Assembly (NCBI GenBank): GCA_015069045.1
Contig: SVJJ01000007.1
Location: 24,760-88,759, forward strand
Source of the DNA: Oscillospiraceae bacterium
GTDB taxonomy: Bacteria > Bacillota > Clostridia > UBA1381 > UBA9506
DNA: 64,000 nt
Direction of reading: 5' to 3'
Below, piece by piece: positions 1 through 64,000 of the stretch. The notes under the pieces are model-generated. The model did no database searches, was not told the DNA's origin, and saw nothing but the letters and a program-made list of their open reading frames with translations. Each line of letters begins with the position of its first letter. The stretch's first letter is position 1. Position numbers and translations under genes: made by a program.

Positions 1-219
1 TTATCCCGTCACATTCAAAACACCGCCGGCGCCATTGGTCGAGAAATTTTGCAGGGAGGTGCCTCCATATTGCCTTGTAAAGACGGCCAAGGTCTTCCTT
101 GCCGTTATTGTTGTTTCCATACGATTTGCGGTTTTGACCCGGCGAAAAACCCTTATCGAGTTGCGCCACCTCTACGAGATGAGTTTGTGTGGGAAAATCT
201 TGAAAAAAATGCAGAATAA
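1..219 (+). CDS. addB: ATP-dependent helicase/nuclease AddB, C-terminal end (5' truncated by window)
   Basis: Frame +1 from base 1 reads LSRHIQNTAGAIGREILQGGASILPCKDGQGLPCRYCCFHTICGFDPAKNPYRVAPPLRDEFVWENLEKNAE*, with the AddB C-terminal Fe-S motif CxxCx5C (CRYCCFHTIC-GFD). Not in the ORF track because it has no start codon. Confidence 0.8.
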   Translation, partial: LSRHIQNTAGAIGREILQGGASILPCKDGQGLPCRYCCFHTICGFDPAKNPYRVAPPLRDEFVWENLEKNAE

Positions 220-222
220 AAT

Positions 223-251
223 TTGACAACAGTTGGCGTATATGCTATAAT
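223..251 (+). promoter_or_regulatory. SigA-type promoter for coaX: TTGACA-N17-TATAAT
   Basis: Exact consensus -35 (223-228) and -10 (246-251) with a 17-bp spacer. Confidence 0.8.
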
Positions 252-289
252 AAAGCCGTTGGCGACTTGTAGAAACAAGGAGAACGAAT

Positions 290-1072
290 ATGATTATAAC
301 CATAGACATCGGAAATACAAATATTGTGTTAGGCGGATTTTCAGACACTAACCTTTTGTTTACCGCCAGAATTGCCACAAACCCCTTAATTACAGAAGAT
401 GAATATGCAACTAAAATTCAAGGCGTTCTAGATTTGCGTCATGCAAATGGAAATGTGGAGGGTGTTATCATTTCTTCTGTTGTACCACCCTTGAACACAA
501 TTATGACAAGAGCAATTCAAATGGTTTATGGGATAAAGCCGCTACTCGTACAACCCGGAATTAAAACCGGCGTCAATCTTTTATGTGATAATCCTGCTAC
601 CGTGGGATCCGATTTGATTTGCGCTTGCGTGGCCGCTAAATACCTTTATTGTGCACCGGCTCTAATTGTTGATATTGGAACCGCCACTAAAATCATCGCC
701 ACCGATAAAACCGGCGCCATGATTGGTGTCTCTATCATTCCCGGTGTGGAAATTGGCTTAAAAGCCCTGGCTACATACACGGCACAACTACCCCAAATCA
801 GCCTGGAGGCCCCGCCATCTGTATTAGGAAAGAACACAATTGATTGTATGCGCTCCGGCGTTGTGTTTGGTAATGCAGCCATGCTGGATGGTATGATTGA
901 CCGTTTTTGCGAGGAAAGAAAAGAGGAACTTCCCATTATTGCAACCGGTGGGTTGGCCTCTACAATCATTCCCCATTGCAAACATAACATAACCTTAGAT
1001 CCTGATTTAGTATTAAAGGGACTATGCCATATATATCGTAAAAATAGCAACGAATCCGGCAAAACACTATAA
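290..1072 (+). CDS. coaX: Type III pantothenate kinase
   Basis: 260 aa, MIITIDIGNTNIVLGGF N-terminus, DIGTATK and ATGGLA motifs. Confidence 0.93.
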   Translation: MIITIDIGNTNIVLGGFSDTNLLFTARIATNPLITEDEYATKIQGVLDLRHANGNVEGVIISSVVPPLNTIMTRAIQMVYGIKPLLVQPGIKTGVNLLCDNPATVGSDLICACVAAKYLYCAPALIVDIGTATKIIATDKTGAMIGVSIIPGVEIGLKALATYTAQLPQISLEAPPSVLGKNTIDCMRSGVVFGNAAMLDGMIDRFCEERKEELPIIATGGLASTIIPHCKHNITLDPDLVLKGLCHIYRKNSNESGKTL

Positions 1073-1150
1073 CTTAATTTTTTAGTCGAAAAAAATTATA
1101 CTGACAAGCGTTGTATCACATAAGTGAACGACAGCAAGGAGGAATGTCAA

Positions 1151-1738
1151 ATGAATACCGTGGTAGGAAACAGAAGCAGTACAAAGAAATTGGTTTTATG
1201 CAGCATTTTAACAGCTTTGGTGATTGTTCTGCAATGTATGGGTTCTTTTATTAAATTTGGTCCCTTTTCCATTTCTTTAGTGTTGCTTCCCATCGTAATT
1301 GGAGCCGCTTTGTGTGGCTCCACTATTGGTGCGTGGTTAGGTCTTGTTTTTGGCGTGGTGGTGCTCATGACTGATGCCGGTGCTTTTTTAGCAATCAGCA
1401 TCCCCGGAACTGTGATCACCGTGTTAACCAAAGGCGTACTGTGTGGTTTAGGCGCTGCTTTGGCATATCGCTATATAAAGCCATATCGCCCTACCGTCGC
1501 CGTGGCTACAGCAGCACTTGTTTGCCCCATCATTAACACCGGCATTTTTCTGTTAGGTTGTTTAACCTTCTTTATGGATACCATAGGCCAATGGGCTGCT
1601 CAATTCGGTTTCGGTGAAAATGTTGCTGCCTATATGATTTTTGTCTTGGTGGGAGGAAACTTTTTGTTTGAACTCGCCACCAATTTTGTATTATCTCCCA
1701 TTATTCTGCGCCTTTTACAATATCGAAGACAGGCGTAA
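1151..1738 (+). CDS. ECF transporter S component (pantothenate/other vitamin; PanT-like candidate by linkage to coaX)
   Basis: Start ATG 1151 preceded by aaggagg; polytopic ~195 aa membrane protein of the ECF S-component type. Confidence 0.75.
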   Translation: MNTVVGNRSSTKKLVLCSILTALVIVLQCMGSFIKFGPFSISLVLLPIVIGAALCGSTIGAWLGLVFGVVVLMTDAGAFLAISIPGTVITVLTKGVLCGLGAALAYRYIKPYRPTVAVATAALVCPIINTGIFLLGCLTFFMDTIGQWAAQFGFGENVAAYMIFVLVGGNFLFELATNFVLSPIILRLLQYRRQA

Positions 1739-1819
1739 CTTAAATTTCGTAATGAATTAAAATTTTACATAGACAATTCATTAAAATTTTTTGTGATTAA
1801 ACGCAAGGAGGAAAAACAT

Positions 1820-2770
1820 ATGTATGATGTAGCATGTATTGGTATCTTCGTGGCAGACTGTATTGCCAAAACCGTTGACAAAATTCCAGAACGCGGTAAA
1901 TTAGGCTTGATTGACAGTCTTAATTTGTACACTGGCGGTTGTGCCATGAATGCCGCTGCTGACATGAAAAAACTGGGCGCCAACGTTGCTTTGTTAGGCA
2001 TGGTTGGTAATGACGGGTTCGGTTCTTTCTTACTTGGTGAGGTTAACAAATTAGGTATTCCTACAGATGGTATTCGCATTAGTGATGATTATGCCACCTC
2101 TGCTTCAGCTGTTTTAGTTGACGGTGGTGGTGAACGTACTTTTTTACATTGCTTAGGCAGTAATGCAAAATTCACTGATACCGACATAAATTACGATGTT
2201 ATTCGTGATTCTAAGGTTGTTTTTGTGGCCGGAACAATGCTGATGCCCAATTTCGATGGTGAACCTTGCGCACGCGTTTTAAAGAAATGTAAGGAAATGG
2301 GAAAAATCACCGTGCTGGACAGCGCATGGGATGATACCGGCCGTTGGATGGATGTGCTCCGTCCTTGTATGCCCTACATTGATTACTTTATCCCCAGTAT
2401 TGATGAGGCGCGCATGTTTGCCGAAGGTCGCGAGGATGTTAAAGATATTGCTGATTATTTCTTTGATTTGGGTGTTTCCCATGTAGCTATTAAAGTTGGT
2501 AAGGATGGCTGCTATGTGCGGGAGTCTAAGGATGCCGAAGGTATTACATTACCTACATATTTAGGCTTTAAGCCCGTTGATACAACCGGCGCAGGTGATT
2601 CCTTCTGTTCCGGTTTCCTCTATGGGTTAACACATGGCATGTCTATGGCAGAAAGTGCTCAATTTGCCAATGCCGTTGCAACTCATTGTGTTATGGCGGT
2701 AGGTGCTTCTACAGGCATTAAATCCTACGAGGAAATTAAGCAGTTTATGAAAGAAAATCAGCCCGGTTAA
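1820..2770 (+). CDS. PfkB-family carbohydrate kinase
   Basis: Start 1820 after aaggagg; GGCAMNAA and C-terminal DTTGAGDSFCSGF PfkB signature. Confidence 0.9.
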   Translation: MYDVACIGIFVADCIAKTVDKIPERGKLGLIDSLNLYTGGCAMNAAADMKKLGANVALLGMVGNDGFGSFLLGEVNKLGIPTDGIRISDDYATSASAVLVDGGGERTFLHCLGSNAKFTDTDINYDVIRDSKVVFVAGTMLMPNFDGEPCARVLKKCKEMGKITVLDSAWDDTGRWMDVLRPCMPYIDYFIPSIDEARMFAEGREDVKDIADYFFDLGVSHVAIKVGKDGCYVRESKDAEGITLPTYLGFKPVDTTGAGDSFCSGFLYGLTHGMSMAESAQFANAVATHCVMAVGASTGIKSYEEIKQFMKENQPG

Positions 2771-2803
2771 TACAGGCTACGTAGAAATGGAGAGAAAAAC
2801 AAC

Positions 2804-4000
2804 ATGAAAAAGGCAGTAATGTATGGCGGCGGTAACATTGGCCGTGGCTTTATCGGTCAGTTAATGTACCAGGCCGGCTATGCTGTGAGCTTTGTGGATG
2901 TTAACAAGGAACTGTTAGAAGCCTTAAACACACAAAAGCAATATCCCGTCCGTATTTTAAAGGGCGATAGCTATGACGAGGTTATGGTACAAAACGTAAG
3001 TGGTATTGATGGAAATGACATTGATGCCGTAAGCCAGGCAATCGCAGAGGCAGACCTATGTGCCACTGCTGTAGGCGTTAACGTATTAAAGTTTGTTGTT
3101 AAACCTATTAAAGAAGGTATTGTTCGTCGTTTTACCCAGGGTTCTAAAAAGCCTCTTGATATTATCATTTGCGAAAATTTAATTGGCGCCGATGAGTTTT
3201 TAAAAGGTATGATCTCTGATTTAATGACCGACGAAGAGCGCTCTTATTTAGACAAGGTTGGTTTTGTAGAAGCCTCCATTGGTCGTATGGTACCCATCCA
3301 GACCGATGCAATGAAAGACGGTAATCCTCTTCGTGTTTGTGTGGAACGTTACGACCGTTTACCGGTGGATAAGGCTGCCTTCCGTGGCGAATTGCCTCCC
3401 ATAGAAAATTTAGTACCCTTTACGCCGTTTTCCTACTATATTGAGCGTAAATTGTTTGTACATAATATGGGGCATGCATCCACAGCTTATTTGGGTCAAT
3501 ACATGGGTTGCGATGCCATTTGGGAAAGTATTGGTCATCCCGAGGTTGAACTGATTGTTTTGCGTGCAATGCAAGCCTCTGCTCTGGCCATGAGTAAAAA
3601 ATACAATGTGCCTTACCAGGATTTAAACAACCATGTAGAAAATTTAGTATATCGTTTCTCCAATCGTCAATTAGGCGACACCAACGCTCGCGTGGGAGGC
3701 GATATTAAGCGCAAGCTTTCACCTAACGACAGAATGATTGGTGCCTTCCGCCTTTGCTGCGAGCAAGGGGTTGCAACCGATTATTTAGAACTGGCTATTG
3801 CTGCTTCTCTGCTCTTCCGTCGGGAGGGCGAAGAGCCAATGACACCGGAAACAATTTTAACAGAGGTTGCTGTATTTAGTAAAACTGATGCCGTTTATAC
3901 GCGCATTATGGACTACTATGAGATGTTGCAAAACAAAATGCCTCTATCTGCTCTTATTAAAGCCGTTAAAAATAAACAAAGCGAACTTGTCATTGTATAA
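2804..4000 (+). CDS. Mannitol-1-phosphate 5-dehydrogenase-like (mannitol dehydrogenase family)
   Basis: GGGNIGRGFIG Rossmann motif, KLFVHNMGHASTAYLG active-site region. Confidence 0.8.
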   Translation: MKKAVMYGGGNIGRGFIGQLMYQAGYAVSFVDVNKELLEALNTQKQYPVRILKGDSYDEVMVQNVSGIDGNDIDAVSQAIAEADLCATAVGVNVLKFVVKPIKEGIVRRFTQGSKKPLDIIICENLIGADEFLKGMISDLMTDEERSYLDKVGFVEASIGRMVPIQTDAMKDGNPLRVCVERYDRLPVDKAAFRGELPPIENLVPFTPFSYYIERKLFVHNMGHASTAYLGQYMGCDAIWESIGHPEVELIVLRAMQASALAMSKKYNVPYQDLNNHVENLVYRFSNRQLGDTNARVGGDIKRKLSPNDRMIGAFRLCCEQGVATDYLELAIAASLLFRREGEEPMTPETILTEVAVFSKTDAVYTRIMDYYEMLQNKMPLSALIKAVKNKQSELVIV

Positions 4001-4009
4001 ACATATAAA

Positions 4010-4045
4010 AAGAATCCCGCAATACTGTAGTATTGCGGGATTCTT
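4010..4045. terminator. Bidirectional intrinsic terminator
   Basis: 16-bp perfect stem aagaatcccgcaatac/gtattgcgggattctt with a T-tract, between convergent genes. Confidence 0.92.
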
Positions 4046-4058
4046 TTTTAGTTTACGA

Positions 4059-4766
4059 TTACCGTCCTTTTAACCGTTTATCTGTTCTAACCGCTAATTT
4101 CGTTCCTATGCTTTGAAATATTTGAACCAAAACAATAAGAAGGATAACTGCCGCAAACATGACGAGGTACTTATAGCGATAGTATCCATAATTAATAGCG
4201 ATTTTACCTAAGCCGCCGCCACCAATAATGCCGCTCATGGCCGAATAGCCTAAAATGGTGGTTATAGCAATGGTTGCATTGGAAATAAGGGACGGAAAAC
4301 TTTCGGGAAGCATGACCTTGGTGATAATTTGGAAGGGAGATGTACCCATACTCTGCGCAGTTTCAATAATGTTAGGATCAACCTCACGCAAACTACTTTC
4401 TGCCAATCTGGCTACAAAGGGAAAAGCCGCAATCACAAGGGGAACAATAGAGGCCGTTGTGCCCACCGCTGTACCAACAATCAGGCGTGTAAGGGGAAAT
4501 ACCATAATCATTAAAATCAAAAACGGAACAGACCGAAGAAGGTTAATCACAACACCCAGAATCTGCATAACACTTTTAGGGAGTGGCAAAACACCATTTT
4601 GGTCGCCCGCAACCAATAACACGCCTAAGGGAAGTCCAAGCACAATGGCAAACGCTGTGGAAAGGATGGTGACATACAAAGTCTCCCAGGTGGCAAATAA
4701 AAACTCCGTTTTTAAAATTTCTATAGCTTCCATCATTTCTGCTGATTTAAAAAAGTTCTCAATCAC
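4059..4766 (-). CDS. metI: Methionine ABC transporter permease
   Basis: 235 aa; MetI-like permease with EAA loop; overlaps metN. Confidence 0.88.
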   Translation of the reverse strand: MIENFFKSAEMMEAIEILKTEFLFATWETLYVTILSTAFAIVLGLPLGVLLVAGDQNGVLPLPKSVMQILGVVINLLRSVPFLILMIMVFPLTRLIVGTAVGTTASIVPLVIAAFPFVARLAESSLREVDPNIIETAQSMGTSPFQIITKVMLPESFPSLISNATIAITTILGYSAMSGIIGGGGLGKIAINYGYYRYKYLVMFAAVILLIVLVQIFQSIGTKLAVRTDKRLKGR

Positions 4767-5769
4767 GGTCTACCACCTCCTCAGTAAATACATCCGGCAC
4801 AGCCCCTAAATAAGCCAGGGTCTCTTGCAGTTTCTTTTCGTCATTGGGTACACTAAGCAACATATTACCATATACTTTACCGCCGATGGTTTTAGTGGAA
4901 GCCGCTAAAATGTTGGCAACCACCTGCTTTTCAATTGCCATTTTGGAAATAAGGGGTGAACCGGCTGCCGCCGCACCATTAAATACAATACGAATGCAGC
5001 GACCATCTTTGCTATAATCTTGCATAGCGTCCGTTCCATCCGGAAATACCAACCGTTTAGCTGCCATAGATTGGGGATTAGAAAAAATATTGCTGACAGC
5101 ACCCTCCTCAACAACGGTTCCGTCATCCAAAATGGCCACACGATTACAAATTTCCTCAACAACACTCATTTGATGGGTTATGATAATAACGGTTATGCCT
5201 AATTTTTGATTAATATCCCGAATTAATTCCAATATAGAATGGGTTGTTTTAGGGTCAAGAGCAGAGGTTGCCTCATCACATAACAAAACCTTAGGATTCG
5301 TGGCAAGAGCCCTTGCAATGGCAATACGCTGTTGCTGCCCGCCGGAAAGTTGAGCCGGATAGGCGTTCGCTTTATCAGGAAGCCCAACAATCTCTAACAA
5401 CTCTATCGCCCTTTTTTTTGCATCAGCTTTTTTCACGCCGGACAACTCTAAAGGAAAGCAGATGTTGCCGAGACATGTTCTCTGCATGAGCAAATTAAAA
5501 CCCTGAAAAATCATGGTAACATTTCTGCGCACATAACGAAGCTCCTTTTCACTAAGTGCCCCCATGTCCTGCCCATCCAATAGAACCTGGCCAGATGTAG
5601 GACGTTCTAACATATTGATACACCGCACCAGTGTGCTTTTCCCCGCTCCACTCATGCCAATAATGCCGTAAATATCCCCATCTTGAATTGTTATATTAAC
5701 ATTTCGCAAAGCTTCCACCAGTCCATCGTTTGTGCGAAATGTTTTAGATAAATTCTTTATTTCAATCAT
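4759..5769 (-). CDS. metN: Methionine ABC transporter ATP-binding protein
   Basis: Walker A GMSGAGKST, LSGGQQQR, DEATSALD, C-terminal NIL-like domain. Confidence 0.92.
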   Translation of the reverse strand: MIEIKNLSKTFRTNDGLVEALRNVNITIQDGDIYGIIGMSGAGKSTLVRCINMLERPTSGQVLLDGQDMGALSEKELRYVRRNVTMIFQGFNLLMQRTCLGNICFPLELSGVKKADAKKRAIELLEIVGLPDKANAYPAQLSGGQQQRIAIARALATNPKVLLCDEATSALDPKTTHSILELIRDINQKLGITVIIITHQMSVVEEICNRVAILDDGTVVEEGAVSNIFSNPQSMAAKRLVFPDGTDAMQDYSKDGRCIRIVFNGAAAAGSPLISKMAIEKQVVANILAASTKTIGGKVYGNMLLSVPNDEKKLQETLAYLGAVPDVFTEEVVDRD

Positions 5770-5798
5770 GATTTCACCGCCGTCAATCTTCTCATAAA

Positions 5799-5838
5799 AA
5801 CAAATGGAGCAGACTTTTGCAAAACTGCTCCATTTGTT
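5799..5838 (-). terminator. Intrinsic terminator/attenuator between metQ and metN
   Basis: 14-bp perfect inverted repeat aacaaatggagcag/ctgctccatttgtt followed on the minus strand by TTT and an AT-rich tract. Confidence 0.8.
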
Positions 5839-5853
5839 TATTCGCTTAAGAAA

Positions 5854-6708
5854 TTACTTGCCGGAAACGGCATCCAATGTAACTTGCTTGCCACCATAGA
5901 TACCCATGGGTTCAACATGAATAGCACCAACAGATACCAAATGTGTTCCATTTTGTGCATTAAAGTCTTCTAGGTAAGGAAGATGTTGGAAGTAGTTGGC
6001 ATCAAACTCGCCACTTTCTACCACATTGTTAGGCTGAACATAGTCTGTAAACTCTACAATTTCTAATGTAATATTTTTCTCATCCAAAATTTCCTTAGCT
6101 AAGGCTAAAATTTCTGCATGTGGTGCAGGAGAAGCTGCAACCTTAATAGTAGTGCCAGCAAGAGCTGCATAATCTACCGTTGCATCGTAACCATCGCCGG
6201 GGTTGTCAACGGTGCTAACAACAGCTCCCACATACTTTTCTGTAATAAAATCAGCAACCTTCTTGCTTTCTAAAGCAGCAACTAACGCCTTTGTACTATC
6301 TGTTTCTTCGTTGCCTTCTTTAACGGTCAAAATATTGCCGTAAGCAGAGAAAGAACCTTCCATTGCCAAAGCCTTTTCCATTGGATTGATGCCGGCCTCA
6401 ATGGCATAATTGGAATTAATAACGGCATAGTCCATGTCCTGAAGTATATTAGGAAGCTGTGCAGCCTCTACTTCGTTGAACTTAATGTCATAAGGATTTT
6501 CTACGATATCCTTAATAGTAGCTGTAATGCCCGCACCTTCTTTTAAGGTGATGATACCCTGTGTCTCCAACAACAGAAGCGCTCTTGCTTCATTGGTTGT
6601 GTCATTAGGAACGGCAATTGTTAAGCCTTTCTCCCCACAACCGGACAATGCAAAAACCATAGAAACGGTAAGTGCTAAAACTAATACTGCTGAAATTATT
6701 CTTTTCAT
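5854..6708 (-). CDS. metQ: Methionine ABC transporter substrate-binding lipoprotein
   Basis: MKRIISAVLVLALTVSMVFALSGCGEKG signal peptide with lipobox LSGC; NlpA/MetQ-type sequence. Confidence 0.88.
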   Translation of the reverse strand: MKRIISAVLVLALTVSMVFALSGCGEKGLTIAVPNDTTNEARALLLLETQGIITLKEGAGITATIKDIVENPYDIKFNEVEAAQLPNILQDMDYAVINSNYAIEAGINPMEKALAMEGSFSAYGNILTVKEGNEETDSTKALVAALESKKVADFITEKYVGAVVSTVDNPGDGYDATVDYAALAGTTIKVAASPAPHAEILALAKEILDEKNITLEIVEFTDYVQPNNVVESGEFDANYFQHLPYLEDFNAQNGTHLVSVGAIHVEPMGIYGGKQVTLDAVSGK

Positions 6709-6816
6709 TATAATCCCCTTTTCTATTTTCATAATATTGTTATTATATCACGATTTTTATAGAATTGCAAGTATTTAACATAATTAATTTATTTTGCCAG
6801 ATTGTAATAAAACGAA

Positions 6817-7341
6817 TCAGATGGTTTCCGGCTCCGGATAGTCCACACCAAAGGTTTCCACGGTAATGGTCTTAATACGCTGGTCCTCTAGGGGCTTATC
6901 CATCATATCCGTTGGAGCCGAGATAATGGAATCAATAACCTCTTCTCCTTCTAAAACCTTCCCAAACGCCGCATATTGTCCATCCAAATGAGGTGAATCG
7001 GCCGCCATAATAAAGAACTGAGAACCGGCAGAATCCGGATGCTGGGCTCTTGCCATGGAGAGAACGCCGCGAGTATGCTTTAACTCATTAACATGTCCAT
7101 TCATTAAAAACTCACCCCGAATGCCATAACCCGGACCACCGGTACCGCGACCATCCGGGTCGCCGCCTTGAATCATAAAACTAGGAATAACTCTGTGAAA
7201 AATTAATCCGTTGTAAAACCCTTTTTTTGCCAAGGAAATAAAGTTGCGAACCGTGTTGGGAGCAATATCCGGATATAATTCTGCAACCATAATGCCGCCA
7301 TTTTCCATCGTAATGGTAATGTTAGGATTATTCATATTCAT
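6817..7341 (-). CDS. Peptidyl-prolyl cis-trans isomerase, cyclophilin type
   Basis: FHRVIPSFMIQGGDPDGRGTGGPGYGI cyclophilin motif. Confidence 0.93.
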   Translation of the reverse strand: MNMNNPNITITMENGGIMVAELYPDIAPNTVRNFISLAKKGFYNGLIFHRVIPSFMIQGGDPDGRGTGGPGYGIRGEFLMNGHVNELKHTRGVLSMARAQHPDSAGSQFFIMAADSPHLDGQYAAFGKVLEGEEVIDSIISAPTDMMDKPLEDQRIKTITVETFGVDYPEPETI

Positions 7342-7355
7342 TAACTCCTTTAAAA

Positions 7356-10300
7356 TTATACTTCAATTAAATTAACCATGGTTAAATCATTCTTTTTACA
7401 GCTGCTTTGTAAGCCCGCCAAAAATGCTTTAGCTGTATCTAAACTGGTTAAACAGGGAATAGACAACTCGACGGTTTTCCGCCTAATTTTAAAACCATCA
7501 CGTTCGGGCCGACGACCTTTTGTGGCTGTGTTAATCACCATGTTAAATCGTCCTTCCTGCAACAGATCCAAAATGTCTGGTGAGCCTTCACCAATTTTGG
7601 AAACCGTAGCTGAAACAACCCCATTTTTCATAAGAAACTCTGCTGTTCCGGCCGTGGAATAAATCTGATATCCCAATTCCCTAAAACCACGGGCAATATC
7701 CAATATTTCCTCTTTATCAGTATCACGTACTGTAATTAAAACATTTCCCGTTTCACTCATTTTAAAGCCTGCACCCAGCAAACCCTTATACAGTGCTTCA
7801 GAAAAATCGGTACTAATACCCAGCACCTCACCGGTGGACTTCATTTCAGGACCTAAGGAAATATCCACATCATGCAGTTTTTCAAAGGAGAACACAGGTA
7901 CCTTAACTGCAACGTGATTGCCCTCGGGATGCAATCCGGTACCACAGCCCATATCCTTTAATTTTTCACCCAATACGCAACGTGTAGCCAGGTCTACCAT
8001 GGGCACATTGGTTACTTTACTAATATAGGGTACCGTACGAGAGGAGCGGGGATTAACCTCAATAACATAAATTTCATCCTCATAGAGGACAAACTGAATA
8101 TTGACAAGACCCACTACATGCAGAGCCTTGGCTAATTTTTCTGTATAATTCACTAAGTCATCTCGAATTTTTTGAGTCAATGTAGGGGCAGGATATATCG
8201 AAATGGAATCACCGGAGTGAACACCGGCACGTTCCAAATGTTCCATAATACCTGGAATTAAAATATCAGTACCATCGCAAATGGCATCAACCTCAATTTC
8301 CTTGCCCATCATATATTTATCTATCAAAATGGGATGTTCCTGACGAATCATGGTGATAATATCCATAAATTCTTGAACGTCTTGGTCATTATAAGCAATT
8401 TCCATGCCTTGACCACCCAGTACATAAGAAGGACGAACCAATACGGGATAGCCCAATTCATTAGCTGCTTCTAAGGCTTCTTGATGTGTGAACACAGTTC
8501 GCCCCTCGGGACGGCGAATTTTGCAGGCTTCCAGAATGTCATCAAAGACCTCTCTATCCTCCGCCGCATCAATATCTTCCGCCTTTGTACCTAAAATACG
8601 CACACCCATATCCTTTAGGGCTTGGGTGAGTTTAATGGCAGTTTGACCACCAAACTGTACCAGCACGCCATCAGGTTGTTCAATCTCCAGAATATTGCCT
8701 ACATCCTCTGCCGTTAAAGGTTCAAAATACAACTTATCCGCCGTATCAAAATCGGTGGACACCGTTTCCGGATTATTGTTAATAATAATTGTTTCGTATC
8801 CTGCCTCTTTTAAAGCCCAAACGGCATGAACGGAGCAATAGTCGAATTCAATACCCTGACCAATACGAATAGGACCGGAGCCAATAACCACAATTTTCTT
8901 TTTTGCAGAAGATACCGTTTCCGTGTAGGAATCATAAGTGGAATAATAATAAGGCGTTACCGCTTCAAACTCTGCCGCACAGGTATCTACCATTTTGTAT
9001 ACCGGAAAAATGCTATGCAGCTCCCGCATAGCCCGTACCCCAATTTCTGAAATGCCGGAAAGACTTGCAATGAGTTTATCAGGAAAACTCATTTTTTTAG
9101 CTTCTGCCAATAATTCCGGCGTTAACTCCTCTTTCTCAAGGCGCAACTCCATATCCACTATATTTTTCAGCTTATGCAAGAAAAACAAGTCAATGGTGGT
9201 AATGGTGTGAATCATGTCAATATCCACATCTCTGCGAAATGCTTCACAGATAACGAAAAAGCGTTCATCATCCACTAAGGAAAGACGGCGCACAATATCT
9301 TTTTTAGAAAGTGCCTTTAGCTTTTTCAAATCATAGGATATAACACCCAGCTCTAAGCAACGGACAGCCTTCATTAAAGCACCCTCAATATTATCAGAAA
9401 TGGCCATAACTTCACCGGTAGCTTTCATCTGTGTCCCTAAGGTGCGTTTTGCTTTTACAAATTTATCAAAAGGCCATTTGGGAAATTTAATAACACAATA
9501 GTCAATGGCAGGTTCAAAGCAAGCACAGGTTTTGCCTGTTACGGCATTTACAATTTCATCTAAACCATATCCAATGGCAATCTTAGATGCCACCTTGGCA
9601 ATGGGATACCCTGTAGCCTTAGAAGCCAAAGCCGACGAACGAGATAAACGGGGATTAACTTCAATAACTGCATATTCAAAACTGTCGGGATGAAGAGCAA
9701 ATTGACAGTTACAACCACCTTCAATATCCAGAGCATGAATAATATTTAAGGAGGCCTTTCGTAACATTTGGTATTCTTTATCGCTTAAGGTTTGAGCCGG
9801 TGCAATTACCACAGAATCTCCTGTGTGAACACCCACCGGATCAATATTTTCCATGGAACAAACGGTAATAGCGTTACCCTTCCCGTCGCGAATAACCTCA
9901 AACTCAATTTCCTTCCAACCGGAAATACATTTTTCAATCAAAACCTGATGCACACGGGAAAGGCGAAGACCATTCGAGGCGATTTCCTGCAATTCTTGCT
10001 CATTGTTTGCAATACCGCCACCGGTACCACCTAAAGTATAAGCCGGACGAACAATAACAGGATAACCAATTTCATTGGCAAAGGATACAGCATCTTCGCA
10101 TGTTTCAACAACTAAAGAGGCAATGCAAGGCTCCCCAATGGACTCCATGGTATCTTTAAACGCTTGGCGGTCCTCGGCCATTTTAATTGCAGAAGTCGCT
10201 GTGCCCAAAAGGCGTACATTCATTTTATCAAGATACCCCTCTTCAGCTAATTCCATAGCTAAATTTAAACCTGTTTGCCCACCTAATGTTGGTAAAATAC

Positions 10301-10553
10301 TATCCGGTTTTTCAATTTCAATTACCTTGCGAACAGATTCAGCCACCAGGGGCTCTACATATATTTTATCCGCCATCATTTTATCAGTCATGATGGTAGC
10401 GGGATTGGAGTTAATTAAAACAACCTCAATACCCTCCTCTTGCAAGGCACGACAAGCCTGGGTCCCCGCATAGTCAAACTCTGCTGCCTGACCAATGACA
10501 ATGGGGCCGGAACCGATGACCAAAACTTTTTTAACATCTTGATACTTAGGCAT
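7356..10553 (-). CDS. carB: Carbamoyl-phosphate synthase large subunit
   Basis: 1065 aa with both ATP-grasp halves and C-terminal MGS-like domain. Confidence 0.97.
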   Translation of the reverse strand: MPKYQDVKKVLVIGSGPIVIGQAAEFDYAGTQACRALQEEGIEVVLINSNPATIMTDKMMADKIYVEPLVAESVRKVIEIEKPDSILPTLGGQTGLNLAMELAEEGYLDKMNVRLLGTATSAIKMAEDRQAFKDTMESIGEPCIASLVVETCEDAVSFANEIGYPVIVRPAYTLGGTGGGIANNEQELQEIASNGLRLSRVHQVLIEKCISGWKEIEFEVIRDGKGNAITVCSMENIDPVGVHTGDSVVIAPAQTLSDKEYQMLRKASLNIIHALDIEGGCNCQFALHPDSFEYAVIEVNPRLSRSSALASKATGYPIAKVASKIAIGYGLDEIVNAVTGKTCACFEPAIDYCVIKFPKWPFDKFVKAKRTLGTQMKATGEVMAISDNIEGALMKAVRCLELGVISYDLKKLKALSKKDIVRRLSLVDDERFFVICEAFRRDVDIDMIHTITTIDLFFLHKLKNIVDMELRLEKEELTPELLAEAKKMSFPDKLIASLSGISEIGVRAMRELHSIFPVYKMVDTCAAEFEAVTPYYYSTYDSYTETVSSAKKKIVVIGSGPIRIGQGIEFDYCSVHAVWALKEAGYETIIINNNPETVSTDFDTADKLYFEPLTAEDVGNILEIEQPDGVLVQFGGQTAIKLTQALKDMGVRILGTKAEDIDAAEDREVFDDILEACKIRRPEGRTVFTHQEALEAANELGYPVLVRPSYVLGGQGMEIAYNDQDVQEFMDIITMIRQEHPILIDKYMMGKEIEVDAICDGTDILIPGIMEHLERAGVHSGDSISIYPAPTLTQKIRDDLVNYTEKLAKALHVVGLVNIQFVLYEDEIYVIEVNPRSSRTVPYISKVTNVPMVDLATRCVLGEKLKDMGCGTGLHPEGNHVAVKVPVFSFEKLHDVDISLGPEMKSTGEVLGISTDFSEALYKGLLGAGFKMSETGNVLITVRDTDKEEILDIARGFRELGYQIYSTAGTAEFLMKNGVVSATVSKIGEGSPDILDLLQEGRFNMVINTATKGRRPERDGFKIRRKTVELSIPCLTSLDTAKAFLAGLQSSCKKNDLTMVNLIEV

Positions 10554-11628
10554 TGTGGTTTCCTCCCATCTTATTTACAAATTCGTCCAGTATATATGTC
10601 TCGTTTTTAGCTCCTGGCTTAGATTCAGGGTCAAACTGCACCGTAACAGCCGGTATGTCCACGTACCGAATACCTTCCATGGTTTGGTCATTTACATTGA
10701 TATGACTTACTTGGGCAACATGAGCACCTAAGCTGTTTTCTGTTACAGCATATCCATGATTCTGGAGTGTAACAAAGGTTTTGTCACAAGCCAAATCCTT
10801 AACCGGTTGATTGGCACCACGATGACCAAATTTTAATTTTTCCGTTTTACCACCCATAGCAAGAGCCGCCAATTGATGGCCCAGACCTACCCCGAAAAAT
10901 GGCTTACCTGATGTCATGAGGGACTTAATCTCAGGTAACATAGTCATGCATTCCTCCGGGTCGCCGGGGCCTCCGGCAACCATAATACCATTGGGATGTG
11001 TCGAAAGAATGTCTTGGGCTTTGGTCATGGCAGGGTAAACCGTCACTTTTGCGCCACGACTGGTTAGTGACGCAATCGTGCTGCGTTTTATACCAAAATC
11101 CAATAAAGCGACACTAATATCCCCTTCCCCTACGGTATAGGCCTTTTCACAGGTCACCTGTTCTACCATTGCCCCTACTTTATATGACTGAATTGCCTCA
11201 GCATAGTTCTCAAAACAAAAGGGCTCTTCTGTTGTAATAACGCCGTTCATGGCACCATTTGTTCGAATAATTTTCGTTAATGCTCTTGTATCAATACCGG
11301 TAATCGCTATCACATTTTCGCTGATTAAATATGATTCTAAAGTTTCCTGACTACGAAAGTTGTTGGGATGTGTTGCACATTCTTTCATGATGACAGCTTT
11401 AACCTGCACCTTATCCGACTCACAATCCTCACGATTAACGCCGGAATTTCCAATGACCGGATATGTCATAACAACCATTTGTCCTGCAAAGGAAGGGTCC
11501 GTTAATGTTTCTATATAACCGGTCATTCCAGTTGTAAATACAATTTCACCAATAACTGTTCCAGTGGCACCCAGGCTTTTACCCTCAAAAACAGTTCCGT
11601 CAGCCAATGCTAAATAAGCTTTCTTCAT
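10546..11628 (-). CDS. carA: Carbamoyl-phosphate synthase small subunit with degenerate glutaminase active site
   Basis: CarA N-domain plus class I GATase fold (GGPGDPE, LGHQLAALA, LQNHGYAV), but GVGLGHQ in place of GxCLGHQ and FDPE in place of HPE. Confidence 0.95.
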   Translation of the reverse strand: MKKAYLALADGTVFEGKSLGATGTVIGEIVFTTGMTGYIETLTDPSFAGQMVVMTYPVIGNSGVNREDCESDKVQVKAVIMKECATHPNNFRSQETLESYLISENVIAITGIDTRALTKIIRTNGAMNGVITTEEPFCFENYAEAIQSYKVGAMVEQVTCEKAYTVGEGDISVALLDFGIKRSTIASLTSRGAKVTVYPAMTKAQDILSTHPNGIMVAGGPGDPEECMTMLPEIKSLMTSGKPFFGVGLGHQLAALAMGGKTEKLKFGHRGANQPVKDLACDKTFVTLQNHGYAVTENSLGAHVAQVSHINVNDQTMEGIRYVDIPAVTVQFDPESKPGAKNETYILDEFVNKMGGNHNA

Positions 11629-11652
11629 GACACTTATTCCTTTCTAAAAAAA

Positions 11653-12570
11653 TTATATATATCGTAAAATATCATCACGCATGCGAATGGCTTCCTCTCG
11701 TGCTGCTTCTCCATATTCCGTTGGTGCATAATCACCTTTTTGCCAGGCACACATAATGCCCCGAGAGGAATTAATAATAGCTCCCAGGCCATTTGCATCA
11801 AAAGCACCGGCTGTATCTTGACCGCCGCCGCCTTGAGCCCCATAACCGGGTACTAAAATATAGGATTTTGGCATTAGTTTACGCAATTCAGCCAGTTGTT
11901 TAGGATAGGTGGCGCCTACAACGGCCCCTACCGATGTATAGCCATATTTACCTTCTGACCCTTCGCCCCATTGATTCACCAAAGCTGCCATCTTTCTGTA
12001 AATCGGTTCGCCCTCTACCGCAAGGTCCTGCAACTCGCCAGAGGATGGATTAGAGGTTTTAACCAAGGCAAAAATGGTCCGTCCATAGGTTTTGCAATCG
12101 TTAACAAAAGGCAGGATACCATCGGTACCCAAATAACCATTTACTGTTAAACCGTCGCTGGCAAGCTCATTTTTAACAACAATGTCACCTGCATTCGTTT
12201 GACCTAAATAAGCCGCAGAATAGGCCTCTGCTGTTTTACCTATGTCATTTCGTTTACCATCTAAAATAACATACATTCCCTTTTTTTGTGCATAAGAAAT
12301 TGTTTCGGCCAAGGCCCACAATCCCCACAGACCATACATTTCATAATAAGCTGATTGAGGCTTTACCGCCGGCACAATGTCACACAGGGCATCAATGAGA
12401 CCCTGATTAAAAGCATATAGTGCCGCACCCACAGCTTGATTGGTTTTACCATGGGCATCAACAGCAGCCTGACGAATCTCCTCGGGAATGTACTCCCAAC
12501 GAGGGTCAAGACCTGCCACCGTTGGATTATTTTTTTCTTTAATATTTTCAATTAAACGATCAATGGACAT
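11653..12570 (-). CDS. pyrF: Orotidine 5'-phosphate decarboxylase (long form, type 2)
   Basis: 305 aa; VAGLDPRW and ILDGKRNDIG motifs. Confidence 0.92.
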   Translation of the reverse strand: MSIDRLIENIKEKNNPTVAGLDPRWEYIPEEIRQAAVDAHGKTNQAVGAALYAFNQGLIDALCDIVPAVKPQSAYYEMYGLWGLWALAETISYAQKKGMYVILDGKRNDIGKTAEAYSAAYLGQTNAGDIVVKNELASDGLTVNGYLGTDGILPFVNDCKTYGRTIFALVKTSNPSSGELQDLAVEGEPIYRKMAALVNQWGEGSEGKYGYTSVGAVVGATYPKQLAELRKLMPKSYILVPGYGAQGGGGQDTAGAFDANGLGAIINSSRGIMCAWQKGDYAPTEYGEAAREEAIRMRDDILRYI

Positions 12571-12596
12571 AGGGTATCTCTCCTTTATAAATTTGA

Positions 12597-13883
12597 CTAT
12601 TGCATATCCGGGCTAATAACAACTTTACCATCTGCCAATGTGTACTCTACCTTACCATACAGTTCGTACCCGTTGTAAGGAGAATTTTTAGACTTAGATG
12701 CAAAGCTGCTTACATTGACCCGATAGGGATGTTCCATATCAAATATAACAATATCCGCTGCGGCGCCTTCCATCAACTGCCCTTTTTCAATGCCTAGAAT
12801 TTTAGCAGGCATGCAGGTCATTTTCTGTAATAATTCCTGCAAGGTCAGCTTGTCCTTTTTAACTAAATAGGTAATGCCTAAGCCTAAGGCGGTTTCAAAG
12901 CCCACAATACCATTGAGTGCCACAGCAAATTCTACATTTTTTTCATCCTCGTGATGTGGTGCATGGTCTGTGGCAATAACATCAATCGTGCCGTCTGCCA
13001 AGCCTGCAATAACAGCTAAAAGGTCCTTTTCTGTTCGCAGAGGCGGATTCATTTTTGCATTGGTATCATAGCCTTCCACCGCTTCTTCCGTCAGGGTAAA
13101 ATAGTGGGGACAGGTTTCTGCCGTTACACGAATACCCCTTGCCTTTGCCTGACGGATGATCTCTACGCTGCCGGCTGTGCTCACATGGGCAATATGAATG
13201 CGTTTGCCAAGTTCTCCTGCAATAATAACATCCCGTGCCACCTGTACTTCTTCCGCTGCATTGGGAATACCCTTAAGCCCCAATCGAGTGGACACAGCCC
13301 CTTCATTCATAGCGCCGTTTGCTAAGGACAAATCCTCACAGTGAGATATGACCAAGGTATCGAACATATCAGCATACTCTAAGGCACGGCGCATGAGTTC
13401 AGGGTTTGCCACCGGTCGACCATCGTCTGAAACGGCAACCGCACCTGCCTCACGCATATCTCCTATTTCGGCTAATTGCTCACCGGCCAGCCCCTTACTA
13501 ACAGCACCAATGGGCCAAACATGAACATGACCCACGGCAGCCGCCTTGCTCTTTACAAATTCAATCATGGCAGCATTATCTAAAACAGGGGCGGTGTTAG
13601 GCATACAAGCCACAGAGGTAAAACCACCCTTGGCTGCCGCCAGCGTTCCACTTTCTATATCTTCCTTATATTCCTGCCCCGGTTCCCGCAAATGACAATG
13701 CATGTCCACCAAACCAGGTGCCACTACCTTGCCGCTTGCATCGATCATGGTTGGATTTTCTGTTTCCGGAGCCAAATTTTCACCAATTTTTTGAATAACA
13801 CCATCTACAATTTGAATATCACAAACAGTATCAAAGTGGCGGGCAGGATCCATAACCCTACCACCCTTAATTAAAATTTCCAT
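12597..13883 (-). CDS. pyrC: Dihydroorotase
   Basis: DMHCHLREPGQEYKEDI and ATDHAPHH metal-binding motifs. Confidence 0.95.
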   Translation of the reverse strand: MEILIKGGRVMDPARHFDTVCDIQIVDGVIQKIGENLAPETENPTMIDASGKVVAPGLVDMHCHLREPGQEYKEDIESGTLAAAKGGFTSVACMPNTAPVLDNAAMIEFVKSKAAAVGHVHVWPIGAVSKGLAGEQLAEIGDMREAGAVAVSDDGRPVANPELMRRALEYADMFDTLVISHCEDLSLANGAMNEGAVSTRLGLKGIPNAAEEVQVARDVIIAGELGKRIHIAHVSTAGSVEIIRQAKARGIRVTAETCPHYFTLTEEAVEGYDTNAKMNPPLRTEKDLLAVIAGLADGTIDVIATDHAPHHEDEKNVEFAVALNGIVGFETALGLGITYLVKKDKLTLQELLQKMTCMPAKILGIEKGQLMEGAAADIVIFDMEHPYRVNVSSFASKSKNSPYNGYELYGKVEYTLADGKVVISPDMQ

Positions 13884-14808
13884 AGTGACCGCTCCTTTTT
13901 GCCAGAATATTTAAAACTGCCATGCGAACCGCCACACCGTTTGTGACCTGCTCATTAATCACGGCCCTGTCCAAACTCATTACGCCGCTGGTAAGTTCAA
14001 CCCCACGATTCACCGGTCCCGGATGCATGATAAGAGCATCGGGCTTTGCCAATGCTAATCGTTTTTCATCTACACCAAAGAACTTAGAATATTCTCGCAT
14101 ACTGGGAAGAAGACCATTTTGTTGTCTTTCCTTTTGCAAACGCAGGCACATGACAACATCTGCACCACGAAGAGCACTTTCCACATTTTCGTACACTTCC
14201 ACACCCAGAGTCGCAATATCTCGTGGTAGCAAGGTGGATGGTCCGCCAACAACAACTTCCGCCCCTAATTTTTGCAGGGCATATATATTAGAACGAGCCA
14301 CACGACTATGGGCAACATCTCCAATAATAGCTACGCGCAAACCTTCTATCTGCCCCTTTTTCTCCTTCATGGTCAGCAAATCTAAAAGAGCCTGGGTAGG
14401 GTGCTCATTCATACCATCTCCTGCGTTAATAACAGCCGCATTCACATTTTTTGCAATCAAATGTGGTGCGCCAGACATTTGATGACGAATAATGATAACA
14501 TCTGTCGCCATGGCATCTAAGGTTTTTGCCGTATCAATCAGGCTTTCACCCTTTTGCACGCTGGAACCCGAGGCTGTAATGTTAGCCGCATTGGCACTCA
14601 TATACTTAGAGGCCAATTCAAAAGAAAGACGTGTCCGGGTGCTGTTTTCATAAAACAGAGTAACCACCGTTCTGCCTTGTAAGTGAGGGGTTTTTTTAGC
14701 ATCCTGCAACAGGATATGTTTCATGATTTCAGCTTGGTATAAAATATAGCGAATTTCCTCTGCCGAAAGTTCCTTCATTCCTAATAAATCTTTTGTTGCC
14801 AGTTTCAT
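13867..14808 (-). CDS. pyrB: Aspartate carbamoyltransferase catalytic subunit
   Basis: [13 protein letters not shown] and [11 protein letters not shown] motifs. Confidence 0.96.
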
Positions 14809-15368
14809 TCTTTACCCTCCCCGCATCCATGCAGTTTCCCTAAGGAAACCTCATTATATCCATCTAATTCATTAAAGCAAACATGCACAATCTCATTTCT
14901 GGAGGTTGGCATATTTTTGCCTACATAATCTGCGCGAATAGGCAATTCCCTATGACCCCTATCGACCATAACCGCCAATTCAATTTTAGCTGCACGTCCC
15001 AGCTCCATAACCGCTTCAATGGCGGCTCTGACCGTACGTCCGGTGAATAACACATCATCCACCAAAATAATTTTTTTACCAATCACCATAAAATCTATAT
15101 TTGTACTATTAATGACAGGCATTTCAGATAGTAAACTCAAATCATCCCGATGAAAGGTTATATCTAAAATACCCATGGGCGGTTCTATACCCTCTAATTC
15201 CTGCAATCGTTTTTGCAGACGATTTGCCATTAAAACGCCACGACGCTGAATACCAATTAAAGCTAAATTTTCGATGCCTTTATTTTTTTCAATAATCTCA
15301 AATGCAATTCTGGTAATGGCTCGTTGCATGGCAGCTTCATCCATAATAATAGAACGTTTTGTTTCCAT
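14805..15368 (-). CDS. pyrR: Bifunctional pyr operon regulator/uracil phosphoribosyltransferase
   Basis: [29 protein letters not shown] loop [16 protein letters not shown]; start ATG at 15368 preceded by aaggagg. Confidence 0.94.
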
Positions 15369-15392
15369 AGGTAACCTCCTTAAATAAAAAAT

Positions 15393-15419
15393 GTCCCTAC
15401 CGCACAATGCGATAAGGAC
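15393..15419 (-). terminator. pyr operon leader terminator (attenuator)
   Basis: Minus strand GUCCUUAUCGCA-UUG-UGCGGUAGGGAC (12-bp stem including G-U pairs) followed by AUUUUUUAU, upstream of pyrR. Confidence 0.82.
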
Positions 15420-15508
15420 TTATAGGCATGCTTATAGACAGCGCCAAATGTTTTCATACTGTTGTAAGCACCTTATCAGCATCTCGGTACCGATTTAAAG
15501 GTTATTTT
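15420..15508 (-). promoter_or_regulatory. pyr leader RNA with antiterminator strand
   Basis: GAUAAGG (complement of 15471-15477) can pair with CCUUAUC in the terminator 5' arm (15411-15417); an intervening stem GUGCUUA..ACAG/CUGU..UAAGCAU is also possible. Confidence 0.6.
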
Positions 15509-15513
15509 TTATT

Positions 15514-15542
15514 AGTATAACATAAATTCACACTTTTGTCTA
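15514..15542 (-). promoter_or_regulatory. SigA-type promoter of pyr operon: TAGACA-N17-TATACT
   Basis: Minus-strand -35 at 15537-15542, -10 at 15514-15519, 17-bp spacer. Confidence 0.65.
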
Positions 15543-15646
15543 TAGTTTTTTATATTTTTTAATAGACTGTCCTCTTTTTTTTGTACTGGCAAATCTATCC
15601 CGCATTCATCATATAATAACAATAGCTCATTTTGGAGGTGTCGCCT

Positions 15647-16360
15647 ATGTTTTCATCACTTTGGATGGCTTTAATAGCCTTTTTTCGTTATGGACCCTTT
15701 CTGCTTTCCTATGTTTCCAACAACTCCGGTTCCTTTCCAAAGCCTTTATCCGCTAAAGAGGAGACTGAATATCTGGCTCGCTTTTGGTCAGGGGATGAGG
15801 ATGCCAAAAACAAACTGATTGAACATAATTTACGCCTTGTTGCCCATATTGCCAAAAAATATACACAAGTTCCCGGCGCAGAGAATGAGGATATGATTTC
15901 CATTGGCACAGTAGGGCTCATCAAGGCCGTCAACTCCTTCGACGGCAATAAAAAAACAAGATTGGCTACATATGCCGCCCGATGCATTGAAAACGAAATT
16001 CTAATGTTTATGCGCTCATCTAAAAAGTTGCAGCAGGAAATTTCGCTAAACGAATGCTTAGGTCATGATAGTGACGGCAATGAAATCACCTTTATGGATA
16101 TTCTTACTGACGAAGATGATGACGTTGCGGAGAAAGCCGATTTAAATATGGACATCAAGAAACTGCAAGGATGTATAGACCATGCCTTAACAGCCAGAGA
16201 AAAACAAATTATTTTGTTGCGTTATGGTTTAAAGGGCAAGGCCGTTACCCAACGTAAAATTGCCAATAAATTTAACATTTCCCGTTCTTATGTATCCCGG
16301 CTGGAAAAAAAAGCGCTGGAAAAACTTGCAAGAGAGTTCGATGGAAATAAGGAATCCTAA
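15647..16360 (+). CDS. sigK: RNA polymerase sporulation sigma factor SigK (uninterrupted)
   Basis: ATG 15647 after tggaggtg; sigma-70 regions 2 and 4 with sporulation sigma-type N-terminal pro-sequence. Confidence 0.87.
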   Translation: MFSSLWMALIAFFRYGPFLLSYVSNNSGSFPKPLSAKEETEYLARFWSGDEDAKNKLIEHNLRLVAHIAKKYTQVPGAENEDMISIGTVGLIKAVNSFDGNKKTRLATYAARCIENEILMFMRSSKKLQQEISLNECLGHDSDGNEITFMDILTDEDDDVAEKADLNMDIKKLQGCIDHALTAREKQIILLRYGLKGKAVTQRKIANKFNISRSYVSRLEKKALEKLAREFDGNKES

Positions 16361-16404
16361 TGCATATCACTGCAACATGCCCCATATTTTTCTCGCTAAG
16401 CATA

Positions 16405-16442
16405 AAACACCTCGGCACTGTAAAATAAGTGCCGAGGTGTTT
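16405..16442. terminator. Bidirectional intrinsic terminator
   Basis: 15-bp stem aaacacctcggcact/agtgccgaggtgttt between convergent sigK and aspS. Confidence 0.9.
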
Positions 16443-16448
16443 GCTTCA

Positions 16449-18233
16449 CTAAATTAAATCATCCAGTTTAAGGTGTAATTCCTTTAGCTGTTTAGGATCT
16501 ACATTTGTAGGAGCCTCCGTCATAAGCTCCGATGCATCTTTAACCTTTGGAAATGCAATAACATCACGAATAGAATCACGACCAGCCAGGAGCATAACCA
16601 ATCTGTCCAAACCATAGGCCATACCGCCATGAGGTGGTGTACCATAACGAAAAGCATTCATCAAATAGCCAAACTGTTCCCAAGCTTTTTCCTTGGTAAA
16701 GCCAAGAGCTTCAAACATCTTTTGTTGCAGCTCTGTATTAAAAATACGCAAGCTGCCGCCCCCTACCTCATTACCATTAAAAATCATATCATAGGCCTTG
16801 GCATGCACCTGCTCAGGATGCTCGGAAAGAAGGGGAATATCCTCCTCCACAGGCATGGTAAAGGGATGATGCTTGGCTACATACCGCTTATCTTCCTCGC
16901 TGTACTCAAACAGTGGGAAATCGGTTACCCACAAAAGGTCATACTCGTCTTTTTTCAGCAAATCAAAACGACGAGCAAGCTCTAACCGGAGTGCTCCTAA
17001 AGAATCATACACAATCTCGTTTCTATCGGCAACAAACATGATAATATCGCCAACTTCGGCACCCATCTTTTGCAAAATACCATCAATTTCCTCCTGAGAA
17101 AGGAACTTGGTGATAGGAGATTTCAGTTCGGTTTCCCCAACATTAATCCAGGCCATACCCTTGGCTTTATAAATTTTAACAAAATCTACCAATGCGTCTA
17201 AATCACGACGAGATAATTTTGCATCGCCACCCTTGCAGTTAATGGCACGAACACTTCCGCCCTTTGCTACAACATCGGCAAACACCTTAAAACCGCAATT
17301 GGCTACCACATCAGATAAATCAACCAGTTCTAAGCCAAAGCGAGTATCCGGTTTGTCAGAGCCAAAACGGTCCATAGCCTCTTGATAGGTCATACGACGG
17401 AAGGGGGTTTGAATATCAATTCCTAATATTTCCTTGAATATCTTTTTCATAAAGCCTTCATTAACTGATAAAACATCTTCAATATTAACAAAGGACATTT
17501 CAAGGTCTATTTGTGTAAACTCAGGCTGACGGTCGGCACGCAAATCCTCATCACGGAAACACTTAACAATTTGCATATAACGATCCATGCCGGATAACAT
17601 TAATAACTGCTTATAAAGCTGGGGTGACTGAGGCAGTGCATAGAAATGACCGGGATGTACACGACTAGGTACTAGATAATCACGAGCACCCTCAGGGGTG
17701 GATTTTGTGAGCATAGGGGTTTCAATTTCCAAAAAGCCTTCCCCGTCAAAATAGTCCCGCGCCAACTTACAGACCTTATGACGCAACTCCATTAAACGCT
17801 GCATATCAGGCCGACGCAAATCCAAATACCGATATTTTAATCGAACCTCTTCACGTACATTACTATTTTCTTCAATATAAATTGGTGGCGTTTCCGCCTT
17901 AGAAAGGATACGTAATTCCTTAGCACGAATTTCTATGGTACCGGTGGGCACTTTATCGTTAACAGTTTCGGGATCACGCATAACCACCTCACCCACAACA
18001 GCCAATACATATTCACTACGAATGGTATCAGCCTTCTCAAACATTTCCTTGTCCCTATCCACATTAAATACAACCTGCACAATACCGGAACGGTCTCTTA
18101 GGTCAACAAAGATAACGCCGCCTAAGTTACGATATACCTGGGTCCAACCCATAACCGTTACTTCACTGCCTACATGTTCCTCTCGTAGCGTTCCGCATTT
18201 GTGTGTTCTTTTCAGTCCTGTAATTGTTTCCAT
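16449..18233 (-). CDS. aspS: Aspartate--tRNA ligase
   Basis: Class II aaRS; FRDEDLRADRQPEFTQID, GMAYGLDRLVMLLAG. Confidence 0.96.
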   Translation of the reverse strand: METITGLKRTHKCGTLREEHVGSEVTVMGWTQVYRNLGGVIFVDLRDRSGIVQVVFNVDRDKEMFEKADTIRSEYVLAVVGEVVMRDPETVNDKVPTGTIEIRAKELRILSKAETPPIYIEENSNVREEVRLKYRYLDLRRPDMQRLMELRHKVCKLARDYFDGEGFLEIETPMLTKSTPEGARDYLVPSRVHPGHFYALPQSPQLYKQLLMLSGMDRYMQIVKCFRDEDLRADRQPEFTQIDLEMSFVNIEDVLSVNEGFMKKIFKEILGIDIQTPFRRMTYQEAMDRFGSDKPDTRFGLELVDLSDVVANCGFKVFADVVAKGGSVRAINCKGGDAKLSRRDLDALVDFVKIYKAKGMAWINVGETELKSPITKFLSQEEIDGILQKMGAEVGDIIMFVADRNEIVYDSLGALRLELARRFDLLKKDEYDLLWVTDFPLFEYSEEDKRYVAKHHPFTMPVEEDIPLLSEHPEQVHAKAYDMIFNGNEVGGGSLRIFNTELQQKMFEALGFTKEKAWEQFGYLMNAFRYGTPPHGGMAYGLDRLVMLLAGRDSIRDVIAFPKVKDASELMTEAPTNVDPKQLKELHLKLDDLI

Positions 18234-19502
18234 TTACTCCAATCCTCCAAGCCGCTTAAAAAATTTTCCCAGAGCGCTAAAGCTCACTTCCTCTACTTCG
18301 CCGGTGGTCATATTTTTCACCTTGGCTTTGCTGTCAGCAATCTCTGTATCGCCCAGTACCATCGTATACTTAGCACCAATTTTATCTGCATATTTCATTT
18401 GTGCTTTAACGCTGCGATTCATATAATCCCGTTCAACAGAAACACCCTCACGGCGCAACTCATAAGCCAGGTTTTGCACAAACAAATTAGCCTCATCACC
18501 AATGTGGCCAATGTATAAATCCACAGTTTTCTGGCCGCCTAAATCAATCGCTAGATTGTCCAGCATCAGCAAAAGACGTTCCAATCCTAAACCAAATCCA
18601 ACTGCCGGCAACGGGGGACCGCCCAACTCTGATACAAGACCATTGTATCGTCCGCCGCCACAAACTGTGCCTTGGGCGCCGATATTTTTTGAAACAATCT
18701 CAAACACCGTTCTGGTGTAATAATCCAAACCGCGTACAATGGTTCCATCCACCAAATAAGGAATGTGCATAGCATCCAGGCAACGACGCAATTCATCAAA
18801 GTGGTTCCCGCACTCCGGACAAATATTATCCAACAAAATGGGTGCTTCATTATAAATTTCCTTGCAACTTTTTTCCTTGCAATCTAATATGCGCAAGGGG
18901 TTTTTTTCATACCGTTGCCGGCAGGTGGCGCATAATTTATCCAAATGAGGTTTGAAAAACTCCCGCAATTTTTGATTGTATACCTTACGGCAGGTAGGAC
19001 ACCCAATACTGTTAATTCTTAACTCTACGCCGCCCACGCGAAGCCGACGAAACAGCTCTAAGGCTAAGGAAATAACCTCTGCATCTAAAGCTGCACTTTC
19101 TGCACCAAAAACCTCAACTCCAAACTGATGAAAAGCCCGTAAGCGACCCGCCTGAGGCTTTTCATACCGAAAACAAGGTGTAACATAGTATAATTTTGCG
19201 GGCAAAGCTTGGGCATATAAGGAATGTTCTACCAAGCTGCGGACAACAGAGGCTGTACCCTCCGGCCGCAGGGTAATGCTTCGGTCACCCTTGTCTAAAA
19301 ATGTGTACATCTCTTTTTGTACCACATCCGTTGTTTCTCCTACACCACGCTCAAAAAGCTCGGTATGTTCAAAAATAGGGGTTCTGATTTCCCGATAACC
19401 ATAGTCTCGACATAAATCGGCCACGGTGTTTTCCACAACATGCCATTTATATGACTCGTGAGGTAATACGTCATGCGTACCCCTTGGTGCCTTAATTTCC
19501 AT
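18234..19502 (-). CDS. hisS: Histidine--tRNA ligase
   Basis: MEIKAPRGTHDVLP start; LRPEGTASVVR; GLDYYTRTVFE. Confidence 0.95.
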   Translation of the reverse strand: MEIKAPRGTHDVLPHESYKWHVVENTVADLCRDYGYREIRTPIFEHTELFERGVGETTDVVQKEMYTFLDKGDRSITLRPEGTASVVRSLVEHSLYAQALPAKLYYVTPCFRYEKPQAGRLRAFHQFGVEVFGAESAALDAEVISLALELFRRLRVGGVELRINSIGCPTCRKVYNQKLREFFKPHLDKLCATCRQRYEKNPLRILDCKEKSCKEIYNEAPILLDNICPECGNHFDELRRCLDAMHIPYLVDGTIVRGLDYYTRTVFEIVSKNIGAQGTVCGGGRYNGLVSELGGPPLPAVGFGLGLERLLLMLDNLAIDLGGQKTVDLYIGHIGDEANLFVQNLAYELRREGVSVERDYMNRSVKAQMKYADKIGAKYTMVLGDTEIADSKAKVKNMTTGEVEEVSFSALGKFFKRLGGLE

Positions 19503-19649
19503 TGATAAAGACTCCGTTCCATTATACCACATCGCAAATTATTTTGTTGGGTATAATCTTTATAGTAATAGATAATTTTTACAATTAGTATTAGTATATC
19601 ACAGTTTTTTTTAAATTGCAAACCTTTCATGCAAAAAAATATGGAGGTT

Positions 19650-19913
19650 TTACAGGATACCTCCATTGTTTTTAGCTCGTTTCAATAGCGTAGCGGTGGA
19701 AATAGGGGATACGAAAACCCTACTCTTTTTGTCAATTTCCGTAATGATAAAGGATTTGGGTAAATCCTCTGACACATTGACCACAAAACCCTCATCTTCA
19801 GCCACAGCTAAAAATTCTCTGGTAATGCCGGAGGTACTGGTCACATCCAAATCCAAAATAGCAATCACATCCGCCATATTAACAACTACGTCAGAACCTA
19901 AATGCAAAAACAT
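19650..19913 (-). CDS. DUF370 / extracellular matrix regulator RemB-like
   Basis: MFLHLGSDVVVNMADVIAILDLD, immediately after recF, the position of yaaB/remB in Bacillus. Confidence 0.8.
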   Translation of the reverse strand: MFLHLGSDVVVNMADVIAILDLDVTSTSGITREFLAVAEDEGFVVNVSEDLPKSFIITEIDKKSRVFVSPISTATLLKRAKNNGGIL

Positions 19914-19934
19914 ATATAACCCTCTTTTTAAAAA

Positions 19935-21002
19935 TTACATCGCTTGGCCATTGGTAATCGAAAACACACGGCCACGACTCGTCAGTGTATCAATATCCGT
20001 ACAGGTAATAAACACCTGCTTATCCGGGATTTTTCCTGCCAAATAGGCACGCCTTGTCTGGTCCAACTCACTCATAATATCATCCAAAAGCAATACCGGA
20101 TATTCGCCGTATTCTTCAAACAAAAGGTCAGCCTGAGCCAGTTTTAATGAAAGAACAGCGCTCCGTTGTTGTCCCTGGGAACCAAAGGTTTTGGCCTCTT
20201 TATCGTTGATAAAAATTTCAAAGTCTTCACGATGAGGACCATATAGGGTATAACCTTGTTCCAGTTCCCGTTCAAAATTTTCCTCTAATTTACGCAGAAA
20301 AGCTGATTTCTCTGAAAATCGGGGATGATACACAATTTGTAGTTTTTCACCTGATGCTTCAAAATGTGTCTTTTGTGCTAAATTCCCTAATCGCTCCATA
20401 AATTCTTTTCTATATTCCATAAGCAATGTGCCATAACCTACCAGCTTTTCGTTCCATGCAAATACAGTGTCCCTAAGGGTGCTGTCGCCACACATTCGAA
20501 TCCGTTTAATCAGTTTATTACGTTGTTCTAAAACACGATGATACCGTCCCAACGCATGATAATAAGCCGGACGCAGTTGAGATAACGCCACATCCATAAA
20601 GCGACGACGAATGTAGGGGCCCTCTTTGACCAAACCTAATTCTTCCGGGTAAAACAACACCACATTCAGTTTTCCCACTAATTCACTTAAACGGCTAATG
20701 GTAACGCCATTAATTTTAATTTGCTTTTTCTTGTTTCGTAAAATAATAATTTCTAAAGTGTGTTCCCGGTGCCGGTCGCAGTAGGAAAGACTTGCCTTGG
20801 TATATTCTGCCCCAAATTGAATTAAGTCCGCATCCTGAGCGGTGCGAAAGGATTTTCCCATGCTAAAAAGATACAACGCCTCTAATAAGTTGGTTTTGCC
20901 CTGAGCATTATCGCCACAAAACACATTGGTTGTTTCATCAAACACCAACTGCTGTGACTCATAATTACGAAATTTTTGCAGACTCAAACTTTTGATGTAC
21001 AT
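19935..21002 (-). CDS. recF: DNA replication/repair protein RecF
   Basis: FCGDNAQGKTNLLEALYLFS Walker A and LLLDDIMSELD Walker B. Confidence 0.95.
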   Translation of the reverse strand: MYIKSLSLQKFRNYESQQLVFDETTNVFCGDNAQGKTNLLEALYLFSMGKSFRTAQDADLIQFGAEYTKASLSYCDRHREHTLEIIILRNKKKQIKINGVTISRLSELVGKLNVVLFYPEELGLVKEGPYIRRRFMDVALSQLRPAYYHALGRYHRVLEQRNKLIKRIRMCGDSTLRDTVFAWNEKLVGYGTLLMEYRKEFMERLGNLAQKTHFEASGEKLQIVYHPRFSEKSAFLRKLEENFERELEQGYTLYGPHREDFEIFINDKEAKTFGSQGQQRSAVLSLKLAQADLLFEEYGEYPVLLLDDIMSELDQTRRAYLAGKIPDKQVFITCTDIDTLTSRGRVFSITNGQAM

Positions 21003-21005
21003 AAA

Positions 21006-21221
21006 CTATTCCACCACTAATTCCAAATATTCATCATCCAAAGCCAGCAACACCCGGTCACCAGGGTAAATCTTTTTGCCCCGCATGGTGCAGGGAGCCT
21101 CATTTACGCTGACTACACCACATTGAATTAACTCCTTGGCATCACTACCGGAACCACAAATACCAGAAAATTTTAACAGTTGATCTAATTTAATAAATTC
21201 AGTTTCAATTTGTATCTGCAT
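21006..21221 (-). CDS. S4-domain RNA-binding protein (YaaA/RlbA-like)
   Basis: 71 aa S4-like domain between dnaA and recF. Confidence 0.85.
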   Translation of the reverse strand: MQIQIETEFIKLDQLLKFSGICGSGSDAKELIQCGVVSVNEAPCTMRGKKIYPGDRVLLALDDEYLELVVE

Positions 21222-21238
21222 GACACGCCTTGGCTTGC

Positions 21239-22579
21239 TTATTGCCTGTTTTCCAGGTTTGTTACAAGCTCCTCCACAATTTTTTTTGTATCTTCATTAT
21301 TTTCCATGCTATGCTTAATATTATTAATACCGTTGAGTACCGTCGCATGGTTTCGGCCGCCTAACTCCTGTCCGATTTTCGGCAAAGATTTACCCATAAA
21401 CTCACGCATGAGATACATGGCAATATGGCGTGCATAGGAGATTTCCTGTGTACGCTTGGAAGACAAAATTTCATCAGAGGTTACACCAAAATAATTGGAA
21501 ACCATGGATAAAATGTACTCTGTGTTAATATGAGGGTCATCCGATTTATTCAAGAATTCCTTAATGGCTTCATCTGCCAACTGCATGGTGATAGGCCGTC
21601 CCATAAGCACATTATAAGCGGTTAAACGCTTCAAAACGCCCTCTAAATTTCGAATGTTAGACTTTAAATTTTCCGCTATGTAAAATAAAATATCGTCAGG
21701 CACCTCAAAATTTTCTTCGCTGGCCTTCTTTTTTAAAATAGCCACACGGGTTTCTAAATCCGGCGGTTTAATATCTACAATCAAGCCCCATTCAAAACGG
21801 GTACGCATCCGCTCTTCCAGCTCTTTAATTTCCCTAGGCGGGCGATCAGAGGTGATAATAATCTGTTTGTTACCCTCATGCAAAGTGTTAAAGGTATGAA
21901 AAAACTCTACCTGTGTTTGGTCCTTATTAGAAATAAATTGAATATCATCAATAATCAGAACATCGCATGTCCTGTATTTGTTACGAAAATCCACTGTTTT
22001 TTTATCCAGCAAAGTGTTAATAAAATCATTGGTAAACTTTTCGCTGGTAACATATAAAATATTGGCTGCAGGGTTGTTTTCTTTAATGCGGTTACCAATT
22101 GCCTGAACCAGATGAGTTTTACCTAATCCGGGTCCTCCGTAAATGAATAAGGGATTAAATGCATCTGCTGGCCGTTCGGAAACTGCCTGAGAAGCAGCAC
22201 TGGCCAAACGATTGGAGTCACCCACTACAAAGGAAGAAAAGGTATATTTAGGATTTAATGTGGTGGCATCATCCCCACGACCTGTGTAGGTCACTGTATG
22301 TTCAAGTTCTGCCGGCAAAGGCTGATTATAATCTAAAAGCTCTACTGCATACACACGATCGGCCACCGCATTAATCGCATCACGAATTGCATCTAAATGC
22401 ATAGATTTTACAATTTCAAAATGAAGCTCTGTCGGCACTTTCAGATAAATAGCCTCTTCTGTTATGCCAACAGGCAAAAGTGGCTCAATCCAATGGTCAT
22501 AGGCCGATTGGCTAACCTCCGATTTATCTTTTAAAAGCTTTAGTGCCTGATACCAAATTGCTGATAACTGTGCCTTCAT
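21239..22579 (-). CDS. dnaA: Chromosomal replication initiator protein DnaA
   Basis: FIYGGPGLGKTHLVQAIGN, IDDIQF, C-terminal GRNHATVLNGINNI DnaA-box binding motif; start MKAQLSAIWYQ. Confidence 0.97.
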   Translation of the reverse strand: MKAQLSAIWYQALKLLKDKSEVSQSAYDHWIEPLLPVGITEEAIYLKVPTELHFEIVKSMHLDAIRDAINAVADRVYAVELLDYNQPLPAELEHTVTYTGRGDDATTLNPKYTFSSFVVGDSNRLASAASQAVSERPADAFNPLFIYGGPGLGKTHLVQAIGNRIKENNPAANILYVTSEKFTNDFINTLLDKKTVDFRNKYRTCDVLIIDDIQFISNKDQTQVEFFHTFNTLHEGNKQIIITSDRPPREIKELEERMRTRFEWGLIVDIKPPDLETRVAILKKKASEENFEVPDDILFYIAENLKSNIRNLEGVLKRLTAYNVLMGRPITMQLADEAIKEFLNKSDDPHINTEYILSMVSNYFGVTSDEILSSKRTQEISYARHIAMYLMREFMGKSLPKIGQELGGRNHATVLNGINNIKHSMENNEDTKKIVEELVTNLENRQ

Positions 22580-22684
22580 ACCGTTTTGTCCCCCAACCGT
22601 TAAAAATACTAACATGTTTTTTTATTATATCATACGAAATTTAAAGAATCAAGGAGTTTTATTTTTATTTTACATAAAAATAAG

Positions 22685-22714
22685 GACACCAACTCTATAA
22701 ATGAGATTGGTGTC
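22685..22714 (-). terminator. Intrinsic terminator downstream of the 22722-23156 gene
   Basis: gacaccaa/ttggtgtc stem followed on the minus strand by CTTATTTTTAT. Confidence 0.7.
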
Positions 22715-22721
22715 GCCTATC

Positions 22722-23156
22722 TTATAAATATTGTCTTAAGTCAATGGCCAGCTGTTCCTCAAGTCCAATTAATTCTTTGGTAATGTTTTTAGACTTTTCA
22801 TCAGCCGCCTTGTATTGATTTAAATAGCGGCTCAGGGATTTGACCCCCATATTACAACCATCTGTCATCAAATCAGCAACTGTGGCGTCCGAATCCTCCA
22901 GCATGAGCTTGGTGGTTGTTTTCACCCAAGACATACTTTTTGCCATGGGATTTGGATTTTTCCCTGCATCATGATATGCATCTAACAGGGTGCACAATTT
23001 ATTTTTTAATTCCTCATGGTCATCCTGACAATTTTTTAGCCTTTTTTTTAATTCTGCGTCCTGTACATGGGGGAGCACATCCTCAATAGACGAAACGCCC
23101 ATGGCCACACCGGCATCACACTCGCGCAACAATCTTACAGTATCCTGTTCTACCAT
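22722..23156 (-). CDS. Hypothetical protein, predicted helical bundle
   Basis: 145 aa from MVEQDTVRLL; helix-rich, no recognised motif. Confidence 0.65.
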   Translation of the reverse strand: MVEQDTVRLLRECDAGVAMGVSSIEDVLPHVQDAELKKRLKNCQDDHEELKNKLCTLLDAYHDAGKNPNPMAKSMSWVKTTTKLMLEDSDATVADLMTDGCNMGVKSLSRYLNQYKAADEKSKNITKELIGLEEQLAIDLRQYL

Positions 23157-23237
23157 TTGAAGTCCCTCCAATTGATATAGTACTATCAGTATTGCCATAA
23201 CACCCCATATCTATGCAAATAAAACAAAAATCCCCTG

Positions 23238-24833
23238 CTAACCAATCATGCCAACCAGAGCATCAAATTCTGACCGAGAGCTAATAGGATAGGTACCTAT
23301 CGTTGCTCCATTACAGGTGGCAGATGCCCACATAATGGTTTTGCCTTCCTCCACTTTTTCATAAAGAGATATGGTAATTGGCTTATCAAAATACTGTGTA
23401 ACGCCATATCGTTTTGCATAAGGCTCCACCGATACCAATTGACCTGTTTCAGGATGCCTTATCTTCATGTCCCGGGTTACAGTAACAGTGGTAGAGCATA
23501 TAAGTCGCGTACCTTCTGTTTTGTTTCCGGAGCCGGTTTCGTCCGGGGGAGAAAATTTAGGGATATCCTCGGTAAATTGACTAAAAGTTTCTTCATTTTC
23601 TGCAAAATCCCTCAAGTCCTGATTCTCCATTTGCTCTTCAGCCTTTTGGCGCTGATAATGCAATTGTTTAGTACTGTCACCCACCTGCACATGAATGGTA
23701 ATCCAGTCCACATTGTCAACAAGAGCAAACAACACAAGAGCATTTTGATAAAAAACAGTTTCATCTAAATGACCATCTTTTAAATATTGATCTGCCTTAG
23801 TAGTCACATAGTTCAAATGCAGGCCGTAGGGTTGTGTCTGTGTTTCCAAAGAAAGCCCTTCTAAGACTATACCGGCGGGCAGTGCTTCCATCACAAGCTG
23901 ATGAACATGAGTATTATCACCTATCGTTGTACCTTTATATTGCAACAAGCTATCCTTATGCTCGGCATAATGGTTATAGGGCGTTTCTAAAAGTAATACT
24001 TCATCTGCTAAATAGCGCGTATAATCATCCTCAACTGAGCTTTCCTTTGTAATTTGCTTAATCACTGACGGATTATTGTCATAAATGTATTGCCCATTTT
24101 CCAGCTGATAATAAGTAAAAAGGTATATATTATCCCGGCTTGTTGTCAGGTGATACCATGTTTTAATTTGCCTGTCTCCGTCTCTTGCTTCAATAGAAAG
24201 AACCGAGAAACCGGTTTCCCCTTCTGCCCTGCCTTTTGGCGTCGCCATAGCATCTAATTGTGCCAAATTATAGGCAAAAAAACCATACTCGTTTAAAATG
24301 GTATAGGTGGCCTTCTCTAATACCTCTCCTGTCGGCATAGACGCAGGTTTTTGAGGCAAAACATCCCCCATATCCGGTAGCATAACATCTGCCAAAATGC
24401 GACGGACCGTTCTTGTACGACCAGCAGGTACCGTTAATACCAACTTATAAGGTGGTGCTGCCGGAATAGCATCAAAAACATACTGAAGTATGTCCTGTCC
24501 TTCGTGGTTAAAAGCAAGTTCATAGACCTTACTGACATATTGGTCTGATTCACGAATAACAGGCGTTGCCCCTTCATAACCAAATAAAGTAGGAATATCG
24601 TTCAGTTCGCAATCCTCATATAACAGAGAAAAACGGCCCACTTCTTTTCCTTTTTGATTAAAAATTAAAGTATTGTCTCCTTCTGTCGTTTCCCACGTTG
24701 CCGGAACAGTAAGTCCATAGCCTTTAATGGATACGTATTGCGTTCCACCACCCCATAAGAAGGCACTAACCGCTACTGCAGCTCCAATACATAAAACAGC
24801 TGCAATAACCAAAACAACTACTTTCTTTTTCAT
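23238..24833 (-). CDS. Hypothetical membrane-anchored/secreted protein
   Basis: MKKKVVVLVIAAVLCIGAAVAVSAFLWGG N-terminal hydrophobic anchor; 532 codons, family not recognised. Confidence 0.7.
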   Translation of the reverse strand: MKKKVVVLVIAAVLCIGAAVAVSAFLWGGGTQYVSIKGYGLTVPATWETTEGDNTLIFNQKGKEVGRFSLLYEDCELNDIPTLFGYEGATPVIRESDQYVSKVYELAFNHEGQDILQYVFDAIPAAPPYKLVLTVPAGRTRTVRRILADVMLPDMGDVLPQKPASMPTGEVLEKATYTILNEYGFFAYNLAQLDAMATPKGRAEGETGFSVLSIEARDGDRQIKTWYHLTTSRDNIYLFTYYQLENGQYIYDNNPSVIKQITKESSVEDDYTRYLADEVLLLETPYNHYAEHKDSLLQYKGTTIGDNTHVHQLVMEALPAGIVLEGLSLETQTQPYGLHLNYVTTKADQYLKDGHLDETVFYQNALVLFALVDNVDWITIHVQVGDSTKQLHYQRQKAEEQMENQDLRDFAENEETFSQFTEDIPKFSPPDETGSGNKTEGTRLICSTTVTVTRDMKIRHPETGQLVSVEPYAKRYGVTQYFDKPITISLYEKVEEGKTIMWASATCNGATIGTYPISSRSEFDALVGMIG

Positions 24834-25014
24834 AAATACCTCCGTATACAAATAATCCCCATAGCTATATCATACCATATTATCGCCCGAGATACAATAC
24901 GTTTTTCTTCCATATACAAGCTCTTTTGCTATTGCACCCCTCCGCAGCATTTCATATTTGTATATAAAATATGTACCACCACGCCTAATATTAACAATAA
25001 TGGATAGAATACAT

Positions 25015-25040
25015 AATGCCGGCGTTTAAATGCCGGCGTT
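25015..25040. terminator. Possible terminator hairpin
   Basis: gccggc-gtttaaat-gccggc followed by gtttattttt. Confidence 0.5.
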
Positions 25041-25081
25041 TATTTTTAGAATCAATTCGAAAATTTTTATTGATAAAAACT

Positions 25082-25110
25082 TTGACATTCTATATCAAAA
25101 ATAGTATAAT
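25082..25110 (+). promoter_or_regulatory. SigA-type promoter for uvrA: TTGACA-N17-TATAAT
   Basis: Exact consensus hexamers, 17-bp spacer. Confidence 0.8.
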
Positions 25111-25140
25111 AAACGCGAAATGATATAAAGGAGCATACAC

Positions 25141-27993
25141 ATGCCAAAGGATCAGATATATATTAAGGGTGCCAAGGAACATAATTTAAAAAATATTGAC
25201 GTTACAATCCCCCGTGATAAGTTAGTTGTGCTTACCGGTCTTTCCGGTTCGGGGAAGTCCTCCCTTGCTTTTGATACAATTTATGCAGAAGGTCAAAGGC
25301 GTTATATGGAATCCCTTTCTTCCTATGCACGTCAATTTTTAGGGCAAATGGAAAAGCCTGATGTAGAGCTAATAGAAGGCCTCTCCCCTGCCATCAGCAT
25401 TGACCAAAAAACCACCAATAAAAATCCCCGTTCCACCGTGGGAACTGTAACGGAACTCTATGACTATCTCCGTTTACTCTATGCCCGTGTAGGCGTTCCT
25501 CACTGCCCGAAGTGTGGTAAGGAAATTAAAAAACAAACCGTAGACCAAATTGTGGACCAAGTTTTGTCCTTAACCGAAGGTACAAAATTTCAGGTGTTGG
25601 CACCGGTTGTTCGGGGTAAAAAAGGTGAACATCATAAGCTATTAGAGGATGCCAAACGAAGCGGCTTTGTCCGCGTGAAGGTAGACGGCATTGTATATGA
25701 CTTATCTGAGTCAATTCCTTTGGAAAAAAATAGAAAACATAATATTGAGATTGTGGTGGACCGTTTAATCGCGGGAGGTGACCACAAAAAACGCTTGGCC
25801 GATTCTGTTGAAACCGCACTGGGACTGACCTCCGGATTGGTTATGATTGATGTTATAAATGGGGAATCCATGCTGTTTAGCGAAAATTATGCCTGCGATG
25901 ATTGTGGTATTAGCTTAGAAGAACTCGCGCCTCGTATGTTCTCTTTTAACAGTCCTTTTGGCGCCTGTCCCCATTGTGCCGGGTTGGGAAACCAAATGAA
26001 AATTGATCCGGATCTTGTCATAAACTTTAAAAAATCTTTAAACGAAGGTGCCGTCGCAGCCATCGGTTGGGGCAATGCAGATAATACCGAAAGTGTTTCC
26101 CATATGTATTTTACTGCCCTTGCCCATCGCTACGAATTTTCTCTTGACACACCCCTTTGCGACCTGCCTAAAGACATTGTGAATATTTTACTCTACGGCA
26201 CCCAGGGAGAAAAACTTAATCTATCCTATGAGCGTTCTTATGGCACAGCCAGCTACAAAGCCGCCTTTGAGGGCATTATTAACAACTTGGAACGTCGTTA
26301 CAACGAAACCACCAGTGAATATATGAAGGCAGAGTATGAAAAGCTAATGACCTTTACAGATTGCCCCGAGTGTGGCGGCAAGCGTTTAAAGCCGGAGGCA
26401 TTGGCCGTTACCGTCGGCGGTCTGAATATTTGGGAAATGTGTCAGCTATCTGTTCGCGATTGCAGACAATTTTTTAAAGAGCTGACACTATCACCCAGGG
26501 AAACAACCATCGCACGTTTAATTTTAAAAGAAATTAATGAACGCTTAGGTTTTTTGGTAGATGTGGGCTTGGATTATCTGACTTTGGGACGAGCCGCAAG
26601 CACCCTATCCGGCGGCGAAGCACAGCGAATCCGTTTAGCCACACAAATCGGTTCCAGTCTAATGGGGGTTTTGTATATCCTAGATGAGCCTTCCATTGGG
26701 TTACATCAACGAGATAATGACCGCCTGCTTGCCACACTAAAACGTCTTCGCGATTTAGGAAACACCCTAATTGTAGTTGAACATGATGCTGACACCATGT
26801 TTGCAGCTGATTATATTATCGATATTGGCCCCGGTGCAGGCGTGCATGGCGGAGAAATTGTAGCCGCTGGCACTGTTGATGAAATTATGGCTAATGAAAA
26901 ATCCATAACCGGTCAGTATTTAAGCGGTCGCAAGGTAATTCCTCTCCCCACTGAGCGAAGACCGGGGAATGGGCACTTCTTGCAAATTAAAGGTGCTACC
27001 CAAAATAATTTAAAAAATGTGGATGTAAAGATTCCTTTAGGCACCTTTTGTGCCGTAACCGGTGTATCCGGCTCAGGAAAATCTTCCTTAGTCAATGAAA
27101 TTATATATAAATATCTGGCTCGTGAGCTAAATCGTGCCCATTTAGTGCCTGGCAAGGTAAAAGCCTTGACAGGTTTGGAACACCTAGATAAAGTCATAGA
27201 TATAGACCAATCCCCCATCGGTCGAACCCCTCGTTCTAACCCCGCCACCTATACCGGTTTGTTTACGGATATTCGTGAAGTATTTGCCAATGCAACCGAA
27301 TCTAAAATACGGGGATATAAGGCCGGTCGATTTAGTTTTAATGTAAAAGGCGGCCGTTGCGAGGCCTGTTCCGGAGATGGAATTATTAAGATCGAAATGC
27401 ATTTTTTACCGGATATTTATGTTCCTTGTGAAGTTTGTAAGGGAAAACGTTATAATCGGGAAACATTAGACGTAAAATATAAAGGAAAAAATATTCATGA
27501 AGTGCTGGAAATGACCGCCGAAGAAGGTCTAACCTTTTTCAAACATATACCCAAACTGGCACGAAAGCTACAGACATTATGCGATGTTGGGCTTTCCTAT
27601 GTTAAAATTGGTCAACCCTCTACTCAGCTTTCCGGTGGCGAGGCACAACGGGTTAAGTTGGCAACTGAATTGGCAAAGCGGGGTACAGGAAAAACAATTT
27701 ATATTTTAGACGAGCCTACAACAGGTCTGCATACTGCCGATGTTCATAAGCTGTTAGAAGTGCTGCAACGCCTTGTGGATGCCGGCAACACTGTTTTAGT
27801 CATCGAGCATAATTTGGATGTAATTAAATCTGCAGATTATGTGATAGATTTAGGACCAAAGGGCGGTGATGCCGGTGGTACTGTCGTGGTTACAGGTACC
27901 CCGGAAGAAATTTGCGCTTGCCCCCATTCATATACCGGTCAATATTTAAAGCGAGAGCTTGCCAAACACAAAAAGAAAGGGGTATTACAATGA
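25141..27993 (+). CDS. uvrA: Excinuclease ABC subunit UvrA
   Basis: 950 aa; two ABC cassettes with zinc-finger cysteines (CPKC, CDDC, CEAC, CEVC). Confidence 0.98.
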
Positions 27994-28706
27994 GGAAAAA
28001 AGCAGAAAACTCCCCCTATATCAGTTGCATTGTAGCCGCAGCCGGAAAAGGAAGCCGCATGGGTGCCGATGTGAATAAAATTTTCCTGGAATTCGGTGGT
28101 ATGCCTGTGTTGGCACACACTCTTTTGGCTTTAGAGCGGTGTGATGCTATTCATGAAATTGTTATTGTTACCTCAGAGGAGGATATGCTTGGATGTAAGG
28201 ATATCGCTGCTGAATTTAGCATTAATAAGGTCAAAACAATCACCTTAGGCGGTGCCATGCGACAGGATTCCGTACGCAATGCGCTGCAAGAAATTTCACC
28301 CAAGACAGAAATTGTTTTAATTCATGATGGTGCTCGTCCTTTGCTTACCGAGGATGTGATTCAAAGCGTGATTAGAGGCGTAGAAGAGCACAAGGCTGCT
28401 GCTGCAGGTGTTGCCTGTAAAAACACTTTAAAAATTGCTGATGATGAGCAATTTATTCTCTCCACCCCTGATCGCAACCATATGTATGAGATTCAAACTC
28501 CACAAGGGTTTAATAGAGATTTAATTATTCTTGCCCATCAAAAAGCCGTGGAAAATCACATACAAGCCACAGACGATTGCTATTTAGCAGAGCAATTGGG
28601 CATACCCGTTAAAATTGTACCGGGTGACTATCGAAATATTAAAATAACCACGCCGGAGGATTTGGCCTTGGCTGAACTATTTTGGGAAATACACCAAGAA
28701 AGATAG
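27990..28706 (+). CDS. ispD: 2-C-methyl-D-erythritol 4-phosphate cytidylyltransferase
   Basis: [12 protein letters not shown] nucleotide-binding motif; ATGA overlap with uvrA. Confidence 0.94.
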
Positions 28707-28720
28707 GAGGCTACATACCC

Positions 28721-29215
28721 ATGAATCAGCAATTTGATATTCGCATTGGTCACGGCTACGATGTCCACCGCTTAGTGACAGGACGGCCTTTAATGATAGG
28801 CGGTATAGAAATACCCTATGAAAAAGGATTATTGGGACACTCGGATGCCGACGTTCTTTTGCATGCTTTAATGGATGCAATGTTGGGTGCATTAGCGTTA
28901 GGCGACATTGGTACTCACTTTCCTGATACAGATGATTCCTACCGAGGAGCAAATAGTTTGCATTTATTAAATAAAGTGAATGATCTGATACACCAACAAG
29001 GATATACTGTAACAAATGCCGATATAACACTGTTAGCTCAAGCGCCCAAACTGGCCCCATATATTGCAAATATGCGGGCTACGATCGCCAAAACACTGCA
29101 GCTGCCCTTAGCATCTATATCTGTAAAAGCTACAACAACCGAAAAACTGGGATATGAAGGCCGTGGTGAAGGGATTAGTTGTCATGCTGTTTGTTTATTG
29201 AAAAATTTGTCTTAG
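28721..29215 (+). CDS. ispF: 2-C-methyl-D-erythritol 2,4-cyclodiphosphate synthase
   Basis: [26 protein letters not shown]; start 28721 after ataggagg. Confidence 0.96.
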
Positions 29216-29314
29216 TTCTTGCTATTTTGTATGAGATTTGATATAATAGTATAGATGTTACCTTTCGTGTGATTTTATGGATAATAAAACCACACAAAAT
29301 CGGAGGGAATGCCA

Positions 29315-29956
29315 TTGTTTAACAACATAAAAAGCGATATAAAAGCAATTCGTGACAGAGATCCGGCAGCACGAAGTTCCCTTGAGGTCTTTTTTATGTA
29401 TTCAGGATTTCACGCTGTTTGTTGGCATCGTGTTGCCCATCGCTTATATAAAAACCATTTCTTCGGCTTAGCACGGTTTATTTCACAGCTCAACCGTTTT
29501 TTCACCGGTATTGAAATTCACCCGGGTGCTACTATTGGACGTGGCCTCTTTATTGATCATGGTATGGGGGTTGTGATTGGTGAAACAACTGAAATCGGCG
29601 AAAATTGTACCCTCTATCAGGGCGTTACATTGGGTGGTACAGGCAAGGAGAGCGGTAAACGTCATCCTACTTTAGGCAACAATGTAATGGTGGGAAGTGG
29701 TGCCAAGGTATTGGGGCCCTTTAAAGTGGGCGATAATTCCAAGATTGCTGCCGGAGCTGTGGTACTCAGCGAAGTTCCTCCCAACTCTACTTGTGTGGGT
29801 GTACCGGCTCGTATTGTTAAAATTAATAATAAACGTGTTAGTGATTTAGATCAAATACATATTCCTGATCCTGTTTCGCAGGAGTTATGTCGTTTAGAAG
29901 CACGGCTGGCTAAAATGGAGAAAAAGCTTGCCGAACAAAATAATGATGAAAAATAG
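29315..29956 (+). CDS. cysE: Serine O-acetyltransferase (probable TTG start; ORF track uses ATG 29309)
   Basis: Left-handed beta-helix; [17 protein letters not shown] cggaggg is better spaced for TTG 29315 than ATG 29309. Confidence 0.92.
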
Positions 29957-29989
29957 ACGTATATAGATACAAAAAAGGATGGTTTTCAT

Positions 29990-31405
29990 ATGAAGCTTTA
30001 TAACACAATGACTCGACAAAAAGAAGAATTTATTCCCTTGGTACCCGGTGAAGTTAAAATGTATTCCTGTGGTCCAACTGTATATAATTTTTTTCATATT
30101 GGCAATGCTCGTCCCTTTATTATTTTTGATACACTGCGCCGGTACTTAGAATATACAGGTTATAAGGTAACCTTTGTTCAAAACTTTACCGATATTGACG
30201 ATAAAATGATTAAGAATGCTAACGAACAAGGTGTAACTGTTCGGGAGCTTGCAGATAAATACATTGCTGAGTACTACAAAGATGCTCAGGGACTTTCCAT
30301 TCGTGAGGCTTCTGTTCATCCTCGTGCAACGGAAAATATTGATGCGATTATTGATACCATTAAAACTCTGATTGATAAAGGTTATGCCTACGAAGCAGAA
30401 GGTGACGTCTACTTTGAAACCCGTCGTTTTGCCGAATATGGTAAACTATCTGGTCAACCCTTAGAGGATTTGGCCGCTGGCGCCCGCATTGGGATTGATG
30501 AGCGAAAGAAAAATCCTATGGACTTTGCCTTATGGAAAAATAAGAAGGAAGGGGAACCCGCCTGGGAAAGTCCTTGGGGTGAGGGAAGACCCGGCTGGCA
30601 CATTGAATGTTCTGCCATGGTAAACCGCTATTTAGGCGAAACAATTGATATTCACTCCGGCGGACAAGACCTTATATTTCCCCATCATGAAAATGAAATT
30701 GCACAAAGCGAATGTGCAACCGGCAAACCTTTTGCTCGTTATTGGATGCATAATGGATATATTAATGTAAATAACGAAAAAATGGCTAAATCAAAAGGTA
30801 ACTTCTTTACCGTCCGTGATGTAGCCGCTAAATATGATTACGAAGTGATTCGTTTCTTTATGCTCTCCGCCCACTATCGCAGTGCCATCAATTTTTCTGA
30901 TGAACTGCTAAAACAGTCGGAGACCGGTTTAGAGCGATTATACACTTGCCTCTATAATTTGGAGTTTATGCAAGCAAAGGCCCAGAAAAAAGATGTGGTT
31001 GACGAGGAAAAAGCCCTGATTGCACAGTTGGATGAATTTTCTAAGGATTTCCGTCGTGCCATGGATGATGATTTAAACACGGCTGATGCCATTGCTGTTC
31101 TTTTTGAATTAGCCCGTTTTGTTAATTCCAACATTACAGCAGATAGTGCGCCGGCTGTCATTGAAACTGCAATAGATAAAATTCGTGAATTAGGTACTGT
31201 TTTAGGAATTTTGTATAAAAAGCAAGAAGATAGTTTAAGCGACCAGGTCAAAGATTTACTGCAAAAGCGTAAAGAGGCTCGTCAGAATAAGGACTGGGCA
31301 AAGTCTGATGCCTTACGGGACGAGTTGAAAGCATTAGGTGTAGAGGTTTTAGATACACGCCAGGGCATGAAGGTCAACATAAAGAGGTCTACCCATGAAT
31401 CATAA
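29990..31405 (+). CDS. cysS: Cysteine--tRNA ligase
   Basis: [17 protein letters not shown] and KMAKSKGNF motifs. Confidence 0.97.
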
Positions 31406-31817
31406 CACCTTTCCCGCCATGGATGCCGCAACAGCAGGGGGCTATTCACCCCTGGCCTTAGCCTTTATTGGTGATGCAGTATATGAAACCTATGTACGGA
31501 CAAAAATTTTGCTTAAAGCAAACATGTCCGCTAATAAATTGCATCGGGAAGCTGTTCAATATGTAAGAGCATCTGCCCAAAGTCTTGCCACGAAGGCTCT
31601 TTTGCCGATACTAAACGGTGAGGAAGAGTCGATTTATAAACGAGGACGCAATGCCCATTCTGCCTCTGTTCCCAAGCATGCAGACATAACAGAATATCGT
31701 GCAGCCACCGGTTTTGAGACCCTTATTGGGTATTTATATTTAAGCGCACAAACGGAAAGAGTATATGAATTAATGGACCTGGCCTATAACACCATTACCG
31801 ACTCCTTAATAAAATAA
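31395..31817 (+). CDS. mrnC: Mini-ribonuclease 3
   Basis: RNase III-like fold, [15 protein letters not shown]; downstream of cysS as in Bacillus. Confidence 0.9.
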
Positions 31818-31876
31818 TTTTCCCTGCTCCCCCAAAAAATCACTGGTACATATTATATACAATATGGGGTGATTTT

Positions 31877-32731
31877 TTGAAAAAAATATTGGGAAAATTG
31901 AAAATATATGGTATAATACTATTTGGAGCATGGCTTGCGGCTATTGGTGTCAGCCTTTTTTTAACTCCCGCACAGATGGTAGCTGGTGGCTTATCCGGCA
32001 TTGGTATTATCGTAAATAGTGTAATCGGCTTACCGGTTGGAACATTTGTTTTACTTATCAATATTCCGTTGTTTTTAACCGGATATAAAACTTTGGGTGC
32101 TGATTTTTTTTGGAAGTCCCTGTTGGGTGCTCTTGTTTTTTCGATTTTAACAGATTTGATGGCATTGTGGCCACCTATAACCGAAAATTTGTTTCTCTGT
32201 GCCATATTCGGCGGTGGACTGCTTGGAGTCGGGATTGGTCTTATCTTGCTGCAGGGTGCTACCACTGGCGGCACTGATATTGTTGCAGAGCTTTTATGTA
32301 AGTCTGTTCCTCTATTTAGTATAGGAAAGTGGATTTTAATATTAGATGCAGGAATCGTTTTGCTGGCAGGCATCGTATTTCACAATTGGGAAAGTTGTTT
32401 ATATGATATAATTGCTACAATTATAGCTGCCATTACGTTAGAATTGGTGATACAACGCAGCGACCTTGCAAATATAGTCTATATTATATCTCATAAATCC
32501 CAGGCAATTGCAGAGGATATTGTGAGCGAATTAGGTCGCAGTGTAACTGCTTTTACCATGGCCGATACTCCTGAAAACAGGAATGTCTCCATGGTAATGT
32601 GTGTCATTCATCACTACGAAATCGTGAAGCTTGAGAAAATAATTAAGCGACACGATGTAAACTCGTTTATTATCTTTTCCACTGCACATCAGGTGGTGGG
32701 TAAGGGTTTTAAAACATATTCGATAAATTAA
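31877..32731 (+). CDS. YitT family membrane protein (DUF161/DUF2179)
   Basis: N-terminal TM helices plus cytosolic DUF2179-like C-terminus. Confidence 0.88.
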   Translation: MKKILGKLKIYGIILFGAWLAAIGVSLFLTPAQMVAGGLSGIGIIVNSVIGLPVGTFVLLINIPLFLTGYKTLGADFFWKSLLGALVFSILTDLMALWPPITENLFLCAIFGGGLLGVGIGLILLQGATTGGTDIVAELLCKSVPLFSIGKWILILDAGIVLLAGIVFHNWESCLYDIIATIIAAITLELVIQRSDLANIVYIISHKSQAIAEDIVSELGRSVTAFTMADTPENRNVSMVMCVIHHYEIVKLEKIIKRHDVNSFIIFSTAHQVVGKGFKTYSIN

Positions 32732-32752
32732 TTTTTGAAAGGGGCGAGAAAA

Positions 32753-33601
32753 GTGGATAAGAAAAGAGTCAGAGAGCTGAAAATTACAGCTAATAAAATT
32801 CGTAAGAATGCTCTCACCGCTGTATACAGCGCTTCTTCCGGTCATCCGGGAGGTTCTTTATCCATCGCGGACGTTTTGTCCGTACTGTACTTTGAGGTCA
32901 TGAATGTTGACCCCAAAAATCCAAAAATGGAGGATCGTGACCGGTTTGTTCTTTCTAAAGGGCATTGTACTCCTGCACTGTATGGTACATTAGCAGAAAG
33001 AGGATTTTTCCCTGTTGCTGATTGTGCTACCTTCCGCAGAGCAGATAGCTACCTGCAAGGTCATCCCGATATGAAGGGCGTTCCCGGTGTAGATATGTCC
33101 ACCGGTTCCTTGGGTCAAGGTATTTGCGCAGCCAATGGTATGGCGTTGGCCGGCAAAATTGACAAGAAGGATTATCGTGTTTATGCCATCTTAGGTGATG
33201 GTGAATTAGAAGAGGGTCAGGTTTGGGAGGCTGCTATGTTTGCTGCCCATTATAAGTTGGACAACCTCACCGCCTTTGTTGATTTTAATGGTTTGCAAAT
33301 TGATGGCGACATTGAAAAGGTTATGTCCCCCCTACCCATTGACGAAAAGTTTAAAGCGTTTAATTGGCATGTAATTGTAACAGATGCCCATGATCCCGAA
33401 AAGCTATATGATGCTATTTGCGAAGCTAAGACTGTTAAGGACAAGCCAACCGTAGTTATTATGAAGAGCGTAAAGGGAAAAGGTGTTTCCTTTATGGAAA
33501 ATCAGGCTTCCTGGCATGGTTCTGCCCCCAATGAAGAGCAGTATAACCAGGCAATCAGCGAGCTTGATGCGCAAATTAAAGAAATGGAGGTAGAAGGCTA
33601 A
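32753..33601 (+). CDS. Transketolase, N-terminal subunit
   Basis: Probable GTG start; SSGHPGGSLSIADVL and GDGELEEGQVWEA (TPP motif). Confidence 0.94.
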   Translation: MDKKRVRELKITANKIRKNALTAVYSASSGHPGGSLSIADVLSVLYFEVMNVDPKNPKMEDRDRFVLSKGHCTPALYGTLAERGFFPVADCATFRRADSYLQGHPDMKGVPGVDMSTGSLGQGICAANGMALAGKIDKKDYRVYAILGDGELEEGQVWEAAMFAAHYKLDNLTAFVDFNGLQIDGDIEKVMSPLPIDEKFKAFNWHVIVTDAHDPEKLYDAICEAKTVKDKPTVVIMKSVKGKGVSFMENQASWHGSAPNEEQYNQAISELDAQIKEMEVEG

Positions 33602-34539
33602 TGGGAAAAATTGCAACAAGAGAAGCATACGGATTGGCTTTGGCCGAATTCGGTGAAAAATACGATATCGTTGTATTCGATGCTGACCTCTCCAAATCCA
33701 CTAAAACAGATACCTTTAAAAAGAAATTCCCCGAACGGTTCTTTAATGCCGGCATCGCAGAAGCCAGCATGATGACAACTGCTGCAGGCTTAGCTGCTTG
33801 CGGAAAAACCGTTTTTGCCAGCTCCTTTGCTATGTTTGCCGCTGGCCGTGCCTTTGAGCAGATCAGAAACTCTATTGGCTACCCTAACTTAAACGTTAAA
33901 ATCGGTGCAACTCATGCCGGTATTTCCGTTGGTGAAGATGGTGCCAGCCATCAGTGCCTGGAGGATATTGGTATTATGCGTACCATTCCTAACATGACCA
34001 TTATTAACCCTGCTGATGCTACCGAGTCCATTTTGGCTGTTGAAGCTGCGATTAAACACCATGGTCCTGTATATCTTCGTTTCGGTCGTTTAGCTGTTCC
34101 TGAGCTGTTTGATCGTGCTACTTACAAGTTTGAGTTAGGCAAGGGTGTTGAATTAGAAGCCGGTACTGATGTAACCATTGTTGCCACCGGTTTAATGGTT
34201 CCCGAAGCATTAGAGGCCAAGAAGATTTTGGCAGAGTCCGGTATTAACGCCCGTGTAATTAACATCCATACAATTAAGCCTATTGATAAGGATATTTTAA
34301 TTAAGGCTGCTAAAGAAACAGGCGCTATTGTAACCGCTGAAGAGCACAACATCATTGGTGGTTTGGGAAGTGCCGTAGCAGAAGTTCTCTGCGAAAACTA
34401 TCCCGTTCCGCTGGTTCGTGTGGGTACCCAGGATAAGTTCGGCAAATCCGGTAAACCTGCTGTTCTTCTGGAGGAATATGGCTTAACAGCTGCAAACATC
34501 GCTGCGCAGGCTAAAAAAGCCATAGATATGAAAAAGTAA
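33601..34539 (+). CDS. Transketolase, C-terminal subunit
   Basis: Pyr domain and C-terminal transketolase domain; 1-nt overlap with N-terminal subunit. Confidence 0.94.
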   Translation: MGKIATREAYGLALAEFGEKYDIVVFDADLSKSTKTDTFKKKFPERFFNAGIAEASMMTTAAGLAACGKTVFASSFAMFAAGRAFEQIRNSIGYPNLNVKIGATHAGISVGEDGASHQCLEDIGIMRTIPNMTIINPADATESILAVEAAIKHHGPVYLRFGRLAVPELFDRATYKFELGKGVELEAGTDVTIVATGLMVPEALEAKKILAESGINARVINIHTIKPIDKDILIKAAKETGAIVTAEEHNIIGGLGSAVAEVLCENYPVPLVRVGTQDKFGKSGKPAVLLEEYGLTAANIAAQAKKAIDMKK

Positions 34540-34556
34540 TCATACAAGCAAACTAA

Positions 34557-34587
34557 ATGGGGCTGTAGCAAATTGCTACAGCCCCAT
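34557..34587. terminator. Bidirectional intrinsic terminator
   Basis: atggggctgtagca/tgctacagccccat stem with T-tract between convergent genes. Confidence 0.9.
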
Positions 34588-34613
34588 AATTTTTTTAAAG
34601 TTATGAACAACGC

Positions 34614-35516
34614 CTATGCTATCATTAACGCTTTAACCACTTGATAATAAGCATTTAAAAAGGTTACAGCATGCTCAACACCTTCTACAGTTTGAGGAAC
34701 ATAAAACAATTCTGTTGTTTCGCCGAAGGGAATAGGGAATGCAATAATGTTTCCTTCGGCATTCGTAACCAGTTTTTGAATCTCTTTATCATTCTCAATT
34801 AAAGCCGCAACATCCGGTGCAAGGGTTGCTAAATAGGGTGATAAATTCGCTAACAAACCATCTGCAATGCCGGAAACGGCTAACTCACCAGTATCATAGA
34901 TAACAGTTGAATCCCCGCCACTTAAGGAAACTCGGCACCATTCAGTATGTTGTTCTGCAACGCTGGGAACCAGCTCCACATAGGTTTCTGACAAAGCAGA
35001 GGCAATCTGTAGGATATGATGCAGATTTTGATTGTCGCCCGGCACTAAGATGCGCATAGAATACACCGGCAATGCCTGAACGAATACAACAGATGCGTAC
35101 ACTGTACCATCTTCATTAAATTCTTCTTTAAAGTCAACCTGGCAATTAAGTTGTTCAGCAAAAAAGCGAACGGGAACATAGAATGTTCCTGCCACCTCAC
35201 GAGGGGCAATTTCCATTTCCACAGTCTGTTCGCCAATGGTACAGGTTGCCTCACCACATGTATAAACTATGGTGCCAATGGTAAAAATACCATCTTCGTA
35301 GCTGTACGGAACACCTAAAGCATCGCACAAAGCCTGAGCAGAAGCTAAGGCCCGATCTTGTTCCACCAAAAGTCCGTTTTCTAATGTAACGATTTGACCG
35401 TTAACAATTAAATTCCAACCAGGCGAAAGGGTCTGAGAACTCGTTTCTGTTTCTGCCATAACCGGCAGAGGAAGTAAACACAGGCACAACAAAAGTGATA
35501 TTAAGACCTTTTTCAT
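34614..35516 (-). CDS. Secreted protein with copper amine oxidase N-terminal (stalk)-like domain
   Basis: Signal peptide MKKVLISLLLCLCLLPLPVMA; VPVRFFAEQL stalk-domain motif. Confidence 0.75.
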   Translation of the reverse strand: MKKVLISLLLCLCLLPLPVMAETETSSQTLSPGWNLIVNGQIVTLENGLLVEQDRALASAQALCDALGVPYSYEDGIFTIGTIVYTCGEATCTIGEQTVEMEIAPREVAGTFYVPVRFFAEQLNCQVDFKEEFNEDGTVYASVVFVQALPVYSMRILVPGDNQNLHHILQIASALSETYVELVPSVAEQHTEWCRVSLSGGDSTVIYDTGELAVSGIADGLLANLSPYLATLAPDVAALIENDKEIQKLVTNAEGNIIAFPIPFGETTELFYVPQTVEGVEHAVTFLNAYYQVVKALMIA

Positions 35517-35544
35517 AAATTCTCCTCTTTCCTTACATAAATTT

Positions 35545-36468
35545 TTATTTTTGTATCATACTCACATCCCGTTCAATGGGTTCGTTAAAAATCATGTGAT
35601 GATATACCTCTTTTTTCTCACCTTCGATTAAAAACTGTACCTTATCCACATTGGAAAGCTCTGTTAATGTGTTTACCACAGAGAAAATGGTAAGCCGTTC
35701 TGCTGATGTGCCCACGTTATTCTTGGTGATAAAATCAGAGGAGAGATTAACAAAGCAAACCTTGTCCTTTGTTTCTACAGACCGAATTTTTGTTTCTGCC
35801 GGAATGGTTCGCCCTGCGTACTGCGATTGTGGACCACGGATTAATTCTGTAACGACCATTTTTTCCATAGATTCTCCCCGGGGTACTTTTATTCTGCGAA
35901 TCTCCCGCACAAGATACTCTGCATTCAAATCAGAAAAATATAAGGTAATATTAGACTCATCCATCATAAGGGCATCTGCATCAAACACCACGTCCGATTC
36001 CTTTAAAACGCCTTGTTCTTCACCACTTGCCGAAATCAATGGATTACCCTCTACTGTTAAATATACACGGTCAATACCACGAATGGAACACAAGGATTTT
36101 ACAACCGCAACCTGTGCCAATACATCATAAATACTTTCTTCATGATAAAATTCTTTGGATACATCCACATTAACCTGGCTTAAATTTTGGGTAATGGATA
36201 AAAGACGTGTACCTACCCGAACAGAGCGAGCCAAATCACCATCCTGAGGTCCTTCCAATAAAGCTTCCATAACATAGGCAGGCAAGGCCTCTTCTTCCTG
36301 GCCTTTAATATCCAAATTCACACTAACCAAATCCGTACCCGCTTTGTTGGCAAAATACAAAACGGCAACATCCTGTTGTTCCCCGGAAATTTCTTTAGAG
36401 CCTTGTAAACCACATCCGGCCAGCATTGTAACAATCAGAAACCATATAAGCAAATATCGTTTTTTCAT
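35545..36468 (-). CDS. GerMN-domain lipoprotein
   Basis: Lipobox LAGC; duplicated GerMN-like motifs (LLEGPQDG, LIRGPQSQ). Confidence 0.83.
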   Translation of the reverse strand: MKKRYLLIWFLIVTMLAGCGLQGSKEISGEQQDVAVLYFANKAGTDLVSVNLDIKGQEEEALPAYVMEALLEGPQDGDLARSVRVGTRLLSITQNLSQVNVDVSKEFYHEESIYDVLAQVAVVKSLCSIRGIDRVYLTVEGNPLISASGEEQGVLKESDVVFDADALMMDESNITLYFSDLNAEYLVREIRRIKVPRGESMEKMVVTELIRGPQSQYAGRTIPAETKIRSVETKDKVCFVNLSSDFITKNNVGTSAERLTIFSVVNTLTELSNVDKVQFLIEGEKKEVYHHMIFNEPIERDVSMIQK

Positions 36469-36494
36469 CTTAACCTCCCCTTCACTAACCGGTT

Positions 36495-36782
36495 TTAATA
36501 ATGTTGGCGAGAGCTTTGCTTTTTCAACATATCGTATTCGCGACGCAAACGTACATATTCATCAGCCACGTTCAACGCTGCCAAAACTGCTGTGTGGGTT
36601 GTATTAAGTCCCGGATTTAGACGAGAAACTTCCTTCATCTTTTTGTCCACAATATCTGCAACCCCCAACATATACTCCCGAGATGCTGAGGATGCAAGGG
36701 TATACTCCTGGTTGTTAATTTTAACCACAAGCGTATTTTTTTCAGACATATGAGCCTCCCTCTGTTCACGCAATGTGAACAA
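36495..36782 (-). CDS. zapA: Cell division protein ZapA
   Basis: VKINNQEYTLASSASREYMLGVADIVDKKM. Confidence 0.85.
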   Translation of the reverse strand: MFTLREQREAHMSEKNTLVVKINNQEYTLASSASREYMLGVADIVDKKMKEVSRLNPGLNTTHTAVLAALNVADEYVRLRREYDMLKKQSSRQHY

Positions 36783-36808
36783 TATCCATACAAATGCACT
36801 GCCCCGAG

Positions 36809-37300
36809 TTAGGCAAGTTCGCTTTCAATAACATGTTTCATAAACGACTCAATTTCACACTGGCTACTGGATGTTGCAATAACAAGTTCGCTCACTAAAA
36901 TTTGTTTAGCATTGGACAACATTTTCCGCTCACTGGTGGATAGCCCCCGTATCTGATCGCGATACATCAAATTTTTTACCACATAAACTACTTCATAAAT
37001 ATTACCGCTTTTAATACGCGACATATTCTCACGCTGTCTTTTGTTCCAACTTATATCCATCTCCGTAGAACAGGTTTTAAATGTCTCCATTACGGCATGG
37101 GCCTCTGTATCATCAATCACATCACGCAACCCAATGTCATTGGCTGTTTGCATGGGGATCATAACCTTCATATCCCCCACAGGTATGCGCATGATGTAAT
37201 AATCTTGTTTAACTCCCATTATTTCGCGTTCTTCAATAGATTCAATAACGCCTGCTCCATGCATGGGATACACGACTTTAGAGCCTATGTGATACTGCAT
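36809..37300 (-). CDS. CarD family transcriptional regulator
   Basis: MQYHIGSKVVYPMHGAGVIESIEE N-terminal RNAP-interaction domain. Confidence 0.92.
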   Translation of the reverse strand: MQYHIGSKVVYPMHGAGVIESIEEREIMGVKQDYYIMRIPVGDMKVMIPMQTANDIGLRDVIDDTEAHAVMETFKTCSTEMDISWNKRQRENMSRIKSGNIYEVVYVVKNLMYRDQIRGLSTSERKMLSNAKQILVSELVIATSSSQCEIESFMKHVIESELA

Positions 37301-37431
37301 GGTAAGTCCCCCCATTCAGTCCGACATACAGAGTCTGTAACTGTATATTCCTCTAATTCTATTGTAATACAATTCCAAGTCGTTGTCAAGCCTTGTTAAC
37401 CACAAAAAGTGTCACCCGACTGCAAAAAAAC

Positions 37432-37462
37432 ACGGCGACTCTGCAAAAAGCAAAGTCGCCGT
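37432..37462 (-). terminator. Intrinsic terminator of the abrB-like gene
   Basis: acggcgact/agtcgccgt stem; minus strand continues gTTTTTTTT. Confidence 0.88.
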
Positions 37463-37483
37463 CACCATTTCCATGCTATAAAA

Positions 37484-37723
37484 TCAATTCTTTAATTCTG
37501 CCATGCAATTAGAACAAACGTTTCTACCCTTAAATATAAAAACATCCTTCGCGTTTCCGCAAAAAACACAAGAGGGCTCGTATTTTCTTAATATAATTGT
37601 GCTCCCGTCCACATATATTTCCAGGGAATCCTTTTCCGCGATATCTAAGGTTCTTCTAAGCTCAATAGGCAAAACAATTCTGCCGAGCTCGTCAACCTTT
37701 CTCACAATGCCCGTTGATTTCAT
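37484..37723 (-). CDS. AbrB/SpoVT-family regulator with C-terminal zinc-ribbon-like cysteines
   Basis: MKSTGIVRKVDELGRIVLPIELRRTLDI swapped-hairpin motif; CVFC...CSNC at C-terminus. Confidence 0.92.
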   Translation of the reverse strand: MKSTGIVRKVDELGRIVLPIELRRTLDIAEKDSLEIYVDGSTIILRKYEPSCVFCGNAKDVFIFKGRNVCSNCMAELKN

Positions 37724-37848
37724 GATTTAGCCTCCTGCAAATTTCATATGTCCTATTCATCATAACATAAAACATAAAATACGTCAAGTCGAATCTTGTA
37801 ATTTTATATAATTTTCTATATAATGTTTAAGTAGATAATTGATTGTAC

Positions 37849-37877
37849 TTGACTTTTTTCCGAACGGTTGATATAAT
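37849..37877 (+). promoter_or_regulatory. SigA-type promoter for decarboxylase beta subunit: TTGACT-N17-TATAAT
   Basis: Near-consensus hexamers with 17-bp spacer. Confidence 0.75.
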
Positions 37878-37981
37878 GATTTTTAATGTGATTTATAAGA
37901 AGTGTGCCATAACAATTATGATCCATTGTGGTCCATTTTTAAGAAAAATAAAACTGAATAATAAAATAAAGGAGCAAAACC

Positions 37982-39079
37982 ATGGAAATTATTTACGAAA
38001 ATGTTATGCAAATTACCTGGCAACAGATGGTCATGTGGGTAATTGGTGCTGTGCTGATTTATCTTGCAATTAAAAAGGATATGGAGCCAACACTTTTGTT
38101 GCCTATGGGTTTTGGCGCCATTTTGGTCAACTTGCCGAATTCCGGTGCAGTTGAGACAGTTAAGACCTTATTTGAGGCCGGTATTTCAAATGAGTTATTT
38201 CCCTTAATTTTGTTTATAGGCATTGGTGCTATGATTGACTTTGGCCCTTTGCTTTCCAACCCTAAATTAATGATATTTGGTGCCGCGGCACAATTCGGTA
38301 TTTTCTTTACCCTCTGCGTTGCTTCCATGTTTTTTGGTCTTAACGATGCAGCTTCTATTGCTATCATCGGCGCGGCAGATGGCCCTACCTCCATTGTTGT
38401 TGCTCAAAAACTTAATTCAAATTATTTAGGTGCCATCATGGTGGCTGCTTATTCCTATATGGCCTTGGTACCCATTATTCAGCCGCCGGTTATCCGGGCA
38501 CTGACAACCAAAAAAGAACGTTTGATTCGTATGCCCTATGCACAAAAAACAGTTTCCCAGAGAACTAAAATTCTATTCCCCATTATTATTACAATTATTG
38601 CCGGTTTGGTTGCGCCTGAATCTGTGGCTTTGATTGGCTTTTTAATGTTTGGCAACCTAATTCGGGAGTGTGGCGTGCTCAATTCCCTCTCTGAAACAGC
38701 TCAAAAAGTGCTGGCAAACCTGATTACTATTTTCTTAGGTATTACCATTGCCTTTAAAATGCAAGCTGCCGATTTTTTAGCCGTTGACACCTTACTGATT
38801 TTAGGTCTGGGTTTGGTGGCATTTATTGTTGATACAGCCGGTGGTGTATTGTTCGCCAAGTTCCTGAATCTCTTTTTAAAGAATGGTAATAAAATTAACC
38901 CCATGATTGGCGCAGCCGGTATATCCGCCTTCCCCATGTCTGGACGTGTTGTGCATAAAATGGGTCTTAAGGAAGACCCCCAAAACTTCCTGCTGATGCA
39001 CTCTATTGGTGTGAACGTATCCGGCCAGATTGCTTCCGTTATTGCCGGCGGTTTAATTTTAAATTTCTTTATGGGTTAA
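37982..39079 (+). CDS. Sodium-ion-translocating decarboxylase beta subunit (OadB/GcdB family)
   Basis: 365 aa polytopic; GAADGPTSI and GRVVHKMG motifs of the beta-subunit family. Confidence 0.93.
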   Translation: MEIIYENVMQITWQQMVMWVIGAVLIYLAIKKDMEPTLLLPMGFGAILVNLPNSGAVETVKTLFEAGISNELFPLILFIGIGAMIDFGPLLSNPKLMIFGAAAQFGIFFTLCVASMFFGLNDAASIAIIGAADGPTSIVVAQKLNSNYLGAIMVAAYSYMALVPIIQPPVIRALTTKKERLIRMPYAQKTVSQRTKILFPIIITIIAGLVAPESVALIGFLMFGNLIRECGVLNSLSETAQKVLANLITIFLGITIAFKMQAADFLAVDTLLILGLGLVAFIVDTAGGVLFAKFLNLFLKNGNKINPMIGAAGISAFPMSGRVVHKMGLKEDPQNFLLMHSIGVNVSGQIASVIAGGLILNFFMG

Positions 39080-39091
39080 GGAGGTAATAAA

Positions 39092-39223
39092 ATGAATTTT
39101 AATCCTATGAACTTTATTACAAATTTACGCTATATGGGGATTGGTATGCTGAGCATTTTTATTGTTATCGGCATAATTATGTTACTAACCATGATTCTCA
39201 ATCATATGTCAAAGGAAAAATAA
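39092..39223 (+). CDS. Small membrane protein, OadG-related small transporter subunit candidate
   Basis: 43 aa MNFNPMNFITNLRYMGIGMLSIFIVIGIIMLLTMILNHMSKEK*, SD taaggagg, one TM helix, 12 bp after the beta subunit. Below the ORF-track length cutoff. Confidence 0.75.
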   Translation: MNFNPMNFITNLRYMGIGMLSIFIVIGIIMLLTMILNHMSKEK

Positions 39224-39245
39224 TTGATAGTCGCCGAAAAAGTCC

Positions 39246-39274
39246 TTTACAAGGCTATTCTTTTGTAGTATGAT
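39246..39274 (+). promoter_or_regulatory. Promoter copy 1: TTTACA-N17-TATGAT
   Basis: SigA-like hexamers in repeat copy 1. Confidence 0.7.
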
Positions 39275-39342
39275 TAAGAATGAAATCAATTAAAACCTAC
39301 ATATGTCAAAGGAAAAATAATTGATAGTCGCCGAAAAAGTCC

Positions 39343-39371
39343 TTTACAAGGCTATTCTTTTGTAGTATGAT
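39343..39371 (+). promoter_or_regulatory. Promoter copy 2: TTTACA-N17-TATGAT
   Basis: Identical promoter in repeat copy 2. Confidence 0.7.
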
Positions 39372-39421
39372 TAAGAATGAAATCAATTAAAACCTAAAGC
39401 AAGGATTAAAGAGGAAGTAAA

Positions 39422-40033
39422 ATGGTTATTAACTTTAACAGAACTGCCGCATATCGTTGCCCCAGCTGCGGCGAAATATCTTTTGGAGATTTCTCCATGT
39501 TTGAATTATCTGGTACAAAAGCTATCAGTATTCGTTGTAACTGTGGACAGTCCAGTTTAATGATTGCATCAGAAAACAAAAATAATTTCATTTTGTCTTT
39601 AGATTGTATTGTTTGCGACGAAACACACAAATTTTCTCTGCCCTTTCAATCTCTAGCTAAGAAGGATTGTGCGGAATTTACTTGTCCAAATGTTATGGTT
39701 GGGCTAATTTTCATTGGCCGAAGCGAAGCAGTGCATAATGCCGTTATTCGTAATGAACATTATATAGAGGAGGTCATATCGGCTTGCGGTTTAGAGCATA
39801 CCGGCAAAAATGGTGTGACAATGTTGAAGGCCTTGGATAAAATTCAAGAACTTTCTGATGAGGAAAATTTATTTTGCGAATGCGGCTCCAACATGATTGA
39901 TGTAGAGGTGCGGGAGGATGACTTAGTGCTAGAATGCTGCATGTGCGGTGCTTCTCTAACCTTAACAGCAGATATGGTTCGAAATAGCGACTTTACCCAT
40001 ATTGAACAAATCATTTTAAAACAAAAAAAATAA
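39422..40033 (+). CDS. Hypothetical cysteine-rich (zinc-ribbon-like) protein
   Basis: 203 aa with CPSC, CNC, CIVC, CECG, CCMCG motifs. Confidence 0.75.
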   Translation: MVINFNRTAAYRCPSCGEISFGDFSMFELSGTKAISIRCNCGQSSLMIASENKNNFILSLDCIVCDETHKFSLPFQSLAKKDCAEFTCPNVMVGLIFIGRSEAVHNAVIRNEHYIEEVISACGLEHTGKNGVTMLKALDKIQELSDEENLFCECGSNMIDVEVREDDLVLECCMCGASLTLTADMVRNSDFTHIEQIILKQKK

Positions 40034-40047
40034 CATAGAAAGCCGGT

Positions 40048-40473
40048 ATGGAAGAAAAAATGAGCAAAAAAGAGTTGGCTATGGAACTGTTTGATGCTGG
40101 TTATAATTGCGCCCAGGCTGTCTTGTTAGCCTTTAGTGATGACCTGGACCTATCCCCCACCCAGGCAGCAAAAATAGCCTTACCTTTTGGGGGTGGTATG
40201 GGTCAGTTGCGAGAGGTTTGCGGTGCCTTAAGTGGTGCTTTTATGGTGCTTGGTTTAAGAGATTCTGCCTCTGCGCCACCTGTATCTGCTGAAAAAGCAG
40301 AATGTTACACAAAGGTACGAGAAATGGCAGAGACTTTTCGTTTAGCCAATGGTTCTATTTTGTGTCGAGAATTATTAGCTCAATCACGAAAAGATAAACC
40401 TAAAAACTGCCGGGAATTAGTAGGCAATACGGCAGAACAGCTGGACCACTTTATACAAAAAAATAAATCATAA
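40048..40473 (+). CDS. C-GCAxxG-C-C family protein
   Basis: AGYNCAQAVLLAF...FGGGMGQLREVCGALSGAFMVLGL...ILCRELL spacing typical of the family. Confidence 0.85.
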   Translation: MEEKMSKKELAMELFDAGYNCAQAVLLAFSDDLDLSPTQAAKIALPFGGGMGQLREVCGALSGAFMVLGLRDSASAPPVSAEKAECYTKVREMAETFRLANGSILCRELLAQSRKDKPKNCRELVGNTAEQLDHFIQKNKS

Positions 40474-40475
40474 AA

Positions 40476-40510
40476 AGGCTGTTGCAAAGAATTTGTCTTT
40501 GCAACAGCCT
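40476..40510. terminator. Bidirectional intrinsic terminator
   Basis: 15-bp stem aggctgttgcaaaga/tctttgcaacagcct. Confidence 0.88.
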
Positions 40511-40534
40511 GTTTAATATACCATATTCGTAAAA

Positions 40535-41728
40535 TTAAATACCATTACTCTTTAAAAACTTTTCTAAACGGTCTATGCCTTCACGAATTGTATCCATGGA
40601 TACGGCATAGGACCAACGTACGAAATCGTCGGCGCCAAAGCCACTGCAGGGAACAACCGCTACCTTAGCCTCTTGTAATAAAACCTCAGCAAAATCATCC
40701 GAGGTTTCAATTTTCTTCCCTGCCAATTCGCTACCCTTCAAACCGCTAATGTTCATTAGCACATAAAAAGCACCCTGTGGTTTTCTGCAGGATACACCAC
40801 AAATGGCATTAATGCGGTCTACCATATAATCCCGGCGTTCACGAAATGCCTTTTTCATAGTCTCAATTTCTTCACGTCCGCCGGAAAGCGCTGCAACGGT
40901 AGCTGCCTGCGCAATAGAGTTAGGATTGGAAGAAGCATGAGATTGCACATTGGCCATAACTTTGGCAATCTCGGTAGGTGCTGCTGCAAAGCCAATACGC
41001 CAACCTGTCATGGCATATGTCTTGGATACGCCATTTATGATGATGGTCCGCGCCTTAATTTCTTCTCCTAAAGATGCAATGCTAACATGCTTACCTTCAT
41101 AAATTAAATGCTCATAAATTTCATCAGAAATGATATATAAATCATGACGAATGACAAAATTTGCAATTGCCAGGAGTTCTTCCTCATCATACACCATGCC
41201 GGTGGGATTAGAGGGACTATTCAACACAATAGCCCGTGTTTTATCAGTTAAAACTGCCTCTAAATCTTCTATCTTGACCTTAAAATTGTTTTCTTCCCTG
41301 GTTTCCACAACTACTGGTACACCGTCAGCCAATTTAACCATTTCAGGATAACTAACCCAAAAGGGTGCAGGAATAACAACCTCATCGCCGGGATTTAAAA
41401 TTGCCGTAAAGGCATTAACCAAGGAATGCTTGGCCCCATTACTAACAACAATTTGACTTGGTTCGTAGGAAAGGCCATTTTCGCGCAAAAACTTCTCAGC
41501 AACAGCCTTGCGAAGCTCCATTGTGCCGGCAGCAGGGGTATATTTGGTTTTACCCTCACGAATGGCAGAAATGGCCGCCTCTTGTATATAGGTCGGTGTG
41601 TCAAAATCCGGCTCACCGGCACCAAAACCCACCACATTAATGCCTTCCGCACGCATTGCTTTAAATTTAGAATCAATGGCTAAGGTAGTGGATGCTTTAA
41701 CTCCCTTTGCTTTTTCAGATAAATACAT
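40535..41728 (-). CDS. Pyridoxal phosphate-dependent aminotransferase (class I aspartate aminotransferase type)
   Basis: NSPSNPTGMVY, SKTYAMTGWRIGF (PLP lysine). Confidence 0.93.
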   Translation of the reverse strand: MYLSEKAKGVKASTTLAIDSKFKAMRAEGINVVGFGAGEPDFDTPTYIQEAAISAIREGKTKYTPAAGTMELRKAVAEKFLRENGLSYEPSQIVVSNGAKHSLVNAFTAILNPGDEVVIPAPFWVSYPEMVKLADGVPVVVETREENNFKVKIEDLEAVLTDKTRAIVLNSPSNPTGMVYDEEELLAIANFVIRHDLYIISDEIYEHLIYEGKHVSIASLGEEIKARTIIINGVSKTYAMTGWRIGFAAAPTEIAKVMANVQSHASSNPNSIAQAATVAALSGGREEIETMKKAFRERRDYMVDRINAICGVSCRKPQGAFYVLMNISGLKGSELAGKKIETSDDFAEVLLQEAKVAVVPCSGFGADDFVRWSYAVSMDTIREGIDRLEKFLKSNGI

Positions 41729-41859
41729 CTTTTCTCTCCGTTCCTATGGTGCATTTTATAAAAATGAACCAAAAAATTTTAAAAAATCATTTTATTGTTT
41801 TTATATAGGGATATTTTACTATATTTCTTATAAAAATGCAAGTAGTTTTTTTCAAAATT

Positions 41860-42804
41860 TCATTTTATTACTTTTTGTACATATCGAATTAAATTTTCGT
41901 GGGTTAGTTTACGAATGCGTTGCTTTGACCATCCTCTATGCTCTAATGTCTCAAATAAAAAGCAATATCCTGCCGGGCTCTCAAGACCTATGGTCATAGG
42001 AGGAGTAAAGCCATCAAAATCTGAACCAAGTCCAATACAATCTTCCCCGGCAATAGATATAATATGTTCTAAGTGCGCCACGCAATCATCAATAGAAGCG
42101 GAATCTCCATCTGTTAAAAATGCAGGATACAAATTTAGACCAATAAAACCACCCTGCTTCTCTATAGCTATAATTTGGTCATCAGACAGATTGCGATGAT
42201 GATTTGCAATGGCTCTCGCGTTAGAGTGTGATGCCATAACAGGTGCACGGCTCTCTGCTAAAACATCCCAAAATCCTTGAACGGACAAATGAGAAACATC
42301 AATCATCATGCCCAATTGGTTCATTTCTCTTACAACCGACCGGCCAAACTCTGTCAGTCCGCCGCCTCGTTGTTCCCCCACTCCATCTGCCAGCTCATTA
42401 GCCCCATTCCATGTTAAGGTTAGGCCGCGAACACCTAAGCGGTAAAACAGTCGCAAATTGGTCAAGGAGCCCATGAGTGCATTGCCATTTTCTATGGTGA
42501 GTATGGCACTTAACTTTCCCGGCGAAAACGCCTGCTGACAATCGGTTGCCGTTAAAAGTTGTTGCATGTTCTCTTTATTTTGCTCTAAAGTCCTGTAGAA
42601 AACATCCAGCATTTGCATGACGTCTTCCAAGGGTGTTTTACTCTCATCATCCACCCACACAGCAAAAAATTGAGTGTATCCGCCATAGGCTGCTACACTC
42701 TCTAAAGATACATGGAATGAATGGTCTTGTAAACTGCCACCCTTTTTCCACAATTCGTACAGGGTATCACAATGAGCATCTGCAATACAATAGCGATGTA
42801 ACAA
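41860..42804 (-). CDS. Membrane dipeptidase (peptidase M19)
   Basis: ADAHCDTLYEL, GLTLTWNGANELADG, MIDVSHLS, GLGSDFDGF. Confidence 0.93.
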   Translation of the reverse strand: MLHRYCIADAHCDTLYELWKKGGSLQDHSFHVSLESVAAYGGYTQFFAVWVDDESKTPLEDVMQMLDVFYRTLEQNKENMQQLLTATDCQQAFSPGKLSAILTIENGNALMGSLTNLRLFYRLGVRGLTLTWNGANELADGVGEQRGGGLTEFGRSVVREMNQLGMMIDVSHLSVQGFWDVLAESRAPVMASHSNARAIANHHRNLSDDQIIAIEKQGGFIGLNLYPAFLTDGDSASIDDCVAHLEHIISIAGEDCIGLGSDFDGFTPPMTIGLESPAGYCFLFETLEHRGWSKQRIRKLTHENLIRYVQKVIK

Positions 42805-42863
42805 AGCAATTCCTCCTATGATGCATTATAACGCAAATCCTGCCTGTGTAAAAATGCTTATCC

Positions 42864-43232
42864 TTATGGCATGAATGCATTGGGGATATGCCGCACCTCC
42901 TGTATGGATGCGCCACTATGCAGCACCTCAATCACATCAAAGCTATAATTTGCCTGTAAAGAAAATTCACTAATATAAGTATATGCTGTTTTAATAATTT
43001 TTTGCTGCTTATTTTTCGTCACAAACTCGCAAGGCAAACCAAAAGCCTCACTATTTCTGGTTTTGACCTCCACAAAAGCAACCGTATCGCCTTTTTGCGC
43101 CACAATATCCAGTTCCCCTATGATTTTGCCCACTGCCCTTTGATAGTTTTTAGTTAAAATCTTGTACCCTTGTTTTTTTAAATAGCGACAGGCCGCTTTT
43201 TCACCAAGCTGACCTATTTTTTGCACATTCAT
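42864..43232 (-). CDS. YraN family protein (UPF0102, endonuclease-like)
   Basis: GELDIVAQKGDTVAFVEVKTRN. Confidence 0.92.
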   Translation of the reverse strand: MNVQKIGQLGEKAACRYLKKQGYKILTKNYQRAVGKIIGELDIVAQKGDTVAFVEVKTRNSEAFGLPCEFVTKNKQQKIIKTAYTYISEFSLQANYSFDVIEVLHSGASIQEVRHIPNAFMP

Positions 43233-43846
43233 TCGTCACTTTCCTTTGCCAAAATTTTTGTTAAAAAGGACATTCGATGGGCCGGACAAGGGCCTAATTT
43301 ACGAATTAACTCACAATGGCTAGCACTGCCATAACCTTTGTGTTTTTCAAACCCATATTGAGGATATCGCATTCCCAACTCCTCAAGACAATAATGGTCT
43401 CTGGCCACCTTGGCCAAGATAGATGCCGCTGCAATGGATTGACTAAGGGAATCTCCTTTTTTAATACAGAGATTCGGTTCCGGTAAGCCACGGCTAATGT
43501 TACCATCTACCAAAATTAAATCCGGCCTGATGCTAAGACCTTCAATGGCTTTTTTCATTGCCAGCATGGTGGCATTTAAAATGTTAATTTCATCAATGGT
43601 TTTTTCATCAACACAAGCAATGGAATAAGCTAAGGCTTCCTTTTGAATAAGCGGAAACAAAGCCTCTCTTTTTTTCTCAGTAAGGGTCTTAGAATCATTG
43701 ATGGCCTCCATATAAAATCCCGGTGGCAAAATCACAGCTGCTGCATACACAGCGCCGGCTAAAGGACCACGTCCTGCCTCATCTACCCCGGCTAAATATT
43801 GTATTCCCTGCTTTAGATATTCTCTGTCAAATTCTTCTCTGGTCAT
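43229..43846 (-). CDS. rnhB: Ribonuclease HII
   Basis: GVDEAGRGPLAGAVYAAAV; DSKTLTEKKRE. Confidence 0.95.
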   Translation of the reverse strand: MTREEFDREYLKQGIQYLAGVDEAGRGPLAGAVYAAAVILPPGFYMEAINDSKTLTEKKREALFPLIQKEALAYSIACVDEKTIDEINILNATMLAMKKAIEGLSIRPDLILVDGNISRGLPEPNLCIKKGDSLSQSIAAASILAKVARDHYCLEELGMRYPQYGFEKHKGYGSASHCELIRKLGPCPAHRMSFLTKILAKESDE

Positions 43847-44700
43847 TGTGCCACCTCCGGCCACTCCAGAGTGATTCGACCGATTTTCGCACTGCGAAAC
43901 TCATCTAAAACAACATTGGCGGCACGAAGCAAATCATATTCTCCACCCGACACAATAAAACCTCGTTTTTTAGCGACTGCCTCTAAGGCTAAAAAGCCAT
44001 TATCAAACTGAACCGAATCCAATTTATATCGGGAGGCTATATCCTGAGGTGCACAATGGCACAGAGTTTCCAGTAGTTTGGCTGCTAAGGTTTCTGTATC
44101 CATAATTTCGTCTTTAATAGCACCGGTAAAGGCCAGTCGCAATCCCACCTGCTCATCTTCGAATTTTGGCCATAAAACACCCGGTGTATCCAAAAGTTCC
44201 AATCCGCCGGCAAGGCGAATCCATTGCTTGCCCCGTGTAACGCCCGGTCTATCTCCGCTAATGGCTGCACTACGACCTGCCAACCGATTGATAAAGGAAG
44301 ATTTACCCACGTTAGGAATACCAACAATCATCAGTTTTAAAGGGCGATTTTTCATCCCCCGCGCTGCTTGTCTCTCAATTTGTTCCGAAAGCAGGCTGCG
44401 CACTGTTTCTGTTATGTGCTTTACTTGCTTACTGTGAACACTGTCAAATAAAATAGCTGTTTTGCCTTGGGCTTTATAATACCGTAGCCATGCCTCATTG
44501 GCAGCACTATCTGCCAAATCGGATTTATTTAAAATTAAAAGCCGAGGCTTATTGCCACACAAGTTGTCGATGTCCGGATTTTGCGAGGATAGTGGTGCTC
44601 TTGCGTCTAACAACTCTACCACTAAATCAACAAGGTTCATATGTTCTCCAATTAATCGACGAGTTTTAGCCATATGACCAGGAAACCATTGTATATTCAT
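43843..44700 (-). CDS. ylqF: Ribosome biogenesis GTPase YlqF/RbgA
   Basis: MNIQWFPGHMAKTRR; circularly permuted NKSD...GIPNVGKSSFIN. Confidence 0.94.
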   Translation of the reverse strand: MNIQWFPGHMAKTRRLIGEHMNLVDLVVELLDARAPLSSQNPDIDNLCGNKPRLLILNKSDLADSAANEAWLRYYKAQGKTAILFDSVHSKQVKHITETVRSLLSEQIERQAARGMKNRPLKLMIVGIPNVGKSSFINRLAGRSAAISGDRPGVTRGKQWIRLAGGLELLDTPGVLWPKFEDEQVGLRLAFTGAIKDEIMDTETLAAKLLETLCHCAPQDIASRYKLDSVQFDNGFLALEAVAKKRGFIVSGGEYDLLRAANVVLDEFRSAKIGRITLEWPEVAQ

Positions 44701-44726
44701 TGTTATTCCTCCCTATGTAAAAGAAA

Positions 44727-44749
44727 GCCGGAACACAGACAGTTCCGGC
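44727..44749 (-). terminator. Intrinsic terminator between lepB and ylqF
   Basis: gccggaac/gttccggc followed on the minus strand by TTTCTTTTAC. Confidence 0.7.
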
Positions 44750-44755
44750 CTATTC

Positions 44756-45430
44756 TTACGATTCTACGTTGTTATATAAGGTTCCGAATTTCAAAAAGGG
44801 CGTTACACGAAGTGAGGCACGCCCCACAATGTCCTCAAAAGCCACAAGACCTAAATTGCGACTATCCTGAGAGTTGTTGCGATTATCTCCCATCACAAAA
44901 ACATATCCTTCCGGTACAGTTAGCGGGTAATTGCAGGCAGTACCAGCATAGCGCAATTTTTCCATAATGTAGGGTTCATTTTGCACTTCACCATTGACAA
45001 TCACGTCACCAGTGATTTGATTAATATCAATCACATCACCGGGTACAGCAATAATTCTTTTAATAATATGTTTTCCAAGTGTATGCGCCTTAACCACAAC
45101 AATGTCCTTGGCTTTGGGCTGGTAAAACAGTTTTGTAATAACCAACCTCTCTTTGGATTGAAGGGTCGGCTGCATGGAACTCCCCTCCACCTGCACCATT
45201 GCAAAAACAAATTGATTAATTAAAAGAGCCAACACAACGGCCATCGCAATAGCCTGGGACCATTCTAACATTTCTTGTAAAAATCCGTTTTTGGGGGTTT
45301 CTTCTGTAAGGGCATCACGAATGGTACCGCAGCAAGAGCAGGTGCCCTCGCATTTTTCCGACGATGGCTCCATGACGTTCTCATCGTCGGATTCAAATGT
45401 GTTTATATTCTTTTGTTCATCCATAACCAT
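44756..45430 (-). CDS. lepB: Signal peptidase I with cysteine-rich cytosolic N-terminal extension
   Basis: QVEGSSMQPTLQ (catalytic Ser), KRIIAVPGDVI (catalytic Lys), GDNRNNSQDSR. Confidence 0.93.
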   Translation of the reverse strand: MVMDEQKNINTFESDDENVMEPSSEKCEGTCSCCGTIRDALTEETPKNGFLQEMLEWSQAIAMAVVLALLINQFVFAMVQVEGSSMQPTLQSKERLVITKLFYQPKAKDIVVVKAHTLGKHIIKRIIAVPGDVIDINQITGDVIVNGEVQNEPYIMEKLRYAGTACNYPLTVPEGYVFVMGDNRNNSQDSRNLGLVAFEDIVGRASLRVTPFLKFGTLYNNVES

Positions 45431-45593
45431 GATCCTTTCGTTATCATCCCCTTTGCAACGCGGGGCACATGGCCATGCCAAACCCGCCTGCAACAAAGGA
45501 TTATCACATTAAAACACAAAAGGGCGCGTCCAAGAAACAAACCGACATCACTCCGGCTATTTCCCGATCACACCCCCGGCGATAAGATTTTAC

Positions 45594-45938
45594 TTATCTT
45601 AATTTCTCCTTAACCTTAGCAGCTTTACCTACTCTATCTCTTAAGTAGAATAGTCTAGCTCTCCTTACCTTACCCAGTCTAACAACCTCAATCTTAGCGA
45701 TTTTAGGAGAATTGACGGGGAATGTTCTTTCAACACCGATTCCGTAGGAGATACGTCTTACTGTAAAGGACTTTTGAATACCACCATTCTGAATTTTAAT
45801 AACAGTACCTTCAAAAATCTGAATTCTTTCACGATTGCCTTCCTTTACCTTGACATGAACCTTAATAGTGCTACCGATTTCTAATTCCGGCAGGTCGGTT
45901 CTGATTTGATCCTGTGTTAATGCTTTGATTGCGTCCAT
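45594..45938 (-). CDS. rplS: 50S ribosomal protein L19
   Basis: 114 aa; [19 protein letters not shown]...RRAKLFYLR-type. Confidence 0.97.
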
Positions 45939-45939
45939 G

Positions 45940-46015
45940 TTTCTTCCTCCTCTCTGTGCTAAGCGTTCTTACCTGACTCGCAGGCAGAGGACCACCTTTT
46001 TCTTTTGCACAATCA
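45940..46015 (-). promoter_or_regulatory. Candidate rplS leader RNA (L19-leader-like)
   Basis: Minus strand GGUCCUCUGCCUGCGAGUCAGGUAAGAACGCUUAGCACAGAGAGGAGG: CCUCUG can pair with CAGAGAGG next to the Shine-Dalgarno; promoter TTGAAA-N17-TATAAT upstream. Confidence 0.45.
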
Positions 46016-46080
46016 CCATATCATTATAATATATAAACCCTTAAATTTCAAGCATTTTTTTACCATTTGTCAAAATACAA

Positions 46081-48870
46081 TCATTCGATTGTATTTTGTT
46101 GTTCCCGCAACGCTTCCATTTTTTCTTCCAGCTCATCCATATTTTCTCCCATAGCACGCCAATCTTGCATGCGGGTGGATTCTTGCAAACGATCATACGC
46201 CTCCAACAAACGGTCGACTGCTGCTTCAAGCCCTTGCACTTCCTGGTTTGTAAGGGGAGAGGTTTCCGGATTTTCTGTATTGCCATTGCTCCCATCCTGC
46301 TCCGCAGCAAAAACAGAACGCAAAGCCCCCTCCAAAGTAGGTTCCATAGCTATGCGTTCCCCATAGCTAACTACAATCCGTTTTAATTCCGGTAATGAGG
46401 CATTGTTGTGGGAGGTAATGTAGACCGGCTCTACATATAAAAGGGAATTCCGAAAGGGTACCACAAGTAAATTACCTCGAATAACGCTGGACCCGCCCTG
46501 CCCCCATAAGGTCATTTCCCGGGAAATATCCGGGTCGTTATCAATACGATTTTCTATCTGCATAGGACCGTAGACGGTTTCATTTTTAGGAAATCTGAAT
46601 AAAATTAACTCTCCATAATGATCTGGTGCATTTCGTTGTACCAAAAGGCTCACCATATTGTATTTCCCCTGGATAACAAAGGGACGCATTAGAACCATTT
46701 CATCGGCTCCATCAATTTCCATAATATTGTAATAGGGTGCCATCGGAATCTCATTATCCTGATATTTCTCCGTAGCAATATCCCAAACATCGGCACGATC
46801 ATAAAACTGGCCTGCATCTTGTACATGATATTGCTGATATACATGGGACTGCACATTAAACAGCGCCTCCGGCACACGTATATGGTTGGCAATGCCATCA
46901 GGGAGGGTTTCACCCGCAAATAACTTCGGATAAATGTTCCGATAGGCACAGGCAATCGGGTCAGTGGGATCTGTTAAATACAGTGCCACATCTCCGGTAT
47001 AGGCGCTCACAACAGCTGTCACAGAATTTCGAATATAGTTGATCCCATCGTATGGTTGTGCATAGGGATAATGAGAGGATGTGGTATAACCGTTTACAAT
47101 CCAATACAAATTTCCATCATCGGAAATAACTAGATAAGGGTCATCATCTAAGGATATAAATGGTGCGACCATGCCCACTCGATCCAACACATTCCGATTT
47201 AGTAATAAACGGCTTTCACCGTCTATATTGCCGGAAAATAACATTCTGTAATCCTTATAATGCCAGGCAAACATCAATCGTTTGAAAAAATTGAGTGTAA
47301 CACCCGAGTCACCATCATAAGTAAACTCTATATCCTCAAGGCCTTCCGAATAATCCAATTCCTTATTCCCTGCGCCTACAATAACATAATCGTTGGTCAG
47401 TTCTCCATAGTAAATGCGTGGCTGCGTAATGGTAGGCATACCACCGGTAGAAACAGGGGGTATATCACGAATTAAAAATTCAGGTTGTCCCTCCTCCGTA
47501 ACCCGATTAACCGGACTGGCTACAGCACCAAAACCATGGGTATAACGGAAAATTTGGTTCGCATAGGACTTAGCAGAGCTATCCAGATTTTCTTTATTCA
47601 TTTCCCGGGCAGCTAAAAAGACAACATTTTGTTTGCCATCCAGCTCGTAGGGAGCCACATCTACATCATAGAAGCTATAATATTTTCGCAGAAATTGAAG
47701 CTGATTATATGCCGTTAGAGTAGAACCAAAATCAGCTATACGCGTTCCGGCCAGCCATGTATCATCTTCACCTATAACCTCTTGCGACAAATTATATTGA
47801 GGCACAAATTCAGTTTCCGATACCGCATCAAGACCAAAGGCGTGTCTGGTTGCCTCTATATTATGCGCAATATACGTACTTTGTAAATTACGCTCATTGG
47901 GACTGACAATAAAAGAATCTGTTGCAGAGGTTACAACGCTCATCACCAAAAAAAACACCGGAAGTACGCCTAAAGACAATAGGGATAACCAATATTTTTT
48001 TCGATATAAGAACAATACAACCAGGGCAATAGACACACCAACAACAAAGGGAGCGAAGGTATAATAGTGGCGCCAAATATTTGCCTCTACATAGCCGGCA
48101 CCAAAAATTTCATTTTGGGCACCAAAAGTAGAGAACAGCAAATTTTCTGCGGAAAATTTATACGTAAACATAGACAAAAGAAAATACAAAATTGCCAAAC
48201 TGACAACATGGATTACGGCCTCACTCTCCCCAACCACAATCTCCCGCAAGCTTTTATGGCCATTTTTTATAAAAATAATTAAATATACAGCCATTGCTAT
48301 AACCATAAGAAGTAAAAGTAAACTCTTGCCACCATTGACCAAACTGATAAGGAAGGGGCGGAGGAACATATAATATCCAACATCCTGACCAAAAAGAGGA
48401 TCTATAGTGTTAAATTTTTGGCCATTGGTGGCCAGTAGAAATTTTTGATATAAATTGCCCCCTGCTAAGTTGCTTAACGATAAAGCAAATATAAGACACA
48501 AAAGGACATATGGCCACTTTTTTTGTAAAAATCTTGCAGAAAAATTCGGCTCTATTCCTATTTTTTTAACAATAAAAACATTTACTAACAGAATCAAAAA
48601 AATCAGGATAAAACCAACAGACTGGGTGATGGCACGAGCCGTTAAATTTGTTATATATAAAGAGGTGTACGCAGAGCCAATTTCCTCTATTTGCCAATAT
48701 TCCATAAGCATATGATAAAGGGGCGACAGCACAAAGGCCAAAAGTGCCACTATGATAACCACAATGCCCCAAGCTTTGACTTTCCCCTTTTTAAAGTTCA
48801 TCATCGTTTCTTTAAAGTCGTGACTGTTGCTTTCAAAACCATTCCACGAAGTTTGAGAAAAATTGTCCAT
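46081..48870 (-). CDS. UPF0182 family membrane protein
   Basis: 929 aa; N-terminal TM helices and long extracellular domain (ATRHAFGLD, GAVASPVNRV, PRIYYGE) typical of UPF0182. Confidence 0.9.
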   Translation of the reverse strand: MDNFSQTSWNGFESNSHDFKETMMNFKKGKVKAWGIVVIIVALLAFVLSPLYHMLMEYWQIEEIGSAYTSLYITNLTARAITQSVGFILIFLILLVNVFIVKKIGIEPNFSARFLQKKWPYVLLCLIFALSLSNLAGGNLYQKFLLATNGQKFNTIDPLFGQDVGYYMFLRPFLISLVNGGKSLLLLLMVIAMAVYLIIFIKNGHKSLREIVVGESEAVIHVVSLAILYFLLSMFTYKFSAENLLFSTFGAQNEIFGAGYVEANIWRHYYTFAPFVVGVSIALVVLFLYRKKYWLSLLSLGVLPVFFLVMSVVTSATDSFIVSPNERNLQSTYIAHNIEATRHAFGLDAVSETEFVPQYNLSQEVIGEDDTWLAGTRIADFGSTLTAYNQLQFLRKYYSFYDVDVAPYELDGKQNVVFLAAREMNKENLDSSAKSYANQIFRYTHGFGAVASPVNRVTEEGQPEFLIRDIPPVSTGGMPTITQPRIYYGELTNDYVIVGAGNKELDYSEGLEDIEFTYDGDSGVTLNFFKRLMFAWHYKDYRMLFSGNIDGESRLLLNRNVLDRVGMVAPFISLDDDPYLVISDDGNLYWIVNGYTTSSHYPYAQPYDGINYIRNSVTAVVSAYTGDVALYLTDPTDPIACAYRNIYPKLFAGETLPDGIANHIRVPEALFNVQSHVYQQYHVQDAGQFYDRADVWDIATEKYQDNEIPMAPYYNIMEIDGADEMVLMRPFVIQGKYNMVSLLVQRNAPDHYGELILFRFPKNETVYGPMQIENRIDNDPDISREMTLWGQGGSSVIRGNLLVVPFRNSLLYVEPVYITSHNNASLPELKRIVVSYGERIAMEPTLEGALRSVFAAEQDGSNGNTENPETSPLTNQEVQGLEAAVDRLLEAYDRLQESTRMQDWRAMGENMDELEEKMEALREQQNTIE

Positions 48871-48908
48871 ATTCCTTTCCCCCTTTTTTATATATTCTAT
48901 GGAGAAAT

Positions 48909-50036
48909 TTAAATTTCATCAGAAAAAAGTGCCGAGGCAAATTCTTCCGGATTAAAGGGGCGTAAATCGTCAATGCCTTCCCCCACACCAATAAATTTAA
49001 CACCAATGCCCTGTTCCCGAGCCAACGCTAAAATAACACCGCCCTTGGCCGTGCCATCCAGCTTGGTTAAGATAACCCCGGTAATACCTGCTGCCTGTGC
49101 AAATTCCCTAGCCTGATTCAAGGCGTTTTGACCTGTAGAGGCATCTAAAACAAGCAAGGTTTCAAATGAACTATTGTCGATTTCTCGTTCCACTACACGG
49201 GCTGTCTTTTTTAACTCATCCATTAAATTCTTTTTATTATGCAATCTACCTGCAGTGTCACAAATAACGACATCTGCCCCCCGTGCTTTAGCCGCCTGAA
49301 TACTGTCATAAACAACGGCTGAAGGATCCGAACCCTCCTGGTGCTTTACAAGGTCAACACCGGCACGCTCTGCCCATATTGCCAACTGGTCAATTGCCGC
49401 TGCACGAAAGGTATCACCTGCGGCTAATATAACACGCTTGCCTTGACTTTTATAGTAATGGGCCAATTTACCAATGGAGGTAGTTTTACCCACACCATTT
49501 ACGCCAATCACCATAATAACTGCCGGTTTACCATTAAGAGAAACAACCGTATCCTGAGCCGATAAAATCTCCGTTATTACTTCGCGAATCAACGTCCTTA
49601 ATGCGGAAGCCTCCCCAATTCCCTGCTCCTTGGCCCGTGCCTTTAAAACATCAATGATATAGGCTGACGTTTCTGTGCCAATATCAGACATAATTAATGC
49701 TTCTTCCAATTCCTCGTATAACGCCTCATCCACCTTGCCTAGGGATAAAAGCACCGCATCAATTTTATCAGCCATGGCAGAACGAGTTTTGTGAAGTCCT
49801 GCCTTTAGACGATTAAAAAATCCGTCTTTCGCCTCATGATTTGGGATTGTATCATTGTCTATCGGTGCTTCTGTCTCTATATTCTGATTTAGTTCTTCCT
49901 CGACAAGACTCTCTAAAGACGCCCCCTCGGTCAAGCGGGAGGAAGTGTCGGGCTTCGCTTCTGCGGAAGCAACCCCTGCATCTTGCTGTTGAGTGGGTTG
50001 CGTCTCTACTTTTTTCTTAAAAAAACTTTTAAACAA
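48909..50036 (-). CDS. ftsY: Signal recognition particle receptor FtsY
   Basis: [39 protein letters not shown]. Confidence 0.96.
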
Positions 50037-50090
50037 GGAATCACCTCATATATCTTTCATGCATAAAGCCAACAGCTTTTTATAGCCTGT

Positions 50091-51107
50091 TTAGCGACCG
50101 TTAATAACCTCATATTCTGTTTCATGTTTCTTTTTCCGTACCATTAGGTTTTTTACAGCCTCTTTGGGGTCCATGTTTTCAAACAAAACCCTATAGGCCT
50201 GCTCTACAATGGGCATTTCTACATGCATCCGTTTTGCTAAATCCCAAGCTGCTTGGGTCGTATAGAAACCTTCCACCACCATTTTAACCTCTTCTATCGC
50301 CTGTTCGGGTGTCATACCCTGCCCAATCAACATACCGGCACGGCGATTGCGGGAATGCATACTGGTACAGGTAACAATTAAATCACCCATACCGGACAAA
50401 CCGCTAAACGTAGCCGCATCGGCACCCATGGCAACACCTAAACGAGATATTTCTGCCATGCCACGGGTCATAAGAGCGGCCTTGGCATTGTCGCCCTGAC
50501 CAAGACCATCTGTAATACCGGCGCAAAGGGCAATAACGTTTTTTAAGGCACCGCCTAACTCTACACCAACCATATCCGTGCTGGTATAAACACGAAAAGT
50601 ATCACACATCAAAATATCCTGCAAGCTTTGTGATACAGCTGAATCTGAACAAGCAATTACATTGGTTGTGGGCAGCTTACGCCCTACTTCCTCAGCATGA
50701 GAAGGACCGGACATAACTGCTATTTTAGCTTGGGGAATAGCTTCGCCAATTACTTGAGAAAGCCGCTTTTGTGTTGTTTGCTCTAATCCCTTTGAAGCAT
50801 TGACAACAATCGTGTTTTCCCTTACATAAGGGCAGAGTTTTTGTGCAGTTGCTGCCGATGCTTGTGAGGGTGTTACCATAAAGATTACTTCTGCATTCCT
50901 GACTGCTACTTCTAAGGAATTTGTGTTATAAATGCTTTCAGGCAACATCACACCGGGCAAAAACCGCTTATTTTCCCTATCTCTTGTCAGGTTCTCTGCT
51001 TCCTCTTTTAAATATGACCATAAGGTTACACGGTGACCATTATCGGCTAACAACATAGCAATCGCTGTACCCCAGCCACCGGAACCAATTACTGCAATTT
51101 TTTTCAT
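50091..51107 (-). CDS. gpsA: Glycerol-3-phosphate dehydrogenase [NAD(P)+]
   Basis: IGSGGWGTAIAMLLADNGH; GALKNVIALCAGI. Confidence 0.96.
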   Translation of the reverse strand: MKKIAVIGSGGWGTAIAMLLADNGHRVTLWSYLKEEAENLTRDRENKRFLPGVMLPESIYNTNSLEVAVRNAEVIFMVTPSQASAATAQKLCPYVRENTIVVNASKGLEQTTQKRLSQVIGEAIPQAKIAVMSGPSHAEEVGRKLPTTNVIACSDSAVSQSLQDILMCDTFRVYTSTDMVGVELGGALKNVIALCAGITDGLGQGDNAKAALMTRGMAEISRLGVAMGADAATFSGLSGMGDLIVTCTSMHSRNRRAGMLIGQGMTPEQAIEEVKMVVEGFYTTQAAWDLAKRMHVEMPIVEQAYRVLFENMDPKEAVKNLMVRKKKHETEYEVINGR

Positions 51108-51109
51108 AG

Positions 51110-51805
51110 CTATTTACTCCTTTTTTCCTTGTTTGCCCCCAGTTTAGACTCTGTGCCCGATTGTAACCGGACAATATTGGCTCTATGACGATAAACAGCC
51201 AGTGCTGAAACAACTAAAGACAAAAGAATATAGCATACCGATGTGGAACCCGGCTTGCCCACCGTAAAGACGATAACAAATAAAGGATAGATAATGGCGC
51301 TGATAATAGAAGCTAAAGAAACATATCGTGTGATACAAACCACCAAAATAAAGACTACTACCAGAATGAGCGCAATGCGATAATCTAAAATCATAATAAC
51401 GCCCCAGGAGGCCAAAATGCCCTTGCCGCCTTGAAAATGAAAGTATAGAGGAAAATTATGACCCAGCACTGCACCAAGACCTGCTAAATACTGGCCATAC
51501 AAAGAAAGAGAAGGCAAATCGAATCCATTTTTACTTGCAAGCTGTTCTACAAAAACCACGTTGACTATATTCTTTGCAAGCAACACAGATATAATCGCCT
51601 TTAATAGGTCAAATAAAAATACAAAAACAGCTGCTTTTTTGCCAAAAACTCGTAAAGCATTGGTAGCACCGGCATTTTTACTGCCTGCACTTCGAATATC
51701 CTTGCCGAGAAACAGTTTGCCAAAAATAATAGAGCCATTTAAGCTGCCTAATAAATAACCAACTATAAGGCAACCTATTAAATAAAAAATTGTCATTATA
51801 TTCAC
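51110..51805 (-). CDS. plsY: Glycerol-3-phosphate acyltransferase PlsY
   Basis: GSLNGSIIFGK, GSKNAGATNALRVFG, FQGGKGI. Confidence 0.95.
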   Translation of the reverse strand: MNIMTIFYLIGCLIVGYLLGSLNGSIIFGKLFLGKDIRSAGSKNAGATNALRVFGKKAAVFVFLFDLLKAIISVLLAKNIVNVVFVEQLASKNGFDLPSLSLYGQYLAGLGAVLGHNFPLYFHFQGGKGILASWGVIMILDYRIALILVVVFILVVCITRYVSLASIISAIIYPLFVIVFTVGKPGSTSVCYILLSLVVSALAVYRHRANIVRLQSGTESKLGANKEKRSK

Positions 51806-51833
51806 CTCATTATCCGTTTAACCTGCTGTGGTT

Positions 51834-53168
51834 TTACTGTGACTCCCCTCGTTCACGAAGAACAAAGCGCACCGGTGTTCCTTCTAAGCCAAAAACACCT
51901 CGTATTTGATTTTCTAAATATCTGACATAAGAAAAATGTGCCAACTGCTTATTGTTAACAAAAAGCACAAAGGTAGGCGGTGCTGTTGAAGCTTGTGTCA
52001 TGTAGTAAATCTTCAGCCGTTTACCCTTATCGGAAGGTGGCTGAACACGCATAGTCGCTTCATTCAATACATCATTTAAAGCCCCTGTGCGAATACGCAT
52101 GGTATTTTGCTCGCGAACATAGCCAACTAGTTCAAATAATCGTTCCAATCGTTGACCGGTTAGCGCCGAAATAAACACGACGGGCGCATATAACATAAAG
52201 GATAAACCCTCTGCCACCTTTTTGCGAAATTGATCCATGGTTTTGCCATCTTTTTCAACCAAATCCCATTTGTTTACCGCAATTACACAGGCCTTGCCCT
52301 GTTCATGAGCATAACCAGCAATTTTGGTATCCTGCTCTGTTACACCCTCCTGTGCATCAATCATAATAACGCACACATCGGCTCTGTCTATAGCGCCTAA
52401 GGAACGTATAACGCTAAAGTGCTCAATTCCCTCTTCAACACGGCTTCTGCGACGCATGCCGGCAGTGTCAATAAAGGTGTATTCCCGTCCATTTCTGGTC
52501 ACCTTGGCATCAATGGCGTCTCGGGTTGTGCCCGCTATGTTGCTAACGATAACACGGTCTTCGCCCAAAATCTTATTAATTAAAGAGGATTTTCCAACGT
52601 TTGGTTTGCCAACTAAAGCTATTTTGAGGGAATCATCCTCATCCTCTTCTTCCACAGGAGCAGGAAACAGCTTCACAATTTCATCCAACAAGTCACCAAC
52701 GCCAAGTCCATGGATGGAAGAAACCGGCATAGGGTCTCCCAGCCCTAAATTATAAAATTCATATAATTCAGCAGGCGGTTGACCAATATTATCTACCTTA
52801 TTTACCACCAAAAGCACCGGTTTTCCTGATTTTTGCAGCATAGCCGCAACATCTGCATCAGCCGCTACCAATCCATCATGCACATTTGTCATAAGCAATA
52901 GTACATCGGCCTGTGAAATAGCCACCTCAGCTTGGCGGCGCATACCGGAGACAATGACATCATCGCCTTTTTCTATACCGCCTGTATCCACCAGTAAAAA
53001 TTCCCGACCGCTCCACTCTGCTTCCATATAGATACGGTCACGAGTAACACCCGGTGTATCATCCACAATAGAGATACGGGAACCTACAATTTTATTAAAT
53101 AATGTGGATTTTCCCACGTTTGGTCTGCCTATAATAGCTACAACCGGTTTCGTCATAACAACCTTCAT
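51834..53168 (-). CDS. der: Ribosome biogenesis GTPase Der
   Basis: Two tandem G domains: GRPNVGKSTLFNK and GKPNVGKSSLINK. Confidence 0.97.
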   Translation of the reverse strand: MKVVMTKPVVAIIGRPNVGKSTLFNKIVGSRISIVDDTPGVTRDRIYMEAEWSGREFLLVDTGGIEKGDDVIVSGMRRQAEVAISQADVLLLMTNVHDGLVAADADVAAMLQKSGKPVLLVVNKVDNIGQPPAELYEFYNLGLGDPMPVSSIHGLGVGDLLDEIVKLFPAPVEEEDEDDSLKIALVGKPNVGKSSLINKILGEDRVIVSNIAGTTRDAIDAKVTRNGREYTFIDTAGMRRRSRVEEGIEHFSVIRSLGAIDRADVCVIMIDAQEGVTEQDTKIAGYAHEQGKACVIAVNKWDLVEKDGKTMDQFRKKVAEGLSFMLYAPVVFISALTGQRLERLFELVGYVREQNTMRIRTGALNDVLNEATMRVQPPSDKGKRLKIYYMTQASTAPPTFVLFVNNKQLAHFSYVRYLENQIRGVFGLEGTPVRFVLRERGESQ

Positions 53169-53186
53169 TGCCTTTCTGCTTCAATT

Positions 53187-54518
53187 TCATACACCATTGT
53201 TTTCGCAATCTAAAAGACTCCGTAAAAATGCTTCACCATTATTGTCATTAGTCACAATGCGTGTATGTAAAATGTCTTCTACTTCACAAACCGTTACATC
53301 ATCTAAAAAAATGGGTTCGTCTGCTTTAAGCATAGAACTTGTAAGCAACAGGCGGTCCATACTTTTGCCTTGCAGGGCGCTTAGTAAATCTCTGCCACCT
53401 AAAAGTCCTGCCACCGTTACGCCACCACCAAAAAGTTCGTTGGTAACAGGCACCACTTCCACATCCAAAGCCGGATACCGTGTTTTAGCTAATGCAGTTA
53501 ACTTGTCTATAAAAGGGTAAGCCAATGTTCCGGTGGCAATAATGGTTTTGCCCGGAGCACCCATTGGCAAATTCTCCTCTAAAGCCTGCATAAATTCTTC
53601 TTCCATGCTGGTTTCCATGCCAACACCGTTTTCAATTTGAGGAAACCCCTCGTAGGAATCGGCATTTGGCAAAGGAATCTCTGCCAACAAATAGAACTCA
53701 TCACCTAAATACACAAATCGAGTGCCGATGGTTTGCAAAAATTTCTGTTGCAACCTCTCTACCTGCTCCACAACTTTTTTAGCATCAGCCGACGTAAAGG
53801 GTTCTAAAGAATATAACCCCTCTCGATAGCGGGTAAGTCCCACCGGCACCACTGATACACTAACTGCCGCCGGATGAAAGGCCGCCAAATCATTAAGAGT
53901 GCGATTGAGCTCCTCGCCATCGTTAAGTCCTTTACAAAGGACAATTTGCATATGCATCTGAATATCGCCATCGGCTAATCTTTGTATATAGTCCAAAACC
54001 CGTCCTGCATGACGATTTCGCAACATTTTCTCCCGTAACTTAGCATTGGTGGTATGTACAGAAATATTGACTGGCGATATCCGATATTCAATTAAGCGGT
54101 CAATATCCTTAGGCAACATATTGGTCATTGTTACATAGTTGCCGTACAAAAAGGACAACCGCGAATCATCATCCTTAAAATAGAGTGTTTGACGTAAATG
54201 AGGCGGCAATTGGTCAATAAAACAAAAAACACAACGGTTTGAACAGCTTTTAGCCGGGTCAAACAGCATGTTTTCAAAGCAAATGCCCAAATCCTCCATT
54301 TCTTCGTTTTCAATGTCAAACTCCATTATTTGACCATCTTTTTTTTGTATTTTTAACAGAATGTTTTTAGATGCTGTGAGAAATTGATAATCTAAAAAAT
54401 CTGCTACCCGTCGACCATTAATGGTGCAAACAACATCACCGGGACAAATTCCCAGCTCAGAGGCGATGCTATCCGGCAAGACCCGAAACACCTCTGCATG
54501 ATACCTCATGCTGAACAC
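53187..54518 (-). CDS. DUF512 / PDZ-containing radical-SAM-like protein
   Basis: N-terminal PDZ-like segment; CSNRCVFCFIDQLP Cys cluster; PVGLTRYREGLY. Confidence 0.88.
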   Translation of the reverse strand: MFSMRYHAEVFRVLPDSIASELGICPGDVVCTINGRRVADFLDYQFLTASKNILLKIQKKDGQIMEFDIENEEMEDLGICFENMLFDPAKSCSNRCVFCFIDQLPPHLRQTLYFKDDDSRLSFLYGNYVTMTNMLPKDIDRLIEYRISPVNISVHTTNAKLREKMLRNRHAGRVLDYIQRLADGDIQMHMQIVLCKGLNDGEELNRTLNDLAAFHPAAVSVSVVPVGLTRYREGLYSLEPFTSADAKKVVEQVERLQQKFLQTIGTRFVYLGDEFYLLAEIPLPNADSYEGFPQIENGVGMETSMEEEFMQALEENLPMGAPGKTIIATGTLAYPFIDKLTALAKTRYPALDVEVVPVTNELFGGGVTVAGLLGGRDLLSALQGKSMDRLLLTSSMLKADEPIFLDDVTVCEVEDILHTRIVTNDNNGEAFLRSLLDCENNGV

Positions 54519-54539
54519 CCCCTCAATACTGACTTACAA

Positions 54540-54570
54540 AAATAGAGAAGACAAATCGCCTTCTCTATTT
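54540..54570 (-). terminator. Intrinsic terminator after rpmF
   Basis: aaatagagaag/cttctctattt stem followed on the minus strand by TTTGTAAG. Confidence 0.7.
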
Positions 54571-54615
54571 GTAAGCAAAATCAAGTTTAATGAGGAACAC
54601 AACTAAGTAGTGTTA

Positions 54616-54795
54616 TTACTCTGCCTTAGCAATTACTTCCTTGCCTTTATAGTATCCGCAGGCCTTGCAGACTCTATGAGGCATAATAAACTCGCCACAA
54701 CGCGGACAAGTAATAATACCCGGAAGCGCCAGTTTCCAGTTAGCCCGTCTCTTATCCCGTCTTGCTTTTGAGGTTCTTCTCTTTGGTACTGCCAT
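54616..54795 (-). CDS. rpmF: 50S ribosomal protein L32
   Basis: 59 aa [59 protein letters not shown]; absent from the ORF track (length cutoff). Confidence 0.95.
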
Positions 54796-54859
54796 GTGCT
54801 ACACCTCCTATTTTAGTCAGGTCACAGGAATATCCTTGTAAACCAAATTTAACACATAT

Positions 54860-55366
54860 TTACTGCAAAAGTTTAGCAAGACCTGCCATACGAGGGTCAA
54901 TATCATCTTCCTTGCAATCGCAAGAGACTTGGTTTAAATCAGCACCGCAGTGCATACATAAACCCTTGCAGTCCGGACTGCACAGATATTTGGTATCTAA
55001 AGCCAAGAAAATTTCCGGCCATATAATTCCACCTAAATCAATGCTCGTTCCGGTAAAGGGAATGACAACATCACGATTAGCAACTTCAGCATGCTCATTA
55101 GCCAACGTTTCCTGAACTAAAAGGCTGAACCGTTGCTCCGTTATTTTCATACACCGCCCGCAAGGAACGGTAAACGACCCCTGCACAGAGGCTTTCAGCT
55201 CCAAAACACCACCCACATTTTCCAACTCTCCGGAAACGGATACGCCTTGGCCGAAAATAACATCGTCCATTTGAAATTCTGCCGGTGGAATCAACTTAAT
55301 ATTAAGTTGAATCCGCCCGCCATCTTTTTTTAAAATTTCCTGTACATCAAATAGCACAGCATCCAC
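54860..55366 (-). CDS. YceD/DUF177 family protein
   Basis: GRCMKITEQR, DLGGIIWPEIFLALDTKYLCSPDCKGLC; upstream of rpmF. Confidence 0.9.
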   Translation of the reverse strand: MDAVLFDVQEILKKDGGRIQLNIKLIPPAEFQMDDVIFGQGVSVSGELENVGGVLELKASVQGSFTVPCGRCMKITEQRFSLLVQETLANEHAEVANRDVVIPFTGTSIDLGGIIWPEIFLALDTKYLCSPDCKGLCMHCGADLNQVSCDCKEDDIDPRMAGLAKLLQ

Positions 55367-55519
55367 TCCCCTAAGTATTGATTATACCGAATTTATCCTT
55401 TCTTGTCAACCTTTTTTTATTCTTTTTTTTAGGTTCTTCAAGTTTTTTTATAAATCTGTTAAAAGCTCCTCAGAAAACGTCATAATCTAACATGAAATTA
55501 CAAATGACTGCTACAATAC

Positions 55520-55548
55520 TTGACATAATAATTGAATTATGGTAGAAT
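55520..55548 (+). promoter_or_regulatory. SigA-type promoter for veg: TTGACA-N17-TAGAAT
   Basis: Near-consensus hexamers, 17-bp spacer. Confidence 0.75.
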
Positions 55549-55592
55549 AAAGTATATGAATATATATTAAAGAAGGGATTGGAGGGTTTACC

Positions 55593-55862
55593 ATGATAGA
55601 AAAAGCTGATATTGAACGGGTAAAAGAGCAACTGACGCAAAATATTGGGCAAAAAATTCGTCTTTCTGCAAAGAAAGGTAGAAAGCGGGTTATTGTTCGT
55701 CATGGTATGATTAAGGCGACATACCCCTCCATTTTTATCGTTACATTAGACAGTATCTCTGAATTTGCCAACACAGAACGGACTGTTTCCTTCAGTTATG
55801 CAGACCTGCTTACCCAATCTATTGAAATCACAGTGGTAGATACAAAGCAAGTTATTTCATAA
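55593..55862 (+). CDS. veg: Veg family protein
   Basis: IGQKIRLSAKKGRKRVIVRHGMIKATYPSIFIV. Confidence 0.9.
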   Translation: MIEKADIERVKEQLTQNIGQKIRLSAKKGRKRVIVRHGMIKATYPSIFIVTLDSISEFANTERTVSFSYADLLTQSIEITVVDTKQVIS

Positions 55863-55993
55863 TTCCATGCACATTTTATGACTCACGGAAGGCTGACCTT
55901 CCTTTTTTTGTATCTATTTTCATAATTAAGGAACACTAAATCATAGTTTACCCCCTACGTTGTAAAAAAAATTCATTTTTTGGCAAAAAAGTC

Positions 55994-56022
55994 TTTACAA
56001 GGGGGGTTTTTTATGTTAAAAT
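55994..56022 (+). promoter_or_regulatory. Promoter for rpsO: TTTACA-N17-TAAAAT
   Basis: SigA-like hexamers, 17-bp spacer. Confidence 0.65.
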
Positions 56023-56029
56023 ACTCTTT

Positions 56030-56112
56030 GTTCCACCCGCTGGGCTTTGGGTGTCGCCTCATGATTGACCCTTGGCGCAGGATTTGGAGAAAATTTATTT
56101 TTTGGAGGAATT
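56030..56112 (+). promoter_or_regulatory. Candidate structured rpsO leader
   Basis: CACCC-N10-GGGUG and CGCC...GGCG pairings between promoter and Shine-Dalgarno. Confidence 0.4.
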
Positions 56113-56116
56113 AACT

Positions 56117-56380
56117 ATGAGACCAGAAGTAAAACAAGAAATCATTGCAAAGTACAAAATTCACGAAACCGACACAGGCTCTCCTGAAGTACAGATTGCG
56201 ATTTTAACAGAGCGCATCAATCACTTGAACGAGCATTTAAAGGTGTACAAAAAGGATCACCATTCCAGACGCGGTCTTTTAAAAATGGTTGGTCAGCGCA
56301 GAGGTCTTTTAAACTATTTAACAAGAGTGGATATTGAACGGTATCGTGCCATTGTTGAAAAGTTAGGCCTAAGAAAGTAA
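56117..56380 (+). CDS. rpsO: 30S ribosomal protein S15
   Basis: Start 56117 after tttggagg; [27 protein letters not shown]. Confidence 0.97.
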
Positions 56381-56436
56381 TTTGTTTGCGACTGTGCCAC
56401 CGGTAAAATATTTTATCTGTAGCATAGCTGAAAGGG

Positions 56437-56468
56437 TACCACGTTACTGCCATAACGCTGACGTGGTA
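56437..56468 (+). terminator. rpsO intrinsic terminator
   Basis: taccacgt/acgtggta stem followed by ttttttttt. Confidence 0.8.
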
Positions 56469-56577
56469 TTTTTTTTGTCAAAATACGATTTCACCTTTGC
56501 TTTTTTGACATATGTATGCTATAATGATATTAAAAGAGAAAGATAAATTTATTTTACATAGGAGTCACGGTATAATC

Positions 56578-57564
56578 ATGATCATCGCATCTAAACCCTA
56601 TCAGTCCGAAATGGCATGCTTTTCCGTGCCGGAACGGATTGTAGATTTATTAGTTGAGTCCGGTTGTCCCGCCATTTATGTGGTGGTATATTTGTATGCC
56701 CTTCGTCAGCATCAGGCCGGTATCAATAACATCTCCAACGACTGTATTGCTGAGGCCTTAAAATTGAGTCAAATTGATGTGGTAAATGCCTTTTTGTTTT
56801 ACAGCTCACAGGGGCTTATTAAAATACATGGTTTTACCAGTGTGGATAATAGCGATTTTGACATTGAATTTGTATTCGATTCGGTTCCAATGGCCTCTAT
56901 CCCCTTTCGACCCAGTTATAAAAGTTCTGAAATCACTCGTCGTTTGCGTGAAAATCCACGCATGAGCCAAATGTATACCATGGTCGGGCAAATTCTGGGA
57001 AAAACCCTAAGTTCTGCCGATATAGAGCTTTTATATTCCTTTCATGATTATTACGGTTTGCCAATTGAGGTCATTCTTGTTTTAATTGAGTACTATGTTT
57101 CCAAAGGCAAACGCTCTATGAAATTGATTGAAAAAGAAGCCGGGAAATGGGTATCTGCCGGCATTAACACCGTAGACAAAGCAAAGGCATATATAGAAAA
57201 GCGGGAGAATTTTTTAAGCTATGCAAGCCGTGTACGCAGCATACTCGGCATTCACGAACGGCGCTTAACTACCCGTGAATTAGACTATATTAACGTTTGG
57301 CAAAATCAATGGTCTATGCCTCTTGACATGGTGCAAACTGCTTATGAGCTCACTGTGAATCAAACGGGAAAGCTATCTTTTGCTTATATGAATAAAATCA
57401 TGGAGTCTTGGGACCAGAACAAGATTCGCAAAACAGATGACGTACAAAAAAAATCGTCGCACAAAAGCACCGCTAAAACCAGATATGATTTTGACGCTTT
57501 GCAGAAACGTGCATTTGAAAATGTAAATCGTACTGATAGGAGGAGGGAAAATCATGGCCTATGA
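56578..57564 (+). CDS. DnaD domain-containing protein
   Basis: DnaD-like C-terminal repeats (YYGLPIEVILVLIEYYVSKGKRS; WVSAGINTVDKA). Confidence 0.87.
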   Translation: MIIASKPYQSEMACFSVPERIVDLLVESGCPAIYVVVYLYALRQHQAGINNISNDCIAEALKLSQIDVVNAFLFYSSQGLIKIHGFTSVDNSDFDIEFVFDSVPMASIPFRPSYKSSEITRRLRENPRMSQMYTMVGQILGKTLSSADIELLYSFHDYYGLPIEVILVLIEYYVSKGKRSMKLIEKEAGKWVSAGINTVDKAKAYIEKRENFLSYASRVRSILGIHERRLTTRELDYINVWQNQWSMPLDMVQTAYELTVNQTGKLSFAYMNKIMESWDQNKIRKTDDVQKKSSHKSTAKTRYDFDALQKRAFENVNRTDRRRENHGL

Positions 57565-58561
57565 GCGCAGCCTCTATTTTTTAGTAGAAAATGAATACGA
57601 GGAAATTCGTCGTCACAATCAGGAGGATTTGCAGGCTCGTCGCAGAGCTGTGTATCAAGCCGTTCCGGAAATTGAATTGATTGATAAGGAAATCCAGTCT
57701 GCCGGTTTATCCATTGTTTCCTTAGCGGTATCATCAAGCTCTGATTTAGAGCAGCGCATTGCCTCCCTTCGGGATAGACAAAAAGCCCTGCAAAAGGAGC
57801 GTAAAACACTTCTATTAGAAAATGGCTTTGCTGCCGATGAACTCTCCCCTCGGTATATGTGCGAACATTGTCAGGATACCGGCATATATGGTAATAAGCC
57901 TTGTGAATGTTACCGACGCCGTTTGGTTATGAAGGCCTTTGAAAAATCTAATCTCTCCCAACAACTACGAAATCAAAGCTTTAAAACCTTTGATTTTTCT
58001 CTGTATTCTAACAAAGAAGATCCTCAATATGGCATTTCACCCTATGATGCCATGCAAAATATTGTGGCAATTTGCAAATCCTTTATTGCTGATTTTGAGC
58101 GTACCAACAAAAATTTGCTCTTTTGGGGAGAATCGGGCTTAGGAAAAACCTTTTTATCTACCTGTATTGCTAAGGAGCTGATTAAAAAAGGATATTCTGT
58201 TATTTACGAAACAACGTATCAAATTGTTTCTCTTTTAGAGGATTATAAATTTAAACGCAGTGAGGATATAACATCTTTAAAAACGCAAATGCAACGTTTA
58301 TATGATAGCGATTTACTTATTTTAGATGATTTAGGGGCAGAATTTTCCACTGCATACACCAACGCTGCTCTTTTTGATGTACTAAACTCCCGCCTCATTA
58401 CTAATAAAAAGACAATTATTAATACAAATTTAAATATGAAAGAGCTCTCAGACCGATATTCTGAGCGAGTCATTAGCCGTATTATGGGTAGCTATCAAAC
58501 CTTGCAATTTATCGGAGAAGATCTGCGGCTCAAAACATCTGTCAATCAATTTAATGAATAA
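57554..58561 (+). CDS. DnaC/DnaI-like helicase-loading AAA+ ATPase
   Basis: CEHCQDTG...CEC zinc motif, FWGESGLGKTFLSTCIA Walker A, LILDDLGAE Walker B. Confidence 0.9.
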   Translation: MAYERSLYFLVENEYEEIRRHNQEDLQARRRAVYQAVPEIELIDKEIQSAGLSIVSLAVSSSSDLEQRIASLRDRQKALQKERKTLLLENGFAADELSPRYMCEHCQDTGIYGNKPCECYRRRLVMKAFEKSNLSQQLRNQSFKTFDFSLYSNKEDPQYGISPYDAMQNIVAICKSFIADFERTNKNLLFWGESGLGKTFLSTCIAKELIKKGYSVIYETTYQIVSLLEDYKFKRSEDITSLKTQMQRLYDSDLLILDDLGAEFSTAYTNAALFDVLNSRLITNKKTIINTNLNMKELSDRYSERVISRIMGSYQTLQFIGEDLRLKTSVNQFNE

Positions 58562-58574
58562 AGGAGTGTAAGCA

Positions 58575-59222
58575 ATGAAAAACCGAAAGGAAATTATTGA
58601 CATGCACAAGCAGAATGGGGTCGTTTTCCTTGATGAAACTAGCACTTTCATTGATGAAGAAGTCTCCATCGGTGCCGGCACCCGCATTGCTCCCAATGTT
58701 TGTTTAACAGGTAAAACAATAATTGGTAAGAATGTGGAAATTGGTTTTAATACAGAAATAGAAAACTCTGTGATTGGTGATTGTGTTAAAATTCGCCAAT
58801 CAGTTATTGTAGACAGTCAAATCGGTGCACACACTACCGTGGGGCCTTTCTGTTATGTCCGTCCACATTGTGTTGTTGGAGAACAGGTTAAATTAGGAGA
58901 TTTTGTTGAAATTAAAAATTCCAACATTGGTAACGGCACTAAGCTTTCTCACTTGACTTACGTGGGTGATGCGGATGTGGGTGAACATATTAATTTTGGT
59001 TGTGGCACTGTGGTTGTAAACTATGATGGCCGTCATAAATACAGAACCGTCATTGAGGACAATGCTTTCATCGGTTGCAACACCAATTTAGTGGCACCGG
59101 TTACCATTGGAAAAAATGCCTTTACGGCAGCAGGTTCCACAATTACAGAGGATGTTCCTGCTGATACCTTGGCTATTGCACGCGCACGGCAGGTTGTTAA
59201 AACAAACTGGAAGAGAAAATAA
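58575..59222 (+). CDS. Standalone GlmU-like acetyltransferase (LbetaH) domain protein
   Basis: Matches the GlmU C-terminal half ([19 protein letters not shown]-like, [42 protein letters not shown]); no uridyltransferase domain, own SD aaaggag. Confidence 0.9.
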
Positions 59223-59265
59223 CAAGCGTTTACGCTTTAATAAGGGAAAGGGGAATAAACACACC

Positions 59266-60222
59266 ATGATTACACATGGCAAAGACGTTAAAATTTTCAC
59301 TTGTAATGCCAATCCTGATTTAGCCCAAAAGATTGCCCAATGTTTAGGGCTGGGTGTTTGCGATACGGAAGTTAACATGTTTAGCGACGGGGAAATTGGT
59401 GTTAACATTTATGAAACTGTTCGCGGTTCCGATGTGTTCGTTGTGCAATCAACATGCAATCCCGTTAACGACCATTTGATGGAACTCTTAATTATGATTG
59501 ATGCCTTAAAACGCGCATCAGCCGGTCGCATTACGGCTGTTATACCCTACTTTGGCTATGCTCGTCAAGATCGTAAGGCAAAGGCTCGCGATCCTATTTC
59601 AGCAAAATTAGTAGCCGATTTATTAACGGCTGCAGGCGCTCATCGAGTTCTGACAATGGATTTGCACGCAGCGCAGATTCAGGGTTTCTTTAACATTCCC
59701 GTTGACCATCTCCTGGGTGGGCCCTTGCTGGCTTCTTATTACTTAAACAAATTTCGCGATGAGTTAGATAACTTTGTGGTTGTTTCCCCGGATTTAGGCA
59801 GCGTAACCCGTGCCAGAACCTTCGCTTCCCGTTTAGATGTACCCATTGCTATTATTGACAAACGCAGACCCAAGCCTAATGTATCAGAAGTTATGAATAT
59901 CATAGGAGATATCAAAGACAAAAATGTAATCTTAATCGATGATATGATTGATACTGCAGGTACAATCACCAACGGTGCTTCTGCTTTGAAGGAACGCGGT
60001 GCTAAAAATGTATATGCTTGTTGTACTCATGCCGTTTTATCCGGTCCGGCTATTGAACGCATAAATAATTGCCCCATTTCTGAGCTTTTGGTCCTTGACA
60101 CCATTCCGCTTACTCCGGATAAAATGATTGATAAAATAAAAGTTCTATCAGTTGCTCCTGTATTTGCAGAAGCTATTAAAAGAATTTACGGGGACATTTC
60201 CATGAGTGAATTGTTCCGATAG
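59266..60222 (+). CDS. prs: Ribose-phosphate pyrophosphokinase
   Basis: Start 59266; [39 protein letters not shown]. Confidence 0.97.
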
Positions 60223-60236
60223 AATAAGGCGGCGTT

Positions 60237-61139
60237 ATGAATCAAAACATAATCAGCAGAATTACGGATCATTTTGAAAAGCTTAGCAAAAGCCACAAGG
60301 CAATTGCTCGCTTTGTTTTAGAACATTTTGATAAAGCTGCCTACATGAATGTAGAGCAGCTTAGTCGTGTTACCGGTGTCAGCGAAGCAACTGTTGTTCG
60401 CTTTTCCTCCGAATTAGGCTATGAAAAATATCAACAATTTCAGCATGCCGTTTGGGAATATGCCAAGTCTAAACTAACCAGTGTACAGCGCATAGAACTT
60501 ACCTATGGTCGTTTGGATACAGATAACATTTTATCCAATGTGCTACATGCCGATATTGATAAAATCCGTACAACTCTTTCTGGCATTGACCAACAGGAAT
60601 TTAATTCTATTGTGAATGTCATTTCCAATGCGCGACGGATTTATATTGTTGGTTTACGTTCTGCCTCTTATTTAGCCGGTCTTTTAGGGTTTTATTTAAA
60701 TTTAATATTTGACCAAGTAATTGTTGTCAGCAGCGTCAGCGCCAGCGAAATTTTCGAACAACTTTATCGCATTAACGAGGAGGATGTAGTCATTGGCATA
60801 AGTTTTCCTCGATATTCTAAACGCACCATAAATGCCTTGCGTTATGCAAAAGCGAAAGGTGTAACCGTTGTTGGAATAACAGATGGAGCTTTTTCCCCTA
60901 TAAAGGTTAACGCCGACTACGCCTTGCTGGCACGAAGTGATATGGAGTCCTTTGTTGATTCTTTAGTCGCGCCATTATCTGTTATTAATGCCTTAATTGT
61001 TGCATTGGCGGCACGGAAGAAGGATGATTTACGAAATAACTTCGAAACCCTCGAACATATTTGGCACGACTATGATGTGTACGATACTGTAGATGATAAC
61101 GTAGATAGCTTATATACAACCAAACAAACTGAAAAGTGA
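60237..61139 (+). CDS. MurR/RpiR family transcriptional regulator
   Basis: N-terminal HTH_6 ([24 protein letters not shown]) plus SIS domain. Confidence 0.92.
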
Positions 61140-61146
61140 GAAAAAT

Positions 61147-62172
61147 ATGAACGTAAATGACTTTGACTATACGCTACCTGAAGAATTAATTGCACAAACG
61201 CCCCTATCCGATCGCAGTGCCTCCCGTCTTTTGGTGGTACATAAGGATAGTGGTGTATTGGAGCATCGCCATTTTACTGATATAACAGATTTAATCCATC
61301 CCGGAGATTGTTTGGTGCTTAATAATAGTCGGGTTATTCCTGCTCGCCTGTTAGGTCATCGTATGCCTTCCGGTGGCGCTGTAGAATTACTTTTGCTTCG
61401 TCATGTTGAAGGTGATGTGTGGGAAACGTTGGTGCGGCCCGGTAAACGTTGTCGCATTGGTGACCGGGTTGTGTTTGGAAACGGCGAACTTATTGCAGAG
61501 ATCACAGAAATAAAGGCGGATGGAAATCGTCTAGTCGAATTCTCTTACAAAGGCATATTTAATGAAATTTTGGCTACTTTAGGAGAAATGCCTTTGCCAC
61601 CTTATATCAAGGAAAAATTGCATGATCCGGAGCGATATCAAACGGTTTATTCAAAAATAGAGGGTTCTGCTGCCGCCCCCACCGCAGGCTTACATTTTAC
61701 ACAACCACTGCTAAAACAGTTAGAACGGGACGGTGTTAATATCAGCTATGTCACCCTTCACGTGGGCTTAGGAACATTCCGACCTGTAAAATCGGAAACT
61801 GTGGAAGGGCACGTTATGCACACAGAGGTTTATAGTGTAACGCCTGAAGCTGCTGAGACAATGAATCGAACAAAGCAAAACGGCGGGCGAATAATTTGCG
61901 TCGGAACAACGGCTACACGTGTTGTAGAAACCCTTGCAGACGGCAAAGGACAAATGCATGCCGGTAGCGGTGAAACAAGTATTTTTATCTATCCCGGTTA
62001 TCAATTTAAAATGACAGATGCTTTAATTACTAATTTTCATCTGCCAAAATCTACATTAATGATGCTTGTGAGCGCTTTAGCAAACAGAGATCTAATATTA
62101 AAGGCTTATGCCGAAGCCGTAAATGAAAAATATCGCTTTTTTAGTTTCGGCGATGCGATGTTCATTCAATAA
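61147..62172 (+). CDS. queA: tRNA preQ1(34) S-adenosylmethionine ribosyltransferase-isomerase
   Basis: [38 protein letters not shown]-like. Confidence 0.96.
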
Positions 62173-62188
62173 ATTAAATAAGAACAAT

Positions 62189-62220
62189 CATAATCCCCAC
62201 ACTAAAGCGTGGGGATTATG
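62189..62220 (+). terminator. queA intrinsic terminator
   Basis: 12-bp perfect stem cataatccccac/gtggggattatg. Confidence 0.8.
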
Positions 62221-62316
62221 ATTATAAACAGTTTTTTTCCTTCTATGGTAATAAAAATGGCCTCCTGTCAATATACATGTAGTAACATGTACGATTTGTC
62301 TAAAGGAGGAACTCTC

Positions 62317-63795
62317 ATGGAAAGCTATAACATATACCAAGACATAGCAACACGAACAAACGGGGATATTTATGTTGGTGTAGTCGGCCCGGTCAGAACA
62401 GGTAAATCCACATTTATTAAAAAATTTATGGATCTTTTAGTTATCCCCCACATCGAAAATGCCTATAGCCAGGAACGCGCCAAAGATGAACTGCCGCAAA
62501 GCGCTGCAGGAAAAACTATTATGACAACGGAACCAAAATTCATTCCCAATGAAGCTGTAGAAATTTCCTTGGGAGAACAATCAAAAATGAAGGTACGCAT
62601 GATTGATTGTGTGGGTTACATTGTAGATAGCGCCCAAGGTCATTTGGAAAATGATATGCCGCGCATGGTCTCAACGCCTTGGGCAAAGGAGCCAATTCCC
62701 TTTGGTGAAGCGGCAGAAATTGGAACAAAAAAAGTTATAACCGAGCATTCAACAATTGGTCTGCTTATTACCACCGATGGCAGCATTACTGATATCCCTC
62801 GCGAAGATTATGTAGCGGCCGAGGAACGTGTTGTCAGCGAACTCAAATCCATTAATAAGCCTTTTGTGGTTTTGCTAAACACTCAATATCCGGATAAGCC
62901 TGAAACGGAAGAATTACGTCAATATTTAGAGTTGCAGTACGATGTCCCCGTACTGGCTGTAAATTGCGCCACAGCCACAGAAAATGAAATTAACCATATT
63001 ATGAGGCAGATCTTGTTCCAATTTCCCATTCGTGAAATTACAGTGACAACGCCAAAATGGATTGATGTATTAGAGACGAATCACTGGTTAAAAAAAGGCT
63101 TATATGACTGTATTTTATCAGCATTGGATGGTTTGTATCGAATTGATAGTGTAGAAAAATTGAAGACCATTATAAGCGAATATGAATATGTAAAATGCGC
63201 TGAAATAGCAGAAATAAATTTGGGCACAGGCACAGCAACTCTAACGGTGACAACCCCCGACGGGTTGTTCTATCAAATTGTTAAAGAAATCTCAGGATTC
63301 GATATTGATGGTGAAGATAAATTAATGTCTCTCTTGACTGAAATGGCTGAAATTAAAAAAGATTATGATAAAATTTCCTATGCTCTCCACGAAGTCAAAG
63401 AAAAGGGCTACGGCATTGTAACTCCCACGATTGACGAACTCAAGCTTGAGGAACCGGAAATTGTAAAACAAGGCAGTCGGTTTGGGGTTAAATTAAAAGC
63501 TTCTGCTCCTTCCATACATATGATTCAAGCGAATATTGAAACAGAAGTGTGCCCAATCGTCGGAACAGAAAAGCAATCAGAAGAACTGGTACATTATCTT
63601 TTATCCGAATTTGAATCAGACCCTAAAGAAATTTGGCAGTCAAATATCTTTGGTAAATCTCTTCATGAACTTGTTAACGAAGGCTTACATAATAAATTGT
63701 ACCGCATGCCTGATGAAGCACAGATTAAACTGCAGGAAACTTTACAAAAAATTATTAATGAGGGTTCAGGTGGACTAATTTGTATCATACTATAA
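62317..63795 (+). CDS. spoIVA: Stage IV sporulation protein A
   Basis: MESYNIYQDIATRTNGDIYVGVVGPVRTGKSTFIKKFMDLLVIP; start 62317 after aaaggagg. Confidence 0.96.
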   Translation: MESYNIYQDIATRTNGDIYVGVVGPVRTGKSTFIKKFMDLLVIPHIENAYSQERAKDELPQSAAGKTIMTTEPKFIPNEAVEISLGEQSKMKVRMIDCVGYIVDSAQGHLENDMPRMVSTPWAKEPIPFGEAAEIGTKKVITEHSTIGLLITTDGSITDIPREDYVAAEERVVSELKSINKPFVVLLNTQYPDKPETEELRQYLELQYDVPVLAVNCATATENEINHIMRQILFQFPIREITVTTPKWIDVLETNHWLKKGLYDCILSALDGLYRIDSVEKLKTIISEYEYVKCAEIAEINLGTGTATLTVTTPDGLFYQIVKEISGFDIDGEDKLMSLLTEMAEIKKDYDKISYALHEVKEKGYGIVTPTIDELKLEEPEIVKQGSRFGVKLKASAPSIHMIQANIETEVCPIVGTEKQSEELVHYLLSEFESDPKEIWQSNIFGKSLHELVNEGLHNKLYRMPDEAQIKLQETLQKIINEGSGGLICIIL

Positions 63796-63802
63796 CATAA
63801 TG

Positions 63803-63852
63803 AAAACCGACTACAGAATGAAGTGGCTTCCATGGACTCAGCAGTCGGTTTT
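63803..63852 (+). terminator. spoIVA terminator
   Basis: aaaaccgact...agtcggtttt stem with T-tract. Confidence 0.75.
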
Positions 63853-63878
63853 TTAGTAAGTACCATCTGTAAAAATAA

Positions 63879-63905
63879 AAAGGCAGAACAGTTTGTTCTG
63901 CCTTT
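63879..63905 (-). terminator. rRNA operon terminator
   Basis: 12-bp stem aaaggcagaaca/tgttctgccttt just downstream of the 5S rRNA on the minus strand, with T-tract. Confidence 0.85.
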
Positions 63906-63910
63906 TTGTT

Positions 63911-64000
63911 CCGGCAATGATCTATTTTCCCGGGCGGTCACCCACCGAGTATCGTCGACGCTAAGGAGCTTAACTACCGTGTTCGGGATGGGAACGGGTG
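63911..64000 (-). rRNA. 5S ribosomal RNA, 3' portion (truncated by window edge)
   Basis: Reverse complement reads ACCCGUUCCCAUCCCGAACACGGUAGUUAAGCUCCUUAGCGUCGACGAUACUCGGUGGGUGACCGCCCGGGAAAAUAGAUCAUUGCCGG, a clear 5S pattern. Confidence 0.93.

Follow-up and report, generated by a model that had tools for sequence, protein, structure and literature searches.

A predicted glutaminase-dead CarA and probable ammonia-dependent pyrimidine synthesis in a clostridial lineage

Introduction

How does a bacterium make carbamoyl phosphate when the only small subunit of its carbamoyl-phosphate synthetase (CPSase), CarA, lacks both of the residues that hydrolyse glutamine? This question is raised by a pyrimidine operon in the window, the whole 64,000-nucleotide stretch of DNA from an Oscillospiraceae bacterium that we analysed. 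In E. coli, Cys269 and His353 of CarA are essential to glutamine hydrolysis, and CarB forms carbamoyl phosphate from ammonia (PMC6245113). Glutamine is nevertheless taken as the donor in all bacterial CPSases, because the E. coli ammonia reaction requires very high concentrations and is thought to be physiologically irrelevant, a point that counts against an ammonia-based reading of the present locus (PMC6245113). Human CPS1 has lost the same Cys and retains the Cys-less glutaminase domain in an ammonia enzyme (PMC4655335), and CTP synthase accepts exogenous NH3 (PMC9138612).

Results

The single CarA lacks both catalytic residues

The carA reading frame starts with ATG and has zero internal stops, and its translation includes the stretches KPFFGVGLGHQ and VQFDPESKPG. 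In an alignment to E. coli CarA, Gly248 stands at Cys269 and Asp333 at His353 (Table 1); the preliminary description of this DNA had claimed both substitutions as well as an intact frame, and all three are confirmed. Homology to the TIGR01368/PRK12838 models extends over the full length of the protein, which scores 449.5 bits against NF009475 (cut-off 221) and 423.7 bits against TIGR01368 (cut-off 307) and carries the Pfam domains CPSase_sm_chain and GATase. This member of the CarA family has neither the Cys nucleophile nor the catalytic His of a glutamine-hydrolysing CarA, and it has the combination expected of an ammonia-dependent CPSase, a glutaminase domain that is present and a nucleophile that is missing. 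The glutamine pocket is mostly retained in this species, with the equivalents of Ser47, Lys202, Leu270, Gln273, Asn311 and Gly313 in place. We looked for the second, intact carA that the preliminary description had proposed as a check and found none in this genome (1.48 Mb, 26 contigs, 97.5% complete), leaving this CarA as the sole copy.

Table 1. Features of the window (positions counted from its first letter)
Feature	Position	Strand	Remarks
carB, large (synthetase) subunit	7356..10553	-	1065 aa; 8-base overlap with the end of carA
carA, carbamoyl-phosphate synthetase small (glutaminase) subunit	10546..11628	-	360 aa, predicted catalytically dead
Asp333 codon gac	10630..10632	-	replaces catalytic His (E. 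coli His353), motif VQFDPE
Gly248 codon ggt	10885..10887	-	replaces nucleophilic Cys (E. coli Cys269), motif GVGLGHQ
pyrF, orotidine-5'-phosphate decarboxylase	11653..12570	-	operon neighbour; named by reading the sequence
pyrC, dihydroorotase	12597..13883	-	operon neighbour; named by reading the sequence
pyrB, aspartate carbamoyltransferase	13867..14808	-	carbamoyl phosphate user; named by reading the sequence
pyrR-like phosphoribosyltransferase/regulator	14805..15407	-	operon head; PF00156
recF and dnaA	19935..22615	-	close together
Sodium-translocating decarboxylase beta subunit	37982..39079	+
UPF0182 protein (PF03699)	46081..48870	-	929 aa, uncharacterised family

The genes of the operon are ordered pyrR-pyrB-pyrC-pyrF-carA-carB, and this order is conserved in the examined members of the genus and in four genomes of the sister genus g4, the contig of one genus member ending before carB. 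CarB aligns along E. coli CarB with the catalytic motifs intact, so that CarA has an adjacent partner with two intact ATP-grasp halves. Neither pyrD nor pyrE was found among the window genes examined.

Elsewhere in the window, the adjacency of recF and dnaA indicates that a replication origin is probably close by, and hence not far from the pyr operon. The sodium-translocating decarboxylase beta subunit points to an anaerobic decarboxylating energy metabolism, and a large protein of the family UPF0182 is also encoded.

The catalytic residues were lost repeatedly among relatives

We aligned CarA orthologues at positions 269 and 353, as the preliminary description had proposed, and found both sites lost repeatedly (the residue at the Cys site is given before the slash and that at the His site after it). 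Ten genus members were compared, including this genome, which shares G/D with G005, G006 and G008; G004 and G007 have G/A, G003 has D/H, G001 has S/H, and G002 has G at the Cys site with the His end missing. Within the genus C/H is found only in G009, and this retention of both residues is evidence against the ammonia reading. In sister genus g4, G014 has G/S, and G015 and G016 keep Cys and His with other pocket positions changed; genus g3 has A/N and G/Y, and the rest of the order shows G/S, G/Q, G/H, S/L and A/I. Among 80 named outgroup loci, His is kept in all 80 and Cys is missing only in L100.

These substitutions bear on two alternative explanations. An assembly, binning or sequencing error might be suspected in metagenome-type draft contigs, but the identical or other substitutions in related species exclude the assembly error that the preliminary description had asked about: the same G/D pair occurs in three other species, related losses are spread across many genera, two sites are hit in a perfect frame, and the distribution tracks the CarA tree. 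We therefore attach practically no weight to such an error. It is also conceivable that the altered site hydrolyses glutamine through some other mechanism, as most of the glutamine-pocket residues remain in this species; yet at the lost sites the residue that replaces Cys varies among relatives (G, A, S, D or E), other pocket residues vary in several of these relatives, with no common new nucleophile, and both Cys269 and His353 are essential in E. coli (PMC6245113). We regard this mechanism as highly improbable.

A scan of 392 genomes sampled across the class with the codon pattern G-[IVM]-[GADVE]-[LF]-G-H-Q gave matches in 51 genomes, against 9 for a reversed control. Many of the matches were other genes and were eliminated by tblastn, which confirmed a Cys-less CarA in 26 genomes from 16 families outside the order, in addition to G000 (this genome) and G084. 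Cys-less CarA is thus present in at least 28 of the 392 species, mostly as the sole copy, and this count is a lower bound because the pattern omits Ser and other replacements. In most of the 26 genomes the decayed CarA is the only copy, and in five a second copy was confirmed to be intact.

Several genomes carry one decayed and one intact CarA: G031 (L152/L153, where the decayed copy is A/T), G420 (L395/L421) and G202 (L313/L392). Such pairs suggest either separate arginine and pyrimidine synthetases or a replacement under way. Genus g80 presents a second genus-wide loss, with His replaced by Asn: GIGLGHQ and VQFNIE are found in all five CarA proteins examined (L382-L386; G204, G289, G309, G153 and G249). 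In genus g81, GMAFGMQ pattern matches fall on loci that also match the CarA N-terminus (L360-L362; G251, G155 and G206).

On a CarA tree built with the active-site columns left out, the state of the Cys changes at least 20 times and that of the His 17 times, the figure of 20 being specific to these rows, which are enriched for lost cases, and not a rate. The His is absent from 26 of 42 Cys-less rows versus none of 63 Cys-bearing rows, and none of the phylogenetically independent pairs runs in the opposite direction (sign test, median p 0.004). Parsimony by itself does not separate losses from gains; we take the changes to be losses because the outgroups are mostly intact and the replacing letters vary.

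The predicted dead CarA is relaxed but still constrained

In pairs that had already lost both residues, the GATase half gave dN/dS values of 0.04 for G005/G008 and 0.06 for G004/G007, similar to those of the N-terminal half; wider pairs, which likewise lack Cys and His, reach 0.12-0.13. Synonymous sites are partly saturated in these comparisons. The purifying selection whose test the preliminary description had called for is therefore visible in the remaining domain, and such low values after the loss make CarA unlike a pseudogene. At the same time, the ratio of CarA to CarB protein distance is 3.4-fold in the genus and 5.8-fold in g4, compared with a median of 1.1 (range 0.7-1.7) for outgroup pairs, and CarA is also fast in comparison with PyrB and PyrC. 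An evolution 3-6 times faster than that of CarB means that the constraint on CarA is relaxed but still present. The statement that the rest of CarA is well conserved consequently stands for the intact, selected frame but not for the rate of change. The acceleration extends to pairs with G009 and G017, which both still have Cys and His, and this suggests that the constraint was relaxed ahead of the residue losses.

The AlphaFold model of CarA (pLDDT 91.2) has the small subunit of 1jdb as its best PDB match, with a TM score of 0.95, and human CPS1 as the next. The tunnel-wall residue Gly359 (E. coli numbering) is kept. At position 293 both intact and lost genus members have Ala, where CPS1 has a blocking Gln. 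Taken with its rates, CarA is a relaxed scaffold.

CTP synthase has lost its nucleophile in the same genus

A search with PF00117 found only three class I GATase genes in this genome, those for CarA, PyrG and HisH. PyrG (L203, G000:C22:53912-55492, minus strand, outside the window) is a full-length CTP synthase (TIGR00337, 829 bits) that reads GISLGMQ in place of the usual GICLGMQ. The nucleophile, equivalent to E. coli Cys379, is Ser here and Ser or Gly in all eight genus members that have PyrG. This Cys is also lost in G019, in G092 and, in G093, in one PyrG out of two, and all other PyrGs of the order examined with a readable site keep it. The dN/dS of the PyrG GATase half is 0.03-0.05, comparable to intact controls. 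Since PyrG is affected too, the scope of the finding is pyrimidine nitrogen and not CarA alone.

The other amidotransferases were spared: HisH has Cys and His intact in 18 of 18 family members examined, and the N-terminal Cys of PurF and GlmS is intact in those examined. Their retained Cys rules out a general decay of amidotransferases; judged by active-site residues, only the two enzymes of pyrimidine synthesis, CarA and PyrG, are affected among those examined. GlmS uses free ammonia poorly, which agrees with its having kept the Cys. PurF accepts ammonia in vitro, and the ammonia argument does not explain why its Cys is retained.

The idea that CarA and PyrG are lost together as a class-wide rule was considered and found unsupported: one PyrG loss outside the order was confirmed (L373), by a class-wide pattern that misses Ser replacements. 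Going by the sequences compared, the co-loss is near-fixed in this genus and occurs once more in G092, with no general rule. In L373 (G263), PyrG reads GIGLGMQ and its His is changed too (VLFQPE); no CarA was found in G263, a 96%-complete genome.

The PF00117 search also bears on the idea that ammonia is supplied in trans, by another glutaminase that docks on CarAB and substitutes for the dead site. The retained CarA fold and tunnel-wall Gly359 would agree with it. We consider it very unlikely, given that two of the three PF00117 proteins have no nucleophile and the third, HisH, is dedicated to histidine, and that the docking site is still occupied by the dead GATase domain.

Other sources of carbamoyl phosphate and of glutamine were also considered. 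Carbamate kinase gave weak matches only in this genome, none above the ArcC cut-off, so that there is no evident bypass, and we reject a rescue by this enzyme. Glutamine synthetase has one match here, to a frame of 717 aa, a size like that of GSIII, which speaks against a general loss of glutamine synthesis; most relatives also have a GlnA-like one. G003, of the same genus (93% complete), shows neither a glutamine-synthetase domain match nor PyrG.

PyrG was undetected in several family members, and with these relatives in mind pyrimidine synthesis may be shrinking; the fast evolution of CarA possibly reflects partial decay. Carried further, the same observations, together with the small genomes, could be read as a pathway in decay, with CarAB and PyrG drifting to loss through pyrimidine salvage and arginine uptake and now in early pseudogenisation. 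Every frame is intact, though, the pyrR-B-C-F-carA-carB order is conserved in two genera, and dN/dS is low not only in CarA (0.04-0.13) and the PyrG GATase half but also in CarB (0.02 in relatives). Decay would not, moreover, hit CarA and PyrG at their glutaminase sites yet spare their synthetase parts, and we judge it unlikely.

Discussion

The evidence above favours the reading in which CarAB is a natural ammonia-dependent CPSase that keeps a dead CarA, with PyrG likewise freed from glutamine, and we hold this to be very probable. The carbamoyl nitrogen and the cytosine 4-amino group would then probably both come from free ammonia. Under the mechanism that we propose, CarA would be unable to hydrolyse glutamine and would persist as a folded protein that partners CarB, with CarB taking NH3 from the cytosol; the dead domains would be retained for folding, possibly also as an entry path for NH3, and glutamine would remain the donor for HisH, PurF and GlmS. 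We infer that ammonia is the physiological substrate and that high intracellular ammonia is the permissive condition, and the niche, as the preliminary description had supposed, would be ammonia-rich and amino-acid-fermenting.

As to the course of events, the constraint on CarA may have been relaxed in the ancestor of g1 and g4, followed by several independent losses of the Cys and then by loss of the His. On a wider scale, we think it rather likely that the lineage moved its carbamoyl phosphate and CTP steps to free ammonia through repeated, independent nucleophile loss in CarA and PyrG, with selection still acting on the glutaminases that serve the histidine, purine and cell-wall pathways, and that the CarA half of this move took place at least 20 times in Clostridia-like bacteria.

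The closest known parallel is vertebrate CPS1, with which the preliminary description had compared this CarA, and the comparison holds up: there too a folded glutaminase-like domain outlives the loss of its catalytic Cys (Ser294 in human CPS1), in an enzyme that uses free ammonia (PMC4655335). CPS1 differs in being fused, mitochondrial, part of the urea cycle and dependent on N-acetylglutamate, whereas here carA and carB are separate genes in a pyrimidine operon. In CPS1, moreover, Gln blocks the old tunnel and Cys to Ser is the change reported for the triad, whereas here Ala occupies the tunnel position and the His has been lost as well. E. coli CarAB (1JDB) has the same subunits and domains, the predicted CarA fold and the same CarB catalytic motifs, but both its nucleophile and its catalytic His are missing here, where CarA also evolves faster relative to CarB. 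In the E. coli CarA mutant C269S (1C30) the nucleophile is replaced and the fold unchanged; the present change is natural, fixed in the species, to Gly, and accompanied by a second lost residue. The PyrG of the genus is full-length like glutamine-dependent CTP synthase, but has Ser or Gly at its Cys379 equivalent. In the carbamate-kinase route of Pyrococcus, carbamoyl phosphate likewise does not come from glutamine (PMC6245113), but through a different enzyme, one that has no match above cut-off here.

The enzyme families and the CPS1-like mode are already known; the natural glutaminase-dead CarA and PyrG of bacteria appear to be the new part, as we found no report of either in the open-licence literature, and nothing relevant there on bacterial CPSases or CTP synthases that are naturally dependent on ammonia. 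To our knowledge, bacteria are generally thought not to make pyrimidines from free ammonia.

If ammonia is indeed used, the view stated in a review, that glutamine is the preferred physiological donor of nitrogen, would fail for roughly 7% or more of the species sampled in the class, with fewer species to be counted where a second CarA copy is intact. Names in databases that include 'glutamine-hydrolyzing' would be wrong for these species, and metabolic models of anaerobes would require change. The many independent losses beside intact sisters form a natural series on the conversion of a channelled amidotransferase to ammonia, otherwise known chiefly from vertebrate CPS1, and a dead CarA may help to recognise, from the genome, bacteria with high intracellular ammonia.
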